Shown: positions 1 through 37,722 of the stretch, one piece after another
Layout of the letters: every line of letters starts with the position of its first letter
How positions within the stretch are numbered: position 1 is the stretch's first letter
DNA from: an uncultured Ruminococcus sp.
Lineage (GTDB): Bacteria; Bacillota; Clostridia; Oscillospirales; Ruminococcaceae
Length of the DNA: 37,722 bases
Direction of reading: 5' to 3'
NCBI GenBank assembly: GCA_947177755.1
Contig: CAMWVV010000004.1
Span: forward strand, 1 to 37,722
Program-made: the position numbers and the translations under genes
Notes under the pieces: generated by a model
Told to the model about the DNA's origin: nothing
Database searches by the model: none
The model's input: only the letters and a program-made list of their open reading frames with translations

Positions 1-149
1 TATTCATATTTATCCGCATATTATTCAATATCCGATACAGATAGTTTTTCATGACATTTATTTTAATAATTCAATATGGAAAATCTCACATTAAAACAGC
101 TTTTCTTTTGTGCGTTTTTACGATTTTTAATAAATTCTTATTATTTCTC

Positions 150-177
150 TTGATATTTTCTGTTTTTATGTTATAAT
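150..177 (+). promoter_or_regulatory. Sigma-A promoter of the mdh/malic enzyme genes
   Basis: TTGATA at 150-155 and TATAAT at 172-177 are 16 bp apart, with a TG one base before the -10 (extended -10). The predicted transcript starts near 184, about 80 bases before the mdh ATG. The AT-rich bases 1-149 hold no gene I can support. Confidence 0.7.
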
Positions 178-263
178 ATTATTATATGTACATTCGCATT
201 GAAATGCTTTATATAAATGCTTTATATATATGCGAAAAATCTAAACTAACGGAGGTTATCAAC

Positions 264-1214
264 ATGAAATCCACCAAAGGAAGCAAAATTTCTGTTCTCG
301 GTGCGGGAAACGTAGGTGCAACTATCGCTTATACATTTGCAGTATATGGTACTTGCTCCGACGTTGTTCTCGTTGATATCAATGAAGCAAAGGCTAAAGG
401 CGAAGCTATGGATATAAGTCAGGGTATATCTTTCGCACACGATATTGACGTTACTGACGGCACTTATGACGATATCGCAGGCTCTGACATTGTAGTTGTT
501 ACACTCGGCATGGGCAGAAAACCAGGTCAGTCCCGTCTTGACCTTATGCAGAACAACGTTAATATTATCAAACAGGTTATGCCGAATGTAGCTAAAATTG
601 CACCTGATGCAATCTATGTTGTTGTAAGCAATCCCGTTGATATTATTACATACGCCATTCTGAAATGTACCGACCTCAAGCCGAATCAGATTGTAGGCTC
701 GGGTACAACTCTCGACACTGCAAGACTTCGCTCCGCAATTGCCGAAAAGGCTAATATCAGTCCGCAGAGCATTCACGCTTATGTTTTCGGTGAACACGGT
801 GACTCTTCTTTTGTTCCATGGTCTACTACAAACATAGGCGGTATGGATATGTTTGAATACTGGCGTTCAATCGGTCGCAAGCCCGAGGAACTCGACACAG
901 ACGAAATCGAAAACATGGTGCGCACAGCAGGCGGTGAGGTCATCAAGAGAAAAGGTGCTACATTCTACGCTATCGCACTTTCTGTAAACAAGATTTGTGA
1001 GACTATAATCCGTGGTTCAAACAGCATTCTGACAGTTTCCACGCTTGCCAACGGCAGATACGGTATAGATGACGTATGTCTCAGCCTCCCGTGCGTTGTA
1101 AACGGACAGGGAATTGTCGGCGAAATAACCCCTCCGCTTCTCGACACAGAGCTTGAAAAGCTCCATAAGAGTGCAGACACATTAAAGGAGTTTATTTCAA
1201 AGATAGAGTTTTAA
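264..1214 (+). CDS. mdh: LDH/MDH-family dehydrogenase, probably malate dehydrogenase
   Basis: A 316-residue NAD-dependent 2-hydroxyacid dehydrogenase. The Rossmann motif GAGNVG is at residues 13-18. The catalytic Asp151/Arg154 (LDTARLR) and His178 (GEHGD) are all present. The start is ATG 264, preceded by GGAGG at 251-255; the reading frame is open upstream to 186 but lacks a ribosome site there. General similarity would suggest L-lactate dehydrogenase. However, the substrate loop reads GMGRKPGQSR, with Arg85 where true LDHs have the pyruvate-selecting Gln102. Arg at that position is the hallmark of malate dehydrogenase (family knowledge). The next gene encodes malic enzyme, which uses malate, so I infer oxaloacetate to malate reduction in a malate shunt. 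Membership of the family is certain; malate specificity is inferred and not proven. Confidence 0.9.
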   Translation: MKSTKGSKISVLGAGNVGATIAYTFAVYGTCSDVVLVDINEAKAKGEAMDISQGISFAHDIDVTDGTYDDIAGSDIVVVTLGMGRKPGQSRLDLMQNNVNIIKQVMPNVAKIAPDAIYVVVSNPVDIITYAILKCTDLKPNQIVGSGTTLDTARLRSAIAEKANISPQSIHAYVFGEHGDSSFVPWSTTNIGGMDMFEYWRSIGRKPEELDTDEIENMVRTAGGEVIKRKGATFYAIALSVNKICETIIRGSNSILTVSTLANGRYGIDDVCLSLPCVVNGQGIVGEITPPLLDTELEKLHKSADTLKEFISKIEF

Positions 1215-1226
1215 GAATAATGCGAG

Positions 1227-1271
1227 ACAGCGGAAAGCCGTTTAAATGTACGGTTTTTCGCTGTTATTTTT
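1227..1271 (+). terminator. Hairpin with T-rich tail between mdh and malic enzyme
   Basis: ACAGCG (1227-1232) pairs with CGCTGT (1259-1264). Inner pairings AAA/TTT and CCGT/ACGG continue the stem, and TATTTTTA follows. The malic enzyme gene starts 19 bases later with no clear promoter between, so this may be an attenuator or partial terminator within one transcript. Confidence 0.6.
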
Positions 1272-1289
1272 AGAAAGGAAGTTTATCCA

Positions 1290-2465
1290 ATGAATTACGC
1301 TGAAGAATCACTTAAAAAACACTATGAATGGAAAGGTAAAGTTGAGGTAGTATGCCGTACTTCTCTTGAAACGACGGAAGACTTGTCGCTTGCATACACC
1401 CCAGGCGTTGCACAGCCCTGCCTCGAAATTCAGAAAGATGTACTCAAAAGCTATGACCTGACACGCCGTTCAAATCTCGTTGCAGTAGTTACAGACGGAA
1501 CTGCCGTTCTTGGTCTCGGCGACATAGGACCTGAAGCAGGTATGCCCGTTATGGAGGGAAAATGTGCCTTGTTCAAGGCTTTCGGCGACGTTGACGCTAT
1601 TCCGCTTTGTATACGTTCAAAGGAAGTTGATGATATAGTAAATACGGTCAGACTGCTTGCAGGCTCTTTCGGCGGTGTAAACCTTGAAGATATTTCCGCA
1701 CCGAGATGTTTTGAAATCGAAAAGAAACTTAAGGAATGTTGTGACATTCCGATTTTCCACGACGACCAGCACGGCACAGCTGTTGTTACTCTCGCCGCTA
1801 TGCTTAACGCCCTTAAACTTACAGGAAAGCATATTGACGAAATCCGTGTAGTCACAAGCGGAGCAGGTGCGGCAGGTATCGCAATTATCAGACTTCTTAT
1901 ATCAATGGGACTTAAAGACGTTGTTCTTTGTGACCGCAAGGGTGCTATATACAAGGGACGTACAGAAGATATGAATCCCGTCAAGGAAGCAATGGCTGAA
2001 ATCACTAACAAACAGATGAGAAAAGGCAGTCTGGCAGACGTTATAAAGGGAGCAGACGTATTTATAGGCGTATCCGCTCCGAACTGCGTAACGCCCGAAA
2101 TGGTAAAGAGCATGGCGAAAGACCCGATAATTTTCCCGATGGCTAACCCTACCCCCGAAATCATGCCTGAAGTTGCCATTGAAGCAGGTGCGGCTGTTGT
2201 CGGAACAGGAAGAAGCGATTATCCGAACCAGATTAACAACGTGCTTGCATTCCCCGGAATTTTCAGAGGTGCGTTAGATGTCCGTGCAAGCGATATAAAC
2301 GACGCTATGAAAATAGCCGCCGCAAAGGCTATTGCATCATTCGTGACAGATGACAAGCTTTCTCCGAATTATATTATCCCCAGTGTTCTTGACAAATCGG
2401 TTGCAAAGGCAGTTGCAGAAGCTGTTGCAAAGGCAGCAAAAGACACAGGCGTTGCACGTATATAA
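1290..2465 (+). CDS. NAD(P)-dependent malic enzyme
   Basis: A 391-residue malic enzyme of the short bacterial type, which oxidatively decarboxylates L-malate to pyruvate. The N-terminal motif YTPGVAQPC, the GLGDIGPEAGMPVMEGK segment, the metal-binding region FHDDQHGTA (about residues 153-161) and the Rossmann segment SGAGAAGIA are all visible. AAGGAAG lies 8-14 bases before the ATG. It lies 75 bp downstream of the mdh-like gene on the same strand. The pair could convert oxaloacetate to malate to pyruvate, moving electrons from NADH to NADPH as described for the Clostridium thermocellum malate shunt. Cofactor preference cannot be read with confidence from the sequence. Confidence 0.93.
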   Translation: MNYAEESLKKHYEWKGKVEVVCRTSLETTEDLSLAYTPGVAQPCLEIQKDVLKSYDLTRRSNLVAVVTDGTAVLGLGDIGPEAGMPVMEGKCALFKAFGDVDAIPLCIRSKEVDDIVNTVRLLAGSFGGVNLEDISAPRCFEIEKKLKECCDIPIFHDDQHGTAVVTLAAMLNALKLTGKHIDEIRVVTSGAGAAGIAIIRLLISMGLKDVVLCDRKGAIYKGRTEDMNPVKEAMAEITNKQMRKGSLADVIKGADVFIGVSAPNCVTPEMVKSMAKDPIIFPMANPTPEIMPEVAIEAGAAVVGTGRSDYPNQINNVLAFPGIFRGALDVRASDINDAMKIAAAKAIASFVTDDKLSPNYIIPSVLDKSVAKAVAEAVAKAAKDTGVARI

Positions 2466-2475
2466 ACAATTTTCA

Positions 2476-2506
2476 GGGCAGTCTTTCGGGACTGTCCGTA
2501 TTTTTA
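2476..2506 (+). terminator. Rho-independent terminator after malic enzyme
   Basis: GGGCAGTC (2476-2483) pairs with GACTGTCC (2490-2497), including one G-T pair, with loop TTTCGG and a GTATTTTTA tail. The hydF ribosome site begins only a few bases later, so hydF is expressed by read-through or from a promoter inside the malic enzyme gene. Confidence 0.7.
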
Positions 2507-2520
2507 TAGGAGGATTTTTT

Positions 2521-3711
2521 ATGAGCCTTAATGACACACCGTCAGGTGAAAGAATACACATAGGATTTTTCGGAAAAAGAAATGCAGGCAAATCCAGTCT
2601 TGTCAACGCCGTGACAGGTCAGGATTTGTCAGTGGTTTCGGACGTAAAAGGCACAACGACAGACCCCGTTTCAAAAGCTATGGAACTTCTGCCTTTAGGT
2701 GCGGTTTTAATTACCGATACGGCAGGTTACGACGACGAGGGACAGTTAGGTGAAATGCGTATAAAAAAGACAAAGCAGATTCTGAATAAAACAGATATAG
2801 CCGTACTTGTGGTAGACGCAGAAACAGGCTTTTCAGATACGGACAGTGAACTTGTCGGACTTTTCAGAGAGAAAAATATTCCGTACGTAGTCGCCTATAA
2901 CAAATCAGATATAAAAGAGACTGAATGTGGCGAAAACGAAATTGCTGTAAGTTCTGTAAACGGTACAAACATTCATGAACTTAAAGAAAAAATTGCTTCA
3001 CTGGCTGTAAATTCAGAATCCAAAAAGTATATTGTCGGTGACCTCATTCAGCCGAATGACATTATTATACTTGTAACGCCCATAGACGAATCCGCACCGA
3101 AAGGGCGTCTAATACTTCCGCAACAGCAGACAATAAGAGATATTCTCAATTCAGACGCTGTAGCAGTTGTGACAAAAGAATTTCAGCTTGCGGAAACATT
3201 GAAAAAAATCCCGTTTCCTAAAATGGTAATAACAGACAGTCAGGTTTTCGGAATGGTAAATAAAACCGTTCCCGAAAATATCCCCCTTACTTCATTCTCA
3301 ATACTCATGGCAAGATACAAGGGTTTTCTGGAAACAGCAGTAAAAGGGGCGTCGTCTATAAATAATCTTAAAGACGGCGACACTGTTCTTATTTCGGAGG
3401 GCTGTACACATCACAGACAATGCGGCGACATAGGCAGTGTGAAACTTCCTGCACTTCTTAAAAAATTCACAGGAAAAAATATCAATATAAAACTTACATC
3501 AGGACGTGAATTTCCCGAAAATTTAAGTGAATACAGACTTGTTATACACTGCGGCGGCTGTATGCTTAACGGACGTGAAGTAGTCAGCCGTATGCAGTCC
3601 GCACAGAAACAGAATATTCCTTTTACAAATTACGGAATAGCAATAGCATATATGAACGGCATATTAAAACGCAGTATAGAAATTTTTCCCGATTTGGTGA
3701 AACTGCTATGA
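2521..3711 (+). CDS. hydF: [FeFe]-hydrogenase maturation GTPase HydF
   Basis: A 396-residue GTPase that acts as scaffold and carrier of the 2Fe subcluster before insertion into [FeFe]-hydrogenase, working with the radical-SAM enzymes HydE and HydG. The P-loop GKRNAGKSS is at residues 18-26, DTAGYDD is the G3 region and NKSD the G4 motif. The C-terminal cluster-binding region carries EGCTHHRQCGDIG and HCGGCMLN, the conserved HydF Cys/His set. The start is ATG 2521 behind AGGAGG; an in-frame upstream ATG at 2350 lies inside the malic enzyme gene and is rejected. HydE, HydG and the hydrogenase are not in this window. The stop overlaps the next start by four bases. Confidence 0.95.
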   Translation: MSLNDTPSGERIHIGFFGKRNAGKSSLVNAVTGQDLSVVSDVKGTTTDPVSKAMELLPLGAVLITDTAGYDDEGQLGEMRIKKTKQILNKTDIAVLVVDAETGFSDTDSELVGLFREKNIPYVVAYNKSDIKETECGENEIAVSSVNGTNIHELKEKIASLAVNSESKKYIVGDLIQPNDIIILVTPIDESAPKGRLILPQQQTIRDILNSDAVAVVTKEFQLAETLKKIPFPKMVITDSQVFGMVNKTVPENIPLTSFSILMARYKGFLETAVKGASSINNLKDGDTVLISEGCTHHRQCGDIGSVKLPALLKKFTGKNINIKLTSGREFPENLSEYRLVIHCGGCMLNGREVVSRMQSAQKQNIPFTNYGIAIAYMNGILKRSIEIFPDLVKLL

Positions 3712-4103
3712 AAAAAAGACTTCCATATATTATAGGTTTTGCCTTCCTGTTGATTATCGAAATTCTTATAGCACTTTTTATACATGGCGGTTTTATAAGA
3801 TTTTATATTGGTGACGTTATTGTCGTGTGGGTTGTTTACTGCTTTGTACAGATTTTTATCTGTGAAAAAGCAAACTCATATATAACGGCTCTTGGAGTTA
3901 TGATATTTGCATTTATAGTTGAATTTCTGCAATATATAAATATAGTCGATATAATCGGACTTGGTGATATAAAATTTTTCCGTACTCTTATAGGCACAAG
4001 CTTTTCAGTTGTGGACCTGGTGTGCTATGCCTGCGGTACGGCGGTTATGTGCATATTTATCTTCATAAAAAATAAAATACCCAAAAAGATTCAGGGAAAT
4101 TAA
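3708..4103 (+). CDS. DUF2809-like small membrane protein
   Basis: A 131-residue protein with four hydrophobic stretches (about residues 6-25, 30-50, 58-80 and 98-120), so an integral membrane protein. The segment EFLQYINIVDIIGLGD followed by GTSFSVVDLVCYACG matches the DUF2809/VanZ-like group as I remember it. Its ATG overlaps the hydF stop (ATGA), which implies translational coupling with hydF. I know of no link between this family and hydrogenase maturation and assign no function. Confidence 0.75.
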   Translation: MKKRLPYIIGFAFLLIIEILIALFIHGGFIRFYIGDVIVVWVVYCFVQIFICEKANSYITALGVMIFAFIVEFLQYINIVDIIGLGDIKFFRTLIGTSFSVVDLVCYACGTAVMCIFIFIKNKIPKKIQGN

Positions 4104-4118
4104 TCCCTGAATTTTTTG
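4088..4118 (+). terminator. Terminator of the hydF-DUF2809 transcript
   Basis: ATTCAGGGA (4089-4097) pairs with TCCCTGAAT (4104-4112) around a 6-nt loop that contains the TAA stop codon. TTTTTTG follows. It is a perfect 9-bp stem. Confidence 0.85.
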
Positions 4119-4141
4119 TCTAAAAAACCATTTCCGCCTGA

Positions 4142-4171
4142 TTTACATATAATAAATTATAACCGTATAAT
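4142..4171 (+). promoter_or_regulatory. Candidate promoter of the mazF-like gene
   Basis: TTTACA (4142-4147) and TATAAT (4166-4171) are 18 bp apart. A weaker second candidate is TTGAAA at 4217-4222 with TATATC at 4240-4245, 17 bp apart. Confidence 0.5.
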
Positions 4172-4259
4172 CAAAACAAATCAGTCAATAATAACATCAG
4201 CAAATACATTTTTGTTTTGAAACTGCTTTAATCAAAATATATATCAGGAGTGAAATTAT

Positions 4260-4610
4260 ATGTCAGTGAAAAGGGGAGAAATTTATTATGCCGACCTCAG
4301 CCCCGTTGTCGGCTCGGAGCAGGGTGGCATAAGACCTGTACTTATTATTCAGAATGATGTCGGCAACAAATACAGCCCAACCGTTATCGCCGCCGCAATC
4401 ACAAGCCAGCGTGACAAGACACATCTGCCTACACATATCGAAGTACAGGCGGACAAATGCGGTCTTGTGAAGGATAGTATAGTTTTACTGGAACAGATTC
4501 GCACTATCGACAAAAAACGTCTCAAGGACAAAATGGGAGAACTTGACCTACGTTCAATGAACAAAGTAAACACCGCACTTTCAATAAGTTTCGGACTGGG
4601 AATAACATGA
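4260..4610 (+). CDS. MazF/PemK-type endoribonuclease toxin (no antitoxin gene beside it)
   Basis: A 116-residue protein of normal length for the Firmicutes MazF (EndoA/NdoA) group, which cleaves mRNA at short sequence-specific sites. The opening [19 protein letters not shown], then [12 protein letters not shown], the SQRDK segment and THIEV are family hallmarks; the Arg of GIRP and the Thr/Ser of AAITSQ are in the active-site region. The ATG follows AGGAG at 4246-4250. The upstream 156 bp hold only a terminator and promoter: there is no mazE/ndoAI-like antitoxin frame, and the downstream gene is on the other strand. Either the antitoxin is elsewhere or this copy is kept in check in another way. 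Confidence 0.92.
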
Positions 4611-4613
4611 CAA

Positions 4614-4644
4614 AAAAGTCCCTTATAAGCAAGGGACTTTTATA
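4614..4644. terminator. Bidirectional terminator between mazF-like and lipoprotein genes
   Basis: AAAGTCCCTT (4615-4624) pairs perfectly with AAGGGACTTT (4631-4640) around a 6-nt loop. It has an A-run on one side and a T-rich tail on the other. It serves the two convergent genes that end at 4610 and 4646. Confidence 0.88.
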
Positions 4645-4645
4645 T

Positions 4646-5821
4646 TTACTGTACAGTGGATTCATAATTGCAGTCAGCAATTTTCTTTGTTACACATTCA
4701 TTAAACATACTGTCCAAATCGCTGTAGCCATAGAAATAATAGCTGGAGAACCAGAAACCGCCCGAACCATATTTGCTATTAGTAGTATTGCTTGTTGTGC
4801 GACCGTTGCTTAAATCGACGGAACAAGTGCCGTCTTCAAGCAACATAATATCTGAATAGCGGTAATATGTATAATAGACTTCCTGACCTGTCTGCTCTTC
4901 TTCCATATTATCTTCTGTAATACCTGTAACGTTAGCCGTCATTTTGTAAACACAGTAAAGCTCATTATTTGAGGACGCATAGAAACCTTCTTTTGGAGTA
5001 AGGAAATAATATCCGATAAATTCCGCACTTTCAAGAGTATTTCCCTCTGCCCACTTTGCTGACTCTGCCGCAAAGCTGTCCATAGCCTGATTTTTCATTT
5101 TTTCCTGCATATCTTCGGGAATTTCGTCAATTACAGAAACATATGCTGAAAGTCCCTCAACAGTAAATTCCTTTTCAAGCACGGTAGGAATCTTTCCATA
5201 CTGTATACAATAGCTTTCAATGTCATCACCGTAACAGTCCAGTGTAACTTTCACAACATCGCCGTTTTTCAGTCCAGAAGTCTTATCGGCTTCAAAGTAC
5301 AAAGACGGTACTGCATCAATACTGCCCTTTAAACTTGCTGAACCGTTCGGGGAAATTCCGCTGAATGTAATATCAAGATTTTCAAACGGGTCAAATGTTT
5401 CAGCTTCGTCAAGTGATTCAACTTTAAAATCCGCATCTTCATAAACAAACTCAACCTTATATTTTTCGCTGAGCTTATCCGTCATTGAAACTTCCCATTT
5501 ATAAGAAATACTGTCTCCGTTTGAAAGTTCGGTATCCTTGCTGAGACTGCCATCAATAACGCCCTCAAATTCATTCTGGATTTTCATTATTTTTTTATCC
5601 GTAGGGGTAGCCTCAATACCAAAAGCTTCAGGATTATCCTTAATCATCTTTTCAAAATCAAAATGACTTGAAGCAACACCGATAGTATCATAACCTTCAT
5701 AATTTACTTCAAGATAGTCATTCAGGTTTATTTGTTTTGTACCACAGCCTGAAAAAGCCAATGCACATGATACAAGACCGGCAGAAAGTGCCATTAATCT
5801 GATAATTTTAAAATTTTTCAT
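4646..5821 (-). CDS. Secreted lipoprotein of unknown function
   Basis: A 391-residue protein with a type II signal peptide: positively charged MKNFK, a hydrophobic stretch, then the lipobox LAFSGC, making Cys26 the likely lipidated residue. The mature part is acidic and rich in Asp, Glu, Ser and Tyr. It shows two or three possible beta-rich segments of about 80-100 residues (ITFSGISPNGSASLKG; VEGLSAYVSVIDEIP) that look like repeated Ig-like or FKBP-like folds of surface proteins, but no family I can name. GAGGAGT lies just before the ATG. It stands alone between two plus-strand genes and is likely anchored on the outer face of the membrane. Confidence 0.85.
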   Translation of the reverse strand: MKNFKIIRLMALSAGLVSCALAFSGCGTKQINLNDYLEVNYEGYDTIGVASSHFDFEKMIKDNPEAFGIEATPTDKKIMKIQNEFEGVIDGSLSKDTELSNGDSISYKWEVSMTDKLSEKYKVEFVYEDADFKVESLDEAETFDPFENLDITFSGISPNGSASLKGSIDAVPSLYFEADKTSGLKNGDVVKVTLDCYGDDIESYCIQYGKIPTVLEKEFTVEGLSAYVSVIDEIPEDMQEKMKNQAMDSFAAESAKWAEGNTLESAEFIGYYFLTPKEGFYASSNNELYCVYKMTANVTGITEDNMEEEQTGQEVYYTYYRYSDIMLLEDGTCSVDLSNGRTTSNTTNSKYGSGGFWFSSYYFYGYSDLDSMFNECVTKKIADCNYESTVQ

Positions 5822-5924
5822 ATAAACTCCTCTTTAGACATATTATTACATTTTTTATAACCAAGAGAGTATACATGATAATTAAGTAAATACCGTGATA
5901 TATCTGTGACTGTTATGTGAAAAC

Positions 5925-5981
5925 TATAATATATAAATATTGTCATATTTGTCCCGAAATCCTCATATTCTGTAATGACAA
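5925..5981 (+). promoter_or_regulatory. Possible -10 element and inverted repeat upstream of Ca2+-ATPase
   Basis: TATAAT at 5925-5930 is a good -10 but no convincing -35 is placed 16-18 bp upstream. Downstream, TTGTCAT (5940-5946) and ATGACAA (5975-5981) form 7-bp inverted arms separated by 28 bases in the predicted leader. Confidence 0.35.
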
Positions 5982-6006
5982 AATAAACATCTGAAAGGGT
6001 GGTAAT

Positions 6007-8628
6007 ATGGGTCTTACGGAAAAAGAAGCGGCGGCAAGGCTGAAAGACGAGGGCGAAAACGTCCTTGAAAGCGGAAAAAAAACCAATCCTGCCGGAATAT
6101 TCTTCAGACAGTTCAAGGACGTAATGGTAATGATTCTGCTCGGTGCAACAGTGGTTTCTGTTCTGCTCGGTGAAATTTCAGACGCTGTAACAATAATACT
6201 TATAGTTCTTTTAAACGCCATACTTGGCTTTATTCAGGAGTACAGAACAGAACACACGCTCGAAGCACTGAAGTCAATGACTTCTCCCACAGCCAAATGT
6301 TACCGTGACGGAGTTCTTAAAGAGATAGACGCTTCAAAGCTTGTTACAGACGACGTTATAGAACTTGAAGCGGGCGACCGTATTCCTGCCGACTGTGTTG
6401 TTCTGAAATCATTCGGATTCTTTGCGGACGAAGCAATGCTAACAGGTGAATCAGAGGCGGTCGCAAAAATTGCAGGACTTACAAACGATACGGATAACTC
6501 ACTTAACAAAGAAAATATTGTCTACTGCGGAACTTCCGCCACAAAAGGTGTTTGCCGTGCAAAAGTAATTGCAACAGGAAAACGCACACAGATGGGCAGA
6601 ATTTCGGAAATGCTGACGGATATTGACAAGGAAATGACACCTTTGCAGAAACGTCTTGCCGAACTCGGAAAAGTAGTGGCAGTCATATGCCTTGTGGTAT
6701 GTGTGGCGGTTTTCGTAGCGGGAGTACTGAGGGGCGAAGACGTTTTTGAAATGCTCATGACGGGCATAACCATAGCAATTGCCGCAATACCAGAGGGACT
6801 TCCTGCAACGGTAACTATTGCACTCGCACTTGCCGTCAACCGTATGCTGAAACAGAAAGCACTTGTAAACAAACTTCACAGTGTTGAGACTTTAGGGTGT
6901 GCGTCTGTAATATGTTCTGACAAAACGGGAACAATAACAGAAAACAAAATGACAGTGACCGAATTAAGCACCATTGGAGAAAGTTATTATTTCAGCGGAA
7001 TGGGCTACCGCATAAACGGTGGACTTACTAAAGGCAAGGAAAATATTTCAGTAAATCCGAATAATGAAAAATCACTTGTTGAAGCTCTGAGGTGCGGTGT
7101 TATATGTTCAACTGCATCAATCAGTACCGCAAAACAGCCGAAAAACCGCAACAGAGGAAATTTAACAGGTAAAGGTGAATGGCAGGTAACAGGCGACCCG
7201 ACCGAAGTCGCTCTTTTAATTGCGGCGGCAAAGGCAGGTATTACAAAGCCGTCTCTTGAAATGAGTTTCCGCAAACTTGACGAATACCCTTTTGACAGTG
7301 AAACAAGATTCATGGCGGTACACTGTGCAAGTTCTTCCGAAAAAAGAATATATTTCAAGGGTGCTGAAGAAGTTATTTCACCGAGATGTACTCAATATAT
7401 GGACGAAAACGGTGAACTTAAACCAATAACGCCGAAAATCAGAAATGAAATCTCACGGAAAGTAATTGAAATGTCCGACAAGGCTCTCAGAGTTCTTGCA
7501 CTCGCTTTCTGTGTTTCCGATACCCTTGACCCGAATCACAGCAATCTCATATTTCTTGGACTTGTGGGAATGATTGACCCTCCCCGTGAAGAAGCCAAGA
7601 CAGCTATAAGAAAGTGTTCAAACGCCTCAGTCAAAACGGTGATGATAACAGGCGACCACATAAATACAGCCGTTGCGGTGGCAAAGAAAGCAGGACTGTT
7701 AAAAGGCGGTAAAGCTATGACGGGAGCAGAACTTGACAAGATAAGCGACGAGGAACTTGATCGTATAATACATAAATATACTGTCTTTGCAAGAGTTGAA
7801 CCGATACACAAACTCCGTATAGTCCGCAGTTTCAAACGCCGTGGGGAAATAGTCACCATGACGGGCGACGGTGTAAACGACGCTCCTGCCATAAAAGAAG
7901 CAGACGTAGGCGTTGCAATGGGAATTACAGGCACTGACGTTACAAAGCAGGCGGCAGACGTTATACTTCTTGACGATAATCTTGCAACGCTTGTGAATGC
8001 AGTTGAACAGGGACGGTGCGTATATTCAAATATCAGAAAATTCGTAAGATATTTACTGTCATGTAATATAGGCGAAGTGCTGACTATGTTCGTGGGAATA
8101 TTAATGGGTATGCCGATTGTGCTTTTACCTGTGCAGATACTTCTTGTAAATCTTGTTACAGACGGACTTCCTGCCATAGCACTCGGACTTGAACCGCCAG
8201 AAAGTGACATCATGACAAAACCGCCCAGAAAGTCAACAGAAGGATTTTTTTCAGACGGTCTTATGACAAAAATAATTTTCAGAGGTGTATTTATAGGACT
8301 TTCAACGCTTGCTTCATTTGCGGTTACAATGCGTACAGGTGGCAGTATTGAAGCAGGACGCACCGCCGCCCTTATCACACTTGTAATGTCACAGCTTATA
8401 CACGTCTTTGAATGTAAGTCTGAAACAAAATCAATTTTCGGAATAAATTTTTTCAATAATATAAAACTCGTACTTGCCGTGCTTGTATCATTCGGGGCAT
8501 TGGCGGCGGCTGTTGCAGTTCCGCAGTTACAGACAGTCTTTGAAACAGTCACGCTTACTTCCCGTCAGTTATTGATAGCACTTGGATTCAGTGCGGCAAT
8601 ACCTGTAATAAGCGGAATATTCCAATAG
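6007..8628 (+). CDS. P-type Ca2+-transporting ATPase, SERCA-like (IIA)
   Basis: An 873-residue P-type ATPase that couples ATP hydrolysis to cation export across the cytoplasmic membrane. The actuator motif MLTGESEA, the phosphorylation motif CSDKTGTITENKM (Asp305), the hinge VTMTGDGVNDAPA and the M4 motif AAIPEGLPATVT are all intact. The M5-M6 segments NIGEVLTMF and LLVNLVTDGLPAIALGLEPPE match the Ca2+-site residues of SERCA-type (IIA) pumps. The N terminus begins directly at GLTEKEAA, about 10-20 residues shorter than many relatives; GGTGG before ATG 6007 supports this start. A second, differently classed Ca2+ pump lies at 22973-25564. spoVAD follows 66 bp downstream, probably from its own promoter. 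Confidence 0.93.
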   Translation: MGLTEKEAAARLKDEGENVLESGKKTNPAGIFFRQFKDVMVMILLGATVVSVLLGEISDAVTIILIVLLNAILGFIQEYRTEHTLEALKSMTSPTAKCYRDGVLKEIDASKLVTDDVIELEAGDRIPADCVVLKSFGFFADEAMLTGESEAVAKIAGLTNDTDNSLNKENIVYCGTSATKGVCRAKVIATGKRTQMGRISEMLTDIDKEMTPLQKRLAELGKVVAVICLVVCVAVFVAGVLRGEDVFEMLMTGITIAIAAIPEGLPATVTIALALAVNRMLKQKALVNKLHSVETLGCASVICSDKTGTITENKMTVTELSTIGESYYFSGMGYRINGGLTKGKENISVNPNNEKSLVEALRCGVICSTASISTAKQPKNRNRGNLTGKGEWQVTGDPTEVALLIAAAKAGITKPSLEMSFRKLDEYPFDSETRFMAVHCASSSEKRIYFKGAEEVISPRCTQYMDENGELKPITPKIRNEISRKVIEMSDKALRVLALAFCVSDTLDPNHSNLIFLGLVGMIDPPREEAKTAIRKCSNASVKTVMITGDHINTAVAVAKKAGLLKGGKAMTGAELDKISDEELDRIIHKYTVFARVEPIHKLRIVRSFKRRGEIVTMTGDGVNDAPAIKEADVGVAMGITGTDVTKQAADVILLDDNLATLVNAVEQGRCVYSNIRKFVRYLLSCNIGEVLTMFVGILMGMPIVLLPVQILLVNLVTDGLPAIALGLEPPESDIMTKPPRKSTEGFFSDGLMTKIIFRGVFIGLSTLASFAVTMRTGGSIEAGRTAALITLVMSQLIHVFECKSETKSIFGINFFNNIKLVLAVLVSFGALAAAVAVPQLQTVFETVTLTSRQLLIALGFSAAIPVISGIFQ

Positions 8629-8638
8629 AAAATCATAT

Positions 8639-8667
8639 GTATATTATAAAGCCATTGTGAAATAATA
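8639..8667 (+). promoter_or_regulatory. Candidate forespore (sigma-G/sigma-F) promoter of spoVAD
   Basis: GTATA (8639-8643), 17 bp, then AATAATA (8661-8667) resembles the sigma-G consensus (GnATR / CATnnTA), with one clear -10 mismatch at the first base. In Bacillus the spoVA operon is transcribed by sigma-G. The match is suggestive only. Confidence 0.4.
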
Positions 8668-8694
8668 TCCGTATATCATTACGGAGGTTTTACA

Positions 8695-9705
8695 ATGGCT
8701 GAATATATTTCACAAGGTGTTTTCAGACTTGCAAACACGGTAAAAATTGAAAGTTTTGCCGGCGTTGCCGGTTCAAAGGAGGGCAAAGGTCCTCTCGGAA
8801 CATATTTCGACAAGGTAGTTGAAGACAGTCATTTCGGTAAGGATTCATGGGAAAAAGCAGAAAGCAGATTCCAGCTTGAAGCGGTAAGTCTTGCGGTACA
8901 GAAAGCAGGAATAACAAAAGAAGATATTGATGTTATATGTTCGGGCGACCTGATTAACCAGTGTATCGGTTCAACTTACGGACTTCGTGAACTTGAAATA
9001 CCTTTCCTCGGTATTTACGGTGCTTGTTCCACTATGGCGGAGGGACTGCTTATATCCTCGATTCTCACGGACAACAACGTTGCCAACCGTGCAGTAGCGG
9101 TTACATCATCGCATTTTTCGACGGCAGAAAGACAGTTCCGTTTTCCCCTTTCATACGGCGGACAGCGTACACCTACTGCACAATGGACGTGTACTGCTTC
9201 AGGTGCGGTAATACTTTCACAGAATACAGGAATGATTAAAATTGTCGGTGGTTGTATAGGAAAAATAACCGACATGGGTATAAATGATATAAATAATATG
9301 GGCAGTGCAATGGCTCCTGCCGCCGCCGAAACAATAAGGCGTTACCTTACCGCCACAAATACAGTCCCTGCGGATTATGATTTTATAGTTACGGGAGATT
9401 TAGGTGTTGTGGGCAGTAAATTGATTATAGAATTTTTGCAGAAACAGGAAATTGATATTTCAGTACAGCACCGTGACTGTGGCTGTATGATTTTTGACAA
9501 CGAAAATCAGGATACACACTGCGGAGGTTCGGGCTGTGGTTGCAGTGCAAGCGTACTGTGTAGTTATTTTCTTCCCATGCTTGAAAGAGGAGAAGTAAAA
9601 AACATTCTCTTTGTTGCCACAGGTGCATTAATGTCCCCCATGTCATTACAGCAGGGTGAATCAATTCCGTCAATCGCCCATCTTGTACATCTAAGAAAGG
9701 ACTGA
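8695..9705 (+). CDS. spoVAD: Stage V sporulation protein AD
   Basis: A 336-residue thiolase-fold protein, normal length for SpoVAD, which binds dipicolinic acid and takes part in its uptake into the forespore. Visible conserved blocks are SFAGVAGSKEGKGPLG near the N terminus, the thiolase-like Cys region YGACSTMAEG (about residues 107-116), SSHFSTAERQFRFPL, and CGGSGCGCSASV near the C terminus. The start ATG 8695 has ACGGAGG at 8681-8687. spoVAE follows after five bases. In Bacillus and most Clostridia spoVAC directly precedes spoVAD; here that place is occupied by a Ca2+-ATPase gene, which is unusual. Confidence 0.95.
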   Translation: MAEYISQGVFRLANTVKIESFAGVAGSKEGKGPLGTYFDKVVEDSHFGKDSWEKAESRFQLEAVSLAVQKAGITKEDIDVICSGDLINQCIGSTYGLRELEIPFLGIYGACSTMAEGLLISSILTDNNVANRAVAVTSSHFSTAERQFRFPLSYGGQRTPTAQWTCTASGAVILSQNTGMIKIVGGCIGKITDMGINDINNMGSAMAPAAAETIRRYLTATNTVPADYDFIVTGDLGVVGSKLIIEFLQKQEIDISVQHRDCGCMIFDNENQDTHCGGSGCGCSASVLCSYFLPMLERGEVKNILFVATGALMSPMSLQQGESIPSIAHLVHLRKD

Positions 9706-9710
9706 AAAAT

Positions 9711-10073
9711 ATGCTCTGGGATTTTATAAAGGCCTTTATGGTTGGCGGTGCGATATGTGCCGTCGGACAGCTTCTCATTGACTATACAAAATTAACCCCT
9801 GCCCGAATACTGACAAGTTTTGTGGTTGCAGGTGTGGCATTATCCGCACTCGGAATATATAAACCGCTTGTTGACTTTGCAGGAGCAGGTGCTTCCGTTC
9901 CGCTTACGGGATTCGGTCATCTTCTTGCCGAGGGTGTCCGCAAAGCTGTTTCACGTGACGGATTTTTAGGTATATTTACAGGCGGTATGACTTCAGCCGC
10001 CGCTGGTATAACCGTAGCACTTCTTGCAGGACTTTCAGCGTCGGCAGTATTCAAACAAAAAGACAAGAACTGA
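9711..10073 (+). CDS. spoVAE: Stage V sporulation protein AE
   Basis: A 120-residue membrane protein of the SpoVAE (AEb) family with hydrophobic segments at about residues 5-25, 30-52 and 93-113. The sequence GGAICAVGQLLIDYTKLTPA and the GAGASVPLTGFGHLLAEGV block are characteristic. It works with SpoVAC and SpoVAD in moving Ca2+-dipicolinate across the inner forespore membrane. GAAAGGA within the end of spoVAD precedes its ATG, so the two genes form one operon. No spoVAC is present in the window. Confidence 0.95.
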   Translation: MLWDFIKAFMVGGAICAVGQLLIDYTKLTPARILTSFVVAGVALSALGIYKPLVDFAGAGASVPLTGFGHLLAEGVRKAVSRDGFLGIFTGGMTSAAAGITVALLAGLSASAVFKQKDKN

Positions 10074-10076
10074 TAT

Positions 10077-10118
10077 AAAAAAGGCATTTCCGTTTTTAAT
10101 TGGAATTGCCTTTTTATT
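10077..10118 (+). terminator. Terminator of spoVAD-spoVAE
   Basis: AAAAAGGCATTTCC pairs with GGAATTGCCTTTTT with a single mismatch, around a short T-rich loop (10077-10115), and a T-rich tail follows. It begins four bases after the spoVAE stop. Confidence 0.85.
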
Positions 10119-10206
10119 ATACATATAACATTTCACCAAATAAAATTCTGAAACCAATAATTATATTGTAATTTGTTACAAATCTGATTTTTTTTCAGTT
10201 TTTCTG

Positions 10207-10235
10207 TTGACTTTTCGGAAAACCTGTGATATAAT
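10207..10235 (+). promoter_or_regulatory. Consensus promoter of the tRNA pair
   Basis: TTGACT (10207-10212), 17 bp, then TATAAT (10230-10235) with TG one base upstream (extended -10). It lies 42 bp before tRNA-Met, as expected for a strong stable-RNA promoter. Confidence 0.85.
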
Positions 10236-10276
10236 AATAAACGTCGTAAGGCAGTAATGGCAGAAGCGACAAATAT

Positions 10277-10353
10277 GGCGGCATAGCTCAGTTGGCTAGA
10301 GTACTCGGTTCATACCCGATTGGTCGTTGGTTCAAATCCTACTGCCGCTACCA
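10277..10353 (+). tRNA. tRNA-Met (CAT), elongator type
   Basis: A 77-base tRNA with anticodon CAT at 10311-10313 in loop TTCATAC. Acceptor arms GGCGGCA and TGCCGCT pair (first pair G-T), the T loop is TTCAAAT, and CCA is encoded (10351-10353). It lacks the three G-C pairs of the initiator anticodon stem, so it is an elongator Met tRNA; the lysidine-modified Ile(CAT) class is the alternative. Two stem mismatches are seen: C-T at the top of the anticodon stem and T-T in the middle of the T stem. Confidence 0.93.
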
Positions 10354-10361
10354 CTTAAAGA

Positions 10362-10436
10362 GGCCCGTTGGTCAAGCGGTTAAGACATCGCCCTTTCACG
10401 GCGGAATCATGGGTTCGATTCCCGTACGGGTCACCA
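10362..10436 (+). tRNA. tRNA-Glu (TTC)
   Basis: A 75-base tRNA with anticodon TTC at 10395-10397 in loop CTTTCAC. Acceptor arms GGCCCGT and ACGGGTC pair (one G-T), the T arm GGGTTCGATTCCC is canonical, and CCA is encoded (10434-10436). It lies eight bases after tRNA-Met and is surely co-transcribed with it. Confidence 0.96.
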
Positions 10437-10439
10437 AGG

Positions 10440-10476
10440 AAAGAAACTGTATTAATTTACAGTTTCTTTTTTTATC
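10440..10476 (+). terminator. Terminator of the tRNA operon
   Basis: AAAGAAACTGTA (10440-10451) pairs perfectly with TACAGTTTCTTT (10458-10469) around a 6-nt loop, followed by a T-run. Confidence 0.9.
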
Positions 10477-10506
10477 TGAAAAATCAACGGCATTATAATA
10501 ACATCA

Positions 10507-10541
10507 AAAAAGACAGTATAATTCAAATATACTGTCTTTTC
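10507..10541. terminator. Second, bidirectional hairpin terminator
   Basis: AAAAGACAGTATA (10508-10520) pairs perfectly with TATACTGTCTTTT (10528-10540). The minus-strand reading has a T-run after the stem, so it probably ends the minus-strand DUF4234 transcript and backs up the tRNA terminator. Confidence 0.8.
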
Positions 10542-10591
10542 TTAATATTGCTGTTTATTGTGGCATTTAAAATAATTACAATTATTCAGAT

Positions 10592-10999
10592 TTAACCATG
10601 AATATTATAATTTTCAGAAAGTTTATTCATTGCAACGCACATCTTATGTAAATAAACAAAAGGTCCGACTATAACAATAGCACCAAGGACGTACCAAAGC
10701 CAGAACGTACCTGCATTGAAACTATAATCTATACCTCTTCTTTTGAGTTCATTGCCGATACGGTCGGAAATATTATGGCACCATACCAGAAGACCTATAC
10801 CCAATGTAAGCGGAGCAACAACAAAACACATAAGGCAGTAATGCATAGTTTTTCTGCCGTCATATCTTGAAGCTATTGCGTTGACATCTTTAGAAAGTCC
10901 CGAATAAAAAATAATGCCGTAAATACCAAAAGTTATTAATGAAAGAAGAATTACTTTAAGTAAATCTCTGCTTGTAGAGAGCTGTCCCACAGGTGCAGA
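10592..10999 (-). CDS. DUF4234 membrane protein, C-terminal body cut off from its own 5' end
   Basis: Codons from SAPVGQLSTSRDLL to the stop (135 residues) match the DUF4234 domain: SLITFGIYGIIFYSGLS, the ASRYDGRKTMHYCL block, GNELKRRGIDYSF and a final hydrophobic segment. There are three or four membrane helices. The usual Gln/Asn/Tyr-rich N terminus is missing. The frame stays open to 11179, but those extra codons are the antisense reading of that very N terminus, which lies on the plus strand at 11069-11164. As it stands the gene has no proper promoter, ribosome site or start. Flipping 11000-11164 would restore all of them and give 167 codons. The family's function is unknown. Confidence 0.8.
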   Translation of the reverse strand, partial: SAPVGQLSTSRDLLKVILLSLITFGIYGIIFYSGLSKDVNAIASRYDGRKTMHYCLMCFVVAPLTLGIGLLVWCHNISDRIGNELKRRGIDYSFNAGTFWLWYVLGAIVIVGPFVYLHKMCVAMNKLSENYNIHG

Positions 11000-11164
11000 A
11001 TATAATATGGTATAATGATAAAAATTGCATTTTTTGTGGTTTATATGAATAGTAAAGGAGTAAAAAAGATGGATTATCAAAATAATAACCCATACGGTCA
11101 GAATAATAATTCGTATGGTCAGAACCCAAACCAATATGTGCAGAATAACACACAGTATGTATAT
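11000..11164. other. Inverted (possibly invertible) promoter-and-start segment of the DUF4234 gene
   Basis: The segment is bounded by ATATA (11000-11004) and its complement TATAT (11160-11164). It carries, in plus orientation, TATAAT (11011-11016) with TGG before it, AAAGGAG (11054-11060) and an ATG (11069) opening a Gln/Asn-rich peptide. Computed inversion joins codon TAT (11162-11164) to TCT (complement of 10999-10997) in frame. It also places TTGACT (minus strand, 11176-11171) exactly 17 bp from TATAAT. In the present orientation both the promoter and the gene are split. No recombinase gene is adjacent. Confidence 0.72.
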
Positions 11165-11188
11165 ATAATAAGTCAACACAAAATATAA
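11069..11188 (+). pseudogene. Displaced N-terminal fragment of the DUF4234 gene
   Basis: ATG 11069 with AAAGGAG eight bases upstream opens a 39-codon frame beginning MDYQNNNPYGQNNNSYG, a low-complexity Gln/Asn/Tyr/Gly tail typical of the start of DUF4234 proteins. The first 32 codons are genuine. The last seven, after 11164, run into flanking DNA and stop at TAA 11186-11188. In the present orientation it could encode only this short peptide. Confidence 0.7.
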
Positions 11189-11263
11189 TATAATCGGAAT
11201 TTTTATATGTTATCTGATTTCAATAACTGAGATTTGCTGTATTTTAACATAATTTGGTAATTA

Positions 11264-11292
11264 TTGACTTTTAAAACGTTCTATGATATAAT
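11264..11292 (+). promoter_or_regulatory. Consensus promoter of the ADP-ribosylglycohydrolase gene
   Basis: TTGACT (11264-11269), 17 bp, then TATAAT (11287-11292) preceded by TGA (extended -10). The predicted transcript begins near 11299, just before GGAGG. Confidence 0.85.
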
Positions 11293-11321
11293 AACTAAAA
11301 TATTTATATTGTAAGGAGGCA

Positions 11322-12386
11322 TTGACTATTAATACTTTAAGCAAATATAAAGCCTGCCTGATTGGCGGTGCAATAGGTGACGCTCTCGGTTATACTGTTG
11401 AGTTTATGCATGAAAGGAACATTTTCAATGAGTACGGCGAAAACGGCATAACAGAATATGAAATCATAAACGGAAAAGCCATTATTTCCGACGATACACA
11501 GATGACCCTTTTCACCGCAAACGGTCTTCTGCTTGGTGCAAAAGACGGCTCATATATTCACTCGATATATGATTGTTATAAAGAATGGTTTATAACACAG
11601 AACTGCGGATATGAAACAAAATCAAAATGCCGTGATTTGCTTGTTTCATGGCTTTTAGACGTTCCAGAGCTGTGGTCAAGACGAGCGCCAGGATTTACTT
11701 GTATTAATGCTATCTCCTTAGGTAAAATGGGTTCTGTAAGAAATCCCATAAACGACAGTAAAGGTTGTGGCGGTGTAATACGTGTTGCACCCGTCGGACT
11801 GTTTTTCAAGAACACAAGCATTATTTCACAGACCGATATGTTAGCCGCTGAAGCTTCCGCAATTACTCACGGTCATGAACTGGGTTATATTCCGTCCGCT
11901 GCTTTTGCACACATTATAAACCTTATTTCACACAGTAATATTTCACTCAGAGATGCAGTAAACGACAGCATTTCCCATACAGAAAAACTTTTCAAAAATG
12001 CTGAACATATCAGATATTTCAGTAAACTCATGAAAAAGGCTGTAAAGCTTTCCGAAAAGAAATACAGTGACCTTGATGCTATTCACGAACTCGGCGAAGG
12101 CTGGGTAGCGGAAGAAACTCTTGCAATTGCCGTCTACTGTGCATTAAAATATGAAAACGATTTTGAAAAAGCAATTGTAACATCTGTAAATCACAACGGC
12201 GACAGCGATTCCACGGGAGCAGTTGCAGGAAACATTATCGGTGCATATCTCGGTATGGACTCTATACCACAGAAATTTCTTGACAATCTCGAAATCAGTG
12301 GCGTTATTTCTGAAATAGCAGAAGATTTATATAAATATGACCTTGATGAATATCAGGAAGAAATGAAAAGCAAGTATAAAATCTGA
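11322..12386 (+). CDS. ADP-ribosylglycohydrolase family protein
   Basis: A protein of about 354 residues of the DraG/ARH family, which removes ADP-ribose from proteins or small molecules using a binuclear Mg2+ site. Metal-ligand motifs are present: GAIGDALGY near the N terminus, SDDTQMTLFTANGLL (about residues 54-68) and GDSDSTGAVAGNIIGA near the C terminus. Start choice is a problem. GGAGG at 11315-11319 is only two bases from TTG 11322. ATT 11325 has ideal spacing and sits where relatives begin Met-Asn-Thr. I give TTG 11322 but ATT is possible. No ADP-ribosyltransferase is seen nearby. It is monocistronic, with its own promoter and terminator. Confidence 0.9.
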   Translation: MTINTLSKYKACLIGGAIGDALGYTVEFMHERNIFNEYGENGITEYEIINGKAIISDDTQMTLFTANGLLLGAKDGSYIHSIYDCYKEWFITQNCGYETKSKCRDLLVSWLLDVPELWSRRAPGFTCINAISLGKMGSVRNPINDSKGCGGVIRVAPVGLFFKNTSIISQTDMLAAEASAITHGHELGYIPSAAFAHIINLISHSNISLRDAVNDSISHTEKLFKNAEHIRYFSKLMKKAVKLSEKKYSDLDAIHELGEGWVAEETLAIAVYCALKYENDFEKAIVTSVNHNGDSDSTGAVAGNIIGAYLGMDSIPQKFLDNLEISGVISEIAEDLYKYDLDEYQEEMKSKYKI

Positions 12387-12395
12387 ACATATGTA

Positions 12396-12424
12396 AAAGG
12401 ACATACCATAGTATGTCCTTTTTC
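12396..12424 (+). terminator. Terminator of the ADP-ribosylglycohydrolase gene
   Basis: AAGGACATAC (12397-12406) pairs perfectly with GTATGTCCTT (12411-12420) around a 4-nt loop, followed by TTTTCC. Confidence 0.88.
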
Positions 12425-12466
12425 CTTGTTTTAAGGTATATTATTACATTTTACGGCATATTATTT

Positions 12467-12481
12467 CCTGATATAATCAGG
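12467..12481 (+). promoter_or_regulatory. Palindrome overlapping the feoB ribosome site
   Basis: CCTGATATAATCAGG is a 6-3-6 inverted repeat whose last bases are the start of the AGGAGG ribosome site of feoB. It also contains TATAAT, but a transcript from it would begin at the ribosome site itself, so an operator or RNA hairpin role is more plausible than a promoter. Confidence 0.4.
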
Positions 12482-12491
12482 AGGTGGTATA

Positions 12492-14540
12492 ATGGAAAAA
12501 AATGAATACCTTGTTGCTCTTGCAGGAAATCCAAATGTCGGAAAATCAACGGTTTTCAATGCTCTTACAGGTATGAACCAGCATACAGGAAACTGGGCAG
12601 GTAAAACCGTATCAAGTGCGGAGGGATATTTTGAATACAAAGATATGAAAATTACTCTTGCCGATATTCCAGGTACATATTCTCTCCGTACAAACTCCGC
12701 CGAAGAAACAACTGCAAGCGATTTTATATGCTTTTCGGGTGCAGACGCTGCTATTATAGTATGTGATGCAACGTGTCTTGAACGCAATCTTAATCTTACT
12801 TTGCAGATTATTGAAGCCATGCCAAAAAGCATAGTGTGCATAAATCTTCTTGACGAGGCTGAAAAAAAGGGAATTGAAATAAATCTTGACCTTTTAAGCG
12901 AACTGCTCGGCGTTCGGGTCATCGGTGTCACCGCACGGAGCGGAAAGGGTCTTGACGAACTTCTTGAATGTCTTTATAACTGCATAAAAGACGGTTCAGA
13001 CATAAAACCGCCTTTAGTTCAGCTCCCCGACAGCATAGAAAAGGCAGTTTCCGAAACTCAGAAAATCATTGAAAACAATATACATAAACTTCCGCCACGT
13101 CTTACCGCACTTCGTATTATTGAGGGTGATACAGATTTTATAGAAAAAGCCCGTCATTTTGAAAATACTGATATTTTTAACGTTCCTGAAATTCACGACA
13201 TAAAGTCCGATTTACACAAACAAGGTTTCACCAAAGAAAAAATTACCGACGAAATTATTTCAGCAGTTATAAACAAATCTGCCGAAATAACCGATAAAAC
13301 AGTAAGTTACAGCAAATCTTCCCCTTACATACGTGACAGGAAACTTGACAGAATTTTTCTCAGTAAACGTTTCGGAATACCTGTGATGATTCTTTTATTC
13401 GGTCTTATTCTCTGGATTACAATTATCGGTGCAAATTATCCGTCTGACCTGCTCGGAAAAATTCTTTTCAGATTCGGCGACATTCTTTCAGACGGTCTGC
13501 AAAAAATTCACGCTCCGCAGTGGCTTGACGGCGTACTTATACAAGGCATTTACCGTGTACTTGCATGGGTTGTGTCAGTAATGCTTCCGCCTATGGCGAT
13601 ATTCTTTCCTATGTTCACACTTCTTGAAGATTTCGGGTATCTCCCACGGATAGCCTTCAATCTCGACCACGGTTTCCGTTGTGCAAACGCCTGCGGAAAA
13701 CAAGCTATAACTATGGCTATGGGATTCGGGTGCAATGCCTGCGGAGTAACGGGCTGTCGGATTATAGATTCCCCACGTGAAAGACTTATTGCAATACTTA
13801 CAAATAATTTCGTTCCCTGCAACGGACGTTTTCCGACTATCATCATGATAATCACAATGTTTTTTGTAACGTCAGGCAGTATTATGTCTGCTGTTGTCCT
13901 GCTTGGTGTAATAATTATCGGCGTTGTAATGACACTTATCATGTCGAAAATTCTGTCATGCACAGTACTGAAAGGCGTTGCCTCGTCCTTTACTCTTGAA
14001 CTCCCCCCCTACCGAAAACCACAGTTTACAAAAGTTATTGTACGCTCAATATTTGACAGAACTATTTTCGTACTTGCAAGAGCCTGCACCGCCGCCGCTC
14101 CGTGTGGTCTGCTTATATGGATAGTTGCAAATGTACACATCGGACAAAACACACTACTTTCATTAACAGCCGATTTTCTTGACCCTTTCGCCTCTCTTAT
14201 GGGTCTTGACGGCGTTATACTTCTCGCTTTTATACTCGGATTTCCTGCAAACGAAATTGTTTTCCCCATAATACTTATGACATATCTTGCACAGGGAAAT
14301 CTTATTGAAATGTCCGACACGGTTCAGCTGCATTCCCTGCTTACAGAAAACGGCTGGAACATAACCACAGCTTTATGTATGATGATTTTTACACTGTTTC
14401 ATTTTCCGTGTGCCACAACCTGCATGACAATAAAAAAAGAAACAGGAAGTATAAAATGGACTGCACTTAGTTTTATACTGCCGACAGTTACGGGAATTAT
14501 TCTTTGCATGATTATAAACGCAGTAAGCATGATATTCTGA
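12492..14540 (+). CDS. feoB: Ferrous iron transporter FeoB
   Basis: A 682-residue Fe2+ transporter with an N-terminal G-protein domain: P-loop GNPNVGKST at residues 13-21, the HTGNWAGKTV switch region, DIPGTYSL and NLLDEAEK. A linker helical domain follows, then a membrane core from about residue 290 with the two gate segments (PCNGRFPT and FGCNACGVTGCRI). The AGGAGGT ribosome site directly precedes ATG 12492. FeoA, usually encoded just upstream, is absent from the window, and the upstream gap is too small to hold it. Length is within the range of the shorter Firmicutes FeoB proteins. The C terminus ends with a final helix and no cysteine-rich FeoC-like tail. Confidence 0.96.
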   Translation: MEKNEYLVALAGNPNVGKSTVFNALTGMNQHTGNWAGKTVSSAEGYFEYKDMKITLADIPGTYSLRTNSAEETTASDFICFSGADAAIIVCDATCLERNLNLTLQIIEAMPKSIVCINLLDEAEKKGIEINLDLLSELLGVRVIGVTARSGKGLDELLECLYNCIKDGSDIKPPLVQLPDSIEKAVSETQKIIENNIHKLPPRLTALRIIEGDTDFIEKARHFENTDIFNVPEIHDIKSDLHKQGFTKEKITDEIISAVINKSAEITDKTVSYSKSSPYIRDRKLDRIFLSKRFGIPVMILLFGLILWITIIGANYPSDLLGKILFRFGDILSDGLQKIHAPQWLDGVLIQGIYRVLAWVVSVMLPPMAIFFPMFTLLEDFGYLPRIAFNLDHGFRCANACGKQAITMAMGFGCNACGVTGCRIIDSPRERLIAILTNNFVPCNGRFPTIIMIITMFFVTSGSIMSAVVLLGVIIIGVVMTLIMSKILSCTVLKGVASSFTLELPPYRKPQFTKVIVRSIFDRTIFVLARACTAAAPCGLLIWIVANVHIGQNTLLSLTADFLDPFASLMGLDGVILLAFILGFPANEIVFPIILMTYLAQGNLIEMSDTVQLHSLLTENGWNITTALCMMIFTLFHFPCATTCMTIKKETGSIKWTALSFILPTVTGIILCMIINAVSMIF

Positions 14541-14547
14541 AAATAAA

Positions 14548-14580
14548 AAGACCGCACCGAAAAAATTTCAGTGCGGTTTG
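14548..14580. terminator. Bidirectional terminator between feoB and the Ter-type operon
   Basis: ACCGCAC (14551-14557) pairs with GTGCGGT (14571-14577), and GAAA/TTTC pairs inside the loop. An A-rich run precedes the stem and a T-rich run follows. It overlaps the 3' end of the converging transglutaminase gene. Confidence 0.75.
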
Positions 14581-15632
14581 TTGTGCTTTGTAATATCAAT
14601 TTTTTTGCGTGGTTCTTTTCCGAACACAATATTTACGGTATTATGCTTGTCATTGAATATTACCGAAAAACGTCTTGTATTTTTATTCATATGTGAAGTG
14701 TGCAGAAGTGCGGACAATGTTTTTTCCCTGAGTTCTTCGGGACTTGTAAATTCTCCCTTGTCCGTCACCGCACGGAATATTATTTTATTTTCACTGAAAC
14801 GCTTTTCTATAAATTCAAAAAGTTCACGATATGTTGAAACAAAACTGTTTGTACTGTAAAAATAGTTAAGACTCGAATCAATGCATTCGGGGAGTGACAC
14901 TCCGCTTAAAACCTGATGGTCAAGCATTATTTCTTTTGTTGTAAGATTAAAGTAGTCATAACTTATATACTGTATATCTTCATGATACATATTGTCCCAC
15001 GTCACATCAACATGATATGATTCGTTTCCTATTTTAACAAGATTCCATGCATGATAGTCGTCTTTTGTAAAATCACCCTCATGATTTGCCTTGCCGAGTA
15101 CTACTATACATTTCATTCCGAACTGATTACAGAGAAGCTTGAAAGCCTTTGCAATTCCCTCACATACTGCCTTATTATCAAGAAAAACTCCCACTATTGA
15201 ATGTGCATTGAAACAATCGTTTCTTTTAAGTGAATCATAGTCATATGCCACACTTTTTGCTATACTGTCATGCAGATATTTTTCAAGCCTGAATCCGTCG
15301 GTCAGAAAAGTCTGTGCCTTTGCGGTAACTTTATTTATAATCTTCTGTATATCGCCGTTTATAGCGTTTACTTCACCGACGTTGTAAATATATTCAGGCA
15401 TAAGAACGTAATAACCTGTATACCCTGCCATTTTTATAACAGTCTGGTTTATATAATAAAAATGCGGATTATCATAAAGAACTTTCAGATAAGTTTCCTG
15501 AACTGTTTCAGGTGTTACATCAAGTGATATGACTATATTCAGACAATAGGCAGAAAGTCCGTTATAAATAATCTTATATATTTCTCTTTCCGCCCTGTTC
15601 ATAATTATATAATAATATCTGTCATTTTTCAT
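14568..15632 (-). CDS. Transglutaminase-like cysteine protease-fold protein
   Basis: A 354-residue protein with a transglutaminase-like core. The putative triad is the Cys in NKAVCEGIAKAFKLL, the His in DDYHAWNLVKI and the Asp in YHVDVTWDN, in the order and spacing of the family. Such domains act as proteases or cross-linking enzymes. There is no signal peptide, so it is probably cytoplasmic. It is the last gene of the long minus-strand Ter-type operon, 38 bp after the zinc-ribbon gene. The N-terminal 90 residues and the C-terminal 110 residues match nothing I recognise. A substrate among the TerD, kinase or LRR proteins is conceivable but not shown. Confidence 0.85.
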   Translation of the reverse strand: MKNDRYYYIIMNRAEREIYKIIYNGLSAYCLNIVISLDVTPETVQETYLKVLYDNPHFYYINQTVIKMAGYTGYYVLMPEYIYNVGEVNAINGDIQKIINKVTAKAQTFLTDGFRLEKYLHDSIAKSVAYDYDSLKRNDCFNAHSIVGVFLDNKAVCEGIAKAFKLLCNQFGMKCIVVLGKANHEGDFTKDDYHAWNLVKIGNESYHVDVTWDNMYHEDIQYISYDYFNLTTKEIMLDHQVLSGVSLPECIDSSLNYFYSTNSFVSTYRELFEFIEKRFSENKIIFRAVTDKGEFTSPEELREKTLSALLHTSHMNKNTRRFSVIFNDKHNTVNIVFGKEPRKKIDITKHNKPH

Positions 15633-15670
15633 TATACTGCTCTCAGCACTCAGATATTCTGCAATGCTTA

Positions 15671-16036
15671 TTAATATCCTCCTGCTTTAAGTTCAAATTC
15701 GTCGGCGGCTACCACTTCTCCCGACTCTCCGCACCATCTGCAACTAAATGATGTATTCTTCGATGACCAGCAGGTGAGTTTTCCGCATGACGAACATTTT
15801 ACCCAGCCCGTTGAACGGCAATGAGGACAACCAGGATATTCGCAGTCAAATTCCATACGTCCTGAAATGACAGTATCTGTATAGCCCTCGTTTGACGCAC
15901 TTTTTTCACTGAGAGGAAATGCCCATGTACAATACCATATGTCATCGCTTCTTCTTTCCATGCGTATTCCGAATGAATCGGACGACACACCGCATCGTGC
16001 CATTACTACGTTTGCTTCTTTTACATTATTTTTCAT
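15671..16036 (-). CDS. Free-standing TerY-C-like zinc-ribbon protein
   Basis: A 121-residue protein. The N-terminal half contains SSDSFGIRMERRSDDIWYCT and WAFPLS. The C-terminal half has the paired metal-binding motifs CPHC, CSSC, C and CRWC in a pattern that fits two zinc knuckles. This resembles the TerY-C domain normally fused to the C terminus of the vWA protein TerY. Here the vWA protein of the operon (19551-20309) lacks that domain, so the two halves appear to be encoded separately. Assignment rests on motif memory; a generic zinc ribbon is the alternative. The gene is 13 bp after the LRR gene. Confidence 0.65.
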   Translation of the reverse strand: MKNNVKEANVVMARCGVSSDSFGIRMERRSDDIWYCTWAFPLSEKSASNEGYTDTVISGRMEFDCEYPGCPHCRSTGWVKCSSCGKLTCWSSKNTSFSCRWCGESGEVVAADEFELKAGGY

Positions 16037-16049
16037 GATATACTCCTAA

Positions 16050-17531
16050 TTATAGTTTGTATTTTATGTTTCTTGATTTACAGTACATTTCCGCATAACT
16101 GTTGTTCCTTATAGTAATTTCCAGATTCGGACAGTCATTGAATGCACCTTCACCAATATACTTCACACTTTCGCCTATAGTCACATTTTTCAGATTCACG
16201 CACCCTGCAAAAGCAAGTGAACCTATTTCGGTTACCTTTCTTGATATAATAATATTTTCAAGAGATTCACAGCGGTAAAATGCATAATTTCCTATACTGA
16301 CAAGATTCATAGGAAACATGAACCTTTCAAGCCCTGTACAGTATTCAAAAGCTTTATCGCCTATTTTACGGAGATTTCCTGTAAAAGTAACCGTTTTAAG
16401 ATTAACCGCACAGCTGAAAGCTCTGTATCCTGCTTCTTCCACACGGTCTTCAAAATAATACCCTGCATCTGCAACCGACGGCGGATATTTCAGTAAAATA
16501 TTTCCACGTCTGTTATGCAGAACACCTTCATATGAGCTGAAATTTCTGTTTCCCGAATCGGTTTCAATATATTTAAGACAGGGGGTCATATAAAAAGCGT
16601 CGGGTTCTATTATTTTCAGACTTCTCGGCAGTTTTATTGTTTCGGCATTATTGTAGTCAAAAGCCTTTCTGCAAATTCGTTCAGTATTTTCGGGAATTAT
16701 ATATTTCTGTCTGTTACGGCTGTTTTCGGCACGGACTGCCGATTTTGTTCTTTTATCAAGCAGTATACCGTCTTTTACAATATATCCGCAGTTTTCATGA
16801 ACATTTATGATTTCAAGAGAACTGCACCCCTCAAACGCACACGTTCCTATGCTTTTCAACTCGGACGGAAGATATATTTTTTTTAAATTAATACAGTTTA
16901 TAAAAGCTTTCGGATATATCGCCGTAACTGTTTCAGGCAGTATAATTTCAGTAAGATTTTTATCTGCCGAATATGCTCTGAATCCGACTGCATTACAGCT
17001 TCTGTCAATTTCATTCCCCGAAATCTTCATTTTCTTTGTAAATACTTTTTTCTGAGGTTCAGCCTGCGTTTCTGAAACTGTATTCATAAACGAATCGGGC
17101 AATCCTCCCGAAACGACAAGACCAAGTGCATATGCAACCGACATTAAAGCATATTCAGAAGCACTTTCGGTAATGCATATATCTTCTGCAATACGGTGAG
17201 AAATTTTTTTTATTTCGAATAATGTTTCACCGTCACTTTTTCCGTAAAGCCTGATAAGTTCATTTACAGCATTTTCACGCATGATATTTAAAATAAGCTT
17301 GCGTTCTTTTCGTTTATCGGGTACATAGTCCATAAGTATGGCATTTATTCTTGCTGTATTAAGAAAAAGTTCTTTGCCGTAATCGTCTGCCAGCTGTTTC
17401 AGAAGTTCTGCCATACTTTCTTTATCATTACCATTTGAAACAAATTTTTCACTGCAAAACGGACATTTATATTTATTCTCCGAATCAGTAAAAAGTACAC
17501 CCGTTATTTTTCTGCATTTCGGACAACGCAT
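16050..17531 (-). CDS. Zinc-ribbon plus BspA-type leucine-rich-repeat protein
   Basis: A 493-residue protein. Residues 1-30 form a zinc ribbon (CPKC, then CPFC). Residues about 35-145 are a helical region including KELFLNTARINAILMDY that I cannot name. From about residue 175 onward there are BspA-type (LRR_5) repeats: AFINCINLKKIYLPSELKSI, AFEGCSSLEII, AFEYCTGLERFMFP, AFYRCESLENI, AFAGCVNLKNV and AFNDCPNLEI. There is no signal peptide, unlike surface BspA proteins, so it is likely a cytoplasmic scaffold. AGGAGGTG precedes ATG 17531. It follows the phosphatase gene by 69 bp with a hairpin in the gap. Confidence 0.88.
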   Translation of the reverse strand: MRCPKCRKITGVLFTDSENKYKCPFCSEKFVSNGNDKESMAELLKQLADDYGKELFLNTARINAILMDYVPDKRKERKLILNIMRENAVNELIRLYGKSDGETLFEIKKISHRIAEDICITESASEYALMSVAYALGLVVSGGLPDSFMNTVSETQAEPQKKVFTKKMKISGNEIDRSCNAVGFRAYSADKNLTEIILPETVTAIYPKAFINCINLKKIYLPSELKSIGTCAFEGCSSLEIINVHENCGYIVKDGILLDKRTKSAVRAENSRNRQKYIIPENTERICRKAFDYNNAETIKLPRSLKIIEPDAFYMTPCLKYIETDSGNRNFSSYEGVLHNRRGNILLKYPPSVADAGYYFEDRVEEAGYRAFSCAVNLKTVTFTGNLRKIGDKAFEYCTGLERFMFPMNLVSIGNYAFYRCESLENIIISRKVTEIGSLAFAGCVNLKNVTIGESVKYIGEGAFNDCPNLEITIRNNSYAEMYCKSRNIKYKL

Positions 17532-17549
17532 TTATTCACCTCCTGAAAA

Positions 17550-17587
17550 ATGCGGATACATCGTTGAAAAAACAAATATATCCGCAT
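17550..17587 (-). terminator. Intra-operon hairpin between phosphatase and LRR genes
   Basis: ATGCGGATA and TATCCGCAT (17550-17558, 17579-17587) form a 9-bp stem with a 20-nt loop. On the minus strand TTTTT follows the stem, so it may act as a partial terminator or attenuator lowering expression of the last three genes. Confidence 0.5.
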
Positions 17588-17600
17588 AATTATTTTATCT

Positions 17601-19532
17601 TTAATTCAAAGACTCTAAGTCTAATATTCCACCTTCTATTACTTCCGGCTCATAATCATGATTTTCGTCAGATTCATCATCTTCTGAGTTTTCATGCACA
17701 TCGTCCGAAATATTTTCGGCGGTTTCCTGACCTGAATTTTCGGTGTCTGCGTTTTTTTCTTCGTTTATGTCATCTTTATCCGAATTATCTTCTTCTGAAT
17801 CTTCATGTACATTGTCCACAATATTTTCGGCGGTTTCCTGACCTGAATTTTCAGTGTCTGCATTTTTTTCTTCGTTTATGTCAATATCTTTATCAGATTC
17901 ATCTTCATATGAAGTTTCAATTTCCTTTTCCAAAGATACCCTATGTTTTTCCTGATAACTTTCGTCGGGGTTATTTTCCTCCGAATTTTCATGCTTTTTT
18001 TCTGAAATCTTCTGGATTTTTTCATTACGCATTTTTTCATCTTCAGGAAGCGGAAAATCTATATCCATATTTCTTCTTCTCACAAGGTCATCATCGGGAA
18101 TACCGTCATTATCAGGATTCTCATTATTCGGCTCTTCGGAACATTCGGAATTTCTTCTGTTCCAGAGCTTTTCCCTCTTTTCGACATACTTTCTGTATTC
18201 CGTTACGGGTCTTCCGCATTTCGTACAGAAACCACTTCTGCCAGATACAATTATTCCGCAGTAATAACATACATTTATTGAATCAGACGCTCCACGCAGA
18301 TTTCTTTTGAGAGTCTCATAATCGTTTTCAATAAAATTATATGCTCTCTCAGACCTTTGCAGTTCTGTTTCAGCTTTTTTTAACGATTTATCAAGTCTTT
18401 TACAGTTTTCTTCCTCTTCCTGCAATCTGAAATAAACTTTTTTTAAACTTTTTTCAAGCCGTTCAATTTCACCTTGCATTTCTTCTATTTTCTGCCTGTC
18501 AAGCCTTGCAACTCTTTCCGCCACTATCTTCTTTTCAGCCTCGTTGGCTTCCTGTTCTCTTCGTTTAGCGTCGGCAACTCTTTGTTTCTGCTTGTCCATG
18601 TCATATTCTTTTACTATGGAAAGCTCAGGAATAACATCAGTATCAAGTATCGCTGCCACTGAAATATCATCACCGCTTCCCTGCTGTGAAAGTTTAGGGA
18701 GATAATTTTTCAAATCATCCTGAGCCTTGGAAAAATCAGACGTGCTGAAAGAATAAAGAACGGTTTTGTAAAGGTTATACATCTGTTCGTCTTCTTTAAA
18801 ACAGTTGTCAATGCCGTCTGAACTCACAATGACCGCCGCAGGCAGTTCCCTGCCATACGCCACAAAATGATTTCTGTTTTCTATATCTGCAACATCTTTA
18901 AACTTAGCATTATAACTCTCTGGATTATCACAGCTGAAACAGCCACGGAAATTTTCAAATGCATCTTTATCACACATTGAAGTAGTCGCATTTGCAAAAC
19001 ACTTTGGATTTTCGGGAACAGGCTGACAAAATTCACCGTTGCGGTCCACTGTTATAAGTTTACCGTCGCCAAGCTGAATACCAAACCAGTAATCACGGGT
19101 CATGACAACAGCAACAAGAGTAGTTCCGTATGCACTGTATATATTTCCGCTTTTGTATTTTTCATATGCTTTATCTGATATCGAACTGAGTTCCGAATCC
19201 GTAAACGGATTATTCTTGTAATGCGCTTCAACCGTTTCACGCCATTTTTTTATAATCCTCTGTTCAAGAGTATAAAGCAGTGATTCATTTTCACTGAAAA
19301 ACTTTTCACTGCTTATTTTGCCCATCATTGAATTTATCATAAATTCAGCAGATTTACAGCCAAATTCAGAACCTTTGTTACTTCTTACATAATCAGCTCC
19401 GCCGTGACCGTCGCATACAATCGCATATGACCATTCTTTTTCGGAATTTGAAATTGAATAGTCCTGACACACTGTCCCTTTTTTTATATGACTTGCTCCA
19501 AGTACCGATATATCAAAGGTTTTCATATTCAT
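17601..19532 (-). CDS. PP2C-family phosphatase with coiled coil, zinc ribbon and acidic tail
   Basis: A 643-residue protein. Residues 1-300 are a PP2C Ser/Thr phosphatase with the metal-binding motifs CQDYS (Asp24), CDGHGGAD (Asp41), YGTTLVAV, SSDGIDN and GDDISVAA. A long charged coiled coil (about 305-420) follows, then a zinc ribbon (CYYCG...CTKCG). The last ~200 residues are an acidic, low-complexity tail with a tandem 37-residue repeat. GGAGGT lies eight bases before ATG 19532. It is the phosphatase member of the kinase/vWA/PP2C triad, encoded right after the vWA gene, and probably reverses the kinase's action. The tail is likely disordered and may bind Ca2+ or partner proteins. Confidence 0.92.
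   Translation of the reverse strand: MNMKTFDISVLGASHIKKGTVCQDYSISNSEKEWSYAIVCDGHGGADYVRSNKGSEFGCKSAEFMINSMMGKISSEKFFSENESLLYTLEQRIIKKWRETVEAHYKNNPFTDSELSSISDKAYEKYKSGNIYSAYGTTLVAVVMTRDYWFGIQLGDGKLITVDRNGEFCQPVPENPKCFANATTSMCDKDAFENFRGCFSCDNPESYNAKFKDVADIENRNHFVAYGRELPAAVIVSSDGIDNCFKEDEQMYNLYKTVLYSFSTSDFSKAQDDLKNYLPKLSQQGSGDDISVAAILDTDVIPELSIVKEYDMDKQKQRVADAKRREQEANEAEKKIVAERVARLDRQKIEEMQGEIERLEKSLKKVYFRLQEEEENCKRLDKSLKKAETELQRSERAYNFIENDYETLKRNLRGASDSINVCYYCGIIVSGRSGFCTKCGRPVTEYRKYVEKREKLWNRRNSECSEEPNNENPDNDGIPDDDLVRRRNMDIDFPLPEDEKMRNEKIQKISEKKHENSEENNPDESYQEKHRVSLEKEIETSYEDESDKDIDINEEKNADTENSGQETAENIVDNVHEDSEEDNSDKDDINEEKNADTENSGQETAENISDDVHENSEDDESDENHDYEPEVIEGGILDLESLN
17658..17879 (-). 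repeat. Two tandem 111-bp repeats in the phosphatase tail
   Basis: Two in-frame 111-bp units (17879-17769 and 17768-17658) encode near-identical 37-residue acidic repeats beginning INEEKNADTENSGQETAENI. The first 60 bases of each unit are almost identical, which indicates a recent duplication and a likely length polymorphism. Confidence 0.9.
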
Positions 19533-19550
19533 AACAGATTACCTCCGATA

Positions 19551-20309
19551 TTACCACTGAAGACTGTCATCATCGTCAAACGGACTTTCCTCATTCCATT
19601 CAATATCATCTTTCTGAGCCTGAATTTCCTGAATCATAATGTCCTGCTTTGTTTCAATTTCATTATTTCCCGAATCTGAATTTGAACCTGCATTGGAACT
19701 CTTGCTTCCGATTTCAGACGCACGGACAGTAACAAACTGTATCCATTTTCTAAGCTCTTTCGGACTTGTAACATCTATTACGGCTTCCGAATTACCTGCA
19801 AATTCCGCAAGTACGTTTTTATTTGCATCTTCACCTATAGCTATGGCAACCTTTATTGCTTTTCTGAACCAGTTATTTTGTTTAAGCTTGTCAAGTCCGT
19901 ATCTGTAGTTGTCCGTCGGTTCGCCGTCAGACATAAGGAATATTGCAGGAGCAAACGAACCGGTTGCGTCATTCATAAATGCTGTTCTTGAAAGTTTTTC
20001 ATTGAGCTGCTGGCAGGCTTCACCAAGGTCTGTAACACCCGATGCGTCAAGATAATTCCAGACAAAATTTTCTGCTGATACGGGCTGGCTGTCAAGCCAC
20101 TTCGCACCTGTGGAAAACTGAAGTGCGGCAATCTTAATCTGTGCGTCTGCATTGCTGTCCGAAATATCAGCAATTTCGGGGATAATATCTTCAATGGCAC
20201 TGTTTACCGTACCGATTTTACTTCCGCTCATACTTCCCGATGTATCAACAACAAAGAAAAGTACCATTGTTCTTCTGGGAACTTCAACTGTTTCATCATA
20301 TAATCCCAT
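19551..20309 (-). CDS. von Willebrand factor A domain protein (TerY-like)
   Basis: A 252-residue cytoplasmic vWA protein. The metal-ion-dependent adhesion site is complete: DTSGS (Asp22, Ser24, Ser26), the Thr of GVTDLGEA, and the Asp of MSDGEPTDN. This is the TerY member of the TerY-P triad (vWA, kinase, PP2C). Classical TerY ends in a zinc-binding TerY-C domain; here the C-terminal 50 residues are polar and acidic with no cysteines, and a TerY-C-like protein is encoded separately at 15671-16036. GAGGT precedes the ATG. It lies 21 bp after the kinase gene and 18 bp before the phosphatase gene. Confidence 0.9.
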   Translation of the reverse strand: MGLYDETVEVPRRTMVLFFVVDTSGSMSGSKIGTVNSAIEDIIPEIADISDSNADAQIKIAALQFSTGAKWLDSQPVSAENFVWNYLDASGVTDLGEACQQLNEKLSRTAFMNDATGSFAPAIFLMSDGEPTDNYRYGLDKLKQNNWFRKAIKVAIAIGEDANKNVLAEFAGNSEAVIDVTSPKELRKWIQFVTVRASEIGSKSSNAGSNSDSGNNEIETKQDIMIQEIQAQKDDIEWNEESPFDDDDSLQW

Positions 20310-20330
20310 CTCTTACAACCTCACTTATCA

Positions 20331-21635
20331 TTATAAAATTTCACCGTCATTGCCGTTTCCGAATCTTATTTTAAGACCCTTGACCAGCTTTATTACCTGC
20401 CCGCTTTCATAGCTTTTTGATGCTCCGTTAGGTGCAACCGCCGTCCATGCACGTCCTGAATTGTTTTTCAGACCTGCTACGGCAGGAACACTTCTGCTTA
20501 AAACTACCTCGCCCATTTCCTGATTATAGTCTTCACTGTCATATACCGCATGACAAGCATATATCTTCTTTGAGGGCATTAATCCCACAATATTCTTTTT
20601 AACTTTCAGAATATACGGATTTTCAATGGCTTTTCCGCAGCATATACACTTTGATTCCTGTTGTGAAAGATTAAGGAAAGTTTCTTCCCTGCATGACGGA
20701 CATTCAGCAAGACAGTCACGCAGTTTAATAAATATTTCCTGCCATTTCTTTTCAGTTACACGATGCTCAGTGTTATTGCCTATCATTGATTCCCTGCTGA
20801 ATGCTTCCTGAAATGCTTCCTTTACAAATTCGGGATAAAGAGACCATAATTTTATTTCATTACTGTGTAACTCCGCAACGGGTCTGTTCTGCGGATTATT
20901 CTTGTCAAAGACGAATACAGGTTCACTTCCGTAAAATTTACGTTCAAGTTCTTCGGTAAGACACGGAAATTTCAGCGTTCTTTCACCCTCCAGCGGATGA
21001 TTTACAAAAATAAGCATATACAATACAACAGCAAGTGAAAATCTGTCCGTGTGAATATCCGGCTTTTTCTTTCCTGTTACAACTTCGGGAGCCATATAAC
21101 GACACTTTCCGGCGATTCCGAAAGCTTTTCCGTATTCTGCCACATTATCGTTATCACATATGAGGACATCACCTGTATCGGGATTCACAAAGAAGTTTCC
21201 GTCATTAAGGTCCTGATAGCTGAAGCCTTTGTTATGAAGTACCCTGAATCCTGTAGTAATCTGAAGAGCGGCATTTATTACTGCCTTGATTCCCGAAAAA
21301 TGTACCTTTGCACGCAGGAATTTTGAAAAGTCCTCATACTCTTTCGGACGGAGTTTCATAAGATAGCCGAAACTTCCCTCAAAATATTCCGTAATTTCAA
21401 CAGGCCAGAGAAATGCACTTGTCGGAGTGCCTTTTCTTATATTGTTTTCGATGTTCATATAAAAACGTTTGTGGTCTTTAAGCTTGTTCACAAAGTACCA
21501 TTTAAGAGCATATTCCTTACCGTTGTAAGTTACTCTGTAAACTATTCCCTGTCCGCCTTCTCCGAGCTTTTCAATAACTTCAAGTTCTCCGCCTGATTTG
21601 ACTTTTATCTTCTGTCCCTTTGAAAACTCTTTCAA
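20331..21635 (-). CDS. TerY-P-type protein kinase with C-terminal zinc ribbon
   Basis: A 434-residue protein. Residues 20-290 form a Ser/Thr kinase-like fold: the Gly loop GEGGQGIVY (25-33), Lys45 in ALKW, and the catalytic loop SYQDLNDGNF (Asp142, Asn147). Two canonical triplets are altered: HRD is YQD and DFG is DND (Asp161). The three key acidic and Asn residues are kept, so it may be active. A zinc ribbon (CPSC...CICCG, about 320-345) and a beta-rich C-terminal domain ending IRFGNGNDGEIL, perhaps FHA-like, follow. The start is TTG 21635 behind AAGGAGA, which overlaps the terD stop. It is probably antagonised by the PP2C protein. Confidence 0.9.
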   Translation of the reverse strand: MKEFSKGQKIKVKSGGELEVIEKLGEGGQGIVYRVTYNGKEYALKWYFVNKLKDHKRFYMNIENNIRKGTPTSAFLWPVEITEYFEGSFGYLMKLRPKEYEDFSKFLRAKVHFSGIKAVINAALQITTGFRVLHNKGFSYQDLNDGNFFVNPDTGDVLICDNDNVAEYGKAFGIAGKCRYMAPEVVTGKKKPDIHTDRFSLAVVLYMLIFVNHPLEGERTLKFPCLTEELERKFYGSEPVFVFDKNNPQNRPVAELHSNEIKLWSLYPEFVKEAFQEAFSRESMIGNNTEHRVTEKKWQEIFIKLRDCLAECPSCREETFLNLSQQESKCICCGKAIENPYILKVKKNIVGLMPSKKIYACHAVYDSEDYNQEMGEVVLSRSVPAVAGLKNNSGRAWTAVAPNGASKSYESGQVIKLVKGLKIRFGNGNDGEIL

Positions 21636-21650
21636 ACGCTACATCTCCTT

Positions 21651-22235
21651 TCAGACATTTCCGCCGTATGAACGGACAATAGCAGCAAGTCCTCCCTGAT
21701 ATCCTGCCGCTACAGCATTGAATTTCCATTCTCCATTCTTGTAATAGAACTCAGCAACAACAAGTGCTGTTTCAATTGAAAATTCTTCTTCAAGGTCAAA
21801 TTTAAGTACAGGTTCACCGACTGTATCAAATTCGTCTGCCATTTTTGCAACTCTTATATAAGCATTTGATACCTGTCCGAAATTCTGCCTTCTGATGTCA
21901 GCTTCATGAATGGTTACACATATAGCTATCTTTTTTATTTCAGACGGAATTTTTGTGAAGTCAATAAGAATAACTTCGTCATCGCCGTCGCCGTCACCCG
22001 TAAGGTTATCACCTGTATGAACTACAGCACCGTTTCTGCCGTTAAGATTATTGTAGAAAACAAAGTCTTCGTCTTTGAGAAGCTTTCCGTTTTCACCGAG
22101 AAGAAAAGCAGATGCGTCAAGGTCAAAGTCATAACCTCCGTCATAACGGTTAGTATCCCAGCCAAGTCCTACAAGAACAAGTTTCATTGAATCGTCAAGA
22201 GCGACACGCTGACCCTTCTGTAAATTGATTGCCAT
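21651..22235 (-). CDS. terD: TerD-family Ca2+-binding stress protein (second copy)
   Basis: A 194-residue, full-length TerD-domain protein. Hallmarks are [20 protein letters not shown], the Ca2+-binding stretch [15 protein letters not shown] (about residues 77-91) and [11 protein letters not shown]. TerD proteins bind Ca2+ and act in responses to tellurite, phage and envelope stress by an unclear mechanism. This copy is closer to the classical TerD/TerE consensus than its upstream neighbour. AAGGAGG lies before ATG 22235. It is followed after 15 bp by the kinase gene and shares the operon promoter at 25623-25651 or internal initiation. Confidence 0.95.
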
Positions 22236-22279
22236 AATAAATTTCCTCCTTAAAATGTTTTGTGTTTAAAATAAAATGC

Positions 22280-22318
22280 GGAGAAATTTTTTATATGTTG
22301 GTATTAAAAAATTTCTCC
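22280..22318 (-). terminator. Hairpin between the two terD genes
   Basis: GGAGAAATTTTTTA (22280-22293) pairs perfectly with TAAAAAATTTCTCC (22305-22318), a 14-bp stem. No strong T-run follows on the minus strand, so it may be a processing or stability element, or a weak attenuator, rather than a full terminator. Confidence 0.5.
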
Positions 22319-22334
22319 ACAGATTTAATACATA

Positions 22335-22949
22335 TTATCTGTAAAGTGCAATTAATGCATCAAGTCTGCTTGCCTCCTGAACAGGTTGTCCGATAGCATT
22401 GAACTTCCATTCATTGCCTTTACGATATATTTCGCCTACAACAAGTCCGGTCATGTTGTTGTAATTTTCCGAAAGATTGAAACGGCAGATTTCCTGATTG
22501 TTGTCCATATTGACAAGTCTGATAAAAGCATTCTCTATAAGTCCAAAATGCTGTCCCCTTGTGCGTGCGTCATAAATATTTACAACAAATACAATCTTTC
22601 CAACTTCCGACGGCAGACGGCTGATGTCAACCATAATCTGTTCGTCGTCTCCGTCCCCCGCACCCGTGAGGTTATCACCCTGATGAACGATTGCACCGCT
22701 GGAATGTCTGAGATTTCCGTAATAAACAACACACTGCTTTATATCATTGCTGACAATTTTTCCGTTGTTGCCACAGATTATAACCGATGCGTCGCAATCG
22801 ATGTCCTGAGGCTGCTGCCTGAATATTCCGAGAAAGCCTCCACCGCCTTTTTTTACTTCGTCCCAGCCAAGTCCTACCATTACTCTTTTAAGACCGCCGC
22901 CGCCTTTTGTAAGGTCAATTTTCTGTCCCTTCTGAAGATTAATACTCAT
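22335..22949 (-). CDS. TerD-family Ca2+-binding stress protein (first copy)
   Basis: A 204-residue TerD-domain protein with VMVGLGWDE, a Gly/Lys-rich insertion (KKGGGGFLGIF), DCDASVIICG and the Ca2+-binding stretch HQGDNLTGAGDGDDE. The N-terminal KGGGGLKR and KKGGGG insertions distinguish it from the second copy. The two proteins are clearly homologous yet diverged, so this is an old duplication. AAAGGAGG precedes ATG 22949. It lies 23 bp after the Ca2+-ATPase stop, so pump and TerD are almost certainly on one message. Confidence 0.93.
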   Translation of the reverse strand: MSINLQKGQKIDLTKGGGGLKRVMVGLGWDEVKKGGGGFLGIFRQQPQDIDCDASVIICGNNGKIVSNDIKQCVVYYGNLRHSSGAIVHQGDNLTGAGDGDDEQIMVDISRLPSEVGKIVFVVNIYDARTRGQHFGLIENAFIRLVNMDNNQEICRFNLSENYNNMTGLVVGEIYRKGNEWKFNAIGQPVQEASRLDALIALYR

Positions 22950-22972
22950 TTCCTAATTCCTCCTTTATTATA

Positions 22973-25564
22973 TTATTTCTTAGTAACCGCCTTGCGTATT
23001 ATGTCAATCGGAATTACCATAAATGCAAGTACAATACATATTAACCATGTTTTTACGTTCAGTGCCTCAACGCTGAGGAACTCACCGCCGAATGTTACAA
23101 ATACAAACTGAATCAGAAGAAGTGCCAGCATTACAATAAGGAAATTTTTGTTTCTTCCGATATGCTCAAATACATTTACTTTTTCGGTACGTGCATTGAA
23201 ACCGTTGAATGTAATAGCCATCATGAACGTTGCAAAAAGTGCTGAACACAGATAGGTATCGTCAACATTTCCGAAAATTTCACGTATTGCAGGAACAAAA
23301 CGGATAACAAGACAAAGTGCTGTTATATAAAGTCCGCTGATAATTACCTGTATAAGCATAGATTTGCTTACAATACTTTCATTTCTTGGAATCGGTCTGT
23401 CTTTCATATACTCTTTAAGGGCAGGTTCACTTCCGAATGCAATAGCTGCGAGCGTATCCATAGCAAGATTTACAAGAAGAAGCTGAATAACCGTCATCAT
23501 TGTGGGTTCACCCATGAGAGGTCCTAAGAAGCAGGTAAGAACTGCGGCAACATTTACTGTAAGTTGGAATATAAGGAATTTTCTTATACCCTTGAACATT
23601 GTACGTCCGTAAAGTATAGCCTTTGCGATTGATGAGAAGTTATCATCAAGAATTGTAATATCTCCTGCTTCCTTTGCAACTTCGGTACCGCTTCCCATTG
23701 CAAAGCCGACATCTGCCTTTTTAAGTGCGGGTGAATCGTTTACGCCGTCGCCTGTCATGCCTACAACGTAATCGAGTTCCTGCGCACAACGTACAAGACG
23801 GCTCTTGTCTGTAGGCAATGCACGTGCAACAACTCTAAGATTCGGAATAACCTTTTTAAGTTCTTCGTCGGATTTTTCGTTAAGTTCTGCCGATGTAAGT
23901 GCAATATCCGTTTCTTTTCTGATAAGTCCTGCTTCCTTTGCTATAGCAACGGCGGTTTCCTTTCTGTCGCCTGTTACCATTACAACCTGAATACCTGCGT
24001 CCTGTACTTCCTTGATAGCATCAACTGCTTCTTTACGCACATTATCTCTGATACAAAGAATACATACAAGTGTCAAATCACCCTCGTCGCTGTCGCCGTC
24101 ACGCTTTGCAACGGCAAGAAGTCTCATAGAGCGTGCTGCTTGTTCGTCAATGTATGCAGTGATAGCATTATGATTTTTAAGAGTATTTATATTTCCGTCG
24201 GAGTCAACATACTGCGTACATCTTACAAGAAGCTTTTCGGGAGCGCCTTTTACATAAGTATAGCTGTTTCCGTTTCTTGAAATAGTTACGCTTGACATCT
24301 TCTTCGTTGAATCAAATGAACTGAAATTAGTAACTTCGTCCTTGTTTATCTTGTTTTCTGCCTTTGCGTCAATAATGAAATTCATTAAAGCACGGTCTGT
24401 GCTGTTACCACCGATAACACTTCCGTCACTTGCGGCGGCACTGTTGTTTACACCTGCACCCACTACAATATCATCAAGGAACTTTGCAGATGTATCGGAA
24501 AGTTTTTCAAACTTCTTGACGTCGCCTGTTATAAACTCAACTACAGAAAGCTTGCCCTCTGTAATAGTACCTGTCTTGTCGCTGTAAAGAAGACTTAAAC
24601 TTCCTGCTGTTTCAAGACCGTTTATCTTCCTTACAAGAACATTGTCCTTTGACATCTTAAGGCTCTGGAAAGAGAGCAGTATAGATGTGAGCATAGGCAG
24701 ACCTTCGGGAACTGCACAAACTATAATAGTAACCGCTACTGTAATAGCGTTCATGACAAGCTTTATCCATTCAATTACTGAATCAGGAGTTTCTCCGCCG
24801 ATAACTGTCTTCAGAATAACCGCTATAATAATGGCAATCGCACCGATATAACCAAAAGTAGAAATTTGTTTTGCAAGCTTTGCAAGCTTTACCTGTAAAG
24901 GTGTTGCACGCTGGTCTTCCTGTACTTCAAGTGCAAGCTCACCGAACAAAGTCTTATCGCCTACTACTTTTACTTCCATATGTGCTTCACCGCCACATAC
25001 AACAGTACCACGGTAAGCATAGTGTTTGTTCAGCAGGTCTTTTGTATTATAACTTTCACCCGAATTTACAGGACGCTTTTCAGCCTCTTCGGTTTCACCG
25101 TTAAGGGCAGCCTGGTCAACCTTTACTTCTCCCTCAACTATTTCGCCGTCGGCGGCGATTTTGTCGCCTGCCTGTAAATATACAATATCCCCTACTACAA
25201 CTTCACTGACATGAATTTCAGTAAGTTTTCCGTCACGGACAACTTTTGCCATTTCCTTTGCTTCTTCTTCTTCTTTGAGGGCAGAAGCCTTGTTTTCCTG
25301 CTTGTATTCACTGATTGATGCAACACCGTTTGCAATAAGAATTGCAATAAGAATGCCGACAGGTTCAAACCACTCAGCCTGTCCCATAAAGCACAGTACA
25401 ACCTGTACTACCAGTGCCACAATGAGAATCATAATCATGGGGTCTTTGAAACCCTCAAGAATTTTCTTCCAGAGCGGGTCGGGCGGAATTTGTGTCAGGT
25501 CATTTGTACCATGTTTTTTACGGCTTTCTTCAACCTCTTTTGCAGACAGTCCATTAAGATTCAT
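22973..25564 (-). CDS. P-type Ca2+-transporting ATPase, PMCA-like (IIB)
   Basis: An 863-residue P-type ATPase. It has the actuator motif LNGETEEAEK, the phosphorylation site YSDKTGTITEG (about Asp329), MTGDGVNDSPALK and the M4 motif CAVPEGLPML. The M5-M6 segments FQLTVNVAAVLTCFLG and LLVNLAMDTLAAIAFGSEP are those of plasma-membrane (PMCA, IIB) Ca2+ pumps, unlike the SERCA-like pump at 6007-8628. No C-terminal calmodulin-type extension is present. AAGGAGA precedes ATG 25564. It is the first gene of the Ter-type operon, directly followed by two Ca2+-binding TerD proteins, which links Ca2+ export to the signalling cassette. Confidence 0.94.
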   Translation of the reverse strand: MNLNGLSAKEVEESRKKHGTNDLTQIPPDPLWKKILEGFKDPMIMILIVALVVQVVLCFMGQAEWFEPVGILIAILIANGVASISEYKQENKASALKEEEEAKEMAKVVRDGKLTEIHVSEVVVGDIVYLQAGDKIAADGEIVEGEVKVDQAALNGETEEAEKRPVNSGESYNTKDLLNKHYAYRGTVVCGGEAHMEVKVVGDKTLFGELALEVQEDQRATPLQVKLAKLAKQISTFGYIGAIAIIIAVILKTVIGGETPDSVIEWIKLVMNAITVAVTIIVCAVPEGLPMLTSILLSFQSLKMSKDNVLVRKINGLETAGSLSLLYSDKTGTITEGKLSVVEFITGDVKKFEKLSDTSAKFLDDIVVGAGVNNSAAASDGSVIGGNSTDRALMNFIIDAKAENKINKDEVTNFSSFDSTKKMSSVTISRNGNSYTYVKGAPEKLLVRCTQYVDSDGNINTLKNHNAITAYIDEQAARSMRLLAVAKRDGDSDEGDLTLVCILCIRDNVRKEAVDAIKEVQDAGIQVVMVTGDRKETAVAIAKEAGLIRKETDIALTSAELNEKSDEELKKVIPNLRVVARALPTDKSRLVRCAQELDYVVGMTGDGVNDSPALKKADVGFAMGSGTEVAKEAGDITILDDNFSSIAKAILYGRTMFKGIRKFLIFQLTVNVAAVLTCFLGPLMGEPTMMTVIQLLLVNLAMDTLAAIAFGSEPALKEYMKDRPIPRNESIVSKSMLIQVIISGLYITALCLVIRFVPAIREIFGNVDDTYLCSALFATFMMAITFNGFNARTEKVNVFEHIGRNKNFLIVMLALLLIQFVFVTFGGEFLSVEALNVKTWLICIVLAFMVIPIDIIRKAVTKK

Positions 25565-25599
25565 TAGACAAATCTCCTTCTTTTAATATATTCTTTTTC

Positions 25600-25613
25600 A
25601 GTGCAACTGCACT
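25600..25613. promoter_or_regulatory. Candidate operator palindrome at the Ter-operon transcription start
   Basis: AGTGCAACTGCACT is a 6-2-6 inverted repeat lying just downstream of the -10 box, around the predicted +1 to +15. A further AGTGCA half-site lies at 25660-25665, upstream of the -35. Such an arrangement suits a repressor, but the binding protein is unknown. Confidence 0.5.
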
Positions 25614-25622
25614 TATAATAAT

Positions 25623-25651
25623 ATTATACATTCTGTTATCCGAATTGTCAA
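25623..25651 (-). promoter_or_regulatory. Consensus sigma-A promoter of the Ter-type operon
   Basis: On the minus strand TTGACA (25651-25646), 17 bp, then TATAAT (25628-25623): both hexamers match the consensus perfectly. The predicted start is near 25615, about 50 bases before the Ca2+-ATPase ATG. Confidence 0.9.
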
Positions 25652-25665
25652 TATATAACAGTGCA

Positions 25666-25973
25666 AAATGTCATTTTTCGGCTTATTTTAGCGATTCAGA
25701 CAAATTACATAAATGTAATTTGTGGAAAATAACATTGACGGAATTTTTCACTCTCTTTATATTTGACGGCATTATAATTAATATTCATATATAGCGATAT
25801 TTCGGATAAAAAAGCCTTTCGGGATTTTTATTTGTTCCACGTGGAACATTATTGATATAACGTTTTTTTGTGAAAATGTAACATAAAAAATATATGTCCT
25901 CATTTTTGCATTATTCAATAATAATATATGAAAAAATTTCGCCTAATGTCTTTTATTTCTGCCAAATATGTGC
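25666..25973. other. Intergenic region between the divergent Ter operon and fprA
   Basis: The AT-rich stretch holds one parS site (25833-25848) and no open frame with a ribosome site. I see no riboswitch or other structure in the rest. Confidence 0.6.
25833..25848. promoter_or_regulatory. parS site 1
   Basis: TGTTCCACGTGGAACA is a perfect 16-bp palindrome matching the bacterial parS consensus bound by ParB. It lies 3.4 kb beyond the parB gene, in the fprA upstream region. Confidence 0.92.
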
Positions 25974-25979
25974 TATAAT
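25974..25979 (+). promoter_or_regulatory. Extended -10 promoter of fprA
   Basis: TGCTATAAT gives a full extended -10, while the -35 region (TTTTAT) is poor. The predicted start is about 25 bases before ATG 26012. Confidence 0.6.
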
Positions 25980-26011
25980 GAAAGTATAATTTTATGAAAA
26001 GAGGTATAAAA

Positions 26012-27166
26012 ATGAATATAACGGAAAATATATTCTATGTCGGTGTAAACGACCACAAAATTGACCTGTTTGAAGGTCAGTATGTTGTACCGAACGGCAT
26101 GGCTTACAATTCATATGTAATCATGGACGAAAAAATAGCTGTCATGGATACCGTTGACGCTGATTTTTCGGAAGAATGGCTGGATAATATCCGCAACGTC
26201 CTCAATGGCAGAACTCCCGATTATCTCATAGTTCAGCACATGGAACCCGACCACTCCGCAAATATCATGAATTTCATCAATGCTTATCCCGATACTGTTG
26301 TTGTCGGAAACGCAAAGACTTTTACCATGATGGCGAATTTCTTTGAAAATACTGATTCTGTAAATAAGCTTGTTGTCAAGGAAAATGACACAATTTCACT
26401 CGGCAGACATCAGCTCTCATTTATCTTTGCCCCTATGGTTCACTGGCCTGAAGTAATGTTCACTTATGAAAGCACGGAAAAAGTTCTTTTCTCGGCTGAT
26501 GCTTTCGGAAAATTCGGTGCATTGGACGTTGACGAGGACTGGGCTTGTGAGGCAAGACGTTATTATTTCGGCATTGTCGGAAAATACGGAACACAGGTTC
26601 AAACCGTTCTCAAAAAAGCGTCCACCCTTGATATAAAGATTATATGTGCATTACACGGACCTGTACTTACCGAAAATCTCGGCTACTACCTCGGACTTTA
26701 TTCAACATGGTCATCATATGGCGTTGAATCCGAGGGCGTAATGATTGCATACACTTCCGTTTACGGCAATACAAGAAAAGCGTGTGAAATTCTTGCGGAA
26801 AAGCTTAATGAAAAAAAATGTCCGAAAGTAGTTCTGTGCGACCTTGCACGTGAGGACATGGCGGAAGCGGTTGAAGATGCTTTCAGATACGGAAAACTTG
26901 TACTTGCCTCCCCTACATACAACGCTGACGTTTTCCCGTTCATGAAGCGTTTTATTCACGAACTTACCGAACGCAACTACCAGAACCGCACAATAGGAAT
27001 CATTGAAAACGGTTCATGGGCTGTCACTGCCGGAAAAGTAATTAAGGAAATGTTTGGCAAATCAAAAAATATCAAATGGCTTGAAAATACCGTAACAATC
27101 AAATCGTCTGTAAAATCCGAGAATATCGGACAGATTGAGGCAATGACTGACGAACTTTTAAAATAG
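26012..27166 (+). CDS. fprA: FprA-type flavodiiron protein (O2/NO reductase)
   Basis: A 384-residue A-type flavoprotein. The N-terminal metallo-beta-lactamase domain has the di-iron ligands HMEPDHS, the His of HWPEVM, the Asp of SADAFG and the His of ALHGPVL. The C-terminal flavodoxin domain starts at IAYTSVYGNTRKA (about residue 245) and binds FMN. These enzymes reduce O2 to water or NO to N2O in anaerobes, usually with electrons from rubredoxin. The start is ATG 26012 behind AAAGAGG; an in-frame ATG at 25994 overlaps that ribosome site and is rejected. FTR-like and thioredoxin genes follow, suggesting an oxidative-stress operon. No rubredoxin gene is present. Confidence 0.94.
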   Translation: MNITENIFYVGVNDHKIDLFEGQYVVPNGMAYNSYVIMDEKIAVMDTVDADFSEEWLDNIRNVLNGRTPDYLIVQHMEPDHSANIMNFINAYPDTVVVGNAKTFTMMANFFENTDSVNKLVVKENDTISLGRHQLSFIFAPMVHWPEVMFTYESTEKVLFSADAFGKFGALDVDEDWACEARRYYFGIVGKYGTQVQTVLKKASTLDIKIICALHGPVLTENLGYYLGLYSTWSSYGVESEGVMIAYTSVYGNTRKACEILAEKLNEKKCPKVVLCDLAREDMAEAVEDAFRYGKLVLASPTYNADVFPFMKRFIHELTERNYQNRTIGIIENGSWAVTAGKVIKEMFGKSKNIKWLENTVTIKSSVKSENIGQIEAMTDELLK

Positions 27167-27220
27167 TCTGCATTAAAATCCTGTTGGCAGTTATAATAAT
27201 AAAAAAGGAGGGTTCTTTAT

Positions 27221-27424
27221 ATGAAGATTACTCTGAATCCCGACAAGGAAGTTGTTGCAAGAATCAAAGAGGGACTGAAACAAAAGGACGGCTATTGTCC
27301 GTGTCGTATTCCACGCACACCCGAAAACAAATGTATGTGCAAAGAATTTCGTGAACAGATTGCCGACCCCGATTTTGAAGGCTTCTGCCACTGTATGCTT
27401 TACTATAAATCAAAGGAGGATTAA
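27221..27424 (+). CDS. Ferredoxin-thioredoxin reductase catalytic subunit-like protein
   Basis: A 67-residue protein with three paired-cysteine motifs in the FTR catalytic-subunit order: CPCR (residues 26-29), CMC (38-40) and CHCML (56-60). In plant FTR these ligate a [4Fe-4S] cluster and form the active-site disulfide that passes ferredoxin electrons to thioredoxin. The N-terminal extension of the plant enzyme is missing and no variable subunit is encoded nearby. AAGGAGGG precedes the ATG. The thioredoxin gene starts three bases after its stop, strong support for the reductase assignment. Confidence 0.88.
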   Translation: MKITLNPDKEVVARIKEGLKQKDGYCPCRIPRTPENKCMCKEFREQIADPDFEGFCHCMLYYKSKED

Positions 27425-27427
27425 AAA

Positions 27428-27736
27428 ATGGAAATTAATGTAACAAAAGAAAATTTTGACGAAGAAGTCCGCAACTACAAAGGCACTGTTCTGCTTGACT
27501 TCTGGGCTGGCTGGTGCGGTCCTTGCATGATGCTTTCACCTGTTGTTTCGGAAATTGCCGAAGAACTTGACGGAAAAATCAAAGTAGGCAAAGTAAACGT
27601 TGACGAACAAATGGAGCTTGCTATGGCGTTCAAAGTAGAAAGCATACCGCTTCTTGTTGTCGTAAAGGACGGTGTTATTCAGAATCAGTCAGTAGGAGTT
27701 ATTCCGAAAAACAGTATACTTGAAATGCTGAAATAA
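27428..27736 (+). CDS. trxA: Thioredoxin
   Basis: A 102-residue thioredoxin with the active site WCGPCMM (Cys30 and Cys33), the Asp of LLDFWAGW, and the cis-Pro of VESIPLLVV; all key residues are present. AAGGAGG, at the end of the FTR-like gene, precedes its ATG, so the two are translated together. The natural reductant is probably the FTR-like protein encoded immediately upstream, taking electrons from ferredoxin. Confidence 0.96.
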   Translation: MEINVTKENFDEEVRNYKGTVLLDFWAGWCGPCMMLSPVVSEIAEELDGKIKVGKVNVDEQMELAMAFKVESIPLLVVVKDGVIQNQSVGVIPKNSILEMLK

Positions 27737-27740
27737 AAAC

Positions 27741-27775
27741 AAAGAAGTCCCGAATTTTTTTCGGGACTTTTTTGT
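27741..27775 (+). terminator. Terminator after thioredoxin
   Basis: AAGTCCCGAA (27745-27754) pairs perfectly with TTCGGGACTT (27760-27769) around a TTTTT loop, followed by a T-run. Confidence 0.9.
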
Positions 27776-27821
27776 TTACTTACTGTAAAGTTTCACATAA
27801 TATATAAAGAGGTGATTTATT

Positions 27822-27932
27822 ATGCTTAATTTTTTATTGGGGTCAATGTTCGGGGGGACTGTCGGGGTTTTTGCAATGTGCTTGTGTACCGTTGCCAAAG
27901 AAGCCGACAAGAAAGACGGTATGGACGAATAA
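27822..27932 (+). CDS. DUF3789-like 36-residue membrane protein
   Basis: ATG 27822 behind AGAGGTG opens a 36-codon frame beginning MLNFLLGSMFGGTVGVFAM, a single Gly-rich membrane helix, then a charged tail ending KKDGMDE. This pattern matches the tiny DUF3789 family of Clostridia as I know it. Function is unknown. It lies between the thioredoxin terminator and the converging serS gene, and its own stop codon sits in the loop of a terminator hairpin. A clear promoter is not seen. Confidence 0.7.
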   Translation: MLNFLLGSMFGGTVGVFAMCLCTVAKEADKKDGMDE

Positions 27933-27958
27933 AGTCCATACCGATGATTTTTATTTTT
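27918..27958. terminator. Terminator overlapping the small ORF stop, facing serS
   Basis: GGTATGGAC (27918-27926) pairs with GTCCATACC (27934-27942), with the TAA stop in the loop. A T-rich run follows on the plus strand. It lies nine bases from the serS stop and may also end the minus-strand transcript. Confidence 0.65.
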
Positions 27959-29279
27959 TTGCGGGAACTGCTATAACGTCCTTACGCATATAAGGTCTGA
28001 GAGCCTGTGGTATTCTTATACTGCCGTCCTCGTTAAGATTATTTTCAAGGAAAGCAATCAACATTCTCGGCGGTGCAACAACTGTATTATTGAGAGTGTG
28101 TGCAAAATATTTTTTCTTGTCGGCTGTCTTTACTCTTATTCCGAGACGGCGAGCCTGTGCATCACCGAGATTTGAACAGCTGCCGACTTCAAAATATTTC
28201 TGCTGTCTCGGTGACCATGCTTCAACGTCAATACTTTTGACTTTCAAATCAGCCAAATCACCCGAACAGCATTCAAGTGTACGGACAGGTATATCAAGTG
28301 TGCGGAAAAACTCAACTGTATAGCTGTAAAGCTTATTAAACCATTCCATGCTTTCTTCAGGTTTGCAGACAACAATCATTTCCTGCTTTTCAAACTGGTG
28401 TATTCTGTAAATTCCTCTTTCCTCAAGACCATGAGCTCCCACTTCCTTACGGAAACAAGGTGAATAGCTTGTAAGAGTTTTGGGCAGTTCTTCTTCGGGA
28501 GTGATAGTATCCATAAATTTTCCTATCATAGAATGCTCACTTGTACCGATAAGATAAAGGTCTTCGCCCTCAATCTTGTACATCATGCCTTCCATTTCCG
28601 CAAAGCTCATTACGCCTGTAACAACGCTGCTTCTAATCATGAATGGCGGAATATAATATGTAAATCCCTTGTCAATCATGAAATCCCTTGCATAAGAAAG
28701 TATACATGACTGAAGCTGTGCAATATCTCCGCAGAGATAATAAAAACCGTTACCGCTTGTCTTGTCTCTTGCACTGTCAAGGTCAATACCGTTTACCTTT
28801 TCCATTATGTCAATATGATATGGCACTTCAAAATCAGGTACAGCAGGCTCACCGAATTTCTCGACTTCAACGTTTTCGCTGTCGTCCCTGCCAATCGGGA
28901 CGCTTTCGTCGATTATATTAGGAATGACCAGCATAATTTTGCGGATTTCGGCATCAAGTTCAGATTCAATCTTTTCAAGTTCTTCACGCCTCTTGTCTAT
29001 TTCCTCAATTTCTGCCGTAATCCTTGCTATACTGCTTTCTGCTTCTACCCTTGCGTTTTCGTCCTCCGACTTCGTAAGAATACCATTATATTTTCCAAAT
29101 TCCTTACTTTTCTTATTCTTCTGATTACGGAGGTCATCGCCCTCTGATTTTGCCTGCCTGCACTTTTTGTCCAGTTCAACAACCTTGTCAACAAGTTCAA
29201 GTTTCTCGTCCTGAAACTTCTTTTTTATGTTTTCCTTTACAAGTTCCGGATTTGTACGGATTAATTTCATATCAAGCAT
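27951..29279 (-). CDS. serS: Seryl-tRNA synthetase
   Basis: A 442-residue class II aminoacyl-tRNA synthetase charging tRNA-Ser. The N-terminal coiled-coil arm (about residues 30-105, rich in Glu and Lys) binds the long variable arm of tRNA-Ser. The catalytic core shows motif 2 (FRKEVGAHGLEERGIYRIHQF, in part at residues 277-297) and motif 3 (NNTVVAPPRMLIAFLEN). The AAGGAGAAG ribosome site overlaps the parB stop region, so serS is translated from the soj-parB message. An in-frame Met at residue 4 is a possible alternative start. Confidence 0.97.
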   Translation of the reverse strand: MLDMKLIRTNPELVKENIKKKFQDEKLELVDKVVELDKKCRQAKSEGDDLRNQKNKKSKEFGKYNGILTKSEDENARVEAESSIARITAEIEEIDKRREELEKIESELDAEIRKIMLVIPNIIDESVPIGRDDSENVEVEKFGEPAVPDFEVPYHIDIMEKVNGIDLDSARDKTSGNGFYYLCGDIAQLQSCILSYARDFMIDKGFTYYIPPFMIRSSVVTGVMSFAEMEGMMYKIEGEDLYLIGTSEHSMIGKFMDTITPEEELPKTLTSYSPCFRKEVGAHGLEERGIYRIHQFEKQEMIVVCKPEESMEWFNKLYSYTVEFFRTLDIPVRTLECCSGDLADLKVKSIDVEAWSPRQQKYFEVGSCSNLGDAQARRLGIRVKTADKKKYFAHTLNNTVVAPPRMLIAFLENNLNEDGSIRIPQALRPYMRKDVIAVPAKK

Positions 29280-29296
29280 TTTTCTAAACTTCTCCT

Positions 29297-30142
29297 TTAT
29301 TCATCTCTTGCGAGTTTTTCGGCAATTTCTGCCAAATCGTTTTTATCATAAAATTCAAGAACAAGAGTACCCTTGTTTTTGCCGTAATCCACTTTTACTC
29401 TGCGCCCGAGTTTTTCATTAAGTGAAATTTCCATTTCAACAAAATAATTGTCAATATGCCTGTCCGCAGATTTATTTGTTACACACTCTTCGGATTTCTT
29501 CACGGCATTTTCAACCTGCCTTACAGTCATACCGCCATTAGAGGCTTTTTCAGCAATATTTATTAAAAATTCCCTGTCCTCAAATCCGAGCAGTGCCTTT
29601 GCATGACCTACTGACAAATCACCTTTTTCAATCATGTCAAGCACGGATTCGGGCAGTGTAAGTATACGTATTGCATTTGCCACCGACGACCGTGAACGCC
29701 CGACCATTTTCGCCACTTTATCCTGTGTCATTCCGTATTTTTCGATAAGTTCGTTATAACCGTTAGCTTCTTCAACGGGATTGAGATTTTCACGCTGTAA
29801 GTTCTCAATAATAGCAATCTGCATTGTTTCCGAATCTGACAATTCACGGATATTAACGGGAACTTCGTCAAGTCCGAGCATTCTCGCCGCACGCCATCTG
29901 CGTTCACCTGCAACAATCTGATAACCTCCCGACGACAACGGACGCACAAGAATAGGCTGTAACATACCATGTTCACGGATAGAGTCGGCAAGTGAAGTTA
30001 TAGCCTCATCACTGAATTTCTTTCGGGGCTGTTCACGGTTAGGCTCAATTTCGGAAGTACGGAGCGTTTTTTTCACCTGCACTTCACTTGTATTGTCACT
30101 GAAAAGGCTGTCAAGACCTGCCCCCAGACCACCAATAGCCAT
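29297..30142 (-). CDS. parB: Chromosome-partitioning protein ParB (Spo0J)
   Basis: A 281-residue ParB. The N-terminal CTP-binding fold includes GERRWRAARMLG and IENLQRENLNPVEEA; a helix-turn-helix (MTQDKVAKMVGRSRSSVAN) and a C-terminal dimerisation domain follow. The opening AIGGLGAGLDSLF is typical of Spo0J. ParB loads on parS, slides as a clamp and recruits SMC to the origin. AAAGGAG precedes ATG 30142, 20 bp after the soj stop. The window holds four matching parS sites. Confidence 0.97.
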   Translation of the reverse strand: MAIGGLGAGLDSLFSDNTSEVQVKKTLRTSEIEPNREQPRKKFSDEAITSLADSIREHGMLQPILVRPLSSGGYQIVAGERRWRAARMLGLDEVPVNIRELSDSETMQIAIIENLQRENLNPVEEANGYNELIEKYGMTQDKVAKMVGRSRSSVANAIRILTLPESVLDMIEKGDLSVGHAKALLGFEDREFLINIAEKASNGGMTVRQVENAVKKSEECVTNKSADRHIDNYFVEMEISLNEKLGRRVKVDYGKNKGTLVLEFYDKNDLAEIAEKLARDE

Positions 30143-30162
30143 AGCTTAAACTCCTTTCATGT

Positions 30163-30972
30163 TTATTTTTTGAAAGAAAAAATTCCTCTGCGTTTTTTCT
30201 TAGGAAGTTCAAGCGGTTCGCCGAGAAGTTCATGCCCCAGAAGTTCATAAGCCTCCGCACCCTTTGACGACCTGTCATAATACATAATCGGTTTGCCGTG
30301 ACTGGGAGCTTCTGAAAGACGAACATTTCTCGGAATTTTAGTACTGAATACTTTATTCGGAAAATATTTCTCAACTTCCATCACAACATCATTTGCAACA
30401 TTCAGTCTGCCGTCGAACATGGTAAAAACAATTCCTTCAATATTAAGCGTTGCATTATAATTTGACCTTACGATTTTTATTGTATTTACAAGCTGGGACA
30501 AGCCTTCAAGTGCAAAAAATTCTGCAAGCATGGGGACAATTATCGTATCACAGGCAACAAGTGCATTGATAGTCACGAGACCCAGTGCCGGAGGGCAGTC
30601 AATAAATATGTAGTCATAATCTTCACGGCAGGTCAGCACCTGCATTTTCAGACGCTTCATTCTGTTTTCATAATTTATAAGTTCAATTTCACAGCCTGCG
30701 AGTGCCTCGGTAGCAGGAACTATTGAAACGTTTTCAAACTCAGTGGAAACAATAGCATTCTGAATACGTACTTTTCCAGTCAGAACATCATACGTTGAGG
30801 CGCGGACAGCTTTCTTTTTCACACCGAAAGCGGTAGTGGTGTTTCCCTGCGGGTCTGAATCAATACAAAGAACATTAAAGCCTCTTGAACCAAGATAAGC
30901 GGCAAGATTTACGGCAGTAGTCGATTTTCCTACTCCGCCTTTCTGATTTGCCACCGCAATTATTTTGCTCAT
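30163..30972 (-). CDS. soj: Chromosome-partitioning ATPase ParA (Soj)
   Basis: A 269-residue ParA/MinD-type ATPase. The deviant Walker A motif KGGVGKSTT (residues 11-19) and the Walker B region YIFIDCPPALG are intact, and SDPQGNTTTAF follows in family order. It acts with ParB in origin segregation and in controlling DnaA. The C-terminal 15 residues are unusually basic (PKKKRRGIFSFKK) and may help DNA binding. AAAGGAAG precedes ATG 30972, and its promoter lies at 31005-31033. It forms an operon with parB and serS. Confidence 0.97.
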   Translation of the reverse strand: MSKIIAVANQKGGVGKSTTAVNLAAYLGSRGFNVLCIDSDPQGNTTTAFGVKKKAVRASTYDVLTGKVRIQNAIVSTEFENVSIVPATEALAGCEIELINYENRMKRLKMQVLTCREDYDYIFIDCPPALGLVTINALVACDTIIVPMLAEFFALEGLSQLVNTIKIVRSNYNATLNIEGIVFTMFDGRLNVANDVVMEVEKYFPNKVFSTKIPRNVRLSEAPSHGKPIMYYDRSSKGAEAYELLGHELLGEPLELPKKKRRGIFSFKK

Positions 30973-31004
30973 AGGATTCTTCCTTTCGTTTTATTATACT
31001 TAAT

Positions 31005-31033
31005 ATTATATCACTTTTGAAACGCTTTGTAAA
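31005..31033 (-). promoter_or_regulatory. Promoter of soj-parB-serS
   Basis: On the minus strand TTTACA (31033-31028), 17 bp, then TATAAT (31010-31005) preceded by TGA (extended -10). Two parS sites lie 20-85 bp upstream, so ParB binding could repress or shape this promoter. Confidence 0.8.
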
Positions 31034-31053
31034 TAGATATTTTCAATAATTAT

Positions 31054-31069
31054 TGTTCCACGTGGAACA
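31054..31069. promoter_or_regulatory. parS site 2
   Basis: TGTTCCACGTGGAACA, a perfect palindrome, lies between noc and soj, just upstream of the soj promoter. Confidence 0.95.
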
Positions 31070-31102
31070 TTTGAAGAACAGAAAAAAGTTCCACGCAAAA
31101 AA

Positions 31103-31118
31103 TGTTTCACGTGGAACA
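31103..31118. promoter_or_regulatory. parS site 3, next to a degenerate half-site
   Basis: TGTTTCACGTGGAACA departs from perfect symmetry at one base pair. A half-site GTTCCACG lies at 31088-31095, between this site and site 2. The site is eight bases from the noc stop codon. Confidence 0.92.
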
Positions 31119-31125
31119 ATTTAAA

Positions 31126-31944
31126 TCACTTTGTTTTATGAATCGGAATCCTCACACGGTATTCTATGTAGTCTTCATTCTGAATTTTTCTGGCATCTGC
31201 CTTAATCCCTGCCGACTGCATTGTTTCAACGGCTTTATTTATAGTGTTGACAAACATCTTCACATTCTGAAAAACCTTTGACCTCTTTTTATAACTTGCC
31301 TTTTCCCTCTGATTTCCCATATACTCCTCAATCAGATGCTCGGTGCGTTCAACATTGAGATTATTTTTCACTATCTTTTCAAGAATTTCAAGTCTGTCGG
31401 CAGGACTTGCAAGTTTAAGCAAAGCCCTTGCATGACGTTCCGTAAGATTGAATTTGACAATCAGTTCCCTTTCTTCAGAAGTAAGACGTAGCAAACGCAG
31501 TTTATTTGCAATGGTACTCTGTGCTTTACCGAGTTTTGCGGCTGCGTCCTCCTGTGTCATGCCATAATATGTGATGAGTTTTTCAATTGCTGAAGCCTCG
31601 TCAAAAAAAGACAAATCCTGTCTCTGAATATTTTCTACCAGTGCAAGAACAGCAGAATTTCTGTCATTGATTTCATGGACAATGCACGGCACAACAGTAA
31701 ATCCACACATTTTGGCAGCCCTCAGCCGTCTTTCACCTGCTATCAATTCAAAAACGTCTCCGCATCTTCTTACTGAAAGAGGCTGTAAAATACCGTTCTG
31801 CAATATTGACTCTGCCAAAGCGGTAATTTCCGAATCCTGAAATTCTGTTCTTGGCTGATTCGGATTGGGAATAATCATATCAACTTCAATTTCGATTACT
31901 TTGTTTATGAGTTTTTCTTTAGTAAAATTTAAAAATCCTGCCAT
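31126..31944 (-). CDS. noc: Nucleoid occlusion protein Noc (ParB paralogue)
   Basis: A 272-residue ParB-like protein with the same CTP-fold motifs (GERRLRAAKMCG, VENIQRQDLSFFDEA) and helix-turn-helix (MTQEDAAAKLGKAQSTIANK) as ParB but a diverged C terminus. The position between rsmG and soj is that of noc in Bacillus. The N terminus AGFLNFTKEKL could form the amphipathic membrane-targeting helix of Noc. Noc prevents septum formation over the nucleoid. A terminator separates it from rsmG, so it needs its own promoter in 31945-32024, which I cannot place firmly. A second ParB of another role is the alternative. Confidence 0.88.
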   Translation of the reverse strand: MAGFLNFTKEKLINKVIEIEVDMIIPNPNQPRTEFQDSEITALAESILQNGILQPLSVRRCGDVFELIAGERRLRAAKMCGFTVVPCIVHEINDRNSAVLALVENIQRQDLSFFDEASAIEKLITYYGMTQEDAAAKLGKAQSTIANKLRLLRLTSEERELIVKFNLTERHARALLKLASPADRLEILEKIVKNNLNVERTEHLIEEYMGNQREKASYKKRSKVFQNVKMFVNTINKAVETMQSAGIKADARKIQNEDYIEYRVRIPIHKTK

Positions 31945-32024
31945 TTTATTTTCCTCACCATAAGTACTCGGGAATATTTATTTTCCCTGTAAATCAATTC
32001 TATCACTTACGGGAAATAATTACT

Positions 32025-32065
32025 ACACAAAAAAACCGCTGATTTTCTGTAAATCAACGGTTTTT
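32025..32065 (-). terminator. Terminator after rsmG
   Basis: AAACCGCTGATTT (32033-32045) and AAATCAACGGTTT (32051-32063) form a 13-bp stem with one mismatch. A T-run follows on the minus strand. It ends the jag-mnmE-mnmG-rsmG transcript. Confidence 0.85.
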
Positions 32066-32084
32066 ATGACACAATATCTTAAAA

Positions 32085-32789
32085 TTACAGGGGTTTTTTC
32101 TTAATCTGACCGCTGTTTCTCGGATATTTTGTCGGCGTATGCGATATTTTTTTTACAGTAACTATTTTTCTCCCCTCTCCCGAAATATCATATTCGCATA
32201 TATCCTCAATTTTTCCGCCGAGAATCCGAACGGCATTATTTCCGTCGGAAATATTTTCATTAGGACCTTTCATAGCCGTGAAAATACCGTCCACCTTTAC
32301 AAACGGCAGGCACATTTCACTTAAAACCGACATATTCGCAACCGCCCTCGCACATGAAACGTCAAATTTTTCCCTGTACTCCGGATTTTTTTCGACAATT
32401 TCAGCACGTTCATGAATAAATTCCGCCTTAATTTCAAGCTTTTCACAAAGCATCTGCAAAAAAGTTATACGCTTGTTCAGACTGTCAAGAAGCGTTATAT
32501 TAAGGTCGGGACGGAAAAGTTTCAGCGGTACGGACGGAAAACCCGCACCTGTTCCGACATCAATAAGACCTGCATTTTCGGGAATTTCCGCATATTTTGC
32601 AAGAAGTATACTGTCAATAAAGTGCTTGTAAAGAATTTCTTCGGGGTCTGTTATTGCTGTAAGATTCACATTTTTGTTGTACTCCACAAGAAACTCCGCA
32701 TAAATATCAAGTTTTTCATAAAGAGTTTTCGACAATTCAACGTCGAAATGTTGAAAAGCCGACACACAGAAATCATATTCAGGAAGCAT
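32085..32789 (-). CDS. rsmG: 16S rRNA (guanine-527-N7)-methyltransferase RsmG
   Basis: A 234-residue SAM-dependent methyltransferase (GidB). The SAM-binding motif [14 protein letters not shown] and [12 protein letters not shown], the [11 protein letters not shown] block and the catalytic-region MKGPN are visible. It methylates G527 of 16S rRNA; its loss gives low-level streptomycin resistance in other bacteria. Its start overlaps the last 11 bases of mnmG, with GGAGG inside mnmG, so the genes are translationally coupled. Confidence 0.97.
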
Positions 32790-34668
32790 TGCCGTCCTCC
32801 GTTTCGTGCTGAAGCCACACGGTAATCAGTGATATATCGGCAGGCGAAACACCCGAAATTCTTGAAGCCTGTCCGATAGATGCAGGCTGAATTTTATTGA
32901 GCTTTTCAATTGCCTCCAGCCTTAAACCGTGTACTGCATTATAATCGGTATTTTCGGGCAGTTTTTTTGATTCATACTTCCTCATCTGTTCAATCTGTGC
33001 CATCTGCTTTGATATATAACCCTCGTACTTTATCTGCAATTCAACCTGTTCGGCGATTTCGTCAGAAAGTTCGGGGCGCTCTTCGTCAAAAGGTGCAAGC
33101 ATACTGTAATTCAGCTGTGGACGACGTATCAAATCGGCAAGTTTACAGCCTGTCGAAATCGGAGCAGTACCCATTTTATCAAGAAAATCATTCAATGCAC
33201 TGCTTGGTGCAATATTCAGACTGCTGACACGCTTTATTTCTTCTTCAACGGATTCTGTTTTTTCAATAAGCTTATTATATCTTGCCTCATTGATAAGTCC
33301 TATTCTGTAGCCAATCGGCGTTAAACGCTGGTCGGCGTTGTCCTGACGGAGAATAAGCCTGTACTCACTTCTTGATGTCATCATGCGGTAAGGGTCTGAA
33401 CAGCCTTTCGTCACAAGGTCATCAATAAGAGTTCCTATATATGAACTTGCACGGTCAAGAATCATCGGCTCACGTTTCTTTATTTTCAGAGCGGCATTTA
33501 TTCCTGCCACTATTCCCTGTGCCGCTGCCTCTTCATAACCAGAACTTCCGTTGAACTGCCCTGCACCATAGAGACCACTTATCTTTTTAAATTCAAGAGT
33601 CCCCGAAAGCTGTGTAGGGTCACAGCAGTCATATTCAATGGCATATGCCGGACGCATGATTTCCACATCTTCCAGTCCGTCAATTGTACGCAGAAAAGCA
33701 AGCTGAACATCTTCAGGCAGTGATGATGACATACCCTGTAAATAATATTCTTCCGTTGAAAGACCCATAGGCTCAACAAAAAGCTGATGCCTCGGCTTGT
33801 CGGAAAAACGGACTATTTTGTCCTCGATTGACGGACAATATCTCGGACCTACTCCCTCTATTCTTCCTGAGTAAAGGGGTGACCTGTCAAGGTTCGCAAG
33901 AATGACTTCATGTGTTTTACTATTTGTATAAGTCACATAACAGCTGACCTTATTTTCCAGATTGTCGACAGGAGTTTCAAAAGAAAACGGCACTATTTTT
34001 TCGTCGCCGTTCTGACGTTCCATAATATCAAAATTTATGCTTCTCTTATTCACACGGCACGGTGTACCTGTCTTGAAACGACGAAGTTCAATGCCATTTT
34101 CAATAAGGCTCTGAGAGAGGTACTTGCTCGGAAGTGCCGAATCAGGACCGCTTTCATATGAAACTTCACCTATATGAATTTTACCTTTCAGATACGTTCC
34201 CGTGGCAATTATTACAGCCTTTACCGAATATTCAGCACCAAGCGACGTTACAACGCCCGTAATCTGTCCGTCTTCAACCAATATTTCAGCTATTTCAGCC
34301 TGTTTCACATAAAGATTACGCTGTTTTTCACAGATATTTTTCATATAATCATGATACATAACACGGTCTGCCTGTACCCTGAGACTGTGTACGGCAGGAC
34401 CTTTTCCACGGTTAAGCATACGGCTTTGTATAAAACACTTATCCGCCCCCCTGCCCATTTCACCGCCGAGAGCGTCGATTTCCCTTACAAGATGCCCCTT
34501 TGCAGTACCGCCGATTGACGGATTACAGGGCATATTTGCGATTTGGTCAAGAGATATGGTAAACATTACGGTCTTACAGCCAAGTCTTGCAGCGGCAAGA
34601 GCAGCCTCCACACCTGCATGACCTGCCCCGACTACAGCAACATCAAAACTTCCCATTTTATATGACAT
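32779..34668 (-). CDS. mnmG: tRNA uridine-5-carboxymethylaminomethyl modification enzyme MnmG (GidA)
   Basis: A 629-residue FAD-dependent enzyme that, with MnmE, installs the carboxymethylaminomethyl group at U34 of several tRNAs. The dinucleotide motif [19 protein letters not shown] is near the N terminus; [22 protein letters not shown], the catalytic Cys in FKTGTPCR, and [21 protein letters not shown] are present. The ATG at 34668 has GGAGGT seven bases upstream; a GTG at 34677 lies inside that ribosome site and is rejected. It follows mnmE by 35 bp, with a parS site in the gap. Confidence 0.97.
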
Positions 34669-34686
34669 AATAGCCACCTCCAGAAA

Positions 34687-34702
34687 TGTTCCACGTGGAA
34701 CA
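34687..34702. promoter_or_regulatory. parS site 4
   Basis: TGTTCCACGTGGAACA is the core of a perfect 22-bp palindrome (34684-34705) in the mnmE-mnmG gap. It runs into the mnmE stop codon at 34704-34706. Confidence 0.95.
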
Positions 34703-34703
34703 T

Positions 34704-36065
34704 TTATTTTCCGACGCAGAATCTTGAAAATACTTCGTCAACAACTGCATCTGTAACTTTTTCACCCGTTAAACTCAGTAAATTCTGTTCTGCTTCGTCA
34801 ATAAGAACATTTACAGCGTCAAGAAATTCGCCGTTTTTCAGTGCGGAAACAGCAGATTCAACATACATAAGTGCCGAATCAATACATTTTTTTTGTCGCT
34901 CATTTACAGCAACAGCCGATGAAAAAGAATTTTCATTTATTTCAAAAAGCGACTCAACAGCAGACTGAAGCCTTTCAACTCCGTCATTTTCCTTAGCTGA
35001 TAAATATACAATTTGTATAATATTTTTTTCAATTTCAGAAGTATCAATACAAATTCCGAGGTCACTTTTATTGATTACAGCAATGCATTTTTTATTATCA
35101 AGTTTTTTAATTAATTTTAAATCGTCCTCTGTAAGCGGACAGTTTCCGTCAAAGACCGCAATAATCAACTCGGACGAATCAATAAGTTTTTCAGCAATGT
35201 CAACGCCTATTCCTTCAATAATATCATCAGTCTGACGTATTCCTGCGGTATCGGCAAGCCTTAAGACTATATCCCCGAGTTTTACAGACTCTTCCACAAC
35301 GTCCCGTGTAGTCCCTGCAATATCGGTTACAATGCTTCTTTCACAACCGCTGAGACAGTTAAAAAGAGTTGATTTGCCTACATTTGGTCTGCCTACAATA
35401 GCGGTTGAAATTCCATGACGGAGTATCCTTCCGCAGTCATAATTCTCGGTAAGTGAAAGCAAATCTTCCTTGACTTTTTCGAGTTCGGCACAAAGATTTT
35501 CGGGCTTTACTTCGGGAATATCTTCCTCCGGATAGTCTGCCCACGCAGCAAGGTCACCAAGAATTTTCATAAGCATATCAGAACATTTTTTAGCCTTTCT
35601 GAAAGCTGAACCCTCACGGAGATTTTCAGCCATTTTAAGCTCACGTTCACCCTTTGCGGAAATAATATCCATAACCGCCTCAGCCTGTGTCAAATCAAGT
35701 TTTCCGTTGAGATAGGCTCTCTTTGTAAATTCGCCTGCTTCTGCATTTTCCGCACCGTTTTTAAGAATGGCACGCAGAATACGCTTAGTTACATAAAGAC
35801 CGCCGTGACATGATATTTCAGCGATATTCTCGCCCGTATAGCTGTGTGGTTCACGGAAAACGGTCAATATACAGTCGTCAAGGCGTTCGCCGTTGTCGTG
35901 GGCGATACCGTAAACACAGGTATACCCCTCCATATCCTTCACGCTTTTACTGCCTACAGGCGTAAAAATTTTATCTGCAATATTAATTGCATCTTTTCCC
36001 GAAATTCTTATAACGGCTATTCCTCCGGGAGCATTCGGAGTTGAAACAGCAGCAATAGTTGACAA
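34704..36065 (-). CDS. mnmE: tRNA modification GTPase MnmE
   Basis: A 453-residue protein, the usual family length when begun at TTG 36065 (reading [22 protein letters not shown]), with AGGAG eight bases upstream. Extending to an ATG at 36158 would add an unrelated 31-residue hydrophobic leader and overlap jag, so it is rejected. The N-terminal folate-binding domain precedes the G domain with [12 protein letters not shown] (about residue 222), TTRDV and DTAGIRQT. The C terminus FCVGK carries the conserved Cys. MnmE partners with MnmG in wobble-uridine modification. Confidence 0.95.
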
Positions 36066-36119
36066 AAAAATCACTCCTAAAAAAACAACGGCAGTTTTGC
36101 CGCTGAAAAATTTCTGTAT

Positions 36120-36146
36120 CGGGATTCCGAATTTTGCGGAATCCCG
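36120..36146 (-). other. Stable hairpin between jag and mnmE
   Basis: CGGGATTCCG (36120-36129) pairs perfectly with CGGAATCCCG (36137-36146). The T-run lies before the stem on the minus strand and only a weak one follows, so a processing or stabilising role is more likely than full termination. Confidence 0.5.
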
Positions 36147-36154
36147 TAAAAAAA

Positions 36155-37318
36155 TCAAAGTTCTATTTTACCGTAAAGACCGCCCTCAATATTGTCCTCC
36201 GGCTTCGGACGCTTGTAATCCTTTTCAAAGCTTGTTGAGAGGTCTACTTTTTTTCTCTCAAAGTTATTGTTTTCATGATTTTTCGGACGACTGTTTCTTC
36301 TGTCATTTTTCTGACCGTCACGGCGGTCATGTCGTCTTTTGTTATTATTTCTCGGATTCGGGTGATTTGAAGAAATAATAATCTTCCTGTAGGGTTCTTC
36401 ACCTACGGAACGTGAGGAAACGCCGTCAATAGCCGATATAGCCGAATGTATAACACGTCTTTCATATGGGTTCATAGGTTCAAGAGGCTGTGAGCGTCCT
36501 GTCCTGAGTACTGATTTTGCAACCTTTGCGGCAAGCTGTTCAAGGGTTTCTCTTCTCTTCTGACGATAGCCGAGACAGTCAATAGTAATACGGAAATAGT
36601 CCTTGTCGCCCTTGTTTGCGATAATGGAGCAGAGATACTGTATTGAATCGAGAGTTTCGCCACGTCTGCCTATGATAGTACCATTGTTGTTGCTTTCGAT
36701 GTTTATTACAGCACCTGTTTCATTCTGATACACACAAAATTCAGCATCAATGTCAATTGCCCTTAAAATGCTTGTGATATAATCAAGAGCAAGCTTCACT
36801 TTCGGATTCATAAGTGATTCGTCTTCTATGAGAGTGAAATTCTCAATGGAATAATCACCTTCATCGTCATCTGCCTTATCATTTTCGGCAGTATTTTTTT
36901 CAACAGTATCAACAGACGGCTCTGTTGAAGTCTCAGCGGCGTTCTCAGGCGTTTCAGAAGGCTTGGCAATGTAATTACACTCCTCAGCTTCCGAGGGCGT
37001 TTCAGGGGCATTTAAAGCCTGTTTTTCCTCTTCCGCAGTTTTTTCGGCAGATTCTGTTTCAATCGGTTCAGTTTTCGCCTCTTTTACTTCCGTCGCTGTT
37101 TCCGTTCTGACTTCTGTCTTGTTTTCCTTTTTAATTTCAGAAACAGGCTTTTCGATATAAACAGCCTTTACTTTAGCGTCCTTTGCACCTATACCGAGAA
37201 TACCCTTTCTTGCTTCTTCAATTACTTCAAACTTGATATTCTTTATATTCTTGCCAAACTTTGCGGCGGCAAGCTTCTTTGCCTCCTCAACAGTTTTAGC
37301 TGTAAAAATTTCCGTCAT
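36155..37318 (-). CDS. jag: RNA-binding protein Jag/KhpB (Jag-N, KH, R3H)
   Basis: A 387-residue protein. The Jag-N domain covers residues 1-52 (FTAKTVEEAKKLAAAKF...GILGIGAKDAKV). A long acidic linker (about 60-165, rich in Glu, Thr, Ala and Pro) follows, then a KH domain with GRRGETLDSIQYL and an R3H domain with MNPYERRVIHSAI. A very basic Arg/Asn/His tail (PRNNNKRRHDRRDG) ends it. It binds RNA with KhpA and affects cell elongation in streptococci. The linker is much longer than in Bacillus SpoIIIJ-associated Jag. GGGAGGT precedes the ATG; yidC lies 30 bp upstream. Confidence 0.94.
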   Translation of the reverse strand: MTEIFTAKTVEEAKKLAAAKFGKNIKNIKFEVIEEARKGILGIGAKDAKVKAVYIEKPVSEIKKENKTEVRTETATEVKEAKTEPIETESAEKTAEEEKQALNAPETPSEAEECNYIAKPSETPENAAETSTEPSVDTVEKNTAENDKADDDEGDYSIENFTLIEDESLMNPKVKLALDYITSILRAIDIDAEFCVYQNETGAVINIESNNNGTIIGRRGETLDSIQYLCSIIANKGDKDYFRITIDCLGYRQKRRETLEQLAAKVAKSVLRTGRSQPLEPMNPYERRVIHSAISAIDGVSSRSVGEEPYRKIIISSNHPNPRNNNKRRHDRRDGQKNDRRNSRPKNHENNNFERKKVDLSTSFEKDYKRPKPEDNIEGGLYGKIEL

Positions 37319-37347
37319 TTTTTATACCTCCCTGAAGAAATTATTTA

Positions 37348-37722
37348 TTATTCTTCTCCGTCATCGTTTTCATCGTATTCTTCGCCGTATTTTTCAGCCA
37401 TACGTCTGCGTGCTTCCTTTATTCTGTCACGGTTCTGCTTGTTCATTTCAGAACGTGAAACCTTGTTGTTTCCGCCCGAACCTGAACCGCCGTTCTGCTG
37501 TTGTTCAAGAGCTGCCTGCTGTTCAAGCATTCTCTGCATGAAAGTTTTCTTTTCGGGGTGTTTTTCGGCATAGATTCTTGCCTTTTCCTTTTCTTTTTCG
37601 TTTATCTTCTCGGTACGTTCGGGAGTGAAATAGTGGTTAAGTCCGAGATTGATAAAGAAAGAGAAAAGTGACGACCAAATCCAGTAGAAACCGATACCGG
37701 CAGGAAGTGCAAACGCCCACAC
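37348..37722 (-). CDS. yidC: Membrane insertase YidC/OxaA, C-terminal part (runs off window)
   Basis: The last 124 codons of a YidC-family insertase; the gene continues beyond the right edge. ALPAGIGFYWIWSSLFSFF is the conserved final transmembrane helix. After it comes a long charged, disordered tail (EKINEKEKEKARIYAEKHPE, then a Gln/Gly/Ser stretch, ending in an acidic DENDDGEE). Such basic tails help YidC contact ribosomes. Position next to jag is conserved in Firmicutes. Confidence 0.93.
   Translation of the reverse strand: MWAFALPAGIGFYWIWSSLFSFFINLGLNHYFTPERTEKINEKEKEKARIYAEKHPEKKTFMQRMLEQQAALEQQQNGGSGSGGNNKVSRSEMNKQNRDRIKEARRRMAEKYGEEYDENDDGEE

Follow-up and report, generated by a model that had tools for sequence, protein, structure and literature searches.

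A probable one-off micro-inversion of 165 bp parting a DUF4234 gene from its start and half of its promoter in an uncultured Ruminococcus sp.

The body of a DUF4234 gene in an uncultured Ruminococcus sp. lies next to a 165-bp segment, at 11000-11164, and inverting this segment restores both the open reading frame and the promoter of the gene. The restoration is confirmed here, and a past inversion at these positions, splitting promoter and coding sequence as proposed in a first-pass annotation of the same DNA, is well supported by the sequence itself, by shuffled controls, and by the layout of homologous genes. The event was probably a recent, one-off micro-inversion between short arms present by chance. 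The window analyzed is one whole contig of 37,722 nucleotides, belonging to a draft genome of 2.6 Mb in 239 contigs.

The split gene and its restoration

The features of the locus as sequenced are as follows.

10506-10542, minus strand: terminator-like hairpin, detected on both strands, 3' of the DUF4234 body and of tRNA genes
10592-10999, minus strand: DUF4234 gene body of 135 codons plus stop, without an ordinary start (PF14018)
11000-11164, no strand assigned: inverted segment, 165 bp, whose reversal restores open reading frame and promoter
11000-11004, plus strand: left arm, ATATA (from the sequence; pairing ends after 5 bp)
11008-11016, plus strand: displaced extended -10 box, TG-G-TATAAT (read from the sequence)
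11054-11060, plus strand: Shine-Dalgarno motif AAAGGAG serving the displaced start (read from the sequence)
11069-11164, plus strand: displaced start, with ATG at 11069 and 32 codons in total, 50% Q+N (from tail composition; several homologues have similar tails)
11069-11188, plus strand: 39-codon mini-ORF running from the displaced start in the present orientation (read from the sequence)
11160-11164, plus strand: right arm, TATAT (from the sequence; pairing ends after 5 bp)
11171-11176, minus strand: -35 box TTGACT, beyond the end of the inverted segment; reversal of the segment gives it 17-bp spacing to the -10 box
11264-11292, plus strand: promoter-like site (TTGACT-17-TATAAT) of the divergent neighbor
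11322-12386, plus strand: neighboring gene of the ADP-ribosylglycohydrolase family (PF03747, E 6.3e-64)

The body is a clear member of its family, matching Pfam DUF4234 (PF14018) with an E value of 3.5e-21 and 75.5 bits against a cut-off of 25.3, and proteins of up to 66% identity align with it over almost its full length. At its beginning there is neither an ATG nor a GTG or TTG with a Shine-Dalgarno motif, and the best minus-strand promoter match in the present orientation (11000-11264) reaches 9 of 12 bases.

When 11000-11164 is inverted, the Shine-Dalgarno motif, the ATG, and 32 Q/N-rich codons come into frame with the body as a single ORF of 167 codons, with QYVYSAPVGQL at the join. The same operation produces TTGACT-17-TATAAT, a promoter with 11 of the 12 consensus bases and 17-bp spacing that is located 52 nt 5' of the ATG; a TG precedes its -10 box, which reads as an extended -10, TGGTATAAT. 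Both the in-frame joining into a 167-codon gene and the exact 17-bp distance between the hexamers had been claimed in the first-pass annotation and are reproduced here, and every coordinate that it gave is correct on rereading. A flip of the segment rebuilds or breaks the ORF and promoter of the adjacent gene, as judged by sequence only.

A point absent from that annotation is that the reading frame of the body meets no stop across the flipped segment, so that 205 codons are open in the present orientation. This frame has five GTG or TTG codons at or before the body start, none of them with a Shine-Dalgarno motif, and no ATG. Because a comparably open antisense frame is found in 3 of the 17 homologues tested in the same way, it is given no weight.

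Chance expectation, homologues, and sister loci

The probability of such a coincidence was approached with and without fixed breakpoints. Between 11000 and 11320, a stretch of 321 bases upstream of the gene body, 121 inversions are bounded by arms of at least 5 bp and have a length of at least 50 bp. Eight of these create a fusion of at least 20 codons with a Shine-Dalgarno motif and ATG, and one alone, 11000-11164, also yields a promoter matching 11/12 or better. Among 3,000 dinucleotide-preserving shuffles, at least one fusion arose in 96 and both repairs in 2. When breakpoints were left free within 600 bases upstream, a fusion with Shine-Dalgarno motif and ATG coincided with a promoter of at most one mismatch in 92 of 146,610 inversions; in the first 25 of these 92 listed, every end lies at 11332-11334, and the fusions listed probably use the promoter of the neighboring gene. 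The earlier assertion that both repairs are very unlikely by chance is upheld by the shuffles and the arm-bounded inversions and is tempered by the count for free breakpoints. Its description of the repairs as independent goes too far, since both hinge on a single quantity, the breakpoint sum: given a suitable promoter spacing, the frame will also be right in one-third of cases. The composition of the tail is evidence separate from the two repairs. Of the 41 Shine-Dalgarno-led ATGs in the window that are followed by 32 open codons, the displaced start is the only one with at least 30% Q+N, and its own value is 50%.

Starts were analyzed in 22 homologues, plus L012, L013, and L014, with L123 and L124 left out. 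All 22 homologues, a count that is partly non-independent because L120 and L122 have nearly identical N-termini, have an in-frame start on the strand of the body, which is a Shine-Dalgarno-led ATG in 20 and an ATG without the motif in 2. The gene is intact in the named records L012 and L014 as well; L013 is identical to L117 in its N-terminus and adds no independent case. A promoter-like site with 10 to 12 of 12 matches and 17-bp spacing lies 26 to 59 nt before the ATG in 11 of 17 homologues, where the best match per 150 nt was counted without a shuffled control. The tails that precede the body range from 3 to 146 residues. Those of three of the four same-family members analyzed, MDNQNYNNYSSQGQQ, MEPQNNYPQQYNQ, and MNEQNNYQQPVEQ, are very similar to MDYQNNNPYGQNNNSYGQ of the displaced start, and the fourth, L113, has a tail of three residues; the APVGQL of the join is also present in four homologues from other families. 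As read from these genes, the homologue layout supports an inversion, with no orthologue at the same locus among them.

The closest relatives of the gene come from outside the genus. A protein search of 125 genus genomes gave matches in 12, including the genome itself, with all others at 38% identity or less and no close orthologue among the 125. At the level of the order, matches came from 72 of 394 genomes, its own once more among them, and the best others are 60 to 66% identical. When 119 relatives were searched together with genus and order, close homologues were found outside the genus only (best, 66%). A scan of genome contigs returned six loci (best identity, 64%), the viral contigs scanned contained no relative, and a DNA search of 60 relatives found no orthologous stretch, with short or weak matches in 8. 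The literature search for DUF4234 returned a single paper, the accessible part of which lists the domain in one table row, among Enterococcus faecalis hypothetical genes showing a low-biofilm phenotype, and gives no function (PMC6753144).

The interval from the tRNA-Glu gene to the ADP-ribosylglycohydrolase gene could be compared in seven sister loci. It is a gap of 60 to 90 bp in three, holds another small gene in three, and measures about 2.9 kb in one. DUF4234 is missing there in the sister species examined, and no relative shows an uninverted form at this very locus. The comparison of this locus suggested at first pass, made here with sister species, yielded no orthologue, and it is the homologues analyzed elsewhere that are uninverted. 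The tRNA-Glu/ADP-ribosylglycohydrolase gap (10437-11320 in the window) is a site of gene turnover, being nearly empty in some sister species, occupied by another small gene in others, and occupied by DUF4234 in the window.

Because blastn (E 1e-3) found no further micro-inversion in the aligned parts of four sister stretches, such events are not frequent here. Two reversed matches in collinear position proved to be terminator-like hairpins, and the other reversed matches were out of place. Elsewhere in the window, a block at 14540-21649 that adjoins TerD genes encodes protein-kinase, LRR_5, TerY_C, PP2C, and VWA domains; none of the four sister stretches compared has a corresponding block at that position.

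Segment ends and recombinases

The arms had been described at first pass as short, at 5 bp, and this is borne out: they pair over exactly 5 bp, with no imperfect extension. Centered on the inversion, windows of 12, 16, 20, and 26 nt reach at best 75, 63, 60, and 54% pairing. All of these best windows start at 10891-10905, at a distance from the segment ends, and no longer imperfect arms sharing this center were found. Among random 17-nt ranges here, only about 2% contain arms of 5 bp or longer. The 5-bp arms are probably linked to the event and give no strong sign of being a recombinase site, although their frequency of about 2% could also hint at one. The inverted repeats of invertons are given as 10 to 40 nt in the accessible part of PMC11892184, and the 5-bp arms fall short of that length.

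Neither junction of the opposite state is present in the assembled genome with up to two mismatches allowed, and the assembly holds one full-length copy. The lack of an adjacent recombinase noted at first pass holds for the 40 of 103 window ORFs scanned against Pfam, none of which has a recombinase domain. Elsewhere, the genome has 16 matches to serine recombinases and 13 to tyrosine recombinases, 12 of the latter exceeding the family cut-off, and inverted repeats lie near several of these loci (10-base seed, score of at least 12, four per locus). Of 11 recombinase-side arms compared with the segment ends, that of L043 stood out: it agrees with both ends at 11 of 16 bases, which 1 of 200 shuffled arms also attained. 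For the remaining 10 arms the corresponding figure was an unremarkable 67 to 196 of 200. As one in 11 arms tried, this sequence resemblance is weak. Its source is a 19-nt imperfect inverted repeat adjoining a tyrosine recombinase at L043 2502-3345.

Two other loci of the same genome were observed in the course of this comparison. At L048 1810-1944 (contig C176), a 16-bp inverted repeat with a TTGACA -35 box in each arm surrounds about 100 bp with two promoter-like sites that, by eye, face each other, an inverton-like arrangement about 1.2 kb from a serine recombinase. At L046 2295-2567, inverted runs of TTTCGTATC repeats are found about 550 bp from a serine-recombinase match.

Origin and significance of the inversion

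The first-pass annotation raised the candidate of a reversible DNA switch in its off state, and this is unsupported by the 5-bp arms, the 40 of 103 window ORFs without a recombinase, and the absence of the opposite junctions from the assembly. In such a switch, a recombinase encoded elsewhere would flip the segment and turn DUF4234 on and off, perhaps directing the -10 box toward the neighbor when off. We regard this as unlikely. It could draw on the intactness of every gene and promoter piece, on the tyrosine and serine recombinases of the genome, one serine recombinase lying about 1.2 kb from facing promoter-like sites in 16-bp inverted repeats, and on the weak match of one arm in 11 to both ends; it is at odds with unextended 5-bp arms, where invertons have 10 to 40 nt (PMC11892184), and with the recombinase and junction results above, and the coordinates would place the crossover within the promoter spacer. 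A minimal ON/OFF switch, in which 5-bp arms cut both promoter spacer and coding sequence and the off state is left without promoter or start, is quite improbable; were it true, searches for invertons that rely on longer repeats would overlook such a site.

An assembly or library artefact, with the intact gene on the true chromosome, is also an unlikely source of the arrangement. In its favor, the genome is a draft of 239 contigs with a single orientation. In general, however, a 5-bp repeat would be too short for an assembler to produce a clean inversion with two junctions unless reads spanned them, and amplification chimeras would have one junction, not two sharing a center. It is very unlikely that no inversion took place, that is, that the mini-ORF on the plus strand has no relation to the body or that the present open frame is the real gene with another N-terminus. 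The 205-codon frame does stay open across the flipped segment, homologue tails vary greatly, and free breakpoints give a fusion with a good promoter in 92 of 146,610 inversions; set against these are the lack of an ATG and of a Shine-Dalgarno motif at any of the five GTG or TTG codons, a promoter of 9/12 at most, the recovery of both repairs in just 2 of 3,000 shuffles, and a plus-strand tail that is like three same-family DUF4234 tails and has no second Q/N-rich start beside it in the window.

A recent one-off micro-inversion is the reading we prefer. The segment is short, its repeats are very short, and a sensible gene results on reversal. The flip is probably recent because the two halves have no stop or frameshift and the promoter hexamers and Shine-Dalgarno motif are kept. 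Intact halves could reflect either a recent flip or one that reverts, the recent flip being likelier; as remnants they also fit a reversible switch, and this counts against a one-off event, as does the variation of homologue tails, that of same-family L113 having only three residues. The lack of a relative with the uninverted form at this locus and of further micro-inversions in the aligned sister stretches weighs on the same side. Nonprogrammed recombination or replication-template switching at the AT-rich arms may have flipped the segment. The -10 box, the Shine-Dalgarno motif, and the first 32 codons would thereby have shifted to the other strand, with the -35 box and the 135-codon membrane-protein body staying put, and the small DUF4234 protein would have been silenced through loss of both transcription and translation of the body. 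The stray extended -10 box is now directed at the ADP-ribosylglycohydrolase gene and could add weak transcription there at most.

Known systems resemble parts of this picture. Invertible promoters, or invertons, were reportedly described by Jiang et al. in 2019 and intragenic inversions by Chanin et al. in 2024. Like these, the segment here carries promoter parts and coding sequence, and its flip would toggle a gene; unlike them, it has arms far under 10 to 40 nt, no linked recombinase, and no second orientation in the assembly. The nearest precedent found comes from an evolved Escherichia coli clone, where, as far as the accessible part of that report describes it, a nonvariable 24-bp micro-inversion between 8-bp repeats disrupted a gene (PMC4272514). 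Both cases feature a short segment, short inverted repeats, and a single flip that breaks a gene, and the E. coli clone was homogeneous. There, however, the flip disrupted a protein sequence, whereas the segment here has 165 bp and 5-bp arms and covers half a promoter, a leader, and the first 32 codons. In yeast, the available text of PMC8604942 describes spacer inversion via template switching at short inverted repeats, in one case from a 5-bp arm, with final arms of more than 9 bp and spacers of 2 to 5 bp. These events are likewise nonprogrammed inversions between short inverted repeats, and they can revert, but their arms are longer, their spacers far shorter, and the organism is not a bacterium. 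Arms of 5 bp that are 155 bp apart would hardly form a textbook substrate for template switching.

In conclusion, the event is of an ordinary kind, and its trace is unusually clear. If it were reversible, the spectrum of DNA switches known so far would broaden; taken as a one-off event, it presents a clean case of a gene silenced by micro-inversion, and its wider weight is limited. It illustrates that two concordant repairs can reveal a micro-inversion from a single sequence. Where draft genomes have lost gene starts, the cause may likewise be an inversion with repeats below the length that inverton finders detect.
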